From positions 4,464,001-4,528,000 of the forward strand of contig NZ_CP129884.1 in assembly GCF_030490285.1 (NCBI RefSeq): a stretch of 64,000 nt of DNA, read 5' to 3'. Position 1 is the stretch's first letter. Every line of letters starts with the position of its first letter. The stretch is from Methylomonas montana (lineage in GTDB: Bacteria; Pseudomonadota; Gammaproteobacteria; Methylococcales; Methylomonadaceae). The position numbers were made by a program, and so were the translations under genes. A model generated the notes under the pieces. The model made no database searches. It worked only from the letters and a program-made list of their open reading frames with translations, and was not told where the DNA came from. Shown one piece after another: positions 1 through 64,000 of this stretch.

Positions 1-39
1 TGCACCAAGCTAAAAGTTCAAACCTAGCCAAATGCACAA

Positions 40-486
40 TCACCGGCAAACCTCCACCTCAAACACCGTCCCCTTTATCGCTACCACCTTAACTTTCGCC
101 CCCATTGGACTATCCTCGCCATGTACTTTCCAGAACGTGTCGTCAACCTTGATCTTGCCCTGGCCGTTTTCGATAGGTGCAATTAGATTAAAAGTCCGGC
201 CGATGTATTGCGCGCCGCGCTTGTTCAATAAGGGATGATCGGTGGCCTCGACTGCGCGGGTGCGGGCATATTTACGCCAACCCAATACCGATAATACCGC
301 CAGCAAGGAAAACAACAGCAGTTGCACATTGAACGGCGTGACCGGGATTAACAAGACTACCGCGCCGACGATAAACGCCGATACCGCCAGCCACAGGAAA
401 AAGAAGCCGGTTACGACGATTTCCAAAGCCAAAAAGCCGACCGCCAGCACCCACCAATACCAAAACAGCACATCTTGTTCCGCCAT
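40..486 (-). CDS. NfeD-like membrane protein (YbbJ type)
   Basis: 148 residues. Three hydrophobic segments (about residues 7-25, 28-47 and 52-70) are followed by a soluble domain (about 85-148) of the size and pattern of the NfeD C-terminal OB fold. NfeD proteins sit in the inner membrane and work with SPFH/stomatin partners in membrane microdomain or quality-control functions. The partner SPFH gene lies directly upstream on the same strand with a 3-base gap, the usual NfeD-SPFH arrangement. The short form without an N-terminal ClpP-like protease domain matches the YbbJ class rather than the long NfeD class. Start ATG at 486. The family call is secure; the exact cellular role is inferred. Confidence 0.9.
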   Translation of the reverse strand: MAEQDVLFWYWWVLAVGFLALEIVVTGFFFLWLAVSAFIVGAVVLLIPVTPFNVQLLLFSLLAVLSVLGWRKYARTRAVEATDHPLLNKRGAQYIGRTFNLIAPIENGQGKIKVDDTFWKVHGEDSPMGAKVKVVAIKGTVFEVEVCR

Positions 487-489
487 GGC

Positions 490-1410
490 TTATCCCTTTT
501 TGCCCAGCGCTTCTTTAGCCAGTTCGCCGATACCGCCCAGCGCGCCGATCACGCTGGAAGCTTCCAGCGGCATGAAGATCAGCTTACTGTTGTTGGCCGA
601 GGCCACTTCTTTCAGAGACTCGATATATTTTTGGGCAACGAAGTAGTTGATGGCCTGCACATCGCCTTTGGCGATCGCTTCGGAGACCATCTGCGTCGCT
701 CTGGCTTCGGCTTCTGCCAGCCGTTCGCGGGCTTCCGCATCGCGAAACGCGGCTTCCTTCCTGCCTTCGGCATCCAGAATCGCGCCTTGTTTCAAGCCTT
801 CGGCTTTCAAAATTTCCGCTTGGCGCAAGCCTTCGGCTTCCAGAATCTGCGCGCGCTTTTCCCGTTCGGCTTTCATTTGCCGGGCCATGGAGTCGACCAA
901 ATCTTTGGGCGGCGCGATGTCCTTGATTTCGATCCGGGTAACTTTAATCCCCCACGGTGAGGTCGCCTCGTCGACCACGTTCAACAGGCGGGCATTGATC
1001 TCGTCACGGCGCGATAACAGTTCGTCCAGGTCCATCGATCCCATCACGGTGCGGATATTGGTCATCACCAGATTGATGATCGCCATATCCAGGTAAGTAA
1101 TCTCATAAGCGGCCTTGGCGGCATCCATGATCTGGTAAAACACCACGCCGTCGACCCGGACCATGGCATTGTCTTTGGTAATCACCTCCTGCGAAGGCAC
1201 ATCCAGCACTTGCTCCATCATATTCAGCTTGCGGCCGATGCGATCGATGATCGGCATGATGATGTTAAGGCCCGGAGTCAACGTATTGGTGTATTTACCA
1301 AAACGCTCGACGGTGTATTCCATGCCTTGCGGCACGGACTTGACGCTCATGAACACCATCAAAATGGCGAACACCAACAACACTGTTACGAATAAACCAA
1401 AGCCGCCCAT
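490..1410 (-). CDS. qmcA: SPFH/stomatin-family membrane protein (QmcA-like)
   Basis: 306 residues. One N-terminal membrane anchor (about residues 5-22) is followed by an SPFH/band-7 domain (about 25-180), then a long charged helical region with repeated AEGL/AEG and EAR units (about 185-240), and a short hydrophobic tail rich in Gly and Ala. This is the layout and length of QmcA/stomatin proteins, which oligomerise at the inner membrane and in E. coli associate with FtsH-HflKC. It is first in a two-gene unit with the NfeD partner. Start ATG at 1410 is preceded by AGGAGG-like sequence. The gene symbol is by family resemblance to E. coli QmcA (YbbK). Confidence 0.88.
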
Positions 1411-1511
1411 AGCGCCTCCTAAATGGTGAATATGAATTGTTTATTGCCAACGGTCACGTCGCTAATAATAATGTATGTCTCTTTAACTTGCTGGAAACAG
1501 GGTTCCGATTC

Positions 1512-1772
1512 ATGAATACTTTGATCTACTACAGTTTTAACGTGATGATATTGGCGGTGGTTATATTGATCGTCGGTCTGATCAAGCCCAAGTGGATACT
1601 GCTGTGGATGGACAAACCCGGCCGCTTGCCTGTCATGGCCATTGCCGGCGCTATTTTCATGGCCGGCGCGGTGATGTTCGGCGAAGGCAATAAACAGTTG
1701 CAACAGCAAAAAACCGAACAAGCCCAGAAAGCTCCGCAAAAACCGGGTGCCGAGGTGCCGGATTTACATTGA
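1512..1772 (+). CDS. Small two-helix membrane protein, unknown function
   Basis: 86 residues from the ATG at 1512. The frame is open from 1437, but the extra N-terminus lacks membrane or signal character and 1512 puts a hydrophobic segment right at the N-terminus. Two likely transmembrane helices (about residues 6-24 and 42-58) are followed by a polar tail rich in Gln, Lys and Pro. It is divergent from the SPFH gene and convergent with the transglutaminase gene. Similar short proteins are common as hypothetical membrane proteins in gammaproteobacteria. I recognise no family and assign no function. Confidence 0.6.
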   Translation: MNTLIYYSFNVMILAVVILIVGLIKPKWILLWMDKPGRLPVMAIAGAIFMAGAVMFGEGNKQLQQQKTEQAQKAPQKPGAEVPDLH

Positions 1773-1785
1773 TAGCCCGTAGCTT

Positions 1786-3738
1786 TTAAACGCGCAGGCC
1801 GGCGATCAGGGTTTTTAAGGCCTGCAAATCGTTTGCTTGGGCGAGGGATTCATAGCGCAAACGCACAAAAATAGCGGTAATCCGTTCGATCTGCTCCGCC
1901 AAATCCGGGCGCAGGCTTTTGGCGCGTTCCGCCAAGGTGTTGGGGCCGTCGCCCACAGCAATGTCAATACCGGCCTTGCTCAGCTTACGACAAAACTGCC
2001 GGTACAGCCGCAGTGCCGGATCGCTACGCCGGCGGCCGGGCCGTAACAAACGCCAGGCCAATAAGCCACCGATCAAACCGATGCTTGCCAGTAAGCAATA
2101 GCCTAGCTTGACAAAATTATCGATGCCCAGGCTCTGCAAAAACGCGCGCTGATTGACCGTATCGTAGTTAATAATCCAGCGCTGCCAGTTGTAATCAATA
2201 CTTTGCCAGAGTTGCCGGCTGCGTTGCAGCCAGGACAAAGTTTCGGCATCGAGTTGCACCCGGCTGAAATTGACCGCGCCGCTGGCGATCTGCAAGTCCA
2301 CGTTGACGCCCTGCTCGACTCGTTCCGGGGCAATGGCGGCGGTCGGGTCGAATCGGACCCAGCCACGCCCTTCCAGCCAGGCTTCCGCCCAGGCATGGGC
2401 ATTGGCTTGTCTGATCTCCAGAAAGCCGCCGAGATGGTTAAGCTGCCCGCCTTGATAGCCGCCCACCACTCGCGCCGGTATTTCCGCCACTCGCAGCAAA
2501 TAGACAAACGCCGTCGCGTAGTGACTGCAAAAACCGGCGCGGCGCTCGAACAGAAAAGTCTCGATGGGGCGGTCCGGCATGGGCTCAGGGCTTAAGGTGT
2601 AATGAAAATTTTCCTGCCGGAAATATTGCAACAGATTGCCGATGAACGCTTCCGGCTTGGTTTGATTGCCTTGTAATTGCTTGACCAGTTCCAGGGTTTT
2701 TTCCGAGGGCTTGTCGGGTAGTTGCAAGCTTTCCCGCCGTTCTGTCTTGCTGATGTCGCCGGTATTGTAAGCGGGTGAGGAAGAAATTCGATACTCAGCC
2801 CGGTCGCCGGGATTTTTGTTGGTGATCAGCTGATACAGACCATTGCGGCGCAAGCCCGTTGGAAACTGAGTGGACATATCCAGCGCAAACACCCAGCGCT
2901 GTCTTTGCGGCTCCATCATCAGCGTGTAGTCGTAAGCCTGGCCTTCGAAAACCGGTTGGTCCGGGTTGTTTTCCCGGCCCAAATCCGGCGGCGCCTTCCA
3001 GCGCACACCGTCAGTATTGGCATAGACCGGCCCCCGCCAATACAGTTGCGATGGCGGCGGCAAGTCGCCGTCGAACTTGACCCTGAACACCAGCTCCGGC
3101 GACAGGCTCAATTCGGCGATGGCACCGGGTTCCAAGGTGTTGCTGAGACCGCTCTTAGCGTGGTTCTCATCGTCCAGCCAGCTCCAGCGCGGCGCTTCCA
3201 AGCGCGGAAACAACACGAATAACACTAAGGCCAGCGGCAGGCTTTGCAGGATAATCGTCGCCGAGGTCTTCAATGCCGCCAGAGTTTGGGGCGCCTGGCT
3301 GTTCTGGGTAATCAAGGTCGCTAACAGCACCCCGCAGACCAGTAGAATGTAAAGCGCCATTAAAATGCTTTCTTCGTAAAGAAACTGGGTGGCGGCAACG
3401 ATGAACGCCAAATAAACGATCACATACACATCACGCTTGCCGTGAATTTCCAGCAGCTTCAAGCCCAGCGCCACCACGAACAAACCGGTGCCGGCATCGC
3501 GGCCGAACACGGCATGTTGTTGTGTGTACAACAGGCCGATGCCGCTCAGCATTAACACAAACACCCCAATACGGTTCGGTAAGTATTTTGGCTGCCAAAT
3601 CCCAAGCAAACGCCAGATCAGCATCAGCATGAAAAAGCCGAACAACAAGGGCGGAATATGCCAGGCATGCGGTAGCGTGATCAATCCTATCGATCCGAGC
3701 AGAAACAACAGCAAGCGTACGGAAAGCGGATTGGACAT
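1786..3738 (-). CDS. TgpA-type transglutaminase-like membrane protein (DUF3488)
   Basis: About 650 residues. The first 190 or so hold several hydrophobic helices. They are followed by a periplasmic region with a transglutaminase-like core: Cys near 404 in AGFCSHYA, His near 449 in NAHAWAEAW and Asp near 464 in WVRFDPTAA form the expected Cys-His-Asp triad. A further membrane helix lies near residue 550 and a cytoplasmic DUF4129-like tail ends the protein. This is the layout of Pseudomonas TgpA. It is third in a moxR-DUF58-tgpA operon, a very common trio. Two starts are possible: 3768 (overlapping the DUF58 gene) or ATG 3738, two bases after the DUF58 stop; I prefer 3738. The in vivo substrate of this group is not established. 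Confidence 0.9.
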   Translation of the reverse strand: MSNPLSVRLLLFLLGSIGLITLPHAWHIPPLLFGFFMLMLIWRLLGIWQPKYLPNRIGVFVLMLSGIGLLYTQQHAVFGRDAGTGLFVVALGLKLLEIHGKRDVYVIVYLAFIVAATQFLYEESILMALYILLVCGVLLATLITQNSQAPQTLAALKTSATIILQSLPLALVLFVLFPRLEAPRWSWLDDENHAKSGLSNTLEPGAIAELSLSPELVFRVKFDGDLPPPSQLYWRGPVYANTDGVRWKAPPDLGRENNPDQPVFEGQAYDYTLMMEPQRQRWVFALDMSTQFPTGLRRNGLYQLITNKNPGDRAEYRISSSPAYNTGDISKTERRESLQLPDKPSEKTLELVKQLQGNQTKPEAFIGNLLQYFRQENFHYTLSPEPMPDRPIETFLFERRAGFCSHYATAFVYLLRVAEIPARVVGGYQGGQLNHLGGFLEIRQANAHAWAEAWLEGRGWVRFDPTAAIAPERVEQGVNVDLQIASGAVNFSRVQLDAETLSWLQRSRQLWQSIDYNWQRWIINYDTVNQRAFLQSLGIDNFVKLGYCLLASIGLIGGLLAWRLLRPGRRRSDPALRLYRQFCRKLSKAGIDIAVGDGPNTLAERAKSLRPDLAEQIERITAIFVRLRYESLAQANDLQALKTLIAGLRV

Positions 3739-3740
3739 GT

Positions 3741-4691
3741 TCAAAACAGCGCCAGGGCTTGCAGACATTGCCGATAATGCCCGGCACCGTTATTCGGCGG
3801 CAGGCGCTGGCTCGGCAGGATTAGGCCGTAACGCAATCCGGCCTGCTCGGCATCCACCACCCAACGGCATAACTGACTCAGACGCTCTTCCAACTGATGG
3901 CCGGGCGCGGACTGAAAATCCAGCCACAATTCGCTAGTGCTGGCGCCGCTGTATTGCTTGCTATGCACGCCCTGGCCTTTGGCAAAGGCTTTCCAATGAA
4001 TTTGCCGGATCGCATCGCCCTGCTGGTAAGCTCTTAAACCGTAAAATTCGTCTCCATTCCGGCGGTTTTGACCCTGTTTGCCCTGTCCGCCGTCACTTTC
4101 CGGAAACGGCAATAGTTGGCTGGCCGGTTTGGGATATACCAGCAACGGGCTATCGAATCGCAACGGCGCCCAAGCGCGAAACAAACCCAAGGGATAAGCG
4201 CTGGAAATAGTCAGCGTGTCCGGCAGTTGCCAACCACGGCGTTGCGTGACTTGATACAGCGTCACAGTTTGGCTTTGCTCGGCAGCCAAGCTTAACGACA
4301 GTTCAGTTTGTAACGCCAATGCCAAGGCAAAGCGCGGCTGCGAACTAGGATTGGCTATCTGAAAATTAAATGGGCCGGCTTGGCCGGCAAACACCGCTTG
4401 CTGACGACCGGGCTGCACCACTAAACCAGCCAACGATTTGAAGCTGTGCAGGATAGTCACGAAAAAAATACTAGCCAACAAAAAACCCAGTAAATAAGCC
4501 AGATTGTTGTTGTAGACAAAACCAATCAGCAACAGCAGTAAAATCAACAGCACAAAAAACAGACCGCGCCGAGTCGGCAAAATGAACACCCGGCGCTGAT
4601 TCAAGGTGACAGGCCCGGCGGCTGGCGCCTCGCCGCGAATAAAGCGCGACAGTTTAAAACGCTGGGTTAACGATAAAGCCGTTTCGCTCAA
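3741..4691 (-). CDS. DUF58 domain protein
   Basis: 316 residues. After a basic N-terminus there is a hydrophobic hairpin (about residues 40-78), then a beta-rich region, and a DUF58 core with the family signature around residues 210-240 (GDEFYGLRAYQQGD followed by RQIHWKAFA). The C-terminal half resembles a von Willebrand-like fold. DUF58 proteins are almost always encoded between a MoxR ATPase and a transglutaminase, as here. The start overlaps the moxR stop by four bases, indicating translational coupling. A role as adaptor between the MoxR ATPase and a membrane or periplasmic process is inferred from context only. Confidence 0.9.
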   Translation of the reverse strand: MSETALSLTQRFKLSRFIRGEAPAAGPVTLNQRRVFILPTRRGLFFVLLILLLLLIGFVYNNNLAYLLGFLLASIFFVTILHSFKSLAGLVVQPGRQQAVFAGQAGPFNFQIANPSSQPRFALALALQTELSLSLAAEQSQTVTLYQVTQRRGWQLPDTLTISSAYPLGLFRAWAPLRFDSPLLVYPKPASQLLPFPESDGGQGKQGQNRRNGDEFYGLRAYQQGDAIRQIHWKAFAKGQGVHSKQYSGASTSELWLDFQSAPGHQLEERLSQLCRWVVDAEQAGLRYGLILPSQRLPPNNGAGHYRQCLQALALF

Positions 4692-5593
4692 AGGACGGGC
4701 ACGTGTTCAAGTATGGGCGCAACGATCACCGCCGAATCGCTGGCGCCGACATTCAAGCGATGTCCGGCTACTGCCGGCAAAACCGCTTGCAGGTCTTCCG
4801 GCAACACTGCCTGGCGTTTGTCGATAAAGGCCCAAGCCTTGGCGGCAGCCAGCAGGCCCAGACCGGCACGCGGCGACAGGCCGCTGGCATAATCGGCGGA
4901 CTGCCGACTATAGGCCAGGATGGCTTGCAGATAATCCAGTAAGGCCGGCGACACGTACACCTCGGCGGCGGCCTGTTGCAGGCTGGCCAATTGTGCGGGC
5001 TGTAAAGCCACCGGCAGATTCTCGATCAAGACATGCCGAGGCTGGCCGCTTAACAACTCGCGCTCGGCCAAAGGACTGGGGTAACCCAGCTCGATGCGCA
5101 TCAAAAACCGGTCAACTTGCGACTCCGGCAATGGAAAGGTGCCAATTTGATGAGCGGGATTTTGGGTGGCGATCACAAAAAACGGTTGCGGCAATGGATA
5201 AGTACGGCCTTCAACGGTAACCTGGCGCTCTTCCATCGCTTCCAATAGGGCGCTTTGCGCTTTGGGTGTGGCTCGATTGATTTCGTCTGCCAGAATCATT
5301 TGTTTAAAAACCGGCCCAGGATGGAAGCTGAACACTTGTTGGTGGGCATCGAACACCGTGGAACCGACGATGTCGGCCGGCAGAATATCGCTGGTAAATT
5401 GAATCCGCTGATACTCCAGGCCAAACAAGCGCGCCAGCGTATGCGACAAAGTAGTTTTGCCGACACCGGGAATATCCTCGATCAGCAAATGGCCTTTGGC
5501 CAGCAAGCAACACACCGCCAGCCGAATTTGTTGTTGTTTACCGAGAATGATTTGATTGGCGGCGGCTAGTAAATGATCGAGAGCAAGGTCCAT
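4688..5593 (-). CDS. MoxR-family AAA+ ATPase
   Basis: 301 residues, the usual length for stand-alone MoxR ATPases. Walker A is visible near residue 41 (GVGKTTLSH), Walker B near 106 (LADEINRA), and the sensor-1/arginine-finger region follows (VIATQNPAHQ, then ESQVDRFLMRI). MoxR proteins act as chaperone-like ATPases, often with VWA/DUF58 partners. It is the first gene of the moxR-DUF58-transglutaminase operon. The 150-base gap to the divergent DksA-like gene should hold the promoters for both. The family call is firm, the client protein unknown. Confidence 0.93.
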   Translation of the reverse strand: MDLALDHLLAAANQIILGKQQQIRLAVCCLLAKGHLLIEDIPGVGKTTLSHTLARLFGLEYQRIQFTSDILPADIVGSTVFDAHQQVFSFHPGPVFKQMILADEINRATPKAQSALLEAMEERQVTVEGRTYPLPQPFFVIATQNPAHQIGTFPLPESQVDRFLMRIELGYPSPLAERELLSGQPRHVLIENLPVALQPAQLASLQQAAAEVYVSPALLDYLQAILAYSRQSADYASGLSPRAGLGLLAAAKAWAFIDKRQAVLPEDLQAVLPAVAGHRLNVGASDSAVIVAPILEHVPVL

Positions 5594-5743
5594 TGTGCAA
5601 AAGACAAAAAATGTGAATGGGTTCGAGTATAGATCAGCTTGGTTGCGCCTGCCATCGGCTTCATTGTATAAACCTAAAGATTAGACACCCGGTCCGATGT
5701 GGCCCGTTAAACAGACCCATGCAGCCCCGCTGCGGAGATTGTC

Positions 5744-6088
5744 ATGAAAGAGTATGAAGAAGTTCGCGACCAGTTATTGAATATGCTGGAAGAATTGGAC
5801 GATAGGCTGGGGAAAATCACCGACGACGTCAAACACACCGACAACCCGCTGACTCAGGACTTTTCCGAACAAGCAACCGAAACCGAAAACGACGAAGTAT
5901 TGGATGCGCTGGGCAATGCCGCCCGCGATGAAGTCGAGAAAATCAAGCAAGCCATCTCGCGAATCGACGCCGGCACCTACGGCATCTGCCTGGGCTGCGG
6001 CGAGCCGATTAAAAAAGAACGCCTGGCCGTATTGCCTTACGCCAATCTGTGCATCCGTTGCGCCGAACGCAGCAGCCCACACCATTAG
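5744..6088 (+). CDS. DksA/TraR-family zinc-finger protein
   Basis: 114 residues. A helical, acidic N-terminal two thirds is followed by a C4-type zinc finger with two CxxC pairs (CLGC and CIRC, 17 residues between pairs), typical of the DksA/TraR family. It is shorter than E. coli DksA (151 residues), placing it among the TraR/YbiI-like or short DksA paralogues. DksA proteins enter the RNA polymerase secondary channel. Whether this one binds polymerase cannot be told from sequence. The ATG at 5744 has a GGAG eight bases upstream. It stands alone, ahead of pilT. Confidence 0.85.
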   Translation: MKEYEEVRDQLLNMLEELDDRLGKITDDVKHTDNPLTQDFSEQATETENDEVLDALGNAARDEVEKIKQAISRIDAGTYGICLGCGEPIKKERLAVLPYANLCIRCAERSSPHH

Positions 6089-6210
6089 TAGCGCCCGCTA
6101 TCTGCACGGTAAGGAGCCACAACAATGCGGCGCGCCGATTAAGCCCGCCTGTTTTAATTTGTGTACTATCCTTGCCGACGATCATTCCTTTTATCGCTGG
6201 GACATAAACC

Positions 6211-7248
6211 ATGGATATTGCCGAACTGTTGACCTTTTCCGTCAAAAACAAAGCCTCAGACTTGCATCTTTCCGCCGGCCTGCCACCGATGATTCGGGTG
6301 GATGGCGACATCCGCCGCATTAATATCCCGGCCTTGAATCACAAGGAAGTCCACGCGCTGATTTACGACATCATGAACGACAAGCAGCGCCGTGATTACG
6401 AGGAATTTCTGGAAACCGACTTTTCCTTCGCCTTGCCCGGCGTGGCCCGTTTCCGGGTGAACGCTTTCAATCAGGATAGAGGCGCCGGCGCGGTGTTCAG
6501 GACCATTCCCTCGAAAGTGCTGACGCTGGAAGACCTGAACGCCCCCAAGTTTTTTGCGGAACTTTGCACAAAACCGCGCGGACTGATTCTGGTCACCGGC
6601 CCGACCGGTTCCGGTAAATCGACCACACTGGCGGCGATGGTGAATCATATCAACAACAATGATTACGCCCATATTCTCACCGTCGAAGATCCCATCGAGT
6701 TTGTACACGAAAGCCAAAAATGCCTGATCAACCAGCGTGAAGTGCATAGAGACACGCTGGGCTTCAACGAAGCCTTGCGCTCGGCTTTGCGGGAAGATCC
6801 TGACATCATTCTGGTCGGCGAGATGCGTGACCTGGAAACTATCCGGTTGGCCCTGACCGCCGCAGAAACCGGTCACTTGGTGTTCGGCACCCTGCACACC
6901 ACCTCGGCCGCGAAAACCATAGACCGGATCATCGACGTGTTTCCGGCCGCCGAAAAAGACATGATTCGGGCTATGCTGTCCGAGTCCCTGCAAGCGGTTA
7001 TCTCGCAAACGCTTTTGAAAAAAGTCGGCGGTGGCCGGATCGCCGCGCACGAAATCATGGTCGGCACCCCGGCGATTCGCAACTTGATCCGCGAAGCCAA
7101 GGTCGCGCAAATGTATTCGGCTATCCAAACCGGCCGCAAGGACGGTATGCAGACCCTGGATCAAAACCTGAAGGAATTGGTCGATAGAGGCCAGATCACC
7201 GCTAAAGCCGCGATGACCAGAGCTGTCAACAAAGATATGTTCCGTTAA
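6211..7248 (+). CDS. pilT: Type IV pilus retraction ATPase PilT
   Basis: 345 residues, the standard PilT length. An N-terminal PAS-like domain (about 1-100) precedes a RecA-like secretion ATPase core: Walker A GPTGSGKST near residue 131, the Asp box and Walker B region (DPDIILVGEMRD), and the His box (TAAETGHLVFGTLHT). The PilT-specific C-terminal AIRNLIRE motif is present near residue 288, which separates PilT from PilB. It powers pilus depolymerisation for twitching motility at the inner membrane. pilU follows after 13 bases with an AAGGAGG ribosome site, so the two are probably one operon. Confidence 0.97.
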   Translation: MDIAELLTFSVKNKASDLHLSAGLPPMIRVDGDIRRINIPALNHKEVHALIYDIMNDKQRRDYEEFLETDFSFALPGVARFRVNAFNQDRGAGAVFRTIPSKVLTLEDLNAPKFFAELCTKPRGLILVTGPTGSGKSTTLAAMVNHINNNDYAHILTVEDPIEFVHESQKCLINQREVHRDTLGFNEALRSALREDPDIILVGEMRDLETIRLALTAAETGHLVFGTLHTTSAAKTIDRIIDVFPAAEKDMIRAMLSESLQAVISQTLLKKVGGGRIAAHEIMVGTPAIRNLIREAKVAQMYSAIQTGRKDGMQTLDQNLKELVDRGQITAKAAMTRAVNKDMFR

Positions 7249-7261
7249 TTAAGGAGGCATC

Positions 7262-8404
7262 ATGGACTTTAAAGCCCTACTGGCCCTGATGGTTGAAAAG
7301 AAAGCATCCGACCTGTTCATTACCGCCGGCCGGCCGCCTTCCTTTAAAATCGATGGCAGAATCGTCGAGGTCTCGAAAACGCTACTGACCGAGGAGCAGA
7401 CCTTGGCTCTGGTGAATAGCATCATGTCGCAACGGCAACGCGACGAATTTGAGAATACCAAGGAATGTCAGTTTGCCTTGAGCGTCCATGAGCTGGGCCG
7501 GTTCCGGGTCAGCGCGTTCACCCAGCGCGATGCGGCCGGCATGGTGCTGAGACGCATCGAAACCACTATTCCCACGTCTGAAGATCTGCACTTGCCGCCG
7601 GTATTGAAAGAACTGATCATGCAAAAACGCGGCCTAGTCATCTTTGTCGGTGCGACCGGCACCGGTAAATCGACCTCGCTGGCTGCGTTGATCCGCCACC
7701 GCAACGAAAACAGTAGCGGCCATATCATCTCCATCGAAGACCCGATCGAGTTCATGCATCCGCACAAGGGTTGCATCATCACCCAGCGTGAAGTCGGACT
7801 GGACACCGAGTCGTTCGAAGTCGCGCTGAAAAACACCCTGCGGCAAGCGCCGGACGTGATTCTGATCGGTGAGGTTAGAAGCCGGGAAACCATGCAGCAC
7901 GCCATTACCTTTGCCGAAACCGGCCATCTGTGCGTTTGCACCTTGCATGCCAATAACGCCAACCAGGCCTTGGACAGGATTCTGCATTTCTTCCCGGACG
8001 AGATGCACGGCCAGTTGTTCATGGATTTATCGTTAAACCTGCGCGGCATCGTCGCGCAACAGCTGATCAAGCGCGCCGACGGCAAGGGCCGCTATCCCGC
8101 CATCGAAATTCTGCTGAATACTCCCCTGGTAGGGGATTTGATCCGCAAGGGCGAAGTGCATAAGCTGAAAGAGTTGATGAAAAACTCCCGTGAGCACGGC
8201 ATGCAGACTTTCGATCAGGCGCTTTACGATCTGTATGTGGCCGGCAAAATCAGTTACGATGATGCGCTACAATCTGCCGATTCTCGTAACGAAGTCCGGT
8301 TGATGATCAAACTTGGCGCCGAGAACGCTCAGTTCGACAACTCCGAAATGAAATTGACCGACGATCCTGACGAGGGCACCAATCTGTATAACACGCCGAG
8401 GTAA
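7262..8404 (+). CDS. pilU: PilT-like retraction ATPase PilU
   Basis: 380 residues. Same ATPase layout as the preceding PilT, with Walker A GATGTGKST near residue 130, Asp box (DPIEFMHPHKG) and His box (TFAETGHLCVCTLHA). It has the longer acidic C-terminal tail of PilU and lacks the AIRNLIRE motif (it reads LVGDLIRKGE at that place). PilU is the PilT-dependent accessory retraction motor in Pseudomonas and relatives. It starts at ATG 7262 behind a near-perfect ribosome site (AAGGAGGC). The pilT-pilU order is the usual one. Confidence 0.95.
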   Translation: MDFKALLALMVEKKASDLFITAGRPPSFKIDGRIVEVSKTLLTEEQTLALVNSIMSQRQRDEFENTKECQFALSVHELGRFRVSAFTQRDAAGMVLRRIETTIPTSEDLHLPPVLKELIMQKRGLVIFVGATGTGKSTSLAALIRHRNENSSGHIISIEDPIEFMHPHKGCIITQREVGLDTESFEVALKNTLRQAPDVILIGEVRSRETMQHAITFAETGHLCVCTLHANNANQALDRILHFFPDEMHGQLFMDLSLNLRGIVAQQLIKRADGKGRYPAIEILLNTPLVGDLIRKGEVHKLKELMKNSREHGMQTFDQALYDLYVAGKISYDDALQSADSRNEVRLMIKLGAENAQFDNSEMKLTDDPDEGTNLYNTPR

Positions 8405-8412
8405 CCGTTCGC

Positions 8413-9582
8413 TTGCAAAAACCTAGTTCCAGACACTTCGTCAAACTGTCCCTATTCATCGCCCTGCTGAGCGGTTGCGCCACGCAACCGCCGGCCGAGC
8501 GCAACCCCAGCAATTGGGCCAAAAATCCCACGCAACAAACCGCTCCCAGCCAGTCGCGCACCGCTAATCCCGACCTGCGGCCGTTCGCCAGCGTCGGCGG
8601 CTATCATGCTTCGATCGTGAGCGGCGATTACGCCGGCTATCCGGCTCTGAATCAGTTCATCGAGCAGATGGTACAGAAGCACGGCTTCAGCCGCGAGTAT
8701 CTGCAAGGCTTGTTTTCCGTTGCTAAACGCAAGCAGTGGACGCTGGATTATCTGGCCAAATCCGACCAGGGCCTAAAAGGCAAGCCCAGCAAAGGCGGTT
8801 GGACCCGCTACCGCGCGCAGTTTCTGGACGACCGCCATATCGACGCCGGGGTGAGTTTCTGGCGAAAATATCAGCCCTCTCTGCAACGGGCCAGCCGGCA
8901 ATACGGGGTGCCGGCCGAATACATTCTAGGCATCATGGCCGTAGAAACCACCTTCGGCAGCTTCGTTGGCAACCATAAAATCATCGATGCGCTGACCACT
9001 TTGGGATTCGATTACCAGCGGCGTGGCGAGTATTTCCGCAGTGAACTGGAAAACTTTCTGGTGATGAGCCGCACTGAAGGTCTCGATCCCGGCAAGCCGG
9101 TCGGCTCATTTGCGGGCGCGATGGGTTTGGGCCAGTTCATGCCCAGCAGCTTTTTACAATGGGCGGTGGATTTTAACGGCGACGGCCGCCGCGATCTGTG
9201 GAATCCGGAAGATGCCATCGGCAGCGTGGCGAATTATTTTGCGCAACACGGCTGGCAACAAGGCCAGCCGATCGTCTCGGCAACGCGCGGCAGTTATAGC
9301 GGCATAGACAGCCTGGAACCCGGCGCAGACCATGCTTACCCTCTCAGCACCCTAACCCAAGCCGGTATCGAACCTGCCGTTCCATGCAATTGCGATTATC
9401 CGCTACGCTTGTTATTGCTCAGGCATCAAAGCAATGACGAATACTTGCTTGGGCATCCCAATTTTTATGTGATCACCCGCTATAACCAGAGCACGCATTA
9501 TGCGATGGCAGTACATGAATTGGCGTTGGCGATTAAGAGTGGGTATCAGAGGGTGGCTGTTAATCGGTCTGATGCTGGGTAA
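8413..9582 (+). CDS. mltB: Membrane-bound lytic murein transglycosylase B
   Basis: 389 residues from TTG 8413, the only start that keeps the signal peptide; no earlier ATG exists. A lipoprotein signal ends in a lipobox (LLSGC, Cys 22). The SLT-2 fold follows, with catalytic Glu near 178 in IMAVETTFGSF and the family segment MGLGQFMPSSF, then a putative calcium-binding loop (NGDGRRDLWNP). The enzyme cleaves peptidoglycan glycan strands at the outer membrane inner face. It starts eight bases after the pilU stop, so it may be co-transcribed. mltB/rlpA pairs occur in this group; here rlpA lies 41 kb away. Confidence 0.92.
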   Translation: MQKPSSRHFVKLSLFIALLSGCATQPPAERNPSNWAKNPTQQTAPSQSRTANPDLRPFASVGGYHASIVSGDYAGYPALNQFIEQMVQKHGFSREYLQGLFSVAKRKQWTLDYLAKSDQGLKGKPSKGGWTRYRAQFLDDRHIDAGVSFWRKYQPSLQRASRQYGVPAEYILGIMAVETTFGSFVGNHKIIDALTTLGFDYQRRGEYFRSELENFLVMSRTEGLDPGKPVGSFAGAMGLGQFMPSSFLQWAVDFNGDGRRDLWNPEDAIGSVANYFAQHGWQQGQPIVSATRGSYSGIDSLEPGADHAYPLSTLTQAGIEPAVPCNCDYPLRLLLLRHQSNDEYLLGHPNFYVITRYNQSTHYAMAVHELALAIKSGYQRVAVNRSDAG

Positions 9583-9589
9583 GGTTGGT

Positions 9590-9858
9590 TTTTGTGTCGC
9601 TGATGCGACGGCTGGTTTTAATGTCGGGTCTCGGCCCGACAGCCGAGTAACTTTTCTTTGTTTGGCCAAAGAAAAGTCACCAAAAGAAACGCCACCCGGA
9701 TGCCGCTTATTCCCTGCGCTCCTCACTTTTGAACGGGGTTGCCTGAAGGGGCTTCCCAGCCCCTGCATGCAACGCGCCGCATCCCTGCGGCGCCCCTTGC
9801 GGGCTGAGCCGTTCAAAAGCTCCGGTGCTCGGCGCGGCATACGGGAGAAAACCCACCG
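9590..9858 (+). repeat. Dispersed structured repeat, copy 1
   Basis: Shares blocks with copies at about 45988-46215 (+), 47226-47475 (-) and a decayed piece at 38733-38830. The core reads GTCGGGTCTCGGCCCGAC followed by AGCCGAG: two overlapping hairpins (GTCGGG/CCCGAC and CTCGGC/GCCGAG) that cannot form together. Just after it is a 10-base perfect stem, CTTTTCTTTG / CAAAGAAAAG (about 9651-9676). The tail (TTCAAAAGCTCCGGTGCTCGG and a following GCATACGGGA) is shared with copy 3. Open frames across it give similar short translations in all copies, which is why such repeats get annotated as small proteins; I do not regard these as genes. Confidence 0.75.
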
Positions 9859-9960
9859 GGGAATTGAAATTCAATCAGCTAGATCATTATGATGCTGCCG
9901 AAGTAAGGAGGCGCATCGTTCGCGATCGATGCGCTTCACTTCGTTCAGCACATCCTACGG

Positions 9961-10150
9961 TCCTTTTTTGGAGCCGCATCGCGACTTCCTTAAGGGTATC
10001 AGCCAAACTGGTGCGGTACGTATCTGGGCAAGTTCCCACAGCAACCGAAATTTTGCATTCGAGCTATCGCTAGGTATGCTCGCATGTCTAGCATCGCTTG
10101 GCGCAACGTTCGTTCACGATCTATATCAGGGGGCGTATAGTGATCCCTAA
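9961..10150 (+). pseudogene. 3' remnant of an integron cassette ORF (possible DUF4279 C-terminus)
   Basis: The frame that ends at TAA 10148-10150 reads about 60 sensible residues (GPFLEPHRDFLKGIS ... LACLASLGATFVHDLYQG). The end (short helix, beta strand with Trp and Ser, then L-xx-LASLG...DLY) resembles the C-terminus of DUF4279 proteins, a frequent integron cassette product; this family match is tentative. The stop codon lies inside the R'' box of the attC site, exactly where cassette genes usually end. The upstream sequence (to about 9960) is repeat material, so the N-terminal part has been lost. An in-frame ATG at 9929 exists but lies in the repeat. Confidence 0.5.
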
Positions 10151-10234
10151 CATGGCGATCAACCGGAGCGCGGTTGCAATGCGGTTTTTATTATTAAGCT
10201 TTCCGGGCCGCGCTCGGTTAGCTTTACGTTGGGC
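10145..10234 (+). other. Integron attC recombination site
   Basis: About 90 bases with the attC architecture. R'' box CCCTAAC (10145-10151). L'' arm ATCAACCGGAGCGCGG. A variable terminal structure follows. The L' arm is CCGCGCTCGGTTAGC. R' box GTTGGGC (10228-10234) fits the GTTRRRY core. The L''/L' arms pair (AACCG-AGCGCGG with CCGCGCT-CGGTT) leaving one unpaired G in the L'' arm, the extrahelical base that directs strand choice by IntI. It directly precedes the P-loop gene (ATG 10240) and overlaps the stop of the remnant cassette ORF. No integrase gene is in the window, so this is a lone attC or a CALIN. Confidence 0.82.
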
Positions 10235-10239
10235 GACAT

Positions 10240-10740
10240 ATGCGAACAGTCATTATCGGAAATAGTGGGAGCGGTAAAACTTGGTTGGCAAAGCGCCTCG
10301 CCGAGAAAAAGGCCACGCCAATGGTGCACCTGGACGACATATTTTGGCTTCCTGGTGGGTTCAATGAAATGCGTGATCCAGCGGAAGTTTCGCGCATCAT
10401 TGACACCGCGAGCGCGACGAAAAACTGGATTGTTGAAGGTGTCTATGGAAACTTGGCACAACAGTTTTTGCCCTCGGCCAGCACACTTATTTGGCTTGAG
10501 TTGCCTTGGGTTGTTTGCCAGCAGAGGTTGGCGTTGCGCGGTTTAGAAAGCAAAGCACATATGGGCCGCGAGCAGTCCGAGGCAGGCCTACGCGAACTCG
10601 TTCAGTGGGCAGAAAACTATTCCTCTCGTCAGGGCTCAAGCGGCCATGCAGCACATCTTTCCTTGTTCGAATCTTTCAACGGGCAACGCCTTAGGCTTTG
10701 CTCAGAATCACAAGTTCTGGAGTACCTAAATGCCGCCTAA
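10240..10740 (+). CDS. P-loop kinase-like cassette protein (FlaR/adenylate kinase-like)
   Basis: 166 residues. Walker A is at the extreme N-terminus (IGNSGSGKTWLA, residues 7-18). A beta strand with LDDIFWLPG follows near 31, and the IVEGVYG and LIWLELPWVVCQQR segments are typical of adenylate kinase-related P-loop proteins annotated as DNA topology modulation FlaR-like. These are common integron cassette products; the substrate is unknown. The ATG at 10240 lies five bases after the R' box of the attC, and the TAA stop lies inside a second attC R'' box (GCCTAAC 10735-10741). Composition and codon use look different from the neighbouring recB/mltB. Strong sign of arrival as a gene cassette. 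Confidence 0.85.
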   Translation: MRTVIIGNSGSGKTWLAKRLAEKKATPMVHLDDIFWLPGGFNEMRDPAEVSRIIDTASATKNWIVEGVYGNLAQQFLPSASTLIWLELPWVVCQQRLALRGLESKAHMGREQSEAGLRELVQWAENYSSRQGSSGHAAHLSLFESFNGQRLRLCSESQVLEYLNAA

Positions 10741-10765
10741 CCCTTCATTCAATGGGATGCCTAAC
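10735..10765 (+). other. Truncated attC site (left half)
   Basis: Begins with R'' box GCCTAAC (10735-10741) overlapping the stop codon of the cassette gene and continues CCTTCATTCAA, a classic attC left arm. The complementary L'/R' half is missing. The sequence instead runs into GGGATGCCTAACGG (a second GCCTAAC at 10759-10765) and then a REP-like hairpin. The cassette is therefore probably frozen on this side. Confidence 0.6.
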
Positions 10766-10783
10766 GGTGCCCGTTAATTATCT

Positions 10784-10808
10784 CATTCCCGCGCGCCGCG
10801 TGGGAATG
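10784..10808 (+). repeat. REP-like hairpin (CATTCCC/GGGAATG)
   Basis: A seven-base perfect stem, CATTCCC...GGGAATG, encloses a GC-only loop. Hairpins of the CATTCCC-GCG-type are widespread extragenic repeats and are commonly associated with RAYT transposases. A RAYT relic lies 24 bases further on, consistent with such a pairing. Confidence 0.55.
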
Positions 10809-10831
10809 CAAACCAGCCGCGCTGCGGTCAG

Positions 10832-11097
10832 CTAAAACCAATCCCGATAGACCGGCAATAATCCTTCCTGCCCCGCATAATTCCGGGCACTCGAATAACG
10901 CCAATGTTCCGGTAAATCAACATAACCGCGTTTGACCGGATTCAGGTGAATGTAATCCAATTTCTGCCGCAAGACCTCGGGACTATCGATCATCTGCGGA
11001 TGACTACCTTCTTCCCACAACTGATAATCCCGATCAGTTTTATGCGCCTTGCGGAACCAGCGCTGTAGCCTCTGGAACCGACATATAAATAAGTTTT
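10832..11097 (-). pseudogene. RAYT (REP-associated tyrosine transposase) C-terminal relic
   Basis: On the minus strand the frame ending at 10832 reads FQRLQRWFRKAHKTDRDYQ, then LWEEGSHPQ, then LDYIHLNPVKRGYVD and HWRYSSARNYAGQEG. These are the C-terminal hallmarks of IS200/IS605-like Y1 REP transposases, with the Tyr in the LDYIHLNPV helix. The N-terminal half, including the HUH motif, is absent and no start codon serves the whole frame (first ATG in frame at 11020). It is a different subfamily from the intact RAYT at 46291-46821. It lies immediately downstream of recB. Confidence 0.75.
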
Positions 11098-11149
11098 CGC
11101 AATATCTTTATCCCGCTGATAGAGGATTCACATTCCCAACACTGGACGA

Positions 11150-14100
11150 CTACTGAAAAAACACTCCCGCCAATTCCCGAAGCATTTCTTCATCCGGCAA
11201 ATCCGTATACACCCCGCTACCTGAAACATCTCCCCGCATTCCCCGGACAAACAAATACTTCACCCCGCCAAAATGCTCGGCATAGCGATACCCTGCCAAG
11301 CGCTGTTGCAGATAAGCGTCCAGCACCACGCTGTACAGCCAATACTGCAAGCCGTAATTATGTTCGCGCATCGCTTGCAGCAGGCTGGGATGGCTATAGT
11401 CGGCCAGCGCGTTGGTTTTGTAGTCCATCACATAAAATTTGCCCTGATATTCGCAGACCAGATCGATGAAGCCGGTCAGATAACCGCTCATTTGTTTGGC
11501 GGTCAATGGCTGGTAGGCGGGGCTGGCGGCCAGCATGCGGTTAATTTGCAGGGTGTCCACCACATCGGGCATGGCCAGATAAAACGGCATTTCCTTGACG
11601 ATACCGGCGGCGGGCAGGTTTTTCAGGCAAAAATCCGGATCGGCAGCCAGCGGCGTCGAAACCGTATCGAGCAATAATCGATTCAATCGTTGCGGCTGCT
11701 CCAAGCGCAAGCCATAACGTAAGCAGGCTTGATCGCGTTGCCGACTGATGTCGGCGCCGACGGCCAGCATTTTGAAATCGACAGTCTCCAGCAAGCTGTG
11801 GATGACGTTGCCGGTATGCGCGCCGCGCGGTAAGCCATCGTCGATGAGAGCCGTATCGGCGGCTTCCTCGGCTTTGTCGGCCGGCAGCTCCGGCGCGTCT
11901 TCCAAGGTCAATGCCGCCAGCGCGGTGTAGCTGCTCATTTGCCAGACGCTATGCAGGCTGCGGCGACGCGACCGGCAGGCCAGCGGTCTATCGTCACTAG
12001 CGGCTTGATAGCGGCCGCCGGCTTCTGTTTCTGCCGGTAACAGCCGATATTCGAATCTCTGCGGAGCTTCGGTCGCCAAGGCTTTTAGTTTGAGCTGTTG
12101 GCTAGCGAAATCATCGTCGGCGAACTCAAACAAGTAAGCAAACGCCGAGTTGTTGGCCTTGTCCTTGGTGCGCACGTCGGCCCAGTTCAGATAGCAGCGG
12201 TATTTGGCGCGGGTGACCGCCACGTAAAACAAGCGTAAATCCTCGGCCAGTTCTTCGTGCAAGGCTTGTTCGCGGTGTTCGATAAACTTCTCGGAACCCA
12301 GGTCGGCGATCATTTCGCCGCTCTCGTGGCATTGCACCAAACGTCGCTCGTTTTTCAAGCGGTCGCTGCGCCGCCACAGGTCCGGGCAGAACACTAGCGG
12401 ATATTCCAAGCCTTTGGCGCTATGCAACGTGACGATTTTCACCGCGTCCTCGTCGCTTTCCAGCCGCAATTGTTGTTCGTCGCCACTGACTTGGCCGGAC
12501 TGCTGAATCGCCCGCCGCAGCCAGTCCAGCGATTTATTGATCGCCAGATGTTCGTCTATTGCCGCCTGTTGCAAGCGCTCGATAAGATGATGGATGTTGG
12601 TCAAGGCGCGTTCGGCTTGCGGCAGCACGGACAAATGCACTTCCACTCGTTCCCTGCGCAATAGTTGCTGCATCATCGCCAACAGGCCCTGGCGCTGCCA
12701 GCATTGCAGATAATCCTGAAACCGGTTCAACCAGCCGTCCAGCGCCGCTTCGTCCTGGCCGAGCCGGTACAATTGCTGGCCGTCCAGATCAAACCAGCCT
12801 ACGGTTAGCGCCTGTTTCAATGCGCCGATCTGGCCGGGTTGCGCTACCGCCTGCAACACGCAATACAGTTCAAACGCCTGCGGCGAGGCGAATACCGATT
12901 GCTTGCTGTTCAACACCGCCGGAATGCCCGCTTCCAGCAAAGCTTTCTGATAATCGGCGGCGGCGCTATTGCTTCTAACCAGTATCGCAATATCCCTGGG
13001 CTGTAAAGTCCGCTCGGCCTGCCCTTTTTCGGTGATTTTGCCACTGCTGAGCAATTGCAAAATCTCGCTGATCACGGCACTGCGGATCAGGTCGCCGACT
13101 TCTTTGGAGCTGCCTTGGCGTGCGGTCCAATATTCCTGATTGCCCGAATTTTTATCCAGCTGCCACAACACCAGCGGTGCAGCATCGCCGATGCGGCCGT
13201 CGGCGATGCTACGCCCGGCTTGCACCGGCGTGAAATCCAGCCGGTCGAACAAAAACGGTTGGGCGCGCTGGAACAACCGATTGACGCCGGCCACCAATTG
13301 CGGATGCGAACGCCAGTTATGCAGCAAGGTGTAATGTTGTTGGGCCTGGCTCTGCGCGGCGAAGTAGGAAAAAATGTCGGCGCCGCGAAATTTGTAGATG
13401 GCTTGTTTCGGATCGCCGATCAGATACAGATACTGGCTGGCATCGGCGAAGATGCCGGAGAAAATTCGCCATTGGTTGACGTCGGTGTCCTGAAACTCGT
13501 CGATCAACGCTGCCCGGAAGCGCTGCCGCAATTCGCTGATCAACAGCGGACCGTTATCGCCGCGCAGGGCCGCGGCCAAGCGAGTGATCAGGTCGTCGAA
13601 GGACAGCACGTTGTTTTGTTGCAGACGTTTATCCAGCTCGGTGCGCAAACTGCTTAGCAAGGCGTTGCGAAACGTTACCTGTAAATGACTTAGCGCGGTG
13701 GCCAAGGTTTCGAACGGGCCGCAATCTATCGCCAGACTGTCGAGATAAATCTGCTTCTGTTCCGCGCTGGGCAAGGGCTTGGTCTTGCTGGTCCTGAATT
13801 TGACGCCGTTCAAGCCGGCCAATAAACCGGTCTCGCTCAGCCAGTCCATCTCCGGCAGATCGGCACTCTGATCGGCCAGCCAGGTTCGTAATGCATCGGC
13901 CAGCGCCGGAAAGTCCCGGACGAAACTGGCGGTGAACAGACCATCGGCAAAAGCCGTTTCGAGGGTAATCAACACCGCAGGCAGGCTGCTCTCGGCGGCG
14001 GCAATCAGCCCCGGCAATCGCGCCAGGCCGGCATCGACATCGTCGTCGTCCGGATAAGTGTTTTGTTGCAGGGCCACGCCGTTGATACTGGCGAGCAACG

Positions 14101-14653
14101 CGTCCGGCGTCGGATAGGCTCGGGTCAGCAAGGTAACCTGCCAGGCCGGCCGACTATAGATTTGCCGGCGCCAGAAGTCGTCGGCGCAATGCAGTTTCAG
14201 ATCGGCGATGTCGCCGCTCAACTTGCAATCGAACAATTGCCCGCTTTCCAGGGCATGCTCGGCCAGCACCCGCTGACAGAAACCATGGATCGTGAAGATC
14301 GCCGCTTGATCGATGTCCAACAGCGCCAGATCCAGGCGTTGGCGGATGCTGTCGCTATCCAGTTCCAGACCGGCCAGCCAATTGTGGATGGCCGGATCGG
14401 CTTTGGGTTGGTTTTTTAGTAGTACTTGGCGGGCCTCGGCCAGCCGGTCGCGTATCCTTTCCTTCAATTCCTCGCTGGCGGCTTTGGTGAAAGTCACCAC
14501 CAGTAATTGTTTGATGTCCAGCTGCTGCTCGACGACGAAGCGCAACACCAGCATCGCGATGGTGTAAGTCTTGCCGGTGCCGGCGCTGGCCTCGATCAGA
14601 TTGATGCCGGTTTCCAGTTCGCTGGTTATCGCATCGAAGGCTTTACTCGCCAT
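11150..14653 (-). CDS. recB: RecBCD enzyme subunit RecB (exonuclease V beta)
   Basis: About 1167 residues. A UvrD-like superfamily 1 helicase occupies the N-terminal two thirds: Walker A SAGTGKT near residue 23, Walker B with DEFQDTDVNQW near 393, and a late helicase motif VTLHSAKGLEYP. The C-terminal RecB nuclease domain has the catalytic DYKTN motif near residue 1090 preceded by GFIDLV. RecB supplies the 3'-5' helicase and the only nuclease site of RecBCD. Start ATG 14653 overlaps the recC stop; the frame extends to 14701 but inside recC and without family similarity. recD is not downstream: a RAYT relic and a cassette occupy that place. Confidence 0.95.
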   Translation of the reverse strand: MASKAFDAITSELETGINLIEASAGTGKTYTIAMLVLRFVVEQQLDIKQLLVVTFTKAASEELKERIRDRLAEARQVLLKNQPKADPAIHNWLAGLELDSDSIRQRLDLALLDIDQAAIFTIHGFCQRVLAEHALESGQLFDCKLSGDIADLKLHCADDFWRRQIYSRPAWQVTLLTRAYPTPDALLASINGVALQQNTYPDDDDVDAGLARLPGLIAAAESSLPAVLITLETAFADGLFTASFVRDFPALADALRTWLADQSADLPEMDWLSETGLLAGLNGVKFRTSKTKPLPSAEQKQIYLDSLAIDCGPFETLATALSHLQVTFRNALLSSLRTELDKRLQQNNVLSFDDLITRLAAALRGDNGPLLISELRQRFRAALIDEFQDTDVNQWRIFSGIFADASQYLYLIGDPKQAIYKFRGADIFSYFAAQSQAQQHYTLLHNWRSHPQLVAGVNRLFQRAQPFLFDRLDFTPVQAGRSIADGRIGDAAPLVLWQLDKNSGNQEYWTARQGSSKEVGDLIRSAVISEILQLLSSGKITEKGQAERTLQPRDIAILVRSNSAAADYQKALLEAGIPAVLNSKQSVFASPQAFELYCVLQAVAQPGQIGALKQALTVGWFDLDGQQLYRLGQDEAALDGWLNRFQDYLQCWQRQGLLAMMQQLLRRERVEVHLSVLPQAERALTNIHHLIERLQQAAIDEHLAINKSLDWLRRAIQQSGQVSGDEQQLRLESDEDAVKIVTLHSAKGLEYPLVFCPDLWRRSDRLKNERRLVQCHESGEMIADLGSEKFIEHREQALHEELAEDLRLFYVAVTRAKYRCYLNWADVRTKDKANNSAFAYLFEFADDDFASQQLKLKALATEAPQRFEYRLLPAETEAGGRYQAASDDRPLACRSRRRSLHSVWQMSSYTALAALTLEDAPELPADKAEEAADTALIDDGLPRGAHTGNVIHSLLETVDFKMLAVGADISRQRDQACLRYGLRLEQPQRLNRLLLDTVSTPLAADPDFCLKNLPAAGIVKEMPFYLAMPDVVDTLQINRMLAASPAYQPLTAKQMSGYLTGFIDLVCEYQGKFYVMDYKTNALADYSHPSLLQAMREHNYGLQYWLYSVVLDAYLQQRLAGYRYAEHFGGVKYLFVRGMRGDVSGSGVYTDLPDEEMLRELAGVFFQ

Positions 14654-17600
14654 GCGCCGCCCTCCAAACCGGTTGCAGCAATTGCCGGCATTGCGCGGCA
14701 AAGTCTTCGTTAAAAATCTCGGTTAAATCGCGATAAGCGAATAGATGCGCAATTTCCGGTTCGTAGCCTTTCTCGATGCTGTCCAGCGTTTGCTTAATGA
14801 CCGCAGACAATGCATAGTCGGGATTTTTCTGCTGTAGATAGCAAAAGGCGGCTTCGCTGAAAAAAGCATCCGGCCGGCGCCTTCCTTGCATGAAAATCTC
14901 CAATAACAGCCGCAATTGTTCCGGCTGCGGGCCGGGCGAAAACAATAAGTCAGCATCGGCGCTAAGCAAATAAGTCGCTTGCGGGCGGATTTGATTAACG
15001 ATCAAGTGTTGCAGCCAGGCGCCAACAAAATCGCGTCCCTTTAACGTGCTAAATCGGTAGATCAAGCTACCGTTTTGATATTGATTACTCAGCTTGCCGA
15101 CCAGTCGATAGCCGCCCAGATTGAAGTCGATGGCCACGGCCGGCAGCGCTTCGCCGAGATTCTTATCGCTTATTAGCTCGGCGAATTGGGCTATCGCCGG
15201 TTCGTGCTGCCGCCAGGCGATTTCGCCCGGCGCGGCGGCCGGCCAGCGGCCTTGGGCTTGCAGCTTCTCTAGCGTAAACGGCCGGCCATGTAGTTTCGCG
15301 TCCAGCCATTGCTGAGCTATTTGATAATCGTCCAGCGAGTTCAATGCAAACGGCTCGCGTTCCTCGGCATCGACTTCCAGCCTGGGCAGTTGCACGCCCA
15401 ATTGCTGGCGTAGAAAAAAGCGCTGCGGATGGTGGTAAAAACTCAGCAACTCGCCGATTTCGATCAATTCCTCGGGCTCGGCATCCAGTTCGCCTTGCCA
15501 CCAGGGAGCGGGCGGCTGCTTTTCGGCGCGAATACGTTGGGCGGTTTCCAGATCGTGCCGGGCGTAGCTGAACAAGCCCGGGTCGTCGCCGCGAAAATAG
15601 CGCGGGCTGAAGGGGTGCAGCGGATGATGAATCGTCAGCTTGTCCAGGCCGTAACTGTCGCGCAACACATCCAACAATTCGCTGACGATGGGCGAGGGCG
15701 GAATCTCGCTGTTGTCGCGCAAGGACTGGCCGATGTATGTGACGATCAACTGCCGGCGCGCCGACAACAGGATTTCCAGAAACTGGTAGCGGTCGTCGGC
15801 GCGGCGCGAGCGGTCGCCCAAACGCGGGTGTTGGGCCAGCAGATCAAAGGTGGGATGCCGCTCTATTTTCGGAAACTCACCGTCGTTCATGCCCAGCAAG
15901 GCGATCACCTGGCAAGGGATGGAACGCATCGGCAACATCGAGCAAAACGTCAATTGGCCGCGCAAGAAACCGTTGCCGGATTTGGTTTCGTCCATCCGGC
16001 CTTCCAGCCAGGCGATGATCACCGCCAGACTCAAGGGCTGATGATGAATGTCTGCAAAATCGGCCAACTCGGCGAGCAATTCGTTGAGCGGCTGGCGTTC
16101 GACCGGGTCGGCGCCGGCCAATAGGGTATCCGCATACGCTCGTAAACACGGCTGCCAATCGGCCAGGGTTTTTGCCGATTTCAATTCATCCCCTGCCCGA
16201 AAACACAGTTGCAGAAAGCTATTTAGGCCTCCCAAAGCCTGAGCGGCAGAGCCTTCTATGTCCGGATACGGCAGTACGCCGTCCACGAAAACCTCGTCGC
16301 CGGCCACCGCGTACCCCATAAACAGGCGCTGCAAACTGGCCTGCCAGGTGTTTTGCTGCAAGGGCGGCAAGCCTTGGGCTTGCTTGTCGGCGGCGGATTT
16401 GCCCCAGCGCACATGGGTGTCTTGCAGCCAGTAACGAATCAATTCCAGATTGTTTTCGTCCAAGCCGAAACCGGCATGGACCAACGGTTGTTCCAGCAAA
16501 TCCAACACCGTCTGCCAGCCGAAGCGGCTTTGCGACAGTTGTAAAAACCGGATGAAAGCGTCTAACGCCGCGTTGCTGACTTTCAGGCTGCGGTCGGCGA
16601 TCGCATGCTGGATATCGTCGAATACCGCGCTGATGAACGGCGCGTAGAGCTGGATGTCCGGTGCCATTACCACGATGTCGCGCAATTCCAGGTCGACGTG
16701 GTTTTCCAAGGCCTCCAGCAATTGATTTTTCAACACCTGCACTTCGCGGAGCCGGGAATGGCAGGCGTGGATGCCGATGGAGCCATCCGCTTGCAAGGCC
16801 AGTTGCGGCGTCTGGTTGGCTAGAATATCGTTTTGCAATTGCTGGAGATTGCTGTCGCTGTCGCTGGCCTCGAAACTGCTGGGTTCGAAGGCAAATTCTA
16901 CTTGTTCCAGCAACATCTGCTGAAACTCGCGGCCTTGTTGCCCTAACCTGACCAGCAAGGGATGGCCGTCGAATTCTTGCAGTTGCGCCAGCAAACGTTT
17001 GCCGGGCAAGTCAGCCCAATAGCCTTGCACCGGATTGAGCAGATATAAATGCACGTCGCAATGCAGCGCCAAGGCTTGTAGATAACTCAGCAGCAAGGGC
17101 GGCAGGCTGTTGACGCCGAAAACCGACACCCGTTCCGGCAAGTCCGCTTGAAACTGGCCCGGCGGGGCGTTGCGTAGTTTGTCGATCACTTGCAACCAAT
17201 GTTCGCCGCGATGCCCGCTATCGCTAGTGGCGGCGATTTGCCGCCACAACGCCGCTTGCCAGCGTTCCGCTTCGCTATGATGAACGAGACGGTTTTCCCG
17301 CCAGGCTGTCAGCAAGTCGGGGCGCAGCATTTGGTATTGGTCGAAAATTCGCGCCAGCTGTAAGGCCAGTTGATAACGTTTAAGGTCGGCATTTTCGCCG
17401 GCTAGATATTGCCGTAAAGCCTGATACACTTCGCCGTCGAGATCGCGCAGCAAGGCTTCGAAACGCCAAAGCATGACATGCCGGTCGAAGCTGGGGTCGT
17501 GCAGATCGGCATGCAGTTTCTGGGCTAGTTCGCCGAAAAATTTGGCCGGAAACAAGTAGCTGAAATGTCCCCAGACCTGAAAACGGCTGGCCAGTTGCTG

Positions 17601-17741
17601 GGACAGCCAGCGCTCCATGCCTTGGCTCTGAATCAGGAAAATTTCCGCGGCGAACGGCGAGGATAATGGCGATGAGCTGATGACCGCCGCTAGATGCTCC
17701 AGCAGATTTTCGGTTTTATTGGAGCTGTGCAGTACGAACAT
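14643..17741 (-). CDS. recC: RecBCD enzyme subunit RecC (exonuclease V gamma)
   Basis: 1032 residues, somewhat shorter than E. coli RecC (about 1120). The N-terminus contains the RecC signature QSQGMERWLSQQLA, followed by inactive helicase-like domains (for example LRDIVVMAPDIQLYAPFI and CQVIALLGMNDGEFPK) and a C-terminal nuclease-like fold. RecC holds the complex together and recognises Chi. Its stop overlaps the recB start by about 11 bases, so the two are translationally coupled. The ptrA gene that sits between recC and recB in enterics is absent. Confidence 0.95.
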   Translation of the reverse strand: MFVLHSSNKTENLLEHLAAVISSSPLSSPFAAEIFLIQSQGMERWLSQQLASRFQVWGHFSYLFPAKFFGELAQKLHADLHDPSFDRHVMLWRFEALLRDLDGEVYQALRQYLAGENADLKRYQLALQLARIFDQYQMLRPDLLTAWRENRLVHHSEAERWQAALWRQIAATSDSGHRGEHWLQVIDKLRNAPPGQFQADLPERVSVFGVNSLPPLLLSYLQALALHCDVHLYLLNPVQGYWADLPGKRLLAQLQEFDGHPLLVRLGQQGREFQQMLLEQVEFAFEPSSFEASDSDSNLQQLQNDILANQTPQLALQADGSIGIHACHSRLREVQVLKNQLLEALENHVDLELRDIVVMAPDIQLYAPFISAVFDDIQHAIADRSLKVSNAALDAFIRFLQLSQSRFGWQTVLDLLEQPLVHAGFGLDENNLELIRYWLQDTHVRWGKSAADKQAQGLPPLQQNTWQASLQRLFMGYAVAGDEVFVDGVLPYPDIEGSAAQALGGLNSFLQLCFRAGDELKSAKTLADWQPCLRAYADTLLAGADPVERQPLNELLAELADFADIHHQPLSLAVIIAWLEGRMDETKSGNGFLRGQLTFCSMLPMRSIPCQVIALLGMNDGEFPKIERHPTFDLLAQHPRLGDRSRRADDRYQFLEILLSARRQLIVTYIGQSLRDNSEIPPSPIVSELLDVLRDSYGLDKLTIHHPLHPFSPRYFRGDDPGLFSYARHDLETAQRIRAEKQPPAPWWQGELDAEPEELIEIGELLSFYHHPQRFFLRQQLGVQLPRLEVDAEEREPFALNSLDDYQIAQQWLDAKLHGRPFTLEKLQAQGRWPAAAPGEIAWRQHEPAIAQFAELISDKNLGEALPAVAIDFNLGGYRLVGKLSNQYQNGSLIYRFSTLKGRDFVGAWLQHLIVNQIRPQATYLLSADADLLFSPGPQPEQLRLLLEIFMQGRRRPDAFFSEAAFCYLQQKNPDYALSAVIKQTLDSIEKGYEPEIAHLFAYRDLTEIFNEDFAAQCRQLLQPVWRAAHGE

Positions 17742-17821
17742 CGGCTAATGGAAAAAACTTATTTACAGTAAGGGCTAGCTGGGTAATAGTTTTACAGTAG
17801 CGTTTAACCAACAGGAACACA

Positions 17822-18412
17822 ATGAAAAATCTATTCTTTGTTTTTGCCCTATGTCTGTCCGTTGACAGCTGGGCCGGGGTTTATAAATGTACCGACGCGT
17901 CCGGACATACCGACTACCAATCTTCCCCTTGCACCGATGACCATAAGGCCGTGCAGATGAATACCAAAACCGGCGGCAGCGTCGATCTGAACGCGGTGGA
18001 AAACCAGAAAGCCGCGGAAGCCGAGTCAAAAAAACAACATGGCTTGCAAGAGCAAGCAGAACAACAGGCCAAGCTTGACGCGATCGCCAAAGTTAAACAA
18101 GAAGCCAAAGCGCAAAGCGAATTGACCCAAAATCTGATCAAGCAAAACCCCATGCAGTTTTCCGCGTTTGCCATCCCACCTTACGATCCGGAAAAATTGC
18201 CGGCACAAGTCAAACCATTCGAGGCTCGTTTGCCGGATGTCGAAAAATTCCGGCGGCTGGCCGCGCAAAAAGCCTTGGCCAGTGGTGAATGTCAGCGCGT
18301 CGAGGCCGACGAACTGATAGCAAAAAGCAAACCCGATCAATTGACGTTTCTGATCAATTGCAGCAGCGGCAAAACTTTTTTGTTAAACGAAACCGAACTT
18401 AGCCAACCATGA
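17822..18412 (+). CDS. DUF4124 domain secreted protein
   Basis: 196 residues. A signal peptide (about residues 1-19, ending SWA) is followed at once by a DUF4124 motif (GVYKCTDASGHTDYQSSPC), a short beta-rich domain with a conserved Cys pair. Then come a long charged helix rich in Gln, Lys and Ala (about 60-110) and a C-terminal region with two further Cys residues. DUF4124 proteins are probably periplasmic; no biochemical role is established. The ATG at 17822 follows an AGGAACAC ribosome site. It overlaps the next gene by four bases (ATGA), so it is coupled to the dehydrogenase. Confidence 0.8.
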   Translation: MKNLFFVFALCLSVDSWAGVYKCTDASGHTDYQSSPCTDDHKAVQMNTKTGGSVDLNAVENQKAAEAESKKQHGLQEQAEQQAKLDAIAKVKQEAKAQSELTQNLIKQNPMQFSAFAIPPYDPEKLPAQVKPFEARLPDVEKFRRLAAQKALASGECQRVEADELIAKSKPDQLTFLINCSSGKTFLLNETELSQP

Positions 18413-19242
18413 TTGCCGGCAAAACTGTGTTTGTCACCGGTTGCTCTTCCGGCATCGGCTATAGCACCGCGCGGTTTTTAAAAGATCGCGGCCATCGGGT
18501 GATTTGCTCGGCCCGCAAGGCAGAAGATGTCGAACGCCTGCGCGGCGAAGGCTTTGAATGTCTGCGGCTGGATTTGGCTGATTCGTATAGTATTCAGCAA
18601 GCGGTCGCCGAGCTGATCGCGTTGACCGACGGCAAGATCGATGCCTTGTTCAATAACGGCGCTTTTGGCCAGCCTGGCGCGGTGGAAGATCTGAGCCGCG
18701 AAGTGTTGCGCCATCAATTCGAAACCAATTTGTTCGGCACCCACGAACTGACCAATTTGTTGCTGCCGCTGATGCGTAAACAAGGCCATGGCCGGATCAT
18801 TTATAACAGCTCGGTGCTGGGTTTCGTGGCGATGAAGTTTCGCGGCGCCTATAACGCCAGCAAGTTTGCCTTGGAAGGTCTGGCCGATACCTTGCGGCTG
18901 GAACTGCGTGGCAGCGGCATTCATATCGTGTTGATCGAGCCGGGGCCGATCGAAAGCCGCTTTCGGCAAAACGCTTTCGCCTTGTATCAAAAATACATCG
19001 ATGCCGAGCATAGCTTTCATAAGGATACTTACCTTGCCATGGAAGCCCGTTTGCAAAAACCAGGGCCGGCGGCACCGTTTACCTTGCCCGCCACCGCCGT
19101 CGCCGAAAAAGTGGCTCATGCATTGGAGTCGAATCGGCCGAAGATCAGGTACCGGGTGACGGTACCCACGCATTTGTTTGCCTGGCTAAAACGACTGCTG
19201 CCCACCGCCTGGCTGGACAAGCTGCTAGTCAGCGTCGAATAA
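18409..19242 (+). CDS. Short-chain dehydrogenase/reductase
   Basis: 277 residues, classical SDR layout. The NAD(P) glycine motif is TGCSSGIGYST (residues 10-20), the NNGAFG motif is near residue 84, the catalytic Ser is in YNSSVLGF, and the YxxxK active site is YNASKFALEG near residue 148. The C-terminal extension of 60-70 residues resembles retinol-dehydrogenase-like or YbbO-type SDRs. The substrate cannot be named. It overlaps the DUF4124 gene by four bases; the link is positional only. Confidence 0.9.
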   Translation: MIAGKTVFVTGCSSGIGYSTARFLKDRGHRVICSARKAEDVERLRGEGFECLRLDLADSYSIQQAVAELIALTDGKIDALFNNGAFGQPGAVEDLSREVLRHQFETNLFGTHELTNLLLPLMRKQGHGRIIYNSSVLGFVAMKFRGAYNASKFALEGLADTLRLELRGSGIHIVLIEPGPIESRFRQNAFALYQKYIDAEHSFHKDTYLAMEARLQKPGPAAPFTLPATAVAEKVAHALESNRPKIRYRVTVPTHLFAWLKRLLPTAWLDKLLVSVE

Positions 19243-19405
19243 GGCCGCAACGCTATTTTTCCGGGGTCGAAAAACCATAAAAACCGCTATAAACAAACTA
19301 TCAAACCAGATGAACTGTGCTATTATCCCGGCCCAACATGTAGTGGTTAAAGCGGTTGGGTTAGCAGCTATATGTTCTTATAAAAATAACTGTGAGGTTC
19401 AATAC

Positions 19406-19786
19406 ATGAAAATTTTAAAAAGTGCTGTTATCGCGTTCTCTTTAGCTGCTGCCATGGGTTCTTTCTCAACTGCTGCAGTTGCTGAAGCAGGCAGAACTAC
19501 CTACAAACCTCTTGATGCAATCAATATGGTTCTGGAGCGTATTGCTACTGCCGAGACTGCGATTAACAACGGCGCGGAAGACGCGGAAGTTGCTAGCCTG
19601 ATCAAAAAAGCGGCTGATATTTCCGAAGAAATCAATGCCAACGACAAAGTTGCCAGAGAAAATTCAAAAGTCAGATCGCACCTGAAAGCCGCTATCGCTT
19701 CAGCTAAAGCAGCGAACCTGCAAGAATCCAAAGAACATTTGGCAAAAGCTAAAGCCGGCGTTGAAGGCCTGAAAAAACTGCTGTAA
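19406..19786 (+). CDS. Small secreted alpha-helical protein
   Basis: 126 residues from ATG 19406, behind a GTGAGG ribosome site. A frame open from 19310 would bury the signal peptide. A clear Sec signal (about 1-26, ending AVAEA) is followed by about 100 residues rich in Ala, Lys and Glu that look wholly helical, with two heptad-like segments and no Cys. Codon choice (GCT, AAA, GAA, CTG) looks like that of a well-expressed gene. It has its own strong terminator at 19797. I do not recognise the family; it loosely resembles small periplasmic helical-bundle proteins such as SmbP but lacks their histidines. Confidence 0.72.
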   Translation: MKILKSAVIAFSLAAAMGSFSTAAVAEAGRTTYKPLDAINMVLERIATAETAINNGAEDAEVASLIKKAADISEEINANDKVARENSKVRSHLKAAIASAKAANLQESKEHLAKAKAGVEGLKKLL

Positions 19787-19796
19787 TTTCCGCGTC

Positions 19797-19828
19797 GGGG
19801 TGCCCGCCGTGGGCACCCCGAATTTTTC
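19797..19828 (+). terminator. Intrinsic terminator
   Basis: Nine-base perfect stem GGGGTGCCC / GGGCACCCC with a five-base loop (GCCGT), followed by GAATTTTTC. It lies 11 bases after the stop of the small secreted protein and should end its transcript. Confidence 0.85.
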
Positions 19829-19873
19829 TAGTGCTAGTCCCCGTCAAAGTCCCGCTTTCCCGCCTAGATTGGC

Positions 19874-20704
19874 TCATAAATAGAACTCCACTGTTTCCAG
19901 TTGTTCTTCCAGCCAGGCGATTAGCGCTTTTCCGTTCTTCTCGCCAATCGATTCAAGATCAATTGCCGCATCCGGCTTTAACAAATGCCAACGGCTCAAT
20001 AAAGTTTGCAGTTTGACGGCATTGCTGGCAGTGAAATGAATCCGATTCAGCAGTGTTTGATACAGGTCAGTATTAGGCGCTGGCAGTATTCCTCTCAATT
20101 TGGTCAGCGCCGACACTAGTTTTTCTATCGTCGTCAATTCCGCTGTTATCCATCCCGCCACCAGGTCCTGGTTGATGTCTGCCAGCGACGATTGTTTGTT
20201 GTCCGATACCACTTTCAAGCTTTGAATCAATTCGCCGGTACTGAATTTGGCGGCTATTTCGTAAAAAGCCGAGGCTTCCATATCGGATAAATTATCGCCG
20301 GTGTAAGCAATATCGGCCTTGGATAGGGTTTTTAACGGTAAGGTCCGGCAAGGAAGTTCGAAAGGCAATTGCGGGTAGAAGCGTCGCTGCGTTTCGGCAT
20401 CGATGATTTTATCGGCCAGGAAACAACTGCCGACGGCTTGGTGGGGATGCCCGGCAATGCCGAGATTCAACATGATGGGCTGCATCACATCGGCAAATTG
20501 TGCCATCGTGTAAGCCACCGCCGCGGCCATCGCGATTTTGCCGATTCCTGTGACGACGACAACCGTTTCCGCGTTGCGATAAATCGTAAAAACTTGTTTT
20601 TTAGGCAGTTTTTTTAGTCGCCATGCCTGGATTAGCGGTTTGGCCTCGCAGGCCAAGGCGACGAAAATAAAGTTTGACGGTGTAATGCTGGTCACGTTTT
20701 TCAC
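19874..20704 (-). CDS. Nucleoside phosphorylase-superfamily protein with extra C-terminal region
   Basis: 276 residues. The first 190 fit the purine nucleoside phosphorylase/MTA-SAH nucleosidase fold: an ALACEAKPLI strand, VVVVTGIGKIAMAAAVAY, the nucleoside-site segment MLNLGIAGHP, and near the active site the SDMEASAFYEIAAK helix with the Met-Glu pair seen in this superfamily. About 85 further residues (helical, no similarity I recognise) are absent from most family members. No substrate can be assigned; candidates are a nucleosidase acting on an adenosyl by-product or a hopanoid-type HpnG relative. It is divergent from rsd. Confidence 0.72.
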   Translation of the reverse strand: MKNVTSITPSNFIFVALACEAKPLIQAWRLKKLPKKQVFTIYRNAETVVVVTGIGKIAMAAAVAYTMAQFADVMQPIMLNLGIAGHPHQAVGSCFLADKIIDAETQRRFYPQLPFELPCRTLPLKTLSKADIAYTGDNLSDMEASAFYEIAAKFSTGELIQSLKVVSDNKQSSLADINQDLVAGWITAELTTIEKLVSALTKLRGILPAPNTDLYQTLLNRIHFTASNAVKLQTLLSRWHLLKPDAAIDLESIGEKNGKALIAWLEEQLETVEFYL

Positions 20705-20794
20705 GAAAAATTCGTTATTTTTTAATATATTGTTGAATATTCTTAATAATTCACATAAATTTAAGGCTCGTCAATTTTCAAAGGGGAGCGCGTC

Positions 20795-21241
20795 GTGACC
20801 GAATTGAATTCCACATTTACCGACAAAACGTCAAACAAACACCATCTCGTGGAAGCGCTGCAAGAAGAACGTTCAGCAGTTTGGTCTCTGTATTGCCAGA
20901 TCGCCAAACTGAAGCCGTTCGCCAGCACTGCCCATATCCGGCCGATGTTGTCTGAGTTTTCCCAGTTATTGATCGATTATATTTCGCTCGGTCACTTTGG
21001 CATCTACGAACACTTGCTGGTCGAGAAGCAGCACCAGATCTCGGTATTGTCTTACGCCGAACGGATCTATCCGGCATTCTCCAGCATCACTGCGTCGGCT
21101 GTGTCCTTCAGCGATGCATACGACGACGGCAGGCGCAATTTTAAAACCGATAATCTGGCCCAGGATTTATCGGCGCTGGGAGAGCGCTTGGCGGAACGCA
21201 TGGAACTGGAAGACCACTTGTGTTCCATGCTGTTGCATTGA
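20795..21241 (+). CDS. rsd: Rsd/AlgQ-family anti-sigma-70 regulator
   Basis: 148 residues, all helical. It carries the family blocks LVEALQEERSAVWSLYCQIA and LLIDYISLGHFGIYEHLL. Rsd (AlgQ in Pseudomonas) binds the housekeeping sigma factor and shifts polymerase toward alternative sigma factors in stationary phase. The start is GTG 20795 behind AAGGGGAG, a strong ribosome site, so the weaker start codon is well supported. Its 3' end converges on the UPF0182 gene with a 25-base gap. Confidence 0.88.
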   Translation: MTELNSTFTDKTSNKHHLVEALQEERSAVWSLYCQIAKLKPFASTAHIRPMLSEFSQLLIDYISLGHFGIYEHLLVEKQHQISVLSYAERIYPAFSSITASAVSFSDAYDDGRRNFKTDNLAQDLSALGERLAERMELEDHLCSMLLH

Positions 21242-21266
21242 ACTGCTAAATTTAACCCGGCGGGCG

Positions 21267-23903
21267 CTATTTGCTTTCGCCCGCTGAAATACCGGATGTC
21301 GGCCCGCTCGCGCCGGTAATAAACGTATCCTTCAGGCGGGTAAAAGCAGCTTGCAAGGTTTTTTCCATTACCACTTGGTTGCCTATCGAGACAATCACTC
21401 GCGCCAGTTCCGGCATCTTGGTTTTGGTCGCCAGCATATAAATCGGCTGGACATACAAAATCGAATTGCCCATGGTCAATATCACCATCCGGCCTTTCTT
21501 GACTTCCGATCCTTGCTGATTCCATAGCGTGAATTGCGCGGCGATTTCCGGGTTTTGGTCGATCAGCGCATTAACCTGCGATGGCCCGTTAACCTGCACG
21601 GCTTTGGGAAATTTGAAAATGGTGATACCCGGCTTATAGCTGTGGTCGCAGCTATTTTCATCCAAAGTACCGGCTATCCCGACCATGCTCAGATTGTCCC
21701 TGTGCACCGGCGTCATCGGGTTGATCATCACGAACTCTTCCAGATCGTTGCAGCGATCGAAATCCATGGTAATGAAATATGGCGATACCGGTTGTCCGTC
21801 CACCGTGGCAAATTGCCAGGTTTCCGCTTGTTCATAAAACAATTCCGGACTGTTTTGATGATATTTTGCGTAAATTTTCATCTGCATATAGTACAAATCG
21901 CGCGGATAACGCAGATGTTGCAGCAGTTCGTCCGGCATCTCCCGCAGCGTTTTGAACACGCCCGGATACGCCCGGTTATAGGCATTGATAATAGGGTCTT
22001 TCGGATCGGAAATATAGTAATCGACGCTGCCGTCATAGGCATCGACTACGATTTTCACCGAGTTGCGGATGTAATTGAACTTATGCTTGCCGTCCAGATA
22101 ATCGTCAGCGGCCGGTTTGGAGACCGGATAAAAATTCGACAAAGTATATGCGTCTTGCACCCAATAGAAGCGCTCCTTATCAATGACCAGATACGGATCT
22201 TTATCCAAGTGCAGGAACGGCGTCAGCGCGGTAATCCTTTCGTCGATATTGCGGCGCAGCAAGACCTTGCTTTGCGTGGAAATATTCGGCGAGAAGAAGA
22301 TTTTTTCGTCTTTCAGATAAAACGCGAACAGCATCTTTCTGAACAGCGACGGAATCGGTATACCGGAATTGCCCTGATAATCCAGCGAGTCACCAGGCGT
22401 CGAACTGGAAATATCCTTGACGGCTAGATTATTGGGTACGATCGCATAACGATATTTTTCCAGGCCGTAATAAATGTCCGGGTATTTCACCGAAAAACCG
22501 ACATCGGACGTCATGTTCAAATCGCGCAGATACCAGACGATCGGTATCCCGGCATCCTGGGCGGCGGGGGAGACGACCGCACCGTAACCGTGGGTATAAC
22601 GTAAATGGGTGTTTTCCCAGTTTTGCGCTTCCTTGGGCAGTTTGTCGATATTGACTTCGCGCGCGGCCAGATTGACCTGTTGATGGTGTCCGTTAATAAA
22701 ATAACGGTCTTCGTCGACCGTCGGAAAACCGTAATAGGGGCGGATGCCCTGCAATTGCATATAGCTGTCGATCAAAAACTCGCGGTCCCATACCGGAATA
22801 TTTTCGAAATGTTTTTTAGTGGACCAGGCTTCGATGTCCTTGGTGGCATCCAAATTGACTGGAAAGTCGACGATTTTGATATTGTTTAAATCGAACGCCG
22901 CCATGGTCGCGTCGATGTTATGCCGTATCGATTCGCCCTCTGTGCGAGTAAAGTTGGGCTTGACGATAAACTTTTCCACCAGTTCCGGAAGCGTATGCGA
23001 GCTTTTTAAACCCCACACCGCCAGAAACCCTAACGACGCGACGATAATTGGCATCATGCTGCGATGCCGTTCCGAAAACGCGTAAAAAATTACCGACAGC
23101 GCAATGGCCGAGAAAAAAAATACTGCCAACCAGATTAGCGGTAAGTGGTAACGCAATTCGACGAAGCCCGGGCCGAAAAATACCGGTTCGTTGCTGCCCG
23201 TGTACAGAAGTGAAAAACGGTCCAGTAAAAAACCCCAGATCACGAACAGCATCACAAACACAAACAGCACTGCCAAGTGGATTTTCGCGCCCAGCGGAAA
23301 TTCCTTGCTTTGATTGGGCACAAACACATGTTCCAGCCAATACAGAACGCCGGTTGCCAGCAATACCACGGCGGCGGCGGTCAGCAACTCTTTCTGTATC
23401 AGCATGTAAATCGGATACGAAAACATGTAAAAGCTGACATCGTTGCCGTAAATCGGATCGACGATACCGGAAGCGCTGCCGAAGAAAAACAGCAACGCCT
23501 GGTCCCATTGCAGATAAAACGGAATGGCGATTATGATTGCCAGCAATAGGGAAATTGGAATGTAGACCCTGGCCGAGCCGGTCATGAACACATCGGCAAA
23601 GCGGTGAAAGCGCCGCCGTTTGCTATCGTCCATTAAAATTTCATCGGGCGGATTCAGGCCGAGATAGCGGGAGGCAATCCAGAAATGGAACAGAAAAACC
23701 GCAAAGAAAAATGCGGTGACCACGCCGGAAAAAATAAATCGGTATAACAGCTTCAGCCAGAAATAAGTTTCGAATTCCAGCGAGCGGAACCACCATAAAT
23801 CCACGAAAAAATCGAGAAAAACGAAGTAGAACGCCACGTATAAAACGATGGCCGCCACCAGGGTTGCTGCTATGAACGCCGGTAACAGTTTCCAGTTACG
23901 CAT
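21267..23903 (-). CDS. UPF0182 family large membrane protein
   Basis: 878 residues. About seven transmembrane helices fill the first 310 residues. A large extracytoplasmic region follows with UPF0182 blocks such as NIPVWDREFL, LRYTHGYGAVVSPA, and YRYAIVPN. The typical C-terminal acidic linker is short. The family is widespread in actinobacteria and scattered in Gram-negatives; its function is unknown. It is a single gene with its own 5' region (about 240 bases) shared with the divergent copper oxidase gene. Confidence 0.9.
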   Translation of the reverse strand: MRNWKLLPAFIAATLVAAIVLYVAFYFVFLDFFVDLWWFRSLEFETYFWLKLLYRFIFSGVVTAFFFAVFLFHFWIASRYLGLNPPDEILMDDSKRRRFHRFADVFMTGSARVYIPISLLLAIIIAIPFYLQWDQALLFFFGSASGIVDPIYGNDVSFYMFSYPIYMLIQKELLTAAAVVLLATGVLYWLEHVFVPNQSKEFPLGAKIHLAVLFVFVMLFVIWGFLLDRFSLLYTGSNEPVFFGPGFVELRYHLPLIWLAVFFFSAIALSVIFYAFSERHRSMMPIIVASLGFLAVWGLKSSHTLPELVEKFIVKPNFTRTEGESIRHNIDATMAAFDLNNIKIVDFPVNLDATKDIEAWSTKKHFENIPVWDREFLIDSYMQLQGIRPYYGFPTVDEDRYFINGHHQQVNLAAREVNIDKLPKEAQNWENTHLRYTHGYGAVVSPAAQDAGIPIVWYLRDLNMTSDVGFSVKYPDIYYGLEKYRYAIVPNNLAVKDISSSTPGDSLDYQGNSGIPIPSLFRKMLFAFYLKDEKIFFSPNISTQSKVLLRRNIDERITALTPFLHLDKDPYLVIDKERFYWVQDAYTLSNFYPVSKPAADDYLDGKHKFNYIRNSVKIVVDAYDGSVDYYISDPKDPIINAYNRAYPGVFKTLREMPDELLQHLRYPRDLYYMQMKIYAKYHQNSPELFYEQAETWQFATVDGQPVSPYFITMDFDRCNDLEEFVMINPMTPVHRDNLSMVGIAGTLDENSCDHSYKPGITIFKFPKAVQVNGPSQVNALIDQNPEIAAQFTLWNQQGSEVKKGRMVILTMGNSILYVQPIYMLATKTKMPELARVIVSIGNQVVMEKTLQAAFTRLKDTFITGASGPTSGISAGESK

Positions 23904-24146
23904 AATTTCCTCTTTACTTAGATTTTTGATCGCCTACTGTGTGTGGACATGTCGTCCTAACGGCCGGCAACGCCCTTTCAACCTCAATGGCTGAGCATTC
24001 TAACACCCAAATAGCGAATCTGATTGTCCGGCATATTGTAGGATGGTTGCCCGCGATGCAGAGTTGTTTGGCGCCGGCAATTGGAGTATGGTCGAGCCGA
24101 TAATAAAGCGCTTATTGACCAAGCCAATCAGAGGAAGGGGGAACGC

Positions 24147-25901
24147 ATGTCCAATAATATCAATCGCAGTAGACGTCAATTTTTGCAGCATTCCATGCTG
24201 GGCGCTGCAGTCGCGGCATTTCCGAGTTTGCTGCTGGCGGACGCCGGCAAGATCAAGAGTAGCGCGACGCCGGGTTTCAATCCGGACGTGGAAATCGAAT
24301 TTACTGCTCAGCCCGCTCAGGTCGGCATTTTAAGCAGCGGGCCGGCCACGCAAGTGCAAAAATTCTTTGCCACGCTGCGCAGGGGGCCGGCGAATACGCT
24401 GACGCAATTGCCCGGCAATTACCTGGGGCCGGTACTGAATTTCCAGCAGGGGCAGAAAGTTAGAGTGTTTTTCAATAACAAACTGAACGAACCCTCCATT
24501 ATTCATTGGCATGGCCTGCACGTGCCGCAACATAGCGACGGCCACCCGATGTATTCGATCGATACCGGAGAACAGTTTGTCTACGAATTCGAAGTACTGA
24601 ACCGGGCGGGCACTAGCTTTTACCATTCGCATTCGCACAATTTGACCGCCGAACAAGTTTATCGCGGTCTGGCGGGGTTGATCGTCGTCAGCGATAACGA
24701 CGAAGCTAAATTGGAATTGCCGAGCGGCGAATACGATTTACCCTTGGTGATACAGGATCGCAGTTTCGACAACCAAAACCAGTTGCAATATTTGCATATG
24801 ATGCCGGAACGGATCATGGGTTTCCTGGGCGATACCATCCTGGTCAACGGTAAACCCAATGCCGAATTCTCGGTGAAGTCGCGAGCTTATCGTTTCCGGG
24901 CCGCAAACGGTTCTAATTCCAGGATTTACAAACTGGGCTGGGAGGACGGCACGCCGCTGACTGCAATCGGCACCGACGCCGGCCTGTTGGCCAAACCGGA
25001 AACCCGGCCTTATATCATGCTGGCACCCGGCGAGCGGGTCGATCTGTGGCTGGATTTCAGCGGTCGTGCGGTAGGCTCGCAACTAACGTTATACAGTCTG
25101 CCCTATTCCGGCGTGATGCCCGGCATGCACGACAAAATGCACAAGGATGGCAAAGGCATGGGCATGATGCATAATCGTCTGCCGCAAGGCGGTAAATTTC
25201 CGATTGCGGTATTTAAAGTCAGCGAAAAAGTCGGCGAATCGCCGAAACTGCCGGAAAAACTGGTGCCGTTCCAACGCTTGACGGAACGCGATGTCGATAA
25301 TGCTGCCAATCCGCTACCCATAGCAATTTCTATGCAACACATGAAGCCATTGCTGAACGGCAAATCGTTCGCGATGGACCGGGTGATGGATTTCGAGAAA
25401 GTGGCGCTGGGTTCGATCAAGAAAATCAAAATTTTTCACGACCATGGCTCGGAAGGCCAGCACGGCGGGGGCATGGGCATGATGGGCGGCATGCAACATG
25501 GCGGCAAAAACAATTCCGAATCCGGTGAACATAACATGGCTGGAATGGGGATGCGCGGCATGCGACACGGTGATAGTGAGCACGGTTCGGATAGCGGCGG
25601 CCAGCAAATGGGGGGCATGGGGATGGGCGGAGGTATGATGGAAATGGCCCATCCCATCCACCTGCACGGCCAGCAATATCAGATTCTGTCCAGAAACACC
25701 GACCAGGTTAAACCCGCCGATTACGGCACCGTGAAAGACGGCTTTATCGACTCCGGCTGGAAAGATACGGTATTGGTGATGCCCGGCGAAACAGTCGAGA
25801 TCGTCAAGCCGTTCCAGGACTATAAAGGACTGTTTTTATATCACTGCCACAATCTCGAGCATGAAGACTTGGGCATGATGCGGCAGTTTTATATAGGCTG
25901 A
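24147..25901 (+). CDS. Tat-exported multicopper oxidase, CueO/CopA-like
   Basis: 584 residues from ATG 24147 behind AGAGGAAGGGGG; the frame opens at 24081 but the Tat signal (SRRQFLQ, then a hydrophobic stretch ending LLLADA) fixes the start. All four copper motifs are present: HWHGLH near 118, FYHSHSH near 160, HPIHLHG near 500, and HCHNLEHEDLGMM near the C-terminus with the type 1 Cys and axial Met. A Met/His/Gly-rich insert (about 430-490) resembles the methionine-rich cuprous-ion segment of CueO. Probably a periplasmic Cu(I) oxidase in copper tolerance; the substrate is inferred. It converges on a second multicopper oxidase gene. Confidence 0.9.
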   Translation: MSNNINRSRRQFLQHSMLGAAVAAFPSLLLADAGKIKSSATPGFNPDVEIEFTAQPAQVGILSSGPATQVQKFFATLRRGPANTLTQLPGNYLGPVLNFQQGQKVRVFFNNKLNEPSIIHWHGLHVPQHSDGHPMYSIDTGEQFVYEFEVLNRAGTSFYHSHSHNLTAEQVYRGLAGLIVVSDNDEAKLELPSGEYDLPLVIQDRSFDNQNQLQYLHMMPERIMGFLGDTILVNGKPNAEFSVKSRAYRFRAANGSNSRIYKLGWEDGTPLTAIGTDAGLLAKPETRPYIMLAPGERVDLWLDFSGRAVGSQLTLYSLPYSGVMPGMHDKMHKDGKGMGMMHNRLPQGGKFPIAVFKVSEKVGESPKLPEKLVPFQRLTERDVDNAANPLPIAISMQHMKPLLNGKSFAMDRVMDFEKVALGSIKKIKIFHDHGSEGQHGGGMGMMGGMQHGGKNNSESGEHNMAGMGMRGMRHGDSEHGSDSGGQQMGGMGMGGGMMEMAHPIHLHGQQYQILSRNTDQVKPADYGTVKDGFIDSGWKDTVLVMPGETVEIVKPFQDYKGLFLYHCHNLEHEDLGMMRQFYIG

Positions 25902-25908
25902 CAGTAAA

Positions 25909-25941
25909 ACGCCGCTGTCGAGACTTGCTCAACAGCGGCGT
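25909..25941. terminator. Hairpin between convergent oxidase genes
   Basis: Ten-base perfect inverted repeat ACGCCGCTGT / ACAGCGGCGT with a 13-base loop, eight bases after the stop of the CueO-like gene and 25 bases before the stop of the opposing oxidase gene. No clear T-tract follows on either strand, so factor-assisted or bidirectional termination is likely rather than a strict intrinsic terminator. Confidence 0.55.
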
Positions 25942-25965
25942 CGCTAAACGCTAAATAGCGTTCGC

Positions 25966-27687
25966 TTACTTTTTAAATAAAGCCAGAATGCGCTGGCGAT
26001 TGGCAAAGCCGGCGTAGATCAACCCACCCAAGATCAGGCCTTGCAGCAATTGCCCGATAAATGACGACTGATTTTCGGCGGCAGTTTGTGCTGCCGCATC
26101 CGCTTTGGGCGCTGGGGGCGGCGGCACGAAAGCCACTTGTTTTTTATTGCTGATTTCAGGCAGACCTAGGCTTTTCCATGCGTCGTAATCCTGCCAGGCC
26201 GGAAATTTGCCTTGCCAGAATTCCTTGGTGAAGTAAGGCGCCAAGCTCATGCCGTGCACTTTTGGGATGCCTTTTTCGTCGGCAAAGCCTTTGTAAACCA
26301 CCAAGCTGATGTCGCCGCCTTCGCCGATACCGTTAGTGGTGAAGGATTTCTCGACATGATCGTGAAACATCCAGACGCCTTGGCCGAAGCTGTTCAAACC
26401 GTCGTCAACCCCGCTCAGTTCCAAATCAATACGCTGCGCCGGCACCATGCCGTGCACATCGCGCTTGATATAAGAGGATGGGCCGTTATCGACGCCGTCG
26501 TAATGAGTAACCATCGGTTTATGGCCGTGCACATGCAGCGCAAATGCTTCTTCGTGGCCGTTCAACACCCGCAATTTGACCTTTTTATTTTCTTCCATCA
26601 GGATCAGCGATTCCCTTAAGGTATAAGGAAATGAGCGGCCGTTGAGCATGAAATAATCCGGATCGGCATCGGTGATGTCGTATTCCTGATTCATCCGCCG
26701 GGCGATGATGCGCGGGTCGTTGGCCGAACGCGCCATTTCATGCAGCTCTTTGTCCGCGGATTGATAGTGTAGATCGTACTCGGCCGCGTATTTTTCCTTC
26801 ACGGCCACCGATGGGTGACGCACATGGCCGGCGCCGACGTTGAAGGTTTGCACCCAGTTATTGGGACGATTTTCCTCGACCACGAAAATGCCCTGCAAAC
26901 CCATCGGTATGTGAGTGTGCGGCTGTACGTGGCAGTGATAGTACATGGTGCCGGGCTGGCGCGGTTTGATCACATAGGTTTTACTCTGGCCGGGCAAGAC
27001 GTCCATCTGGCCGGTCTGGCCGACGCCGTCGTTACCTTCGCCGCTATGATCCATATAAGGATGGTCGATACCGTGCAAATGGATAGAATGCGGGAAGTAA
27101 TGGCTGTTTTCCAACACGATCCAGATAATGTCGCCTTGTTCGACCCGGATAACCGGCGATGGTGCGCGCAATAAAGGATTGGCGACCGGCTCGTATAAAC
27201 TCAAGGTCGACATATCGCGGGTTTTCGGCGCATACACCCAAAATGTCGGTTGAATGCCGGGGGCGATATCGAAAGTAGTAGTCGGATCCTTCATGTCTGG
27301 CGAATGGCCGTTCAGCTCGGCAATTTCCAGCTTAATAATATAGTGGTCGGGGTCACCGTCGCCGTCCATGTCGTTACTCATGGTGATGGCGTCGGCAGCC
27401 AGTTGTGTCTCCATTAAGGTAGACATGGAAATGTTATTGGTGCCCTTAACGAAAGCGGCGATGTCGGCAGGATTATCGGGGTTACACATCCGTGATTCTT
27501 GTATTTCCACTCCATCGATCACTTGCGCATCACGCCACTTGGCATCGGTAAATTCGGAACAAACTTCCTCTGCCGCACCCATTTTGACGCTGCTGGTCGC
27601 CGGTAGCTTGTCTACCGCCGCCAAAGCCCATTGCGACGCCGGAAGCAAGATGGCGCCACACAGAATGGGGATAACCTTTTTATGCAT
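25966..27687 (-). CDS. Multicopper oxidase with C-terminal membrane anchor
   Basis: About 573 residues from ATG 27687 (the track to 27699 adds four residues). A signal peptide is followed by a cupredoxin domain with HSIHLHG near residue 195 and YYHCHVQPHTHIPM near 240. That is a type 1 copper Cys-His-Met set placed in the first domain. A second cupredoxin domain has HVHGHKP near 385 and MFHDHVEKSF near 455, His-rich but without Cys. The C-terminus has a Pro/Ala linker and one transmembrane helix followed by a basic tail. This arrangement recalls two-domain or nitrite-reductase-like oxidases rather than CueO. Electron donor and substrate are unknown. Confidence 0.82.
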   Translation of the reverse strand: MHKKVIPILCGAILLPASQWALAAVDKLPATSSVKMGAAEEVCSEFTDAKWRDAQVIDGVEIQESRMCNPDNPADIAAFVKGTNNISMSTLMETQLAADAITMSNDMDGDGDPDHYIIKLEIAELNGHSPDMKDPTTTFDIAPGIQPTFWVYAPKTRDMSTLSLYEPVANPLLRAPSPVIRVEQGDIIWIVLENSHYFPHSIHLHGIDHPYMDHSGEGNDGVGQTGQMDVLPGQSKTYVIKPRQPGTMYYHCHVQPHTHIPMGLQGIFVVEENRPNNWVQTFNVGAGHVRHPSVAVKEKYAAEYDLHYQSADKELHEMARSANDPRIIARRMNQEYDITDADPDYFMLNGRSFPYTLRESLILMEENKKVKLRVLNGHEEAFALHVHGHKPMVTHYDGVDNGPSSYIKRDVHGMVPAQRIDLELSGVDDGLNSFGQGVWMFHDHVEKSFTTNGIGEGGDISLVVYKGFADEKGIPKVHGMSLAPYFTKEFWQGKFPAWQDYDAWKSLGLPEISNKKQVAFVPPPPAPKADAAAQTAAENQSSFIGQLLQGLILGGLIYAGFANRQRILALFKK

Positions 27688-27943
27688 ACAAAACCTCATA
27701 AAACAGACGAGTTGACGGACGCCCCAACAAGGCTTCCGAATATCAGAAAAGCCAGATACTGTAACCAGAACCCATGGGTAAAGTACAGAAATTATTTAAT
27801 AAACGCATCGACCATTTTGGCCGGGTTTACGCCGCCGACGAACGATCTGATTCTGCAAACCGGGTAATGCCTTATAATTCCATGACGAGCGATTATTGCC
27901 AATCAATCCGCATCATTTTTGCAACATACCATCAAGCCCACTT

Positions 27944-29644
27944 ATGCCCAGCATCAGATTATTGCTTTGTTTAATTTTGATTTTTATCGCCCACGGCAGT
28001 TTTGACTGGTTCATCAACCAGCCACAAGAAGCCGGCGTCGATGTACCGTCCGGAAAATTGAAGAGCCTGTCTTTCGCGCCGTTTCGGGAAGGCTTCAGTC
28101 CCCTGGAAGAAATATTTCCGTTACCCGAACATATCGACGAAGACCTGAAATTGCTAGCCGACAAAACCGAAAGCATACGCACTTACTCCAGCTTAGGCGG
28201 CTTGGAGCCTACCCCGGATTTGGCGCGCAAATACGGTTTGCAAATGATACAAGGCGCCTGGCTGGGTTATGGCCTTAAAGATAATCGCAAGGAAGTCGAT
28301 GCATTGATTAAATCGGCCAATGCCCATCCCGACGTGGTGAAGCGTGTGATCGTCGGCAACGAAGTGCTGTTGCGTGGGGAAATGGATGTGGATCGCTTGA
28401 TCGGTTATATCCGCGAGGTGAAACGCGCGGTGAAGCAACCGGTCTCTTATGCCGACGTCTGGTCGATGTACATGAAAAATCCCAAGCTGTTCAATGAAGT
28501 AGACTTCATCACTATCCACATTCTGCCGTATTGGGAAGACGAGCCGATTTCAGTGGATAACGCCTCGCAGCATCTGGAAAAAATCGTCAAGCAGGTAGAA
28601 GACGAAGCTCGCGGCATCGCGCCTGGCAAACCAATATTGATAGGCGAATCGGGCTGGCCAAGCGCCGGGCGGCAACGCGGTATGGCGACGCCCGGCGTGG
28701 TCAACGAAGCTAAGTTCATCCGCGGCATGATCCAGGTCGCTAACCGCCACGGTTTCGATTACAACATCGTCGAAGCTTTTAACCAGCCTTGGAAAAGCAA
28801 ACTGGAAGGCGTAGTTGGCGCCAATTGGGGCTTGCTCTCGGCGGATCGTCAACCGGTATTTCCATTAACGGGTCCGGTTACAGAAAACCCTAACTGGACT
28901 ATTCATTTCGCCATAGCAACGCTAATCTGGCTGCTGATAAGTGCTACTTATTATAAAAAGCTTGCACCTATGTCACTGGTCCGGGTGTTGACGTTTTTGA
29001 CATTAGCCCAAGTGTTCAGCGTTTGCCTGGTGACATTGGCGGACTTCCTCTGGTACACCAGTTATAGTTCGTGGCAAAGGCTTTATACCGCTCTGTTGGT
29101 TGTGGCAAATGCCGGCTTAGCTACCTTATTAATTCGCCGCAACTACCAAATGCTGGCCGAGCAACCGGGAAGTCGAGGCCTGGCCACCGGTTTAAGAACC
29201 GCTTACCTGCTGTTTATTCTATTGGCGCTGTATAAGACTTACGGCCTAACCATGAATGGCCGTTATTTGAGTTTCCCGGTTGAGCAATTCGCCATTCCGG
29301 CGTTCGGGGTAATCGGCTTGATAGCTTGCCAATATTTGAGTCAACACAAATTGAACGGCAGACTTTTGGCGTTTGACCAATTGGTCGGTTGGAAGCTGCA
29401 TGGCCGCTTAGATAAGGTTATAGCTTATGGTCTGAGCCTGAGCATTGTTGCGCTGATCTTGGGTGAAACCAAGGCCTTTATGGACGGCCGGGATTTCATT
29501 CAAGCGCATCCCGGTTTTTCGGACGGGCTGCCGTTTGCACTTAGTTACACGCTACATAATCAACAACTCTTGAGTTGGCTGGCCGGTTTACTGATATTGT
29601 CGTTACCTTTCTGGACTAACGGCGATCAGAAACAGCACGCTTAG
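27944..29644 (+). CDS. GH17 membrane glucanase/glucosyltransferase (NdvC-like)
   Basis: About 566 residues from ATG 27944; the frame is open from 27896 but 27944 places a signal-anchor helix at the N-terminus. The first 300 residues are a glycoside hydrolase family 17 barrel with the acid/base Glu in VIVGNEVLLRG and the nucleophile Glu in ILIGESGWPS. The C-terminal half has about eight transmembrane helices. The GH17-plus-membrane layout is that of NdvC-type proteins, which act in cyclic or linear beta-glucan synthesis. No family 2 glycosyltransferase partner is in the window. The stop is followed by a strong terminator. Confidence 0.85.
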   Translation: MPSIRLLLCLILIFIAHGSFDWFINQPQEAGVDVPSGKLKSLSFAPFREGFSPLEEIFPLPEHIDEDLKLLADKTESIRTYSSLGGLEPTPDLARKYGLQMIQGAWLGYGLKDNRKEVDALIKSANAHPDVVKRVIVGNEVLLRGEMDVDRLIGYIREVKRAVKQPVSYADVWSMYMKNPKLFNEVDFITIHILPYWEDEPISVDNASQHLEKIVKQVEDEARGIAPGKPILIGESGWPSAGRQRGMATPGVVNEAKFIRGMIQVANRHGFDYNIVEAFNQPWKSKLEGVVGANWGLLSADRQPVFPLTGPVTENPNWTIHFAIATLIWLLISATYYKKLAPMSLVRVLTFLTLAQVFSVCLVTLADFLWYTSYSSWQRLYTALLVVANAGLATLLIRRNYQMLAEQPGSRGLATGLRTAYLLFILLALYKTYGLTMNGRYLSFPVEQFAIPAFGVIGLIACQYLSQHKLNGRLLAFDQLVGWKLHGRLDKVIAYGLSLSIVALILGETKAFMDGRDFIQAHPGFSDGLPFALSYTLHNQQLLSWLAGLLILSLPFWTNGDQKQHA

Positions 29645-29656
29645 TCATTCCGTTAA

Positions 29657-29686
29657 CGGGTGTTGCGCCGCAACACCCGGTTTTTT
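29657..29686 (+). terminator. Intrinsic terminator after the GH17 gene
   Basis: Eleven-base stem CGGGTGTTGCG / CGCAACACCCG with a one-base loop in this register (or GC-rich tip opening), followed by GTTTTTT. It lies 12 bases after the stop codon. Confidence 0.85.
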
Positions 29687-29837
29687 CGGCGAAAAATATG
29701 CCTTCGATATTGAGCGACAGTTTGCGGCGCGTCAATTTGTCACATTTTCAAATGCAGTGTTGCCCAGTAAACTATATGCAACTCTTGTATATGCGCTCCC
29801 TCTCCTAAAGGGTAAAGAGTTTTAATATCCTTCCTCA

Positions 29838-29864
29838 ATGCGGCTTCGCGCCGCATCTTTTTTT
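29838..29864 (+). terminator. Terminator hairpin in the leader of the HEAGH-motif gene
   Basis: Seven-base perfect stem ATGCGGC / GCCGCAT with loop TTCGC, followed by C and eight T residues. It ends only about 16 bases before ATG 29881. It could end a short RNA transcribed from the 29690-29837 region or attenuate the downstream gene. Confidence 0.7.
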
Positions 29865-29880
29865 GGATGAGGTTGTCTCT

Positions 29881-30564
29881 ATGGAACGAAACTATTACTC
29901 AGCAACGTCAACATTCGTGCCTTCAAGCGAACTGGATTGGCGCACGGCTTTTCACGAAGCAGGCCATGCGGCGGCCATTCATCTGGGCAACCAACAAAAG
30001 CAACTACCTCCGGTATTTTTCGAAATTCATGTCAAGAGGCCGCTAAACGGTTATGCTGACTTCTTTGCGAAAGTCGTGGACGGCAATCTAATTCAAAATT
30101 TGCCTATTGCGGTTGTAGAAAGTTTTACCGACCTTGCCGATACCCAGCAGCATGCTTGCCAACGAGCCTACGAAGCCGATGTGGTCAATTTATTGGTTGG
30201 GCCCTTGGCCGAAGCAAAATACGTTTCGATTCGAGATGACGAAGTTTTTAATATTAATCTGATTAATTTTAATGCCTTGCACAACTATGGCGGCTATAGC
30301 GATCTGGAAAAGGCACTCAATTACCTAGAACATTTCATCGCTTCGGAGGTGCAACGCGATGAGAAAATCCAGGAACTGCTCCTTCAGGCTTTTAAATTTA
30401 TCGACAATCGTCGACATTGGAAATGCATCTTGAATTTGGCGCACTATATCTTGGATAGCCAGCAGGAAATTATCTCTTGCGATGAAGCCATCAGCATATT
30501 TGACCGTTGCCTGGCAGCCAACGCACCGTTTAGATCGAACCAGTATCCTTTTCTTTTCGGTTAG
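29881..30564 (+). CDS. Stand-alone M41-like zinc metallopeptidase domain protein
   Basis: 227 residues from ATG 29881 (the ATG at 29863 lies in the T-tract of the upstream hairpin, so it is unlikely). FHEAGHAAAIH near residue 24 is an HExxH-type zinc motif as in FtsH-type M41 peptidases. A candidate third ligand region is the acidic stretch in YSDLEKALNYLEHF. No AAA+ domain and no membrane segment are present, so the protein is a soluble orphan of the peptidase M41-like type. Such proteins are widely annotated as ATP-dependent Zn proteases or hypothetical. Activity is unproven. Confidence 0.65.
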   Translation: MERNYYSATSTFVPSSELDWRTAFHEAGHAAAIHLGNQQKQLPPVFFEIHVKRPLNGYADFFAKVVDGNLIQNLPIAVVESFTDLADTQQHACQRAYEADVVNLLVGPLAEAKYVSIRDDEVFNINLINFNALHNYGGYSDLEKALNYLEHFIASEVQRDEKIQELLLQAFKFIDNRRHWKCILNLAHYILDSQQEIISCDEAISIFDRCLAANAPFRSNQYPFLFG

Positions 30565-30651
30565 TATCGACCAAGCATTGCCGGCTAACTTGCCACGTTA
30601 GAGGGTTGCCCTGCCCGAACTTATGCGGGCGTAGCGAATCCGGCGTTTAAC

Positions 30652-31962
30652 TTACTCGACATATATTGTGCATTGATTGCGTCCATGCTGTTTGGATTGA
30701 TACAGCGCTTGGTCGGCCCGCACGAAAACATCGTCAAGCTGGTCGTCTTCCTTGAATTCACTAATACCGCAACTTAAGGTTAGATTGATATCTTCGCCGT
30801 TAGAATTGAATCCGCAGTTCTGGATCATTTTTCGGATGTTTTCAGCCATTTCCAAGGCCTGATGTTCTTGGGTATTCGGCATCAGCATCACAAACTCTTC
30901 GCCGCCGTAACGCGCCGCGAAATCGGTCTCCCGACAATTATTCAGCAACAATTGCCCGATCAAGGCCAATGTCTTATCCCCGGCCTTATGTCCGTAGTCA
31001 TCGTTGATGCGTTTGAAATAATCAATGTCCCAAATCACTAAGCTCAATGGCGCCCGGTAACGCTTCCAGCGACTCAGCTCCATTTCTGCCCGGCTGTTAT
31101 AGGCCAGACGATTCGGTAGACCGGTCAACGGATCGCATAAGGCCTTGTCGTGTTCAATCTTAAGCCTGGTTCGTAGACTTTCGGTTTCGGTTTCCAGATC
31201 CTGCAGCTTTTGCGTCATGAGATCTATTTTTCGTTGGACTTCTTGCTGCCGATCGTCTTCCATCTGCTTATGCTCAAGCAACTGCGCCAGCAAGCGGTCG
31301 AGATGTTCGCTGGTGTGAGTCTTTAAGATACTCAGCTCTTGCGCAGACTGTGTCGAGCTTTTGAGATTACCGACTTGCCGATGAATTTCGGTATTGAGCG
31401 TATCGCGATTGTCGATGGAAAGTTGATTGGCTTGACCGGCCATTTCCGCCTGCTGTCCGATCTCGTCCAACTGTTCGGTCAAGTCTTCCAAAAATACATC
31501 AATGCCTTTTTTTTCAGATACGCCGTAATCTTTGATATTCAGCAATAGGGTAATCGCCGAATCGATGACTTTTTTATACGCTTTCTCGCTGTGATTAGCC
31601 CTAAGCTTCTGCTTCAACATCGAAGTTTGCTGATGAAAACGTAGCGGCACCTCGACTTCTGCCAGCAACTCGTCGAGACGTCCCATCACATAGTCGTCTT
31701 GCAACGCAGTCGTGTCGCTTTCAGCTTCGTCCACATCCTGCTTGGTTTGCTTGGAAATGTGCAAAAGCGTTTTCGACACGGCTTGCAGCTCGTGACTTAA
31801 ATCCTGCAAGTTGGCGCCATTGCGCAATTTTGTGCCGATAGACAGCAGATGCGGCTCCAGCAATTTGTGACTGCCCTGACTAAAAATTAATAGCTGGATA
31901 ACCAGTTTGTATAAAAACTTTTCGTTATCGATCAGCGAAGAGTAGGGAGAGCTAGAAACCAT
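30652..31962 (-). CDS. GGDEF diguanylate cyclase (downstream paralogue)
   Basis: 436 residues. The N-terminal 250 residues are helical with coiled-coil character. The GGDEF domain follows with DPLTGLPNRLAYNSRAEME, then an intact active site GGEEF near residue 355. RETD lies five residues before GGEEF, the canonical RxxD inhibitory site. It should make cyclic di-GMP with product inhibition. No membrane helix or known sensor domain is seen. The ATG comes directly after the TAA of the paralogous gene upstream, with no base between, implying translational coupling. Confidence 0.93.
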   Translation of the reverse strand: MVSSSPYSSLIDNEKFLYKLVIQLLIFSQGSHKLLEPHLLSIGTKLRNGANLQDLSHELQAVSKTLLHISKQTKQDVDEAESDTTALQDDYVMGRLDELLAEVEVPLRFHQQTSMLKQKLRANHSEKAYKKVIDSAITLLLNIKDYGVSEKKGIDVFLEDLTEQLDEIGQQAEMAGQANQLSIDNRDTLNTEIHRQVGNLKSSTQSAQELSILKTHTSEHLDRLLAQLLEHKQMEDDRQQEVQRKIDLMTQKLQDLETETESLRTRLKIEHDKALCDPLTGLPNRLAYNSRAEMELSRWKRYRAPLSLVIWDIDYFKRINDDYGHKAGDKTLALIGQLLLNNCRETDFAARYGGEEFVMLMPNTQEHQALEMAENIRKMIQNCGFNSNGEDINLTLSCGISEFKEDDQLDDVFVRADQALYQSKQHGRNQCTIYVE

Positions 31963-33504
31963 TTACGCTAACCGTCCATTAACAACGAAGCAACGATTGC
32001 GGCCGGATTGTTTGGCCTTATACAGACCGGTGTCTGCTCTCTCAAAGAGCGATTCATTACTATCGCCATCCACAAACTGGCTGATTCCGCATGATAAAGT
32101 GATAAAAACGTTATTGCCATTGGCGTTGAAACTGCTTTTTTCCAAGGTTTTCCGTAATTTTTCGGCCACCAGCAGCGCAGCCTTGGCTTCGGTATCGGGC
32201 AGCAACATCACAAATTCCTCGCCGCCAATCCGGGCCACGAAATCGGTTACCCGACAATACGTAGATAATAATTTGGCGATAATTACCAGAGCCTTGTCGC
32301 CCGATTTATGTCCGTAGGTGTCGTTAATTTTCTTAAAAAGATCCACATCCCAGACCATCATCGTCAATGCTGTCTTGTTGCGTTTGCAACGCGCCATTTC
32401 AACGTTCAAGCGTTCCTCGAACGCCAGCCGATTGGGCAAGCCGGTCAGCGGGTCGCGGGTCGCGCGATGTTGAGCCAGATCCAGCCTTGAACGCAACTCG
32501 GTCGACTCCGATTCCATCTTCTTCAGCTTTTCGGTCAAGGCTTGCATTTCGCGCTGTACTTTGTCCCTTTCTTCTTGTTCTTGGAGATTATGGGTTTGAA
32601 TTTGCTGCGTGATGGTTGTCAAACGGCTGCTGACGATTTGCTTCAACGGCGCAAGTTGAGTGGCATTCTCGGACTTTTCCTGCAACTCCAGGATTTGCTC
32701 GGAAACCGAGCGATCCAGCAAATTGCGCTTTTTTAGGGTATTTTCGTTAGCGGTATTGACGCCGGTAGCCTTTATGCCCAATTCGGTCAATTGCTCGGTC
32801 AATTTCGACAAAAAGGCCGCCATCTCCTGCTGTTCCAATTCCAGATGTTTTTTTACCGCCAACAGCAGGGCTATCGTATCGTCAAAAATAGCGCCTAACG
32901 GTTGTCCGGTTTGCAAGCGGCCTTTGATTTGTTCAGCTTCCGCGGAAAAAACTCGCGGAATCTCAGCGTTGTCCAGCAAGCGAATCAATTGGATATTAAT
33001 CGCTTTGATGTCAATATCGGCAAGCTCCAGCCCAAAAGAGGTCGCTGTTGTCGGATTGATACCATCTATCAGTTCCAACAGCGCAACAAACAAGCCTTGA
33101 TTGCTATTGAATTGGCGGTTTTCGTATCTCCCCTTAACCTCATCGAACTGAGCTTGCAGGTGCGGGTATTGCCTGCCGAGGAATTCGAACAACAATGAAG
33201 CGTCAAGCTGTCCGGCTAAAGCAGACTCTTCCAACACCATCAACGCATTAGAAAATGCCGTCAGCTCTTTTTGCAACTGCTGGTTTTGCAATCCGCCTTT
33301 CAACAAATTGCGGATGCTGTTGAGGTAGGGATCGAGTTGCCGGTTTAAACCTTGAACAGCTAATGCAATACGCACAATGGTCTTGCATAACAACTCTTCG
33401 TTAGCGTGATATTGCTTTTCCGATTGTTCTTGGTCATCCAACAGCTTGAGGTATTTTTCCTTCCACCTCTCCGGACCGTCATCCTTGTTTTTAAAAAAAA
33501 CCAT
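31963..33504 (-). CDS. GGDEF diguanylate cyclase (upstream paralogue)
   Basis: 513 residues. A long helical N-terminal region (about 1-340), ending in a coiled coil, precedes a GGDEF domain with DPLTGLPNRLAFEER, active site GGEEF near residue 437, and RVTD as the RxxD inhibitory site. N- and C-terminal parts align along their length with the adjacent paralogue, including the opening segment (LVIQLLIFSQG in one, TIVRIALAVQG in the other), so the pair probably arose by tandem duplication. The extra 77 residues sit in the helical region. The sensory input is unknown. Confidence 0.93.
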   Translation of the reverse strand: MVFFKNKDDGPERWKEKYLKLLDDQEQSEKQYHANEELLCKTIVRIALAVQGLNRQLDPYLNSIRNLLKGGLQNQQLQKELTAFSNALMVLEESALAGQLDASLLFEFLGRQYPHLQAQFDEVKGRYENRQFNSNQGLFVALLELIDGINPTTATSFGLELADIDIKAINIQLIRLLDNAEIPRVFSAEAEQIKGRLQTGQPLGAIFDDTIALLLAVKKHLELEQQEMAAFLSKLTEQLTELGIKATGVNTANENTLKKRNLLDRSVSEQILELQEKSENATQLAPLKQIVSSRLTTITQQIQTHNLQEQEERDKVQREMQALTEKLKKMESESTELRSRLDLAQHRATRDPLTGLPNRLAFEERLNVEMARCKRNKTALTMMVWDVDLFKKINDTYGHKSGDKALVIIAKLLSTYCRVTDFVARIGGEEFVMLLPDTEAKAALLVAEKLRKTLEKSSFNANGNNVFITLSCGISQFVDGDSNESLFERADTGLYKAKQSGRNRCFVVNGRLA

Positions 33505-33631
33505 GAAACATGTCCTGATTCAGAAATATTTAACCGCTTGATTATAGACTATCGTTGAATTTGTGACATAGAGCCGATAATCAAGCGCTGACCGCCCACT
33601 TCCTTGTGAAACAGTCCGGACTGATAAGCTT

Positions 33632-34237
33632 CTATTTTTTTTGACTTTCCTGAACGATCAACTGGTTGACTACGGTCAGCATATTGGCCTGGGATTTGGC
33701 TGATTGCCCGGTGACCTTGTATTTGCCGTTAACGATCAGCGCGGGCACGCCGCTGATGCCGTAACGCGGTCCGGTCGACTCGGCTTGGCGCAGTTTGGCG
33801 TCGACTCCAAACGAGTTATAAGCGTTGCGGAAATCCTCATCCTTGACGCCATGATCGGCAAAAAATTTGGCCAGTTCGTCTTCGCTGACCAGTTTCTGTT
33901 TCTTGTTTTGAATCGCGTCGAACAGATCGGCATGCACCTTGTCCAAAACCCCCAGCGCTTCGGCGGTAAAATAAGCCTTGGCATGTTTGCCCCATAAATC
34001 GCTGAATACTGCCGGCTGACGGATGAATTCGACATTCGCCGGTTTGGTTTTCAGCCATTCCACCATGGCCGGTTCCAGACTGTAGCAATGGGGGCAGCCG
34101 TACCAGAAAAACTCGATCACTTCGATCTTGTCCGGATTTTGCACCGGCTGCGCCGGTGTTACTGCGTCATAACCGCCTTCCGCATTGACCAGCGCGGAAA
34201 AGCACAACAACCCTAAAAATGCGATTCGTTTCAACAT
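33632..34237 (-). CDS. dsbA: Thiol:disulfide interchange protein DsbA
   Basis: 201 residues from ATG 34237. A signal peptide (MLKRIAFLGLLCFSALVNA) is followed by a thioredoxin fold with active site CPHC (FFWYGCPHCYS near residue 48) and the cis-proline loop GVPAL. It introduces disulfides into periplasmic proteins. The longer frame to 34288 lacks a signal peptide at its N-terminus. The ATG overlaps the stop of the ccsB remnant (TGATG), evidence that dsbA was once translationally coupled to ccsB. Cytochrome c4 lies on the far side of the remnant. Confidence 0.93.
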   Translation of the reverse strand: MLKRIAFLGLLCFSALVNAEGGYDAVTPAQPVQNPDKIEVIEFFWYGCPHCYSLEPAMVEWLKTKPANVEFIRQPAVFSDLWGKHAKAYFTAEALGVLDKVHADLFDAIQNKKQKLVSEDELAKFFADHGVKDEDFRNAYNSFGVDAKLRQAESTGPRYGISGVPALIVNGKYKVTGQSAKSQANMLTVVNQLIVQESQKK

Positions 34238-34655
34238 CAAAGTTCTCCGTAAGAATGTAATCCTGATAAAAACCTGTTCACGTCCCAAAACGTAAACAAG
34301 ATGACAAAAAAGCTGGCCACTGCTCCCGCCAAGTCATCGGCTTGCCGCTCAAATCTTTAGTCAGCCTCATATGCGGCCGACCGCGTCATTTAACCAGACA
34401 AGCATACCTTGGATTCCTTAAAGGTAGGAGGACTATAACCACCCCAGCCCCCGGCTGCCCAAAGCGTCACCAATATAGTCGCCAACGTGAAAAAGGCAAA
34501 GCCCAACACAACGGCTTTGTACATCAAATCGTCCAGCAAGGACAGCTTCGGCAATCTGGTCTGAATAAAACACCGGGAATTGATGGTCTAGGCGCGGTAT
34601 TTCAACACAAATATCACGCCTATCATCGCCGCGCGCGAAAACGGCACACGACCGA
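34237..34655 (-). pseudogene. ccsB: ccsB (cytochrome c synthetase subunit) C-terminal pseudogene
   Basis: Read in three frames on the minus strand, this gives the CcsB C-terminus in order: LSLLDDLMYKAVVLGFAFFT, then LATILVTLWAAGGWGGY, then after a shift TFKES in place of the DPKETW region, WLN, HMRL, then the last helix ending VNRFLSGLHSYGEL and TGA 34239-34237. The end is an exact CcsB-type terminus and overlaps the dsbA ATG. At least two frameshifts and several stops (for example TAG after KYRA) make it non-functional. CcsB with ResB forms the system II haem ligation complex. Confidence 0.8.
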
Positions 34656-34675
34656 CACCTCCAGCAGATTGGCGG

Positions 34676-34850
34676 TGTCGCATGTTGTGATACAGGTAAT
34701 CACTGGCGGACAGCATCAGAAAACCAATAATGGTCAAAAACTAGGCGGAGAAATAAACATCGAACAGATCCAGTCCATTGAAAACCACAAACTAGAACAT
34801 TCCGAACTTAAGGAGAGCAAATTCAGCCGGGTCAGCTTACCGGTCACTGC
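34676..34850 (-). pseudogene. resB: resB fragment fused by deletion to the ccsB remnant
   Basis: On the minus strand the frame reads ALLKFGMF, a stop, FVVFNGLDLFDVYFSA, a stop, then FLTIIGFLMLSASDYLY. This matches the early ResB block, normally of the type IKFGPFWFEVFxxLGLYDVYxSxWF-LxxLxFLxLS. Two Trp codons have become stops. The remaining several hundred residues of ResB and the N-terminal half of CcsB are missing, so one deletion joins the two remnants. Confidence 0.68.
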
Positions 34851-34941
34851 GACACGAACAAAGAGGGAAGATTAGTCCTGGCGAGAAACCAGGACTAGGT
34901 CGGCTTCCGGCAGAACCGAGGCTCTGCCGGACGGACACAGA

Positions 34942-35619
34942 TTATTTCATGGTCGAGATATAGTAAGAAACCGCCTTAATGTCCTCGTCGGTCATTTTGG
35001 TGGCGATCATGTGCATCATGTTTTCGCGGTTATTGCTGCGTGCACCGGTTTTGAAATCGGTGAGACTCTTGATCAAGTAATCGGCATGCTGCGAATGTAA
35101 GGACGGGAACGAGGCCGGTTTGTTGCCTTCCGCATAAGGGCCATGACAAGCCACGCAAGCCGATACTTCGCGGCTCAGATTGCCGTTACGGTATAAATCG
35201 CTGCCTTGCGTGATTAAGGCGTCCAATTCCGCTTTTTCCTGTTCCGCGGTTTTGGCGGGCGCATCATCGTCATCGCTCGCCGGCAACTTCGGCGCTGGAT
35301 TGGTGGAAATCTTATTGCCGGCATAATAACTGGCAATTTCCTGAATGGTTTGATCGTCAAGACCTGCCGCTAACGGCGCCATCATCGGCGCCAATCGCGC
35401 ACCGCTTTTAAACGCCTGTAATTGCTTGATCAGATAGGTTTGATGCTGCCCGGCCAGCTTGGGGAAGCCCGGCATGGTGCTGTTACCGTCTTCGCCGTGG
35501 CAGCCCGCGCAACTGGCGGCTTTGGTTTTTCCGGCGCTGGCATTGCCCTGCGCATTTACTTGACCGGCGGCGGTTGCCAACAACAAAGAGATGGAAACAG
35601 TCAGCAATTTTTTTATCAT
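34942..35619 (-). CDS. Di-haem cytochrome c4
   Basis: 225 residues. A signal peptide (about 1-23) is followed by two cytochrome c domains, each with a CxxCH haem site (CAGCH near residue 37 and CVACH near residue 138), plus Met-containing sixth-ligand segments (LAPMMAPLAAG in the first half, NNRENMMHMIA in the second). An acidic linker of Asp residues joins the two. Cytochrome c4 is a periplasmic electron carrier to terminal oxidases. The c4-engB-dsbA neighbourhood is conserved in pseudomonads and relatives. The gene is intact although the adjacent resB-ccsB genes have decayed. Confidence 0.93.
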   Translation of the reverse strand: MIKKLLTVSISLLLATAAGQVNAQGNASAGKTKAASCAGCHGEDGNSTMPGFPKLAGQHQTYLIKQLQAFKSGARLAPMMAPLAAGLDDQTIQEIASYYAGNKISTNPAPKLPASDDDDAPAKTAEQEKAELDALITQGSDLYRNGNLSREVSACVACHGPYAEGNKPASFPSLHSQHADYLIKSLTDFKTGARSNNRENMMHMIATKMTDEDIKAVSYYISTMK

Positions 35620-35730
35620 TATGGGGCCCCTGTTCAGGAAGGTTGATCGACATAAAGCAAGCTGATGTCAGCCGCCAGACGCTATAATGGCCGGATTCTA
35701 ACCGATTTATAAACACTAAGCGAGACTGTG

Positions 35731-36327
35731 ATGAATCCCATCTACCACCAGGCCAAGTTCATCAACAGCGCCCCCAAACTCAAGGACGCACCGCCCGATC
35801 AAGGTATGGAGATCGCCTTCGCCGGCCGCTCCAATGCCGGCAAATCCAGCGCGATCAATACTCTGGTGCAACAAAACGCCCTAGCTCGCGTCAGTAAAAC
35901 GCCCGGCCGCACCCAATTACTGAACTTTTTTGAAATCGACGCTCAGCGCAAACTGGTCGATTTACCCGGTTACGGTTACGCCAAAGTCCCGGAAGCGATC
36001 AAAAAAGACTGGCGGCAAATGATGGAGAGTTACTTGCATGACCGCCAAGCCCTGTGCGGCATCGTCCAGGTCATGGACATCCGCCACCCGCTCACCGACT
36101 TTGACTGGCAAATGGTCGAGTGGTGCGAACATCGCCAACTGCCCTTGCATATTCTGCTGACCAAGGCCGATAAATTGAAGTTCGGCGCTGCGAAAAACAC
36201 GCTACTGCAAGTGCAAAGGGATTTAAGCCGCTCCAGCATCGTTGTGACGTTGCAGCTGTTTTCGGCTTTGAATAAAACCGGGATTGATGATATTCACCAG
36301 ATGCTGGACGAGTGGTTCAAATTTTAA
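35731..36327 (+). CDS. engB: Ribosome biogenesis GTP-binding protein EngB (YsxC/YihA)
   Basis: 198 residues from ATG 35731 (a GTG directly before it is a possible alternative at 35728). GTPase motifs: G1 GRSNAGKSS near residue 31, G3 DLPGYGYAKV near 75, G4 TKADKL near 148. The length fits EngB, an essential GTPase of 50S assembly. It is divergent from cytochrome c4. An IS element starts 49 bases after its stop, too far to disrupt it. Confidence 0.96.
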   Translation: MNPIYHQAKFINSAPKLKDAPPDQGMEIAFAGRSNAGKSSAINTLVQQNALARVSKTPGRTQLLNFFEIDAQRKLVDLPGYGYAKVPEAIKKDWRQMMESYLHDRQALCGIVQVMDIRHPLTDFDWQMVEWCEHRQLPLHILLTKADKLKFGAAKNTLLQVQRDLSRSSIVVTLQLFSALNKTGIDDIHQMLDEWFKF

Positions 36328-36376
36328 ACTGCAAGTTAGTTGATTGGACCATCCAAAAAGAGCACTTAAATTTAGG

Positions 36377-38162
36377 TAGAGTCTGCTCAGTAAATCAGCT
36401 GTGGCAATGACGAGCAAATCGGGTCGGCCAAGTTAGAATGGGTGCGCAGATTCGAAATCTTTTGTTTCCAGGCGCGCACGATCATTTGCAGTAACCCGAC
36501 CAGGCGGCATTGACCGAGGGCAAAAAAGATCCCTTGCAGGACCAGCAGGTTCATCACCAAGAAGATGGTGTTGAACCAGGCGAACGAGGTGTTGGCGCGC
36601 TTGGCGCGGATGTCGTTGAGACGATAGCCGTTTTTACCTTGGTCGAATTTGCCTTCGATGGGGATGCGCTGCAGGTATTCCTGCCGGCGCTGTTCTTTGT
36701 CGTGTTTGAGTTGCTCCCGGTTGGCCTCGGTTTCGCGTTTGGGGCGGCCGAGCGGTTTGCCGGCAAAGCGGATACCGTGTTGCTTCAGGTAGTCGCGGTT
36801 GGCGCGCGTGCCGTAGATCGGATCGGCGAGCACCCGTTCCGGATAGTGGCCGTAGCGCGCCAAGTACGCTTCGACTTGCGAGACCAGATCCAGTCCTTCG
36901 TGAAAGGCATCCCATCGCAGGTGATCGACATGAGCTAGGCCTTCGCCGCTCAGGCTGACGCTGAGTTTGGCGCCGAATTCGACCGGCTTGTCCAACTTGC
37001 CGCGCACCATCGGCCGCACATAGGGTTGACTGATACTGACGATGCGGCGGTCGCAGCGGCGGGTCTGGTTTCGATACATGTCCCATTGTTGCTGGTACAG
37101 ATGCTGAATCACCCAGTAGCGATGCAGCAGCCAACCCGGCAACGGCAGCGGCGAACCCTGAGGGATGGGCGCCAAGAGTTGTTCGATGTGGCTCAGGTTG
37201 CGGCGCAGATATTGCCACTGTTGCTTGATGCCTCGGCGTAGCACTTTCCGGCCGGGGCGCTTTTGTTTGGCGACGGCCAGATACGCACTGCGGGCTTTGT
37301 GGCGATAAGTCCTGGGTTTGTCCGTGACCTTCAGGCGCTTGCACAGGGTGTCGATGATCCGTTCCGTTAATTCCCGCGCTTCGTTCAACAGGCTCAAATC
37401 GGTGGGAAAGCGGATGGCTTGTTCGACCACGGTGGCATCCAGAATCAATTGGCCGCGCGGGGCGGCCGGTGCTTCCGGCTCCGGTGCCGATGGGACACCG
37501 TCTTTATCGGCAAAATCCAAGGCCGCTTCGGCCGCCTCGGGCTGAACCTCAGCTTCAGGCGCGGTCACGCTAGCCGCGGCCTTCGGCTCAGACGCAGCGG
37601 GCGTTGCCGCGGCCGGCGGCGTTTCCAGTTTGGTCGGGGTCGGCTTTTGCCCCTCGTGCGCCTCGATGATGGCGCGGTGAAAGCCTTCGAACACGGCTTC
37701 GCCCATGCGCTTGCGCACTTCGACCAATAACGACGGCGCAAACGGCGCCGCCGCTTGGTAGCCGGGCAAGCCGACGAAGTATTGCAGGTACGGGTTTTCC
37801 TGGATTTGCTGGACGGTTTCCACGTCTGACAAACACAGTTTGTGCTTGATGATCACCGCGCCGATTACGCGCCGCGCGTCTTTCAACGGCCGGCCCCGGT
37901 CCGCCCTCATCCCTTGGTAATAGCATTCCGCCAGTTCGTCCCACGGGATGCACTCACTCAGTTTTACCCAGCGATTGTGTTTATCCAGGGCTGTCTCGAA
38001 CGGCCAGTCGAATTCAGCTATCGTCAGTTGTTTTGAGCTCGTGGTTCGAATCATGGCTGCACGGTTTTTGAGGCTAATGGCATGTTTTTCGTGCAGCAAT
38101 TATACCAAAATTCCTCAATAACTACGCTTAATCAATGGGTTATATTTTCTGAGCAGACTCTA
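36377..38162 (-). mobile_element. IS5-type insertion sequence, complete
   Basis: About 1.79 kb bounded by 14-base perfect terminal inverted repeats, TAGAGTCTGCTCAG at 36377-36390 and its complement at 38149-38162. The outermost TA may be the target duplication rather than part of the repeat; TA or short TA-centred duplications are known for IS5 subgroups. It contains one transposase gene on the minus strand. Both ends are intact, so it may be recently active. Confidence 0.85.
36387..38054 (-). CDS. IS5-type DDE transposase
   Basis: 555 residues from ATG 38054 (frame open to 38099 with an earlier ATG). An N-terminal domain (WVKLSECIPWDELA, then LCLSDVETVQQIQENPYLQYF) is followed by an Ala/Pro/Glu-rich linker (about 155-215). 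The DDE core comes next: LILDATVVEQ as first Asp, VLADPIYGTRANRDYL as second Asp, and IEGKFDQGKNGYRL as the C1 Glu region. It is shared by IS5 and IS1182-like enzymes; IS5 is my preferred call. The TGA stop falls inside the terminal inverted repeat. The low-complexity linker is longer than usual. Confidence 0.85.
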   Translation of the reverse strand: MIRTTSSKQLTIAEFDWPFETALDKHNRWVKLSECIPWDELAECYYQGMRADRGRPLKDARRVIGAVIIKHKLCLSDVETVQQIQENPYLQYFVGLPGYQAAAPFAPSLLVEVRKRMGEAVFEGFHRAIIEAHEGQKPTPTKLETPPAAATPAASEPKAAASVTAPEAEVQPEAAEAALDFADKDGVPSAPEPEAPAAPRGQLILDATVVEQAIRFPTDLSLLNEARELTERIIDTLCKRLKVTDKPRTYRHKARSAYLAVAKQKRPGRKVLRRGIKQQWQYLRRNLSHIEQLLAPIPQGSPLPLPGWLLHRYWVIQHLYQQQWDMYRNQTRRCDRRIVSISQPYVRPMVRGKLDKPVEFGAKLSVSLSGEGLAHVDHLRWDAFHEGLDLVSQVEAYLARYGHYPERVLADPIYGTRANRDYLKQHGIRFAGKPLGRPKRETEANREQLKHDKEQRRQEYLQRIPIEGKFDQGKNGYRLNDIRAKRANTSFAWFNTIFLVMNLLVLQGIFFALGQCRLVGLLQMIVRAWKQKISNLRTHSNLADPICSSLPQLIY

Positions 38163-38428
38163 ATTAATGGCTTACCTTGAAAATCCAGTTCATTTTTGTC
38201 CCTGTGGTTTTCGCAATTCCGAAAATTTGCCGATTTTGGAAGATTTAGTCGACCCGCCTTATTAAATGTTAATGCTGGCATCCGATTTTCACAGAGTCAC
38301 TCAATACTGTCGATTAGCCGGTTTCTTGCCGCGTCAGCTCACTCTGGCAATTCCCAACGGCAACATCCTGGGGCGCAAGGTATTTGGATTCATGCCCAGT
38401 ATCGCCGCAGCACCGTTGGCGCTGGATA

Positions 38429-38698
38429 TGTCCCCTCTCCACCGCTTCTAGCATTCGCAACTGGCTGGCTTTGGCGCTGGGCCCGTCAGAGAGCGGCCGG
38501 CGCCAATGGCGGAATCTTCAACAGGCGCCCTGGTGAAAGAATGACCGCCCGTTCGATAAAGTTCGGCAATCCCGTTTTAGGGAAACAGATGATGAAACAA
38601 CTACGGGCGTGTTCGCAGAGTTTGCTCAATTCGTAGTAGAACATCCTGATTCTACAGAGCCGCACATCAGTAACTTTCAGCTACAGCACCAAGGCTAA
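38429..38698 (+). pseudogene. Possible degraded coding remnant, family unknown
   Basis: Frame 38429-38698 has a coding look: SIRNWLALALGPSESGRRQW, then NLQQAPW, an in-frame TGA, then NDRPFDKVRQSRFRETDDE and a tail ending FQLQHQG before TAA. There is no start codon upstream and one internal stop. It lies next to the IS element and before the decayed repeat. It could be the 3' end of a gene broken by rearrangement; I cannot name it, and chance remains possible. The rest of 38163-38428 shows nothing I can support. Confidence 0.3.
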
Positions 38699-38732
38699 TT
38701 TCTTCAAATACCTGAATGGATTCCTCCATTCC

Positions 38733-38830
38733 CTATGCCACGCCGAGCACCAGCTTTCGGCGGGAATAGCCCGAAGGAGGGCAGGATTGCCGATTTGCAT
38801 GCGCTACGGACACGCTTCCCTACCTCCTGC
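38733..38830 (+). repeat. Dispersed structured repeat, decayed tail (copy 4)
   Basis: Shares with copy 3 (47226-47475), in the same orientation on the plus strand, the series GAGCACC-GCTTT, CAGGAT-GCCGATTTGCATGC and the order of these blocks. The palindromic core is missing. An open frame across it (38704-38925, minus) is not credible as a gene. Confidence 0.5.
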
Positions 38831-38911
38831 ATCCATGCAGTCGTCTTTTTCAAAGAGGGGGAATATCTTGGCTTTAGCAGGGATTTAGTTTTAAAGCAAT
38901 AACGCAGAAAC

Positions 38912-39391
38912 CTATTCCAAAACATCTACCGCTTTCCGCCCAAACCCAAAACTTTCCAGCAACATTAATCCCACGCCGATGCAAATCGCCGAATCGGCGA
39001 TGTTGAACGCCGGCCAGTGCCAGTCTTGGTAATAGACATCCAGAAAGTCGATCACGTAACCGTAAGCGACGCGATCAATCAGATTGCCAATGGCGCCGCC
39101 TAAAACTAAAGCCAAAGCCACTGCCATCAAGGTCTCGTGTTTTTGTAAGCGATGCAGCCAGACCGCGATGATACCGCTCATCACCACCGCCAAGCCGGCG
39201 AACAGCCAGCGCTGCCAGCCGCCGGCCTGGGCCAGAAAGCTAAAGGCCGCGCCGGTGTTATGCACATAGGTCAGGTTGAAATAAGGGATCAGCGGAATCG
39301 ACTCAAATAGCTGCATAGAGCCGTCCACTGCCAGCTTGCTGGCCTGATCCAGCACCAGCGTCACAGCGGAAATCCACAACCACTTAAGCAT
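38912..39391 (-). CDS. lspA: Lipoprotein signal peptidase (signal peptidase II)
   Basis: 159 residues from ATG 39391, which overlaps the ileS stop by eight bases. Four transmembrane helices. The catalytic Asp pair sits in the conserved segments [11 protein letters not shown] and [11 protein letters not shown], and the N-terminal DQASK and the VHNTGAAFS motifs are present. It cleaves prolipoproteins before the lipidated Cys in the inner membrane. The ileS-lspA order is standard in gammaproteobacteria. The frame extends to 39469 inside ileS but only the short start makes a proper protein. Confidence 0.96.
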
Positions 39392-42215
39392 AATGACGGG
39401 TCTCGCCATTGCCGGCGACGTTTTCCACGCAACGGCCGCACAATTCCGGATGCTCCGGGTGCTCGCCAATGTCGTAGCGTTGATGCCAGCAGCGCACGCA
39501 TTTTGGATGCTCTGATACAGTCACTTTCAGTTTCACGCCGTCCAGTTCGGTAGCCACCGCATCGTCCGGGCAAAATTGCATATCGGCAACGCCGGCGTTG
39601 GAAGTGATGAACACAAAATGCAGCTCGCTGGCCAGCTTGTTCAGCTCCGCGCCGTAAGCTTCGTCGCAATACAATTCCACTTCCGCATTCAAGGATGCGC
39701 CGATTGCGCCGTCTTTACGCAAGGTTTCCAATTCCTTGGAGACTGCCGTGCGTACCGCCATCACTTTGTCCCAGGTTTCGCGGTTGATCGTCGCGTCGGC
39801 ATCTAGTGGGAACAAGCCTTCGTACCAGGTTTCCAGAAAAATCGACTCGCCACGCTTACCGGGAATGAATTGCCATAATTCATCGGCGGTGTAGCTGGTG
39901 ATAGGCGCCAGCCAGCGGGTCAGCGCTTCGATGACATGGTACATCGCGGTTTGTGCGGAACGCCGCGCCAGGCAATCTTCCTTGGCGGTGTATTGACGGT
40001 CCTTGATGATGTCCAGGTAAAAGCCGCCCAGATCGATGCTGCAGAAATTCAGCACCTTTTGGTAAATGCTCTGGAACTGATAAGCACCGTAAGCGGTTTT
40101 GATTTCTTCCTGCAACTGCCAGGCTTTATCGACCGCCCAACGATCCAAGGCCAGCAAATCGCCCTTGGCAACCAGATGTTGCGCCGGATCGAAGCCGTCC
40201 AGATTGGACAGCAGGAAGCGGGCGGTATTCCGCAAGCGACGGTAGCCGTCGGACGTGCGCTTCAGAATTTCGTCGGACACCGACATTTCGCCGCGATAAT
40301 CAGTGCCGGCCACCCACAAACGCAACACGTCCGCGCCCAGCGATTTCATCACCGTTTGCGGCAGTACCACGTTGCCTTTGGATTTGGACATTTTCTTGCC
40401 CTCGGCATCGACGGTGAAGCCGTGGGTCAGCACTTCTTTATACGGGGCGACATCGTTCATCGCCACCGAAGCCAGCAACGAGGACTGGAACCAGCCGCGA
40501 TGTTGGTCGGAACCTTCCAGATACAGATCGGCCGGGAAACGCAATTGCTCGCGGCGCTCCAGTACGGCGGCATGAGTGACGCCGGAATCGAACCAAACGT
40601 CCAGCGTATCGCTCATTTTTTCGTAGTGTTCGGCATCGGCACCGATCAGTTCCGCCGCATCCAATTCAAACCAGGCGTCTATGCCTTGTTGTTCGATGCG
40701 CTTGGCAACCTGCTCTATCAATTCGCCGGTACGCGGATGCAGTTCGCCGCTTTCCTTGTGGACGAAAAATGCGATCGGTACGCCCCAGGTGCGTTGTCTT
40801 GAGATACACCAGTCCGGGCGGTTTTCGATCATCGCTTCGATACGGGCTTGGCCCCAATCCGGAATCCAATCGACACGTTTGACTTCGTTCAAGGCGGTTT
40901 CGCGCAGTTTGTTTTTCTCCATCGCAATAAACCATTGCGGGGTGGCGCGGAAGATGATCGGGGTTTTGTGGCGCCAGCAATGCGGGTAACTGTGCAGCAG
41001 CGCGTGGTGATGCAGCAATTTGCCGCGCTCGCGCAATACGTCCAGCACCTTATCGTTGGCGGTAAACACATGCAGGCCGGCGAACAGTTCGGTGTTCGGT
41101 AAGAATACGCCGTTGTTGCCGACCGGGTTGTCTACCGGCAAACCGTATTTCATACCCACCACATAGTCTTCCTGACCGTGGCCGGGGGCGGTATGAACCG
41201 CACCAGTACCGGCATCGGTGGTGACGTGGTCGCCGAGGATGATAGGCACTTGCCGGTCGTAAAACGGATGTTGCAGCCATTGGTTTTCCAGCGCCGCGCC
41301 TTTGCAGTAACCGACGATGTGGTGCTCACCGATGCCGTAACGTAAAACGGCGTCTTTCAACAGCGCTTCCGCCAACACCAAGCGTTCGGTTTGGCCATCG
41401 ATTTCGCATTGCACGACCGCGTATTCCAGATCCGGGTTCAGCGCTACGGCCTGGTTGGCCGGCAACGTCCACGGTGTGGTGGTCCAGATCACCACCGACA
41501 GCGGGCCTTTGCCTTCGCGGTCGCCGGCATGATGGCACTTTTCCATGAACGCATGTTCGTCCACCACCTGAAAGCGTACGTCGATAGCCGGCGAATGCTT
41601 GTCTTCATATTCCACTTCCGCCTCGGCGAGCGCCGAGCCGCAATCGGTACACCAATGCACCGGTTTGGCACCTTTGCTAAGATGGCCCTTGGCGGCGATT
41701 TTGCCCAAGGCGCGGACGATGTCGGCTTCAAAGGCAAAATCCATGGTCAAGTACGGATTGTCCCAATCGCCCAAAACGCCCAAGCGGATAAATTCTTCTT
41801 TCTGAATGTTGACTTGTTTTTTGGCGTAAGCCCGGCATTCCTTGCGAAACTCGGCGGGCGTGACTTTGACGCCGGCTTTGCCGACCGATTTTTCCACCAT
41901 CAGCTCGATAGGCAAACCGTGGCAATCCCAACCCGGCACGTAAGGCGCATCGAAACCGCTAAGGGTTTTGGATTTGACGATGATGTCCTTCAACACCTTG
42001 TTGACCGCATGGCCGATATGAATCGCGCCATTGGCGTAGGGAGGACCGTCGTGCAAAACAAATTTAGGGCGACCGGCGCAAACCTCGCGAATTTTTTGAT
42101 AGAGCTGGTTTTCGTTCCATTTTTTCAGCATCTCCGGTTCGCGTTGCGCCAGATTGGCTTTCATTGCAAACTCGGTCTTGGGGAGGTTCAGGGTTTGTTT
42201 ATAATCCATGGTCAT
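39384..42215 (-). CDS. ileS: Isoleucyl-tRNA synthetase
   Basis: 943 residues, normal bacterial length. Class I signature HIGHA near residue 67, KMSKS near 606, the editing CP1 domain between them, and the C-terminal zinc-binding cysteines (CVRCW, then LCGRCV). It charges tRNA-Ile. Start ATG 42215, with a second ATG at 42209 also possible. It is coupled to lspA. The usual upstream ribF is not present; instead about 210 bases of apparently non-coding sequence separate it from a small membrane protein gene. Confidence 0.98.
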
Positions 42216-42425
42216 TGTTGTCTGCGTTTCATTCCAGCGGCCGGGGTGCCGACTTAGGCCGCTGAAAACAACGGTTGCGCCGATTAGCCGTATGATTCTA
42301 ATGATGATATTAAACGCGCGATTTTAGCACCAACTGCCAAGCGCTATAAAGCACAGACTGACCAAGGCCTACAAAGATTATCGAAACGGACAGAGAAGCG
42401 TCGCGCCGCTAACGGGACCGGCGAA

Positions 42426-42638
42426 TCACGCCCGATTACGCAACCAGTACCACCCGTAAACCGCACCGATCAAGATACTAACGATCAGCGCCGTCCCAGG
42501 ATTGTCATACTCGTTGAGCGTTTTGCTTACCATGCTTTCCTGAAAAAGTTGATTAGCGGCGGGGATTTTGGCGGATTGCGCGGCAGTCGTTATCAAGCCG
42601 ATGCAGATCAGCGACCACAATTGAATTTTTTTTGGCAT
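42426..42638 (-). CDS. Small secreted/membrane protein, unknown
   Basis: 70 residues. A signal-like N-terminus (PKKIQLWSLICIGLITTAAQSA) is followed by a short polar segment and a C-terminal transmembrane helix with a basic end (WYWLRNRA). A ribosome site is weak (GGGAATC upstream). The layout suggests a short periplasmic segment anchored at the C-terminus. I recognise no family. It may be real because both ends make topological sense. Confidence 0.45.
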   Translation of the reverse strand: MPKKIQLWSLICIGLITTAAQSAKIPAANQLFQESMVSKTLNEYDNPGTALIVSILIGAVYGWYWLRNRA

Positions 42639-42740
42639 GATAAGATTCCCGCTTATTATTATAGTTTTGATTCGATACCATATTAGCGGCTAATTCTGCT
42701 TTTGAATACTATTTTTTACTCTTCCCGCACGGTGGCCTTA

Positions 42741-43343
42741 ATGCATCAAAAATCCGCTAAAACTTCGGTGAAAATTCACGAGCTCATCGCCAGCCGTTGG
42801 AGTCCTCGGGCTTTCGATGCCGATAAAACCGTCAGCCGCGACAACCTGACAGCCTTGCTGGAAGCCGCGCGTTGGGCGCCGTCCTGTTTCAACGATCAAC
42901 CCTGGCGCTACATCGTCTGCGATAAAGCCAGCGACGCGGCCGCCTGGCAAAACGGTTTGGCGGTCATTGCCGAAAAAAACCGGCTATGGGCGAAAAACGC
43001 GCCGGTTTTGCTGCTGGCAGTGGCGATGGGCAACTTCAATCACAACGGCAAAGCCAATCGTTGGGCCATGTACGATACCGGCGCCGCATCCGTGAGCCTG
43101 TGTTTGCAAGCAACGGCCTTGGGTTTAATCGTGCATCAAATGGGCGGTTTCGATGCCGACTTGGCTAGGCAAACATTCAAGCTCCCCGAAGACTGCACAC
43201 CAATGGCGATGATGGCGGTCGGTTATCAGGCAGAAGCGGCGATTCTGGCCGATGATTTTCAAGCCGCAGAACAGGCCGAACGCAGCCGGGCTGCTTTGGA
43301 ACAACGCTTTTATCTGGGGCAATGGGGCGAGGCGTTTAAATAA
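42741..43343 (+). CDS. Nitroreductase-family FMN oxidoreductase
   Basis: 200 residues from ATG 42741; an upstream TTG at 42702 would add 13 residues without support. FMN-binding motifs: SRWSPRAFD with the phosphate-binding Arg-Ser-Arg type start, AARWAPSCFNDQPWRYIV, and the C-terminal MGGFDADLAR and GYQAE segments. NAD(P)H-dependent reductase of nitroaromatics, quinones or flavins; physiological substrate unknown. It stands alone, convergent with the TIGR03790 gene. Confidence 0.88.
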   Translation: MHQKSAKTSVKIHELIASRWSPRAFDADKTVSRDNLTALLEAARWAPSCFNDQPWRYIVCDKASDAAAWQNGLAVIAEKNRLWAKNAPVLLLAVAMGNFNHNGKANRWAMYDTGAASVSLCLQATALGLIVHQMGGFDADLARQTFKLPEDCTPMAMMAVGYQAEAAILADDFQAAEQAERSRAALEQRFYLGQWGEAFK

Positions 43344-43436
43344 GCACGCTGCTAAAATTCGCGGCTCCCCGTTTCCCAACCAATATGGCAAAGCGGCGCT
43401 AATGAAGAACGCTAAAACATCCTATGCGCCGCCAGC

Positions 43437-44504
43437 CTAAGGCGTTTGGCGTGGCTGATAAGCAAACGGCTTGGCCAATGGCTCGCCGACGAAAATACCC
43501 TGGCCGGGTTGGGCGACGCTTTTCCAATACGCCTCTATCAGGCTGCTGCCGCGCAGATAGAAATACATTAACACGCCCGGATTCGGAAATTTGGCAGGGT
43601 AATTACAAGGCTCCACCACCGCGCCGTAGCTGGCGGTGGCGCCGGCATTCAACCATTCCGTGATATTCATCTGGTCGCTACCCGACATCACGCCGCCAGC
43701 CGAGGTGAGATGATCGGCAATCGCGCCCGGCAAATAGCGGTTTTCCGTAAGGTGCGGCACCTTGGTCAAGCCGGTGAAATAAAACATCACGTCCTGGCGG
43801 CCGGCAATATAGTCTTGTTCCAGATAGTTGACCGGCCAGAAGTTTTTCAGCGCTTCGGCTACTTTCGGGAACAACGCCGCTCTGGAACTGCGAGCCTGGT
43901 CGGATGTTTTTAATAGATAGGCGGCGCCTTGCGGATGCGAATAGTCGGCAGCCACGCCGGTATCGATCAGTTTTTTGGCTTCCTCGAAGGTTTTGCCGGC
44001 CAACGCCATAGTCGGTCGCCAGCCGTGGGCTTTAAACGGTTTGTCGGTTTCCGAAGCAAAATACGGACTGTTACGGGTAGTCTGGCAGCCTTTGGAGCAG
44101 AAGGCCGGATCGAAACCTGCGGCAAAAGCGGTGGTAATCGACATGCAATCCACTCGAAACGGTTGCAACCAAGTCAACGCAAACGCTTGCACATGCGCCG
44201 GGGTTTGCTGGTCAACCTGCTGTTTCAGCTGCTCGAACTCCCGTTTCGATAAAACGGCCTGGTTCGGCGAAAAGCGCAGATGAATAATTTGTTCGGCCGG
44301 GATCCGCCGCTGTTGGCTGTAATACTCCGTAATCTGCCTGCTCAACGGATCGGCGTCGTTGACGATCACTGCCAAATCGTGGCCAGTCAGTGCCGGCGCC
44401 GGCCGGTATAACGGCGAAATCGGCGCCGCCAGCGCCGCTTGATCAAGCAGGCAGGCCAGAATTAGCACTATCGTAGATGATTTAATCTGTTGTGCGAAAA
44501 ACAC
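43437..44504 (-). CDS. TIGR03790-type secreted protein
   Basis: About 355 residues from GTG 44504, which follows GGAG by six bases and gives a clean signal peptide (VFFAQQIKSSTIVLILACLL to a cut after LAA). A frame open to 44666 adds a basic, non-signal N-terminus and is unlikely. The body matches the TIGR03790 pattern: LAVIVNDADPLSRQITEYYS and RRIPAEQIIHLRF near the N-terminus, then TSAGGVMSGSDQMNITEWL and a GASYGAVVEPCNY-type segment. Several Cys residues may pair. The family is exported and of unknown function. Confidence 0.8.
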   Translation of the reverse strand: MFFAQQIKSSTIVLILACLLDQAALAAPISPLYRPAPALTGHDLAVIVNDADPLSRQITEYYSQQRRIPAEQIIHLRFSPNQAVLSKREFEQLKQQVDQQTPAHVQAFALTWLQPFRVDCMSITTAFAAGFDPAFCSKGCQTTRNSPYFASETDKPFKAHGWRPTMALAGKTFEEAKKLIDTGVAADYSHPQGAAYLLKTSDQARSSRAALFPKVAEALKNFWPVNYLEQDYIAGRQDVMFYFTGLTKVPHLTENRYLPGAIADHLTSAGGVMSGSDQMNITEWLNAGATASYGAVVEPCNYPAKFPNPGVLMYFYLRGSSLIEAYWKSVAQPGQGIFVGEPLAKPFAYQPRQTP

Positions 44505-44668
44505 ACGATGCTCCGTGAAAGTGTCAACCGGATTTGCCGGATGCTTCAATTTAACCCGATGCGGGCAAAATACAAACCGCATTTTCCAATTCTTCGACTT
44601 ACGGCAAATTCGCCGTTTACCAATTTCACTCCCGGCCGTTTCCCCGGTTATCATTTGCCTTTTCACTG

Positions 44669-45109
44669 ATGCGGACTGCCATGATGGATACGATAGCCAA
44701 TATACCCACCGTTGCTCATGTGATTCAACAAGCGGTCGCGCCGGTATTTTTACTGACTGGCGTGGCCGGAATTTTGGGAGTATTAACCAATCGCCTGGGA
44801 CGCACCGTGGACCGGTTCCGTTTACTGAGCAAACTCAGCGGCGCCGATGCCGACGCGCATTACCCGGAGATGCAGACACTGGCGCGGCGCGCGCATTGGA
44901 CCCACTGGGCGATCAGCATGTGCACCACTTGTGCATTGCTGATCTGCGTATCCATCGTCGCGATGTTCGTCGGCGTCGAATTTACGATCGATCTGTCGGA
45001 CACGGTATCGCTATTGTTTATCGCGGCCATGCTGGCCTTGATCGGCGGTTTGCTGTGTTTCCTAAGAGAAATCGCGCTGGCGACCGGCGTGATAGCGCTG
45101 CGTAAATAA
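44669..45109 (+). CDS. DUF2721 membrane protein
   Basis: 146 residues (alternative ATGs at 44681 and 44684). Three hydrophobic segments: about 20-40, 80-105 and 110-135. Family blocks AVAPVFLLTGVAGILGVLTNRLGR and DRFRLL are typical of DUF2721. Function unknown. It is divergent from the TIGR03790 gene and convergent with trpC. Confidence 0.82.
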   Translation: MRTAMMDTIANIPTVAHVIQQAVAPVFLLTGVAGILGVLTNRLGRTVDRFRLLSKLSGADADAHYPEMQTLARRAHWTHWAISMCTTCALLICVSIVAMFVGVEFTIDLSDTVSLLFIAAMLALIGGLLCFLREIALATGVIALRK

Positions 45110-45132
45110 ACCTTTCCCGCATCGTAGCGCGA

Positions 45133-45167
45133 CGGATCGAGCCGCCGCTCACGTCCGGCTCGATCCG
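45133..45167. terminator. Strong hairpin between DUF2721 and trpC
   Basis: Twelve-base perfect inverted repeat CGGATCGAGCCG / CGGCTCGATCCG with an 11-base loop, ending one base from the trpC stop. There is no T-tract after it on the plus strand (CTTAAAAAAAC) or on the minus strand, so it is a barrier or transcript-stabilising hairpin between convergent genes. Confidence 0.65.
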
Positions 45168-45168
45168 C

Positions 45169-45966
45169 TTAAAAAAACAATTCGCGCATTTTTTGTCCCG
45201 GCGATTCGGCGCGCATAAAGGCCTCGCCAACCAGGAAAGTATAGATGCCGTTATCCTGCATCAATTTGACATCGGCCGGGGTGTGAATGCCGCTTTCGGT
45301 GACGATCAATTTGTCGGCCGGAATGGTGTTTTTCAGATCCAGCGTGGTTTGCAGCGACACATCAAACGTGCGCAGGTTGCGGTTGTTGATGCCGATCATG
45401 TTGGTGTTCAGCTGCAAGGCCCGCTCCAGTTCGGCGGCATCGTGCACTTCGACCAGCACGTCCATGCCCAAGCCGGTGGCGGTATCGGCCAGTTCTTTCA
45501 ACATCGCATCGTCCAACGCCGCGACGATCAATAACACGCAATCGGCACCCAAGGCCCGCGACTCGTGGATTTGATAGGGATCGATCATGAAATCCTTGCG
45601 AATCGCCGGCAACGGGCAATTTTGCCGCACCATTTGCAGATTGGCTTCCGAACCCTGGAAAAAATCCTTGTCGGTTAGTACCGACAAGCAAGTCGCGCCG
45701 TTGAAGGCGTAATCGACGGCGATTTCCACCGGTTTAAAGTTCTCGCGAATCACGCCCTGACTAGGCGAGGCTTTCTTGATTTCGGCGATGATGGCCGGCT
45801 TTTTCTGATCGGCCTTGCTGCGCAACGCTGAATAAAAGCCGCGCGGCCCTTGCGCGGTACCGGCCAGCTCTTCCAGCATCGAGATCGGTGCATTGTTTTT
45901 CCGGCGCGCCACTTCTTCGGCTTTTTTGGCGAGGATGGTTTTTAGGATGTCGGGGGTATTGGTCAT
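45169..45966 (-). CDS. trpC: Indole-3-glycerol phosphate synthase
   Basis: 265 residues, single-domain IGPS. Family segments: [13 protein letters not shown] near the N-terminus, [14 protein letters not shown] (catalytic Lys), [34 protein letters not shown] and [12 protein letters not shown]. It converts CdRP to indole-3-glycerol phosphate in tryptophan synthesis. No other trp gene is within the window on this side; upstream of it is repeat sequence, so it is either monocistronic or the end of an operon broken at 45967. Confidence 0.95.
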
Positions 45967-45987
45967 GGTCTGATTTGTTTTACTGTT

Positions 45988-46215
45988 TAGTTTTGTGTCG
46001 CTGTCGCGACAGTTATTTTAGCATCGGGTCTCGGCCCGACAGCCGAGATACTTTCGCTACGAAAACCATCCATGGTTTTCGCCCTGCGGGCCAGCCTATT
46101 GGCTGTTCAAGTTCGCTCCAGGCGAATTTGTGTTTGGCCAAAAGAAAGTACCCAAAGAAAAGGCCACCCCGATGCCGCATTTTCCCTGCGCGCCGGAGGG
46201 GAGAAAACCGTCCCG
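45988..46215 (+). repeat. Dispersed structured repeat, copy 2
   Basis: Contains the core GGGTCTCGGCCCGACAGCCG with its two overlapping hairpins at about 46024-46047, then AGATACTTTCGCTACG, and later the TTTGGCCAAAAGAAAGTACC block and CCACCCCGATGCCGCATTTTC, in the same order as copy 1. An insert of about 70 bases, absent from copy 1, lies between core and second block. It sits directly upstream of trpC's start on the other strand. Confidence 0.7.
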
Positions 46216-46249
46216 GAATTACAACTTATATAGATTGGTAGGTCGGTAG

Positions 46250-46275
46250 GTCCGATTAGCGTAGCGTAATCGGAC
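46250..46275 (+). repeat. REP hairpin 1
   Basis: Nine-base perfect stem GTCCGATTA / TAATCGGAC with loop GCGTAGCG. It is the first of four related hairpins (46861, 47145, 47201) that surround the RAYT gene and its truncated copy. Confidence 0.8.
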
Positions 46276-46290
46276 GCATGTCAGCGACTG

Positions 46291-46821
46291 TCAATCATCT
46301 CCAACCACCGTCAAATCCAAATCCCCAGCCCAATTTTCCGGATAAACTCCCTTTTCAACATACCGATGAAAACTGGAATAAGGCCAGTCTATAACTCGGG
46401 AGACCAAGCCATGTTTAACCGGATTAACATGCACATAATCCACATGACGTTCAAAGTCTGTTTCATCCCTTATCGAATGCTCCCAAAAATGTCGTTGCCA
46501 TATTCCGCGTTCATTCGCAGCTTTTCGTGCATCCGACCGATACTCTGTTTTGGGTAACACCCGCGAAAATCCGCTTTTAATCAACCGCCAGCGTTTGCTG
46601 AAATCCGCATCGCCCGGCGGCAATGTCCAAACCGCATGCAAGTGTTCCGGCAGCACCACCCAAGCGTCGATCTTGAACGGATACCGTTCCCTTACCGCGC
46701 GTACGGTTTCGCGTAATAAATTGATTTCTCGAATCAGCAAATCGTTATTTTTACGTTCCAGCAAATTCACCGTAAAAAACCATGTGCCACCGGGAATAAA
46801 TGCGCGTCGGTAATTTGGCAT
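46291..46821 (-). CDS. REP-associated tyrosine transposase (RAYT), intact
   Basis: 176 residues. Starts with PNYRRAFIPGGTWFFTVNLLE, the typical RAYT N-terminus. The HUH metal-binding motif is LPEHLHAVWTLP near residue 60 and the catalytic Tyr helix is VDYVHVNPVKHG near 130, ending with WPYSSFHRYV. RAYTs are domesticated IS200/IS605-like enzymes thought to propagate REP sequences. REP hairpins sit 15 bases from one end and 39 bases from the other. No frameshift or stop is seen, so it may be active. Confidence 0.92.
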   Translation of the reverse strand: MPNYRRAFIPGGTWFFTVNLLERKNNDLLIREINLLRETVRAVRERYPFKIDAWVVLPEHLHAVWTLPPGDADFSKRWRLIKSGFSRVLPKTEYRSDARKAANERGIWQRHFWEHSIRDETDFERHVDYVHVNPVKHGLVSRVIDWPYSSFHRYVEKGVYPENWAGDLDLTVVGDD

Positions 46822-46860
46822 GGATTTTTACAATTTCGGGATTATGAATTTATACATGCA

Positions 46861-46885
46861 TCCGATTACGCTTCGCTAATCGGAC
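46861..46885 (+). repeat. REP hairpin 2
   Basis: Stem TCCGATTA / TAATCGGA with loop CGCTTCGC. Lies just upstream of the RAYT start and is followed by CC, as in hairpin 3. Confidence 0.8.
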
Positions 46886-46908
46886 CTTGTATTATCCAAC
46901 CGTGTTTT

Positions 46909-47106
46909 TCAGGAGATAATGAAATCTCGAAAACATGCCTGAGGGGCACCTACGGGCTTAAACGGATACCGTTCCCTTACCGAGCTTACGGTTTGGCGTA
47001 ATAAATCCACTTCCCGAATCAGCAAGTCGTTATTTTTACGTTCCAGTAAATTCACCGTAAAAAACCATGTGCCACCAGGAATAAATGCGCGTCGGTAATT
47101 GGGCAT
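46909..47106 (-). pseudogene. Truncated RAYT copy
   Basis: The first 49 residues are nearly identical to the N-terminus of the intact RAYT (PNYRRAFIPGGTWFFTVNLLE, then NNDLLIRE, ending RERYPFK). After that the frame runs into unrelated sequence (46909-46965) and stops, so HUH and catalytic Tyr are missing. The upstream DNA (47107-47171) also matches that of the intact gene, including hairpin 3, so an extended unit was duplicated. Breakpoint near 46965, where CTACGGGCT, the sequence that follows a REP at 47171, is found. Confidence 0.85.
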
Positions 47107-47144
47107 GGATTTTTACAATTTCGGGACTATGAGTTTATACATGC

Positions 47145-47170
47145 GTCCGATTACGCTTCGCTAATCGGAC
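47145..47170 (+). repeat. REP hairpin 3
   Basis: Stem GTCCGATTA / TAATCGGAC, loop CGCTTCGC. Same position relative to the truncated RAYT start as hairpin 2 has to the intact one. Confidence 0.8.
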
Positions 47171-47200
47171 CTACGGGCTATTGACGAGCCATTTTCGTAG

Positions 47201-47226
47201 CCCCGATTAGCGAAGTGTAATCGGGG
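47201..47226 (+). repeat. REP hairpin 4 (variant)
   Basis: Stem CCCCGATTA / TAATCGGGG with loop GCGAAGTG. A compensated variant of the same hairpin, with two paired changes in the stem (GT to CC on one arm, AC to GG on the other). Abuts the dispersed repeat copy 3. Confidence 0.75.
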
Positions 47227-47475
47227 TGGTTTTGTTCCCGTATGCTGCGCCCGAGCACCGGAGCTTTTGAATGGACAAATCGGCAGGATAGCCGATTTGC
47301 ATGCTTTGCACCCGAAGGGCGAGGCACATGGATGTGCCGAGTGATTTAAGCAGCATCCGGGTCGCCTTTTCTTTGGATACTTTCTTTTGGCGACGCAAAA
47401 GAAAGTATCTCGGCTGTCGGGCCGAGACCCGACATTAAAATCAGTCGTCGCGTTAGCGACACCAAACACAAAAGC
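47226..47475 (-). repeat. Dispersed structured repeat, copy 3
   Basis: On the minus strand reads the core GTCGGGTCTCGGCCCGAC and AGCCGAG (about 47410-47435), then a 14-base perfect stem GATACTTTCTTTTG / CAAAAGAAAGTATC (47375-47408), then the GGCGACCCGGATGC block, and ends with TTCAAAAGCTCCGGTGCTCGG and GCATACGGGA, as copy 1 does. This is the best-preserved copy of the long stem. Confidence 0.75.
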
Positions 47476-47525
47476 CTTTGGACCGCGTGGGCACAAAAAC
47501 CGTGCCCACCCTACATGACTACGAG

Positions 47526-47939
47526 CTATAAGTTACCGTTATTTGTATTTGCTTTGTCCTTAAAAACTACAATGGATAAAGAACCAATAAATAAAGCAAA
47601 AATTAAAGCGGACAATGTATGAATAGTAGAGCCAAACCATTCAAATATCGGTTCATTGCTACGCCACTTAGAGAAAGGTAACGTTTTATATCGGCCTTCA
47701 TAACAATATTCTAATTTTTTTAACATTTCCTCATTCGTAAATTTTTTTCCAGATAACTTCTGCTCATTCTCTACATCTTCAATTCTTGGACATTTATATC
47801 TGAACTTATTTTCTTCGTAATAAGTATTATCTGCATACCCACCGAATGGGAAATGAAGCAAAATAATTGAAAGAATTGACGATATGGTCAGGAAAAATCC
47901 AATTTTCTGTATTTTGTTAAATTGCGAAATAAAACTCAT
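47526..47939 (-). CDS. AT-rich two-helix membrane protein, unknown
   Basis: 137 residues from ATG 47939, ten bases after AGAGGA. A frame open to 48176 runs through the neighbouring gene and lacks support. One transmembrane helix (about 15-35), an extracytoplasmic loop with two Cys (KCPRIEDVENEQK to EYCYEGRY), and a second helix (about 110-130). Composition is clearly AT-richer than the core genes around, pointing to recent acquisition. I recognise no family. Confidence 0.55.
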   Translation of the reverse strand: MSFISQFNKIQKIGFFLTISSILSIILLHFPFGGYADNTYYEENKFRYKCPRIEDVENEQKLSGKKFTNEEMLKKLEYCYEGRYKTLPFSKWRSNEPIFEWFGSTIHTLSALIFALFIGSLSIVVFKDKANTNNGNL

Positions 47940-48012
47940 CGTTTTCAATTCCTCTTTTAATTTTTTAACAGATAAGGTAATAAGCACATCGTTGGGAATT
48001 TGTTTAGCTGGC

Positions 48013-48684
48013 CTAATAAACGAATCGGTGATCTGTTTGCTCAAGCCATTCCGCAAAGTGCGAGACCTCACAAATAGCTGCCCTGAGCTTCTCTTCAGTA
48101 ACATGAATTGACGCAAGCAATAGCCAACTCCGCTCCCCTTCTTCCATTTCAGAAAGGAGTTCGCGATCACGATCATCCATGAAAAATGGACTCGGTAGTT
48201 TATTTAGATCATCTGGTGAGTAAAATGAGCTTTGAATTGTTATTGATTCTGGGTGTTGCATGCGATTACGCGCTAGAACTAGCTCTTCTAACAGTTTTAA
48301 ATTACATGGACTCTTTTCAAAAATCACATTGAACTGCATCTTGAAATACTCCTTGTAACCATTAAACCAACCCTTCTTAAAAGCTGATTTATATGAGTCA
48401 TTAACAGGAATCCCAAGCCTGCGCTCCCAAGTTTTCAAGTACAAATGGAAGGAGGTTGAAAGCATTGAAATACATGTAAGACCAATCACTTGCAGTGACT
48501 CTTCAGCTTCTAGCCATTCTGACAGAAATGCTGGCTCAGTATCTTCGCTGTAAGGAGAAATAAAAGGTTCTTCCTCAGCTTCAATTTTTCGCATTTTCTC
48601 GATGAATGGCGCAGCACTTGTGAGGTAAAGCTGCTCAATAAAAGATAGCCGTAGACCGAGAAAGTAGCGAACGTCCAAGATCAA
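48013..48684 (-). CDS. Hypothetical soluble protein in the AT-rich patch
   Basis: 223 residues from TTG 48684 (alternatives are TTG 48678, seven bases after AGGG, and ATG 48594). A helical, acidic protein with a run of Leu/Trp-containing segments (WLEAEESLQVIGLTCISML, then LELVLARNRMQHPES-like). The LVLARNRMQHPE segment resembles the RNxxxH-type helix of HEPN-like or Cthe_2314-type proteins, but the match is only by eye. Composition is AT-rich like its neighbour. Function unknown. Confidence 0.6.
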   Translation of the reverse strand: MILDVRYFLGLRLSFIEQLYLTSAAPFIEKMRKIEAEEEPFISPYSEDTEPAFLSEWLEAEESLQVIGLTCISMLSTSFHLYLKTWERRLGIPVNDSYKSAFKKGWFNGYKEYFKMQFNVIFEKSPCNLKLLEELVLARNRMQHPESITIQSSFYSPDDLNKLPSPFFMDDRDRELLSEMEEGERSWLLLASIHVTEEKLRAAICEVSHFAEWLEQTDHRFVY

Positions 48685-48777
48685 ACCCTATTATGCCCAA
48701 CAAGCAATTAAAAAGTTTCTGTATATCATCAAAATATGCGAGTTGAACGACATGCCACCAATTTCCGCCTGTAAAAC

Positions 48778-49299
48778 TCAACTCGCCCTCTCAATCATCC
48801 CCTCAGCCTGCTTAGCAAACGCTTTCAAATCGCCCTTCTTAATCGTCGCACGCGGAATTACGATTGCGGCATCGATATCCACATAGATATAAACGTATTC
48901 TTTGTGCTTTTCCACCCGCAACATGTCTTTCCAGGGGGTTTTGCTTTTGCCGCCGGGGGCGCGTTCTTGCAGGAATTCCGGCTCGATGCTCAGCCAATGA
49001 ATGCCGAATAAAGCCTTTTTTTCCGCTTCGGTGTACTTATCAAAAAACTGCCGGCGCAAATCCATCTTCATGATGAACGGCGAGGCAAGCGACCAGGCCA
49101 GCGCCAAGATGGTGATATAGGCGGTGGTAGTCATATCCGCGTAATACACGTAATAAAACAGGCCGATGGCCATCATCACGCCCGGCGCGAAGATGCGGTT
49201 TTGGCGGATTTTTTTTTGCATTTCCGGATCTTTTTTCAGCCTTTCCTCATTAAAGTGGACCAGGTCTTCTTCGCGGAATTCGTATTCGATTTCTAACAT
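48778..49299 (-). CDS. YcxB-like membrane protein
   Basis: 173 residues. An acidic N-terminus (EIEYEFREEDLVHFNEE) is followed by two close hydrophobic helices (about 38-75) and a C-terminal beta domain ending with IPRATIKKGDLKAFAKQAEG, the pattern of the YcxB-like C-terminal domain. Function unknown. The ndh gene lies upstream on the same strand with only 25 bases between, so the two could be co-transcribed. Confidence 0.75.
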   Translation of the reverse strand: MLEIEYEFREEDLVHFNEERLKKDPEMQKKIRQNRIFAPGVMMAIGLFYYVYYADMTTTAYITILALAWSLASPFIMKMDLRRQFFDKYTEAEKKALFGIHWLSIEPEFLQERAPGGKSKTPWKDMLRVEKHKEYVYIYVDIDAAIVIPRATIKKGDLKAFAKQAEGMIERAS

Positions 49300-49324
49300 G
49301 TGTATCGCTCGGTGGAGTTGTGGG

Positions 49325-50623
49325 TTAGTGCATTTTCATTTTGGCGTGGGTACTGCGCCGGAAAAGATTGGATAAGGTCAGCATCGCGGTGCGGAAATAG
49401 CCGTGAATGGCGACCTGGTGCATTTTGTACAAGGACAAGTACACGGCATAGGCGATAAAACCGCCGACGCTGACGGTGCCCATCAAGCTACCCATTAACG
49501 AACCGACGGTGCTGAATTTACCCAGCGACACCAGCGAACCGTAGTCTCGATACACGAACGCTACAGCCGGCTTGCCTTTCAGGCGGTTGACGATGGTTTT
49601 GGCAACGGTGGAGGCCATTTGGTGTGCGGACTGGGCGCGCGGCGGCACGTTGCCGCCGTGGCCGACCCATTCGCAGGCGGCGCAGTCGCCGATGGCAAAT
49701 ATGTTCGGATCGCTGGTTTGCAAGGTCTGATCGACCACCAATTGGTTGATATGGTTGGATTCCAGACCGTCCAGATTTTTCATCCAGTCCGGTGCCTTGA
49801 TGCCGGCCGCCCAGACTTTCAGATCGGCGTCGAACACTTCGCCGTCGTAGGTATGCACCTCGGTTTCGGTGACTTCGGTGACCTTGCGACCCAGTTTTAA
49901 TTGGATGCCGAGTTTGATCAATTGGTCTTGGGTGGCTTGCGACAGCCGTGGCGGCAGGGCCGGCAACAATTGGGTGGCGGCTTCGATGATGGTGATATTA
50001 ACGTCGATCGAGCCTTCCAAACCGTAGGTTGCCAGCAGCTTGGTCACTTCGTGCAGCTCGGCGGACAATTCCACGCCGGTGGCGCCGGCGCCGATGATCA
50101 CGATAGACAGCGGCTTGTCGCGCTGGCGGCTTTGGTTGGCGTAGGACTGAATGTAATAAGTCTCCACCAGCTGTTTTTGAAAACGGAAGGCTTCCTTGGT
50201 GGTATCGATAAAGCGGCAATATTTATCAACGCCCTTGATGCCGAAGGTGTTGCTGACGCTGCCGACCGCCATCACCAAGGTATCGTACTTAAAGCGGCGT
50301 TGCGGAATGATCTCTTCGCCCTTCTTGTTGGTAATCGAGCTGACGATGACTTCCTGGTTTGCCCGATTCAAACCTTCCATTTTGCCGAACAAGAAACGGA
50401 AGTGATTACTATGAGCCTGGGCCAAATATTCGATTTCCTCGGCCTCGGCCAAGGTGCCGGATGCCACTTCGTGCAGCAGCGGCTTCCAGATATGGGTGGA
50501 GGTGGCATCCAGCAGCGTGATTTCCGCTTGGCCGCTTTTACCGAGCTTATGCCCCAATTCTGTCGCCAATTCCAGACCGGCGGCGCCACCGCCGACAATC
50601 AGGATTTTATGTTGTTCCGCCAT
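49325..50623 (-). CDS. ndh: Type II NADH:quinone dehydrogenase
   Basis: 432 residues from ATG 50623, behind GAGGGGAAGACGA; the longer frame to 50662 is not needed. FAD-binding motif ILIVGGGAAGLELA at the N-terminus and NADH-binding motif IVIIGAGATGVELSAEL near residue 165. The ATG-like quinone-site segment (APRAQSAHQMA) precedes a C-terminal amphipathic region that attaches to the membrane. It oxidises NADH without proton pumping. Family call secure. Confidence 0.95.
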   Translation of the reverse strand: MAEQHKILIVGGGAAGLELATELGHKLGKSGQAEITLLDATSTHIWKPLLHEVASGTLAEAEEIEYLAQAHSNHFRFLFGKMEGLNRANQEVIVSSITNKKGEEIIPQRRFKYDTLVMAVGSVSNTFGIKGVDKYCRFIDTTKEAFRFQKQLVETYYIQSYANQSRQRDKPLSIVIIGAGATGVELSAELHEVTKLLATYGLEGSIDVNITIIEAATQLLPALPPRLSQATQDQLIKLGIQLKLGRKVTEVTETEVHTYDGEVFDADLKVWAAGIKAPDWMKNLDGLESNHINQLVVDQTLQTSDPNIFAIGDCAACEWVGHGGNVPPRAQSAHQMASTVAKTIVNRLKGKPAVAFVYRDYGSLVSLGKFSTVGSLMGSLMGTVSVGGFIAYAVYLSLYKMHQVAIHGYFRTAMLTLSNLFRRSTHAKMKMH

Positions 50624-50923
50624 TCGTCTTCCCCTCAAGTGCTGTTTGCTTACGCTAAACAAAGAAATCGCTATCCCTGCCTTTTTATATATTCCTAATG
50701 TGTCGGCATTATAACCAATCGTGCTCGGGCTAGCCGATTTTGACGGGATGAATGCGGCCGCGCCAGGGGTAAGCGCGAATCGTTTGGCGAGATGACGAAT
50801 AGAGGTAAACTGCTACAGTGATTTTTTAATGAATCGTTAAGCTTGGCGTCGGACTATTGCCAGCGAGTTCGGCAAAAACCGGACCGAACCCCGCTTAAAA
50901 CCGCATCACCACAGGAATATCGT

Positions 50924-51415
50924 ATGTATCGAAAAAACCCGGCAAACCTGCGTTCGGCTCTTGGCCTTCTGATTATCTTTATTAGCCTGCTCAGCGGCTG
51001 CGCCTCGGAACCGCCACTGCCGCCCAGCGACGAACAGGCCGAATTACCCTCTTATGAGGGTAAGGCAGCGTACAACAAACCGTATAAAGTGAAAGGCAAA
51101 ACCTATTATCCCTTGGCTTCGGCCGGCGGCTACCGTGAAATCGGCCTGGCTTCCTGGTACGGCGCCGAGTCCGGAAATCGTACCGCCAGCGGCAGCCGGT
51201 TCAATCCGAAAGGTTTTTCGGCGGCGCATAAGACCTTGCCGATACCCTCAAAAGTCCGTGTCACCAATCTGCGCAACGGACGCTCTATCGATGTGCTAGT
51301 CAACGATAGAGGCCCGTTTTACGACGACCGATTGATCGATCTGTCCCGCGGCGCTGCGAAACAAATCGGCGTGCGCGGTTTGACCGAAGTGGAAATTCAG
51401 TCTCTCGAAAATTAG
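50924..51415 (+). CDS. rlpA: RlpA-like lipoprotein transglycosylase
   Basis: 163 residues from ATG 50924 behind CAGGAA; the frame opens at 50843 but the lipoprotein signal starts here (lipobox LLSGC). A double-psi beta-barrel follows with the RlpA signatures IGLASWYGAESGNRTASG, FSAAHKTLPIPSKVRVTNL and VNDRGPFYDDRLIDLS. The C-terminal SPOR domain of longer RlpA proteins is absent. Septal or outer-membrane glycan-strand processing is the family role. Confidence 0.92.
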   Translation: MYRKNPANLRSALGLLIIFISLLSGCASEPPLPPSDEQAELPSYEGKAAYNKPYKVKGKTYYPLASAGGYREIGLASWYGAESGNRTASGSRFNPKGFSAAHKTLPIPSKVRVTNLRNGRSIDVLVNDRGPFYDDRLIDLSRGAAKQIGVRGLTEVEIQSLEN

Positions 51416-51475
51416 ACCGCACGGCTCGCCTGCCACGGATAGCAGCAAGCCAAAAACCGGGGGATCGCCTATCCC

Positions 51476-52060
51476 TCAACAGTAACGAAAGTTTCCCCGG
51501 TAATAATATGTGACGCCTAATAGCGGATGCTCGATCGTGAAATCCAGATAAAATTCGTCCGCCGACACGGCATGCTCGCTGATACTTGCCGAACCCAACA
51601 AAAGCCAGTCGGGAATGTTTAATTGGAAGGTTCCGCACCGCAAAAAATGTCCGTTGCTGCGGTATAGCAAATCACCGTTCAAGACATCCACCCTCAACCG
51701 CAGGCCAAAGCCGAAGCCTATCGTTTCGATCAATTTATGTGCTGCCGAATAATGCATTTGCGAGCGGAAGTAATCGATCTTGCCGTCCGGGTAAGTCATG
51801 GTGCGTTGCCAGTGCAATACTTCGCCAGGCGCAGCCCATTTGTCCACCTGAACAGGCACCGCTTGGCCGCGCCAGAGCACCAGGCCGCCGAACAGATGGA
51901 TCAGCCAGATCATCGGCAATAGATAGCTGGGATAAGCAATCTCCATCGTGCCTTGCAGGTGGCTTTGTTGCCCACTGCTGATTTGATAATGCCGTTGAAT
52001 GACGCTGGGCAGCTTATGCCAGTCATCGCCCAATACTCGTTCCATTAGTGAAATAGACAT
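51476..52060 (-). CDS. DUF4166 domain protein
   Basis: 194 residues. Starts with MSISLMERVLGDDWHKLP, then LPMIWLIHLFGGL (one hydrophobic segment), and ends in a beta-rich region (EFYLDFTIEHPLLGVTYYYRG), the DUF4166 pattern. Function unknown. It is the last of a three-gene run: SDR-DoxX fusion, DUF2269, DUF4166, with a three-base gap to DUF2269. The order suggests that the three proteins act together. Confidence 0.8.
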   Translation of the reverse strand: MSISLMERVLGDDWHKLPSVIQRHYQISSGQQSHLQGTMEIAYPSYLLPMIWLIHLFGGLVLWRGQAVPVQVDKWAAPGEVLHWQRTMTYPDGKIDYFRSQMHYSAAHKLIETIGFGFGLRLRVDVLNGDLLYRSNGHFLRCGTFQLNIPDWLLLGSASISEHAVSADEFYLDFTIEHPLLGVTYYYRGNFRYC

Positions 52061-52063
52061 GGC

Positions 52064-52537
52064 TTAGCTCCAGAGTGAGTTGTGAAATACCATTAGCGTG
52101 GTGATGCCTATCATGCCGAAAAAAGCCGGCACGCCCAGCCATAACCAGATCCTGGAATAATAGCGGTAAAGATAAGGCAAGGGTTGGCCTTGGGCCAGTG
52201 ACTCGGCGGCGATGTCGCGCATGCGGATTTGCAAGATCACTACCGGCAACCAGCATAAGCCGGTGACCAGATACAGCACCAGCGTCCACCACAACCAGCC
52301 GTCGCCGAACGAGGCTGATAATTGATCGGCCAACAGGATACCGGTCAGCGGCTGGATGATGACAGTCGGCGTGGTAAACCACCAGTCGGCCAGCACCACA
52401 TGCTTGCTGGTGACTGCAATCGCCGCATGGTTACCGCTTTTATCGGCCATGACTTTGTAAAACACCGTGCCGGAACCCAGTCCGAACAGGACGATGGCAC
52501 TGAGGATATGGATCAATTTCAGGGTTAAATACATCAT
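52064..52537 (-). CDS. DUF2269 family membrane protein
   Basis: 157 residues from ATG 52537. The ATG overlaps the stop of the upstream gene (ATGATG) with a ribosome site GGAGAAAAGCC. A frame open to 52684 runs in the upstream gene and is rejected. Four hydrophobic segments and a DUF2269 opening (LKLIHILSAIVLFGLGSG) with the conserved His. Inner-membrane protein of unknown function, coupled to the SDR-DoxX fusion gene. Confidence 0.83.
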   Translation of the reverse strand: MMYLTLKLIHILSAIVLFGLGSGTVFYKVMADKSGNHAAIAVTSKHVVLADWWFTTPTVIIQPLTGILLADQLSASFGDGWLWWTLVLYLVTGLCWLPVVILQIRMRDIAAESLAQGQPLPYLYRYYSRIWLWLGVPAFFGMIGITTLMVFHNSLWS

Positions 52538-53820
52538 GGCTTTTCTCCTTCCAGCTGTCTGTAAATCAGCAGACACATCAAAAACGGGATATTTTTCAGC
52601 AGCGGTCCGAATGGATGGAACACGAATTCTGGCAAGCGCAAGGCAACCACCACGCTGTAAGCCAGCACGATCCAGAACTGCCAAAGCATCAGACGGCTTG
52701 GACGAAATCGCGCCAAGGTCGCCAGCCCCAGAATGATGTCCATTGCCGCCAGTCCATACAGTGTCAGCGGCGCGCCAAGACCGGTGATGCCGGTGTCGGC
52801 CAGCAATTGATAGCTGAGTTCATGCGGGTAAAAAATCAGCGAGGTGATGCCGCTCCACAGCCACACCAGGGCGATGCTTAGCCACAGCAAAGGCTTAAGA
52901 AAGTACAAAGCCGCATGCCAGCGCTCGGCCTGGCTGGCCGGTTTTTCGAATAGTTGCGACGAAATGCTCAACGGCTGCCGGCCCAATAATTCGGTGACCG
53001 GGCCTGAATCGGCGCTATTGCCCCGGTTCAGCATGGCGATGTTGTCTTTGTTCAAGATAGGCTCGCCCAGCCATTTGCCCAGGCCTGACGCCATCAAGCT
53101 GTAACGGTAAGGCACGGATAATGCCTTTGCCGGCGGCTTGCCCAATCTACACCTAAGGCCTCGCAGCCAATCGGCGTAGGCAATCGGTTCCGGGCCGACC
53201 AAGGCCACGGTTTTTTGCCCACCGACAGCCGGCTCAAGACAGCGGCAAACGGCCGAGGAGACATCGTCGACATGGATGGGTTGCAACGATTGCCTGCCGC
53301 CATCCGGCAGCAGATGCAGCGGCAACGCCGCCAACGCATGAAACAGGCCGCTGCTTTGCGCACCGTCGCCGTAGACTATCGACGGCTGCAACACGAACCA
53401 GTCCAGTGGCAAATTTCGTAACACGTCGTCGGCAGCTTTTTTGCTGATGTGGTAGGCCGAAGTGGCCTGTTCGTCCGCGCCCAAGGCCGAGATTTGCACG
53501 ATCTTTTTAACGCCAATTTCCGCGCCGGCCTGGAACAAGGCGATAGGCGCCTGACTATGCAATTGGGCAAAGCTTTGCCCCTTGCTTTCCGCAATAATCC
53601 CCACGCAATTGACGATCGCGTCGATGCCATGCAGATGCGGCAGCCAGTGTTCTACGCTGTTGGTTGACATGAAATCGACAGGCAAGTATTTGATGTTGGG
53701 ACTGGCTATCAGACGTCCCGGATGCCGGCAACAGGCGCTTACTTGGTGGCCTTGCCGCAGCAAGGCTCGCAACACCGCGCTACCGATAAAACCGGTGGCA
53801 CCGGTCAATAAGATATTCAT
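52534..53820 (-). CDS. SDR-type NAD(P)-binding protein fused to a DoxX-like membrane domain
   Basis: 428 residues from ATG 53820 behind GGGGAGGATGGT. The N-terminal 300 residues are an atypical SDR: glycine motif LLTGATGFIGSAVL, ISALGADEQATSAYHISKKAADD as active-site-like segment, LQPSIVYGDGA. The C-terminal 130 residues hold four transmembrane helices of DoxX type (WSGITSLIFYP). Such fusions occur in pseudomonads and methylotrophs beside DUF2269 and DUF4166 genes. Reaction not known; the membrane part may bind a lipid or quinone. First gene of the operon. Confidence 0.87.
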   Translation of the reverse strand: MNILLTGATGFIGSAVLRALLRQGHQVSACCRHPGRLIASPNIKYLPVDFMSTNSVEHWLPHLHGIDAIVNCVGIIAESKGQSFAQLHSQAPIALFQAGAEIGVKKIVQISALGADEQATSAYHISKKAADDVLRNLPLDWFVLQPSIVYGDGAQSSGLFHALAALPLHLLPDGGRQSLQPIHVDDVSSAVCRCLEPAVGGQKTVALVGPEPIAYADWLRGLRCRLGKPPAKALSVPYRYSLMASGLGKWLGEPILNKDNIAMLNRGNSADSGPVTELLGRQPLSISSQLFEKPASQAERWHAALYFLKPLLWLSIALVWLWSGITSLIFYPHELSYQLLADTGITGLGAPLTLYGLAAMDIILGLATLARFRPSRLMLWQFWIVLAYSVVVALRLPEFVFHPFGPLLKNIPFLMCLLIYRQLEGEKP

Positions 53821-54093
53821 ACCATCCTCCCCACGCATTGAGTAAGGCTTACTGGAAGAGGATATTTGCTGGCGATTGCCGGCAAGATTGCGGCTAGCCG
53901 ATGCGAGTCTTTCAATCTGATACTCATGGTTTTGCTCCTTTAAGTTGAGAGGCGGGAGCAGATTAACCAGCGTAAAACCAATGGGCTTCCGAATTGATAG
54001 GACAGGAATAGAAATTTATGGTGACCGATGAAAAGCCATAAATTTCAAGCTATTGAGAAATTACAAAATGATAAAAGTGGAAGCCGGATTCGA

Positions 54094-55104
54094 TCAGAGC
54101 GGCGATGAACTATGCATTTTTCGATATTGCCCAGGCGCCACGCCGACGATGTCCCGAAAAGCCGCATAGAAATTGGACTGGGTGCTGAAACCTACCGATA
54201 AGCCGATAGCCAACACCGAGGTGTCAGGATCGGCCAATAGCAGTTTTTTGGCTTCTTCGATACGCTGTTGACGAATATAGCGGGAAAAACCTTGTTGAAA
54301 TTCGGTGTTGATCAGTTCGGACAACTGATGCTGAGTCAATGACAGCTGTTCGGCCAACAGCGCGAGATTCAGGGTCTCCAAGGTATAGAGCTTATCCTTT
54401 TGCATCAAGGCGTCGAGCCTGGCGAGCACCGCTGCTTTGTCGATATTCTTCAGTGTCGATTCGGCATAGGCCGCCTGCACGGCTTCCGAAACGTCGGCGG
54501 TAATGTTCGGGAATCGCAACAAGGTTAATGTCACCGCAAAAAATGCCAGCCCGATCAGCATGCTGTAGCTGCCGATGAAGTCTGTTTCGTTCAATAACGG
54601 CCAGATAAAGCCCAGCAGCAATACCCCGACGGCAATCGCAAACAAGGTTCCCAAGGCCAGCAGTTCCAGATGAAAGCGCTGCCGCTGTTCGCGCAAGCCA
54701 TAGACGATCTTAGCCAGCCACGCCAGATAGCCGCTGCCCACCAAAAACGCACCCGGTAAAGCCAGCTGGTAAGGCAAAATCAGACCCAACAGCATGGGCG
54801 CGGCGTGCAGCGCATCGGTCCAGCGGTAACCCACCTCGGCAATCAACAACTGCCGGCTATAGAAATAAAAGCTGGGGGCAATGCCGTACAGCAATAACAG
54901 ATAAACTGCCGAATGCATCTGATCGAAACGGTTCAACAACCAGCCCAGATGCAGGACTTGAATCCCCGCCAAACCGATAATCAACAAAAAACCGGCCAAT
55001 TTTGAAGGGTTGCGAAGCGGCGCGCCTTGCAAGATATTTCCTGCGATCAGCAGCGCCGCCGCGCCGAATGAGAAACCGATGAATAGCTCGGGGACGAAAG
55101 GCAT
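54094..55104 (-). CDS. AraC-family regulator with N-terminal membrane domain
   Basis: 336 residues. Seven hydrophobic helices fill about residues 5-205. They are followed by an AraC-type DNA-binding domain with two helix-turn-helix motifs (ALLAEQLSLTQHQLSELIN, then AIGLSVGFSTQSNFYAAF, and PGQYRK at the end). This layout is a membrane-bound one-component sensor. The target is unknown; the SDR-DoxX operon 270 bases away in the same direction is a candidate. Confidence 0.86.
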   Translation of the reverse strand: MPFVPELFIGFSFGAAALLIAGNILQGAPLRNPSKLAGFLLIIGLAGIQVLHLGWLLNRFDQMHSAVYLLLLYGIAPSFYFYSRQLLIAEVGYRWTDALHAAPMLLGLILPYQLALPGAFLVGSGYLAWLAKIVYGLREQRQRFHLELLALGTLFAIAVGVLLLGFIWPLLNETDFIGSYSMLIGLAFFAVTLTLLRFPNITADVSEAVQAAYAESTLKNIDKAAVLARLDALMQKDKLYTLETLNLALLAEQLSLTQHQLSELINTEFQQGFSRYIRQQRIEEAKKLLLADPDTSVLAIGLSVGFSTQSNFYAAFRDIVGVAPGQYRKMHSSSPL

Positions 55105-55255
55105 GCAGGAACTGAGTTAAATAATGATGGCTTGAGTCTAGTTGGCAATTCGGAAGGATGTATTGCTATGATGACACATCAAAAAACAAGCCTGCCGAGC
55201 ATCCTGCCCATACAAATTAGCCATCAACCTAAGGATTGCATCCAAAACGCGTAAC

Positions 55256-56776
55256 TTATTCCACCACCACCGGAATCTTCCCAATCTTCCCCTGCCATAA
55301 CTTTGGTGCGGTGTTGTGTATCGACTCGCCCCGGCTATCCACAGCCACCGTCACCGGCATATCCTCGACGATGAATTCATGAATCGCTTCCATACCCAGT
55401 TCGGGAAAAGCGACGATACGGGCCTGTTTAATGGCTTTGGAGACTAAATAGGCCGCGCCGCCGACTGCGATCAAATACACCGCTTTATGCTTGGCAATGG
55501 CTTCTATCGCTGTTGGGCCGCGTTCGGATTTACCGATCATGCCCAACAGGCCGGTTTTTTCCAGCACGGTGTCGGTGAAACTGTCCATCCGGGTGGCGGT
55601 GGTGGGGCCGGCCGGGCCGACGACTTCGTCGCGCACCGCATCGACCGGGCCGACGTAGTAGATAAATTTATCTTTTAAATCCACACCGTTCGGCAACGGT
55701 TCGCCTTTGTTCAATAGATCGACGATACGCTTGTGAGCAGCGTCGCGGCCGGTCAGCAGCGTGCCGCTGAGCAGCAAGGTTTCGCCGGGTTTCCAGTCGA
55801 CAACGTCTTGCTTGGTCAGGCCGTCGATATTGACCCGTCGCGCTGTGCTGGCGGATTGAGTGATTTCCGGCCAGTCGGACAGTTTGGGCGGCGTCAAAAT
55901 GGCTGGGCCGGAACCGTCCAACACAAAATGGGCATGACGGGTGGCGGCGCAGTTGGGGATCATCGCCACCGGTTTGTTGGCGGCGTGAGTCGGATAATCG
56001 AGGATTTTCACATCCAGCACCGTGGTCAAGCCGCCCAGGCCTTGCGCACCGATGCCTAGGGCGTTGACCTTGTCGTACAACTCCAACCGCAATTCTTCCA
56101 GCGCATTGCTGGGGCCGCGCGCGATCAAGTCCTGAATGTCGATAGAGCCCATGCAAGCCTGCTTAGCCAGGATCATGGCTTTCTCGGCGGTACCGCCGAT
56201 GCCGATACCCAAAATACCGGGTGGGCACCAGCCGGCGCCCATGGTCGGCACGGTTTTCATCACCCAATCGACGATGCTGTCGGCGGGATTTAGCATGACG
56301 AATTTGGACTTGGCTTCCGAACCGCCTCCTTTCGCGGCGACTTCCACGTCCACTTTGTCGCCCGGCACCAGTTCCATATGCACCACCGCCGGGGTGTTGT
56401 CCTTGGTATTGATACGCTTGCCTGCCGGGTCGGACAAGATGGATGCCCTAAGCACGTTGTCAGGATGCAGATAGGCCCGGCGCACGCCTTCGTTGACCAT
56501 CTCGCTGACGCCAAGCTTGGCGTCCCAGCGTACGTCCATGCCTATCTTTAAAAACACCACGACGATACCGGTATCCTGACAAATCGGTCGCCGGCCTTCG
56601 GCGCACATCCGCGAGTTGATCAGAATTTGCGCCATTGCATCCTTGGCGGCCGGGCTTTGCTCCTTGAGATAAGCCGCATGCAAGGCCTGAATGAAATCTT
56701 GCGGGTGGTAATAGGAAATGTATTGCAAGGCATCGGCGATGCTTTGGATGAAATCGTCTTGGCGGATGGTAGTCAT
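55256..56776 (-). CDS. Fumarate hydratase class I (iron-sulfur)
   Basis: 506 residues from ATG 56776; the frame is open to a TTG at 56788. Single-chain class I fumarase layout: an alpha domain with CAEGRRPICQDTGIV and GGSEAKSKF, and a beta domain with the LLSGTLLTGRDAAHKR and GPAGPTTATRMD motifs. Cysteines for the [4Fe-4S] cluster occur in the ICQDTG, PNCAATRHA and nearby segments. Reversible hydration of fumarate to malate. Monocistronic; the upstream 360 bases hold no gene I can support. Confidence 0.94.
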   Translation of the reverse strand: MTTIRQDDFIQSIADALQYISYYHPQDFIQALHAAYLKEQSPAAKDAMAQILINSRMCAEGRRPICQDTGIVVVFLKIGMDVRWDAKLGVSEMVNEGVRRAYLHPDNVLRASILSDPAGKRINTKDNTPAVVHMELVPGDKVDVEVAAKGGGSEAKSKFVMLNPADSIVDWVMKTVPTMGAGWCPPGILGIGIGGTAEKAMILAKQACMGSIDIQDLIARGPSNALEELRLELYDKVNALGIGAQGLGGLTTVLDVKILDYPTHAANKPVAMIPNCAATRHAHFVLDGSGPAILTPPKLSDWPEITQSASTARRVNIDGLTKQDVVDWKPGETLLLSGTLLTGRDAAHKRIVDLLNKGEPLPNGVDLKDKFIYYVGPVDAVRDEVVGPAGPTTATRMDSFTDTVLEKTGLLGMIGKSERGPTAIEAIAKHKAVYLIAVGGAAYLVSKAIKQARIVAFPELGMEAIHEFIVEDMPVTVAVDSRGESIHNTAPKLWQGKIGKIPVVVE

Positions 56777-57103
56777 GGCGGGTTCCAAGGATTAAGAAAC
56801 AGATCGAAATTTACCACGAAGAGCCAACCGGAAGAGTATTTTTGGGATCGTCTGGCATTTCCTGGAGCAAGGTGACATTAGCGCTGAATACCGTTTCGAG
56901 TTGGCCTTGACGATTTGGGCGAACAGGTTCTCGCCCAGTGTCGCCAACGGTTACCCAATCAAACGGTGCTAGGGCTGTTTGCAAGGCTCGGCAATGGCTG
57001 CCCATTCTTTTTTAAACAACCTAGCATTCATGCTTTTTTCGTATTTCGTCGTACGGAATCTCTTCGATCGAAGTGGGCGAAAGGGAGAATTGAAGGCTTT
57101 TAT

Positions 57104-57130
57104 CGGCGGATGACGCTTCGCTTATCCGCC
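57104..57130 (+). repeat. REP-like hairpin (GGCGGAT/ATCCGCC)
   Basis: Stem GGCGGAT / ATCCGCC around ACGCTTCGCT. The loop core ACGCTTCGCT is the same as that of REP hairpins 2 and 3 near the RAYT gene, so it is a member of the same family with a different stem. It lies nine bases after the DUF1287 stop codon on the opposite reading direction and may end that transcript. Confidence 0.65.
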
Positions 57131-57138
57131 CGACGGCC

Positions 57139-57765
57139 CTAACGCTTATTGCGATATTTCTTGGGCTGGTAGCGATAATGCCCCGTTATTTTGTAAGCAA
57201 AAATCATGTCCTCCAGTTTTGGACCTGCACCAATATTGTGAACGATAAGCGGACGTCCTGTGCCGAGGGCGGTTTTATCCGTGACAATCCCGATATGAGG
57301 CAAATTTCCCGGCAACATCCAGGTAACGATATCCCCTGGAGCATAATCTTGGCCTTGATCGGTCACGGGTAATGCTTTTCCGTGCCGAGAGAAAAATACC
57401 TGTAGATTCGGAACCCGACGATGATCAATGTTTCTATCAGTCGAGCTTAGCCCCCAAAGCTTCTTTGAAGGATACCCGCGAAAGTTTTTGACCATATCCT
57501 CGTGGACTAAAACCTGAAGATCTACGCCTAGTTTACGATATGACCGAATAACGACATCGCTACAAACCCCAACGTTCGCGGGCACATCACCGTTTGGATA
57601 GGCTATTGAAAAATAAGACCCATCATAGCGAACGTTATGATGGGTCTGATCGATTGCTGCTAAAACGATGTCCTGTTCAAAACTTTGGCTTAGTGCGTTT
57701 TCAGAAAAAACAATCGAAGCAATTAATAGAAATTTACCCAAAGTGACTCCAATTAATTTAATCAA
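57139..57765 (-). CDS. DUF1287 (YijF-like) putative peptidase
   Basis: 208 residues. Signal peptide (about 1-26) and the DUF1287 blocks: GVCSDVVIRSYRKLG with the candidate nucleophilic Cys near residue 67, VHEDMVKNFRGYP, NIDHRRVPNLQVFF, and GDIVTW...LPHIGIVTD with the candidate His near 157. The fold is thought to be of NlpC/P60 type, so a cysteine peptidase or amidase role is possible. Its ATG overlaps the stop of the Tai4-like gene by four bases (57762-57765), so it belongs to the same transcript as the T6SS effector and immunity genes. Export would place it in the periplasm with Tai4. Confidence 0.82.
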   Translation of the reverse strand: MIKLIGVTLGKFLLIASIVFSENALSQSFEQDIVLAAIDQTHHNVRYDGSYFSIAYPNGDVPANVGVCSDVVIRSYRKLGVDLQVLVHEDMVKNFRGYPSKKLWGLSSTDRNIDHRRVPNLQVFFSRHGKALPVTDQGQDYAPGDIVTWMLPGNLPHIGIVTDKTALGTGRPLIVHNIGAGPKLEDMIFAYKITGHYRYQPKKYRNKR

Positions 57766-58190
57766 CGGCGGAGACTGCTTTTCAGTCGAATGGCAAATTC
57801 CTTTGAGTTGATAAATTCAACACAGCTCTGCAATCGCATTGGCATGCCATTTTGAGTGATGCCTGGCGCGGGGGCAGATTTGGCGAGCAGTGCCAATGCT
57901 GGATAAGCCTCGGCCGACAAGCTGCCGTTTTCCACTAACCCTGCGGCCCAGGCATCTGCTTCGGTCGCAATCGGCGTTCCTGTATATCTATCCATAATGC
58001 AGGCCGCAAGCACATAATTGCGAGCTTGTGCAATTTCACTGGAAGTCGGTTTTTCGGCGGAAATTGCCGTAGTTGATAAAAACACCATTGCTGCCGTTTG
58101 AAATAATATGAAGCGAACAATCGATTTACGGCATTTCGCAACCAAGAGAAACACTTGGGACGTGACAGTGCGATGTTTTAAAGCGCCCAT
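57762..58190 (-). CDS. T6SS amidase immunity protein, Tai4-like
   Basis: 142 residues with an unusually long basic N-region before a hydrophobic signal (IVRFILFQTAAMVFLSTTAISA). The mature part is about 97 residues, mostly helical, with two Cys (AACIMDRY and LQSCVEF), as in Tai4 periplasmic immunity proteins. ATG 58190 follows AGGATGACGCT. It lies four bases after the Tae4-like effector gene. The identification rests mainly on position, size, export and helical character and partly on resemblance to the Tai4 pattern. Confidence 0.72.
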   Translation of the reverse strand: MGALKHRTVTSQVFLLVAKCRKSIVRFILFQTAAMVFLSTTAISAEKPTSSEIAQARNYVLAACIMDRYTGTPIATEADAWAAGLVENGSLSAEAYPALALLAKSAPAPGITQNGMPMRLQSCVEFINSKEFAIRLKSSLRR

Positions 58191-58194
58191 AGCG

Positions 58195-58704
58195 TCATCC
58201 TATCGTGGTGGCTTCAATCTGTGGCGTTGACGGGTTATCCCTTAAGTTTCGATAATCATCATGGGGTTCTCTGAAGGCGCTACCATCCCAAAGCGCGACG
58301 TGACCGCTGGCATCACTCCAGCCAGTAACATCGAATGACACGATACCATTTTGAGCAGCAAATGCCTTGTCGAAATCCTTTGAGACTTTGATCGGGGTTA
58401 CACCTAATGCCGAGGCTAAGTAAGTTTTCATATCGCGTACGCGGAATATGTAAGGCATTCCGTCCGCACCAATCATGGTCTCAATTTTAAGGGACTTAGT
58501 CAGTTTTGCCGAAATCGGCATATTACCGTAATTGAGGGCTCGGGACATACGGGCGGCACATGTATTGCCGTTTACCCCAAAACCAGGCACGTCAATGTTC
58601 TTAACCAGACTGCCACCGATAAATGTATGCAGATCACGCAGGGTTGGGTAACTCGTGTGGTCAGGGAATGCTTGCCACATCATTTTGAAACTAGGTTTGG
58701 CCAT
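58195..58704 (-). CDS. T6SS amidase effector, Tae4-like
   Basis: 169 residues, no signal peptide, as expected for a T6SS-injected effector. Catalytic Cys 49 in GNTCAARMSRALNYG and His 135 in DASGHVALWDG are the hallmark pair of the Tae4 D,L-endopeptidase/amidase family, and the first 45 residues have the family start (PSFKMMWQAFPDH, then two turns before GFGVNG). It would cut peptidoglycan stem peptides in a rival cell. Start ATG 58704 is preceded by TTAAGGAAAATAAATT. No vgrG, hcp or PAAR gene is in the window, so it is an orphan island. Confidence 0.86.
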   Translation of the reverse strand: MAKPSFKMMWQAFPDHTSYPTLRDLHTFIGGSLVKNIDVPGFGVNGNTCAARMSRALNYGNMPISAKLTKSLKIETMIGADGMPYIFRVRDMKTYLASALGVTPIKVSKDFDKAFAAQNGIVSFDVTGWSDASGHVALWDGSAFREPHDDYRNLRDNPSTPQIEATTIG

Positions 58705-58920
58705 AATTTATTTTCCTTAATCCACCAACCCCCGTTGCGGACATACTCTGACCTAGAGCCGGAATGCCCAGGCCACAAGCCCCGAAATACCGAACCACCA
58801 ATTTGGCCGACCACTGCATCGGTATGCCAGGCATCTACTCCCCGTAACGTTGCGATTGCTTGTTTTGTTGTACCCCGGTAACCTCGGCGCGCAAAAAAAC
58901 CTATTTTCCGGCGTTGCCTG

Positions 58921-58926
58921 TATAAT
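58921..58926 (+). promoter_or_regulatory. Perfect -10 box for rnpB
   Basis: TATAAT, eight bases before the first base of the RNase P RNA helix P1. No clear -35 TTGACA is visible at the expected spacing. The surrounding GCGTTGCCTG does not provide a normal extended -10. Confidence 0.7.
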
Positions 58927-58933
58927 CCTCCGC

Positions 58934-59280
58934 AGAGTTGGCCGAACAGTCGCCGTTTTATGCAAATAAAAGGGAGGAAAGTCCGGGCTCCATAGGGCAG
59001 GGTGCCAGGTAATGCCTGGGAGGCGTGAGCCTACGGAAAGTGCCGCAGAAAATATACCGCCTGCTTCGTATCGAAGCCGGTAAGGGTGAAATGGTGCGGT
59101 AAGAGCGCACCGCGCAACTGGTAACAGGTGTGGCAGGGTAAACCCCACCCGGAGCAAGATCAAATAGAGGCACATACGCGTGGCCCGCGCGGTGCCTGGG
59201 TAGATTGCTTGAGCGATTGGGTGACTAATCGCCTAGATGAATGGCTGTTCTCGACAGAACCCGGCTTACAGGCCAACTCT
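58934..59280 (+). ncRNA. rnpB: RNase P catalytic RNA, class A
   Basis: About 347 bases. Helix P1 is formed by AGAGTTGGCC at the start and GGCCAACTCT at the end. Universally conserved blocks are seen in order: GAGGAAAGTCCGGGCTCC (P4/J3-4 side), CAGGGTGCCAGGTAA, GGTGAAATGGTGCGGTAAGA, GAGCGCACCGCGC, ACCCGGAGCAAGATCAAATA, and AGACAGAACCC-like ACAGAACCCGGCTTA near the 3' end with the P4 partner. Nearly identical to the E. coli layout (class A). Followed by a T-rich tract (59281-59296). Confidence 0.97.
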
Positions 59281-59297
59281 TTCTCTTCTTTTTTTTG
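59281..59297 (+). terminator. Terminator of rnpB (T-tract)
   Basis: TTCTCTTCTTTTTTTT directly after the closing strand of P1. The P1 helix and 3' region serve as the hairpin. It ends 19 bases before the mtnB ATG, so mtnB transcription may come partly from readthrough. Confidence 0.65.
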
Positions 59298-59315
59298 CAA
59301 TCCGCAAAGCATCCC

Positions 59316-59939
59316 ATGACTGTGAAAACCGACGAATTTTTCCGCAAGGCAGATCAGTTGATCGCCGCCGGCCGCTTCATCGACAGCAAAGGCTGGGTGC
59401 CCGCTACCAGCGGCAATTTCTCCGCCAAACTCAGCGACGGCAATATTGCCATTACTGTCTCCGGCCGGCATAAAGGCCGGCTGCAAACCGACGACATCAT
59501 GCTGATCGACAGCAAGGGCCGGTCGTTGGACGGTAAGCAGCCATCGGCGGAAACCTTGCTGCATACCTCGATTTACCAACGTTTCCCGGACGTGCAGGCG
59601 GTGCTGCATCCGCATTCGGTCAATGCCACGTTGACCGCACGTTTGTTCAAACACGAGATCGTGCTGCGCGATTACGAACTGCTGAAAGCCCTGCCCGGCA
59701 TCGATACCCACGAAACTCAGATCTCAATACCTATTTTCGGTAACGATCAGGATATTCCTCGATTGGCGGACAAAGTGGAAAATTATCTGAACCGGCATGG
59801 CCACGTTTACGGCTATATTATCGCCGGCCATGGTTTTTATACTTGGGGCGCGTCGGTCGACGACGCCTTGCGGCATCTGGAAGCCCTGGAATTTTTATTC
59901 GATATTGAAATTCGCCTACATGGAATAACACGACTATGA
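59316..59939 (+). CDS. mtnB: Methylthioribulose-1-phosphate dehydratase
   Basis: 207 residues from ATG 59316; the frame is open from 59241 inside rnpB and is not used. Class II aldolase fold with GWVPATSGNFSAKL and the zinc ligands HPHS near residue 95 and GHVYGYIIAGHG near 155. It dehydrates methylthioribulose-1-P to diketo-methylthiopentyl-P in methionine salvage. It overlaps mtnD by four bases. Confidence 0.95.
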   Translation: MTVKTDEFFRKADQLIAAGRFIDSKGWVPATSGNFSAKLSDGNIAITVSGRHKGRLQTDDIMLIDSKGRSLDGKQPSAETLLHTSIYQRFPDVQAVLHPHSVNATLTARLFKHEIVLRDYELLKALPGIDTHETQISIPIFGNDQDIPRLADKVENYLNRHGHVYGYIIAGHGFYTWGASVDDALRHLEALEFLFDIEIRLHGITRL

Positions 59940-60544
59940 GCGCACTAACCCTCTACCCCGCCCAGCAACCACAAAACGGCAACACATTCCGGGATTTCGA
60001 AAGCATCGCCGGCCAGTTACAAAACATCGGCGTACAGTTCGAACGCTGGCAGGCCGATTGCGAGTTCTCCGCGAGCGACGATGCCGATGCTGTACTAAAA
60101 GCCTATCAAAGCTCGATAGACAAGCTCAAACAGCAATACGGTTTTCAGTCGGTAGACGTGATCAGCTTGAACGCCGACCATCCCAATAAAGATGCCTTGC
60201 GGCAGAAGTTTTTATCCGAGCATACCCACAGCGACTTCGAAGTGCGCTTTTTCGTGGAAGGCCGCGGCCTGTTTTACCTGCATGTCGGCGATCAAGTTTA
60301 TGCGGTGCTGTGCGAGCAAGGCGATCTGATCAGCGTGCCTGCCAATACCACGCATTGGTTCGACATGGGTGAAAACCCGGCGTTTAAGTGCATCCGTCTG
60401 TTCACCACAGAAGATGGTTGGGTGGCCGAGTTTACCGGCAATCCGATTGCCGAAAGTTTTCCGACGCTGGACCAATACCTGGCGGCTGACCCACAGGGAA
60501 GTGGTAATGTCGCGGGAGACGGGACGCCGGGAGCGGCCTTATGA
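59936..60544 (+). CDS. mtnD: Acireductone dioxygenase
   Basis: 202 residues. Cupin metal site: HTHSDFEVRFFVEG, giving His-x-His-x-x-x-Glu, and the second His in PANTTHWFDMG. Depending on the metal it gives the keto-acid precursor of methionine (Fe) or an off-pathway product (Ni). Overlaps mtnB and mtnC by four bases each, so it is tightly coupled. Confidence 0.96.
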   Translation: MSALTLYPAQQPQNGNTFRDFESIAGQLQNIGVQFERWQADCEFSASDDADAVLKAYQSSIDKLKQQYGFQSVDVISLNADHPNKDALRQKFLSEHTHSDFEVRFFVEGRGLFYLHVGDQVYAVLCEQGDLISVPANTTHWFDMGENPAFKCIRLFTTEDGWVAEFTGNPIAESFPTLDQYLAADPQGSGNVAGDGTPGAAL

Positions 60545-61215
60545 TCAAAGCCATCGTCACCGATATCGAAGGTACCACTTCGTCGCTGTCGTTTGTGAAG
60601 GATGTGCTGTTTCCGTATGCCCGTGCGCACTTGCCGGATTTCGTCAGAAGCCGGCAGGCGCAAGCCGAGATCCGGCAATTGTTGGCGGACGCCTGTCAAG
60701 TGGCGGGTGGCGAACTGGATGACGATGCCGTCATCGCTCAGTTCATCCATTGGATCGATACCGATCAGAAAATTACACCGCTCAAATCCCTGCAAGGTCT
60801 GATCTGGCTGGAAGGCTATCGCAATGGCGATTTCACCGGCCATGTATATGAAGATGCGGTACGCAATTTGAAAAACTGGCATAGCCAAGGCTTTAAGTTG
60901 TATGTCTATTCCTCAGGGTCGGTGCAAGCGCAAAAGCTGTTGTTTGGCTACAGCGATTTCGGCGATCTGACCCCGCTATTTTCAGGTTATTTCGATACTC
61001 ACGTAGGCGGTAAACGAGAAAGCGAATCTTACCAACGCATTGCCGCCGAACTCGGCTTACCGGCCGAACAAATCCTGTTCTTGTCGGACATAAAGGAAGA
61101 GTTGGACGCCGCCCGTCAAGCCGGCTTCGCAACCTGCTGGCTGGTGCGCGAGCAAGCGCCAGACAGTGGTGCCGAACATGTCCAGGTCAACGATTTTGAC
61201 GGCATCCATCTGTAA
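60541..61215 (+). CDS. mtnC: Enolase-phosphatase E1
   Basis: 224 residues. HAD-type motif near the N-terminus: TDIEGTTSSLSFV with the nucleophilic Asp, then KLYVYSSGSVQAQKLLF and LFLSDIKEELDAARQAGF as later HAD motifs. It enolises and dephosphorylates the MtnB product for MtnD. The E1 type (fused enolase and phosphatase) explains why no separate mtnW/mtnX is needed. mtnA and mtnK are not in the window. Confidence 0.96.
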   Translation: MIKAIVTDIEGTTSSLSFVKDVLFPYARAHLPDFVRSRQAQAEIRQLLADACQVAGGELDDDAVIAQFIHWIDTDQKITPLKSLQGLIWLEGYRNGDFTGHVYEDAVRNLKNWHSQGFKLYVYSSGSVQAQKLLFGYSDFGDLTPLFSGYFDTHVGGKRESESYQRIAAELGLPAEQILFLSDIKEELDAARQAGFATCWLVREQAPDSGAEHVQVNDFDGIHL

Positions 61216-61233
61216 TACCGGTTCGTCCCGCCG

Positions 61234-62124
61234 ATGAAAATCGCGATCTTGTCCCGCGACGCCACGTTGTATTCCAGCGTACGTCTGCTGGAAGCCGCCA
61301 GCGCGCGTGGGCATGAAGCCAGGGTATTGGATCCGACCCACTGCTACATGAATATCACGTCGATGAAGCCGTCGATCCATTATATGGGCGAAAATCTGCT
61401 GGGTTACGACGCGGTCATTCCCCGCATCGGCGCATCGATCACCTTTTATGGCACCGCTGTATTGCGGCAGTTCGAGGTGATGAACACCTTCACGCTGAAT
61501 AACTCGGCGGCGATCAGCCGTTCCCGCGACAAGCTGGCGTCCAGCCAATTATTGGCTCGCAAAGGCATCGATCTACCGATTACCGCTTTCGCCCACAATC
61601 CCGATAACATCGAAGATCTGATCGCCGAAGTCGGCGGTGCGCCGCTGGTGATCAAATTGGTGGAAGGCTCGCAGGGCATAGGCGTGGTACTCGCGGAAAC
61701 CCATAACGCCGCGCATAGCGTGATTCAGGCTTTTATGGGGTTGAACGCCAACATCATGGTGCAGGAGTTCATCCAGGAGGCCAATGGCAGCGATGTCCGC
61801 TGTTTCGTGGTCGGCGACAAGGTGGTGGCGGCGATGAAGCGCCAAGGCCGCGAGGGCGAGTTTCGATCCAATCTGCATCGCGGCGGCAGCGCCACGCTGG
61901 TCAGGCCCACCCCTCAGGAGCGGGCGACGGCGGTAGGTGCGGCGAAAGTGATGGGGCTGAATGTTTGCGGCGTCGATTTGCTGCGTTCGAAACGCGGGCC
62001 GCTGGTGATGGAAGTCAATTCCTCGCCGGGCCTGGAAGGTATCGAAAAAACCAGCGGTAAGGATATTGCCGGGCTGATGATCGAATATATCGAGAAAAAC
62101 GTCGGGAAAAATAAGTCGGGGTAA
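61234..62124 (+). CDS. rimK: RimK-family ATP-grasp ligase
   Basis: 296 residues. The N-terminal preATP-grasp part ([19 protein letters not shown]) is followed by an ATP-grasp core: [36 protein letters not shown], and the C-terminal [23 protein letters not shown] with metal-binding acidic residues. RimK adds glutamates to ribosomal protein S6 in E. coli; related ligases act on other peptides, so a family name is safer than a target. Eighteen bases after mtnC. Confidence 0.88.
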
Positions 62125-62197
62125 TCAAGCCCCGCATCAAGGCGGCATATCTTAAACGGGACCCAGGCTGGGGCGCCCAGGTCCTGCCGGAAAAAGC

Positions 62198-62611
62198 CTA
62201 TTTTTCCAGTGTCACAAAAGCCAGTTTGGAAATGCCGGCATGCTGCACGGTAGCCATTATTTCCGCAACTTTGCCGTAATTGACGCCTTGGTCGGCGTAG
62301 ATGTGAATGATCAGTTCTGGATTGGCTGCCAATTCGGTCTTCAGCGTGGAATCCAGTGCCGTTAAATCGGCAATCGCATTTTTATTTAGCGTCACGCCGC
62401 CTTGCGCATCGATACCCAGCTGCATAGGCTGTTTCTCGGTATCCGGCGTGGTGGAGGCCGTTTTTGGCAGGGCCACGTTGACCGACTGCGTCAACAGCGG
62501 TGCGGTAACCAACAAGATGATCACCAGCACCAACATGACATCCACCAGCGGCGTGACGTTAATCTCGCTAACCGGCCCGTCGTCGTCTGAGTTTGTTTTA
62601 AATCCCATCAA
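62198..62611 (-). CDS. exbD: ExbD biopolymer transport protein
   Basis: 137 residues. One transmembrane helix near residues 20-42 with the conserved functional Asp (LVDVMLVLVIILLVTAP), then a periplasmic domain ending VQHAGISKLAFVT. It forms the ExbB-ExbD proton channel that energises TonB. Its ATG is adjacent to the exbB stop (no gap). Last of tonB-exbB-exbD. Confidence 0.94.
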   Translation of the reverse strand: MMGFKTNSDDDGPVSEINVTPLVDVMLVLVIILLVTAPLLTQSVNVALPKTASTTPDTEKQPMQLGIDAQGGVTLNKNAIADLTALDSTLKTELAANPELIIHIYADQGVNYGKVAEIMATVQHAGISKLAFVTLEK

Positions 62612-63292
62612 TTACTCCTTGTTTTTGCCACTATTGGCATACGCATCGCCAAAGGCGATATGCAGAAAACCGTCAACGAAATGCTCCAGTGAGGCGCGAT
62701 GGTGCTTGGCGCGACGCTGGAAAAAATTATAGGCCAGTACTGCCGGCACTGCTACGGCGATACCGATGGCTGTAGCAATCAAGGCATCGCCAATCGGGCC
62801 GGCAACCACGTCCAAACTGGCAGAGCCGCTGGCGCTGATGTCGTGCATCGCGTGCATGATGCCTAGCACGGTACCGAATAGACCGACGAAAGGCGCGGTA
62901 CTGCCGATACTGGCCAGCATCGTCAAACCGCTGTCCATACGGTTCAGTTCTTCTTGAGTCTGTTTGCGCAGGGCCTGTTCCAGCAAATCTTGGACAGAAC
63001 CGCGAAATTTAAGACTACCGCAGGTTTCCGGATGAGACATTTCCGCCAGCCAGGCAAATCCGCAGTTGGCAATACGTGCTTTCGGGCCGCGCGCGGTTTC
63101 GGCGGGCAGTTGTGCAGCGGCTTTCAGATCGGTGGCATCCCAAAAGGCCGCATTGTATTGCTTGTTGTAATAATTATTCTTAGCAAATTGCCATATTTTG
63201 AAGAAGATCAAAGTCCACGTTATCAACGAAAAAACTAACAGTGTGTAAAGGGTAGCGTCGATAACCGCTTCCGGGGCTATATGGTAAGGCAT
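62612..63292 (-). CDS. exbB: ExbB/TolQ-type proton channel protein
   Basis: 226 residues. Three transmembrane helices (about 15-33, 125-150 and 165-190) and the MotA/TolQ/ExbB core (SGLTMLASIGSTAPFVGLFGTVLGI, then ALIATAIGIAVAVPAVLAYNFF). It works with ExbD and TonB in outer-membrane receptor energisation. Starts 15 bases after the tonB stop. Confidence 0.94.
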   Translation of the reverse strand: MPYHIAPEAVIDATLYTLLVFSLITWTLIFFKIWQFAKNNYYNKQYNAAFWDATDLKAAAQLPAETARGPKARIANCGFAWLAEMSHPETCGSLKFRGSVQDLLEQALRKQTQEELNRMDSGLTMLASIGSTAPFVGLFGTVLGIMHAMHDISASGSASLDVVAGPIGDALIATAIGIAVAVPAVLAYNFFQRRAKHHRASLEHFVDGFLHIAFGDAYANSGKNKE

Positions 63293-63307
63293 TAATCTCT
63301 CCGATTT

Positions 63308-63988
63308 TTATTCACGCAAAGTAAAAATAATAGGCACAATCACCGAACTGGCCACTGGCGTTTCGCCGCGTTTGGCCGGAATGAATTTCCATTTTTTGAC
63401 GGCCTCAACTGCCGACTCGTCCAGCATTTCGTGGCCGCTACTGGTTTCCACCGCCACCGAATCGCTCAACCCTTCCGCCGATACCTGTACCCGTAGCATC
63501 ACTTTACCTTGCCAGCCGCGGCTTTTGGCAATCATCGGGTACTCCGGCTTGGGATTATGAGCATAATTGGCCCGAAAATTGGCTTCCGTAAATTGCTCGG
63601 CGCTGGTGGCCGTGGTACTGGTGGTCGTGGTAGTCACCGGCGTACTGGTCGTCGTGCTGGTGACCGGCGCCGGTTGCTGCTCCGAGACCGGCTCGATTGG
63701 CGCATATTCCGGCGCTTTCTGCACGATGGGCGGCGCTTTCTTCGGCACCGGTTTAGGCTGCGGCTTCTTGGGTGGCGGTTTTTTCTCGGGTGGAGGCGGC
63801 GCGGGCGGTGGCGGAGCGGCAGCCGGTTTGGGAGCCGACAGAGCGATCATCGACACTTCCATTATCAATGGTTGGGCCGCTGTCAATTTTTCCTCGGGTT
63901 TCAACAACTGTTGCAAACCCAAAACATGCAGCAGAAATACCAAGACGGTTAACAGTCTCAGCATGCTGGCGGGCTGTTCTTCCCCCAA
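63308..63988 (-). CDS. tonB: TonB-like energy transducer, possibly continuing outside the window
   Basis: At least 226 residues. One N-terminal hydrophobic segment (LTVLVFLLHVLGL), a Pro/Lys-rich spanner (PPPPAPPPPEKKPPPKK and further), a Thr/Ser-rich run of about 25 residues, then the TonB C-terminal domain (PEYPMIAKSRGWQGKVMLRV and WKFIPAKRGETPVASSVIVPI). The start is unsettled: TTG 63988, ATG 63964, or beyond 64000, since the frame remains open to the window edge. First gene of tonB-exbB-exbD. Confidence 0.88.
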   Translation of the reverse strand: MGEEQPASMLRLLTVLVFLLHVLGLQQLLKPEEKLTAAQPLIMEVSMIALSAPKPAAAPPPPAPPPPEKKPPPKKPQPKPVPKKAPPIVQKAPEYAPIEPVSEQQPAPVTSTTTSTPVTTTTTSTTATSAEQFTEANFRANYAHNPKPEYPMIAKSRGWQGKVMLRVQVSAEGLSDSVAVETSSGHEMLDESAVEAVKKWKFIPAKRGETPVASSVIVPIIFTLRE

Positions 63989-64000
63989 CAGCGTCTGCCA

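Follow-up and report, generated by a model that had tools for sequence, protein, structure and literature searches.

T6SS cassettes are usually read as a toxin accompanied by an antidote that binds it. The closest described systems to the locus considered here are the Tae4-Tai4 pairs of Salmonella, Enterobacter and Serratia (Ssp-Rap). In the accessible parts of the published reports, Tae4 enzymes are described as cleaving the gamma-D-Glu to mDAP bond (PMC3852654) and Tai4, whose structure has helices a to e, as blocking the Tae4 active site (PMC3695027). The cassette that we describe from Methylomonas montana is like these pairs in sequence, gene order, exported-type immunity protein and Cys-His pair (PMC3695027, PMC3852654), and differs from them in adding a third gene, of the NlpC/P60 type, and in having a Tae4 C-terminus that is truncated in the assembly. 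Its Tae4 has one cysteine only and is thus without the Cys pair that, as the accessible text has it, Ssp2 needs for toxicity (PMC5792426).

The third gene belongs to the DUF1287/YijF family, which has been grouped with NlpC/P60-like amidases and for which a C-H-H triad has been stated; the protein studied here is like the family in its full-length PF06940 domain and in this triad (PMC10318531). The accessible text of that paper gives no role for the family, and neither it nor that of PMC1931599, where DUF1287 appears in a prophage gene table, ties DUF1287 to a T6SS; the family is also named in PMC12828279. The copy studied here follows an effector-immunity pair, a three-gene linkage that the original prediction noted as not known to be described, and for which we likewise found no earlier description in the literature searched (titles and abstract openings, with most subscription papers outside).

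A Tae4-Tai4 pair followed by a DUF1287 gene

The window, that is the whole stretch of DNA analysed (64,000 nucleotides of contig NZ_CP129884.1, positions 4,464,001 to 4,528,000), contains the three genes as minus-strand ORFs in tandem (Table 1). The first matches the Tae4 profile at 1.2e-21, well above its cut-off, and PDB chains of 4hfk/4hfl, 4hff, 4j30/4j32 and 4jur at 2.4e-21 to 8.5e-19; the accessible text of PMC5792426 gives 4HFL and 4J32 as structures of Tae4. Its Cys49 and His135 are invariant across 13 aligned rows (the window protein and 12 relatives), as are Glu146 and Asp149, candidates for a third acidic residue, in the 13 rows of the window Tae4's subgroup. The second ORF, which begins 4 bases past the Tae4 stop, has no Pfam match; its match to Rap2a 3zib is at 6.9e-10, with weaker ones to the partner chains 4hff_B (0.0047) and 4j30_B (0.0054), and both its cysteines lie within the region aligned to the solved Rap2a/Tai4. 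Together with its adjacency to Tae4, this supports its assignment as a Tai4 protein; its N-terminus is by eye of the export type. The original prediction of a Tae4 amidase with a Cys/His pair beside a small exported immunity candidate is thus upheld at the level of sequence.

Table 1. Features of the three-gene cassette in the window and of the corresponding genes in genome G203.
Feature	Position	Strand or arrangement	Evidence and remarks
Tae4-family amidase effector ORF, 169 aa, Cys49 and His135	58195..58704	minus	PF14113, 77.5 bits (cut-off 27); PDB chains; alignment with 12 relatives
Tai4-type immunity protein, 142 aa	57762..58190	minus	PDB 3zib, 4hff_B, 4j30_B; G433 77%, G515 61% identical; Cys64, Cys123
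DUF1287 gene, 200 aa from likely TTG start 57741 (longer ORF from 57765)	57139..57741	minus	PF06940, 235 bits
REP-like palindrome directly past DUF1287	57105..57130		single copy in window
Insertion block carrying the cassette, missing from G374 and G398	56781..58900		locus comparison
rnpB (RNase P RNA), adjoining the insertion on its right	58934..59284	plus	RF00010, 359.5 bits
G203 Tae4, of a different type from that in the window	L173 7092-7523	same strand as next two	
G203 immunity-position ORF, 141 residues, lipoprotein-type	L173 7502-7927	overlaps Tae4 end	no Pfam match
G203 DUF1287	L173 7994-8605	same strand as Tae4	

The Tae4 protein of the window is shorter than the near-identical database protein P0121 (175 aa). 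The six residues missing from its end form a conserved MTLW-type C-terminus that is present in P0121 and in the genes of G433 and G515, two genomes with related cassettes, and by the standard of this conservation the C-terminal strand of the window Tae4 is incomplete. Since it is truncated, this particular copy may be decaying or damaged, or it may have been mis-sequenced. The loss lowers the claim that the window copy works and leaves the Tae4 family assignment as it is, intact close relatives being available.

The pair had been predicted to be an orphan, and its position confirms this: the genome does contain T6SS genes, as a check of it showed, with a TssC/VipB sheath gene at C1:367947 and a second, divergent one at C1:1257756, and the cassette lies about 480 kb from the former, measured round the circle. 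Tae4 occurs at three places in this genome, two of them besides the cassette. Elsewhere, in G128 (L020, L224), a Tae4 relative of about 49% identity is interrupted by an in-frame stop, and its weakly Tai4-like neighbour ORF stays open. Folded as RNA, the stretch with the REP-like palindrome was not more stable than shuffled sequences.

The DUF1287 protein and its start site

The third ORF is the sole DUF1287 copy found in the genome and matches PF06940 at 3.6e-70 over profile positions 3-163 of 163. It had been proposed to be translationally coupled to Tai4 through a 4-base TTGA overlap, which relies on the TTG at 57765. This part of the prediction does not stand. An alternative TTG eight codons downstream, at 57741, is preceded five bases earlier by GGAG, and the database representatives P0001 and P0002 start at the matching position; the G433 locus has no start codon at the overlap site, its DUF1287 opening with ATG after a 15-base gap, and in G203 the gap ahead of DUF1287 is 66 bases. 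DUF1287 therefore probably starts at 57741, the overlap is probably an error, and coupling through it is unlikely.

The proposal that DUF1287 is an exported-looking protein with a peptidase fold fared better. A structure model of the protein alone (pLDDT 93.9) is NlpC/P60-like and, more particularly, MepS-like, with residues 2-16 forming a helix ahead of the domain, and in an alignment of 69 hand-chosen DUF1287 sequences Cys60, His149 and His168 (numbered from 57741) are invariant. DUF1287 thus combines a papain-like fold with a conserved C-H-H, and its model is that of a cysteine hydrolase of the NlpC/P60-like kind in which the triad is intact and an export-like helix lies at the N-terminus.

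The three genes moved as a unit

G433 carries Tae4, Tai4 and DUF1287 at 93%, 77% and 86% identity to those of the window, among other neighbours and at a different site, and the DNA similarity between the two runs from the start of Tae4 to the end of DUF1287. Measured between the window and G433, synonymous divergence (dS) amounts to 0.503 for Tae4, 0.591 for Tai4 and 0.529 for DUF1287, while two host genes common to both give 1.70 and 2.52 (a third was saturated); the corresponding dN/dS values are 0.07, 0.20 and 0.17, Tae4 having been trimmed to the 169 codons common to both genomes and the other genes taken over their aligned codons. We conclude, on a small host base of two genes, that the three genes moved together as a unit, recently relative to the host split, and that each of them is under purifying selection. 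The cassette is missing from G374 and G398, where rnpB directly adjoins the fumarase gene; these are the only two of the 30 rnpB loci fetched at which the fumarase gene is visible in the flanking DNA examined.

One of the other Tae4 genes of the M. montana genome (L176 9292-9705, C1:671291-671704) and the G433 cassette (L227 11460-13072) each lie between one and the same pair of genes, at 80% and 61% identity from one genome to the other, so that effector genes may be inserting at a spot common to both. A short ORF adjoining the G433 cassette (L227 14220-14537), which we take to be of the REP-associated transposase type, has a 65% identical relative at 46294-46584 in the window.

A second linkage at a T6SS locus

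The linkage was found once more in G203, a genome of another family in the same class, where Tae4, a middle ORF and DUF1287 again lie on one strand. An opposite-strand kinase gene at the edge of a T6SS cluster ends 57 bases beyond DUF1287. Past the kinase come genes for an FHA protein carrying a T6SS domain at its C-terminus, for TssJ, TssK and TssL and, farther on, for TagF and Hcp. The middle gene does not match Tai4 in sequence, and its product is modelled as all-beta, in contrast to the helices described for Tai4 (PMC3695027, accessible text). The same type of middle gene, 36% identical, stands behind Tae4 at C1:3118617 of the M. montana genome, where DUF1287 is missing. The lipoprotein-type family (L173 7502-7927, L175 10959-11429), which has 8 database matches, itself included, stands behind a second type of Tae4 in these two genomes and is a candidate for a new Tae4 immunity family. 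In the T6SS cluster of G203 (L174 2736-12558), which also gave two TssC matches, an Amidase_2 gene, a second Tae4-like gene and an M23 peptidase gene are framed by two near-identical Hcp ORFs; small ORFs of the lipoprotein or membrane type come after them.

The DUF1287 tree was built from 122 distinct sequences, each at least 130 aa long; duplicates and shorter ones were left out. In a more careful tree of 46 of these 122 rows, whose bootstrap had not settled, a clade of the Tae4-linked DUF1287 genes alone was rejected (p-AU 0.008), and one that also took in the lone gene of G382 was not (p-AU 0.27). These tests suggest that the linkage arose either twice, or once with later loss; the effector pairs differ either way.

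Distribution of the linkage

Tae4 was found in 13/369 genomes of the class, 20/237 of the family and 13/398 of the phylum, and DUF1287 in 23/369 of the class and 25/237 of the family. Both class genomes that have the two genes have them adjacent, as do two of six in the family; co-occurrence at class level is not significant (p 0.19). A survey of DUF1287 neighbours for Tae4/Tai4 gave a divided answer: the linkage recurs in two genomes besides M. montana, and it is rare, with DUF1287 within 1.5 kb at 3 of 62 Tae4 places and Tae4 near 3 of 122 distinct DUF1287 sequences (flanks of 1.5 or 6 kb), in the same three genomes only. The rarity of DUF1287 at other Tae4 loci and the unconserved overlap speak against the original prediction, yet its Tae4 assignment has profile support. 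By eye, DUF1287 neighbours otherwise recur only among related genomes. A sister cassette in G515 (Tae4 84% and Tai4 61% identical) is without DUF1287, in a genome that is 79% complete.

A T6SS sheath gene was found in 107/237 family genomes, among them 18 of the 25 with DUF1287, against 89 of the 212 without it (Fisher p 0.005, relatedness not corrected); the remaining seven with DUF1287 gave no sheath match. Among 132 DUF1287 loci (flanks of 1.5 or 6 kb, some places fetched twice), 17 query proteins of the G203 cluster gave a T6SS-cluster match at one, which was the G203 kinase itself.

Discussion

Our analysis points, tentatively and with somewhat less than even confidence, to a horizontally moving three-gene T6SS cargo cassette in which DUF1287 is an accessory enzyme of self-maintenance that works on the wall of its owner. 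Tae4 would be the toxin, a leaderless DL-endopeptidase injected by the genome's own T6SS so that the peptide stems of a rival are cut, and Tai4 an exported inhibitor shielding the owner. DUF1287, as a predicted exported cysteine hydrolase of the NlpC/P60 type, would be kept in the owner's periplasm and act on the owner's peptidoglycan, where it would most likely trim or remodel wall peptides, making stray Tae4 cuts less harmful or repairing them, beside the inhibition by Tai4. That DUF1287 stands behind two immunity-position genes unrelated to each other suggests a task for which no single toxin has to be recognised by binding; maintenance or editing of the wall would fit this, as would T6SS insertion.

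Several observations count against the accessory-enzyme reading: the rarity of the linkage on both the Tae4 and the DUF1287 side, the G515 cassette, the few adjacent pairs in the family, the tree in which the lone G382 gene may join the linked ones, the class-level co-occurrence, the genomes with DUF1287 and no sheath match, and neighbours that recur only in kin genomes. The co-transfer, moreover, is measured against two host genes, and the Tae4 of the window is truncated. Nearly as likely is that DUF1287 is a passenger, an exported wall enzyme in its own right, drifting from genome to genome, that happened to land behind effector-immunity pairs at insertion-prone spots and is unrelated to Tae4. 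Consistent with this, no DUF1287 was seen at 59 of 62 Tae4 places or in the G515 cassette, Tae4 near DUF1287 was confined to the three genomes in the flanks searched, and only 4/37 genomes of the genus have DUF1287, one match (G386) being partial; the copy in G382 stands alone, tblastn finding no Tae4 or Tai4 remnant beside it. Against an unrelated passenger, two unrelated effector-immunity pairs carry DUF1287 in the same position and on the same strand, the chance of its lying within 2 kb downstream on that strand, given both genes in the genome, is about 0.0007 in G203 and 0.0003 in G433, and the genes were transferred together under purifying selection.

It is possible, though we consider it unlikely, that DUF1287 is an enzymatic second immunity, one of the roles originally suggested for it: a mobile peptidoglycan-editing enzyme that would leave the wall of its owner poorly suited as a substrate for Tae4, independently of toxin binding, and so could follow unrelated Tae4 types whose immunity proteins differ. 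Peptidoglycan editing as an immunity-independent defence is attributed to Acinetobacter (Le et al., 2020, as cited in the accessible text of PMC7690452). The likeness, which comes to us through that citation, would lie in the owner's wall being altered against T6SS attack, with enzyme and chemistry outside the comparison.

A little less probable again is that DUF1287 is a T6SS assembly enzyme, making openings in the owner's peptidoglycan for the membrane complex, as has been proposed for TagX of Acinetobacter, likewise a wall hydrolase linked to a T6SS and one required for T6SS function (PMC5061870, accessible text). The MepS-like model and the place of the G203 gene, at the cluster edge near TssJ, TssK and TssL, would suit such a role. 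TagX, however, is an apparatus-essential L,D-endopeptidase of T6SS clusters (PMC5061870), whereas DUF1287 is of the NlpC/P60 type, is not regularly encoded in such clusters (the single locus with a match being that of G203), and in the window and G433 moves with the effector pair, away from the sheath gene; 89 of the 107 family genomes with a sheath gene have no DUF1287 match. Finally, it is highly improbable that DUF1287 is a second toxin, one that is delivered to rivals, and an auxiliary effector is the least likely of the three roles first suggested, because its N-terminus is of the export type, with a modelled helix before the domain, and no immunity-like gene was seen behind it in the three linked loci; in many genomes, moreover, DUF1287 stands alone, the flanks examined containing none of the queried T6SS genes.

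If the accessory-enzyme reading is true, a wall enzyme that travels with a toxin pair, and recurs behind an unrelated gene in the antidote position, would point to protection through a change of the target instead of a block of the toxin, and the cassette would provide a first functional context for the widespread DUF1287/YijF family, for which we found no assigned role.
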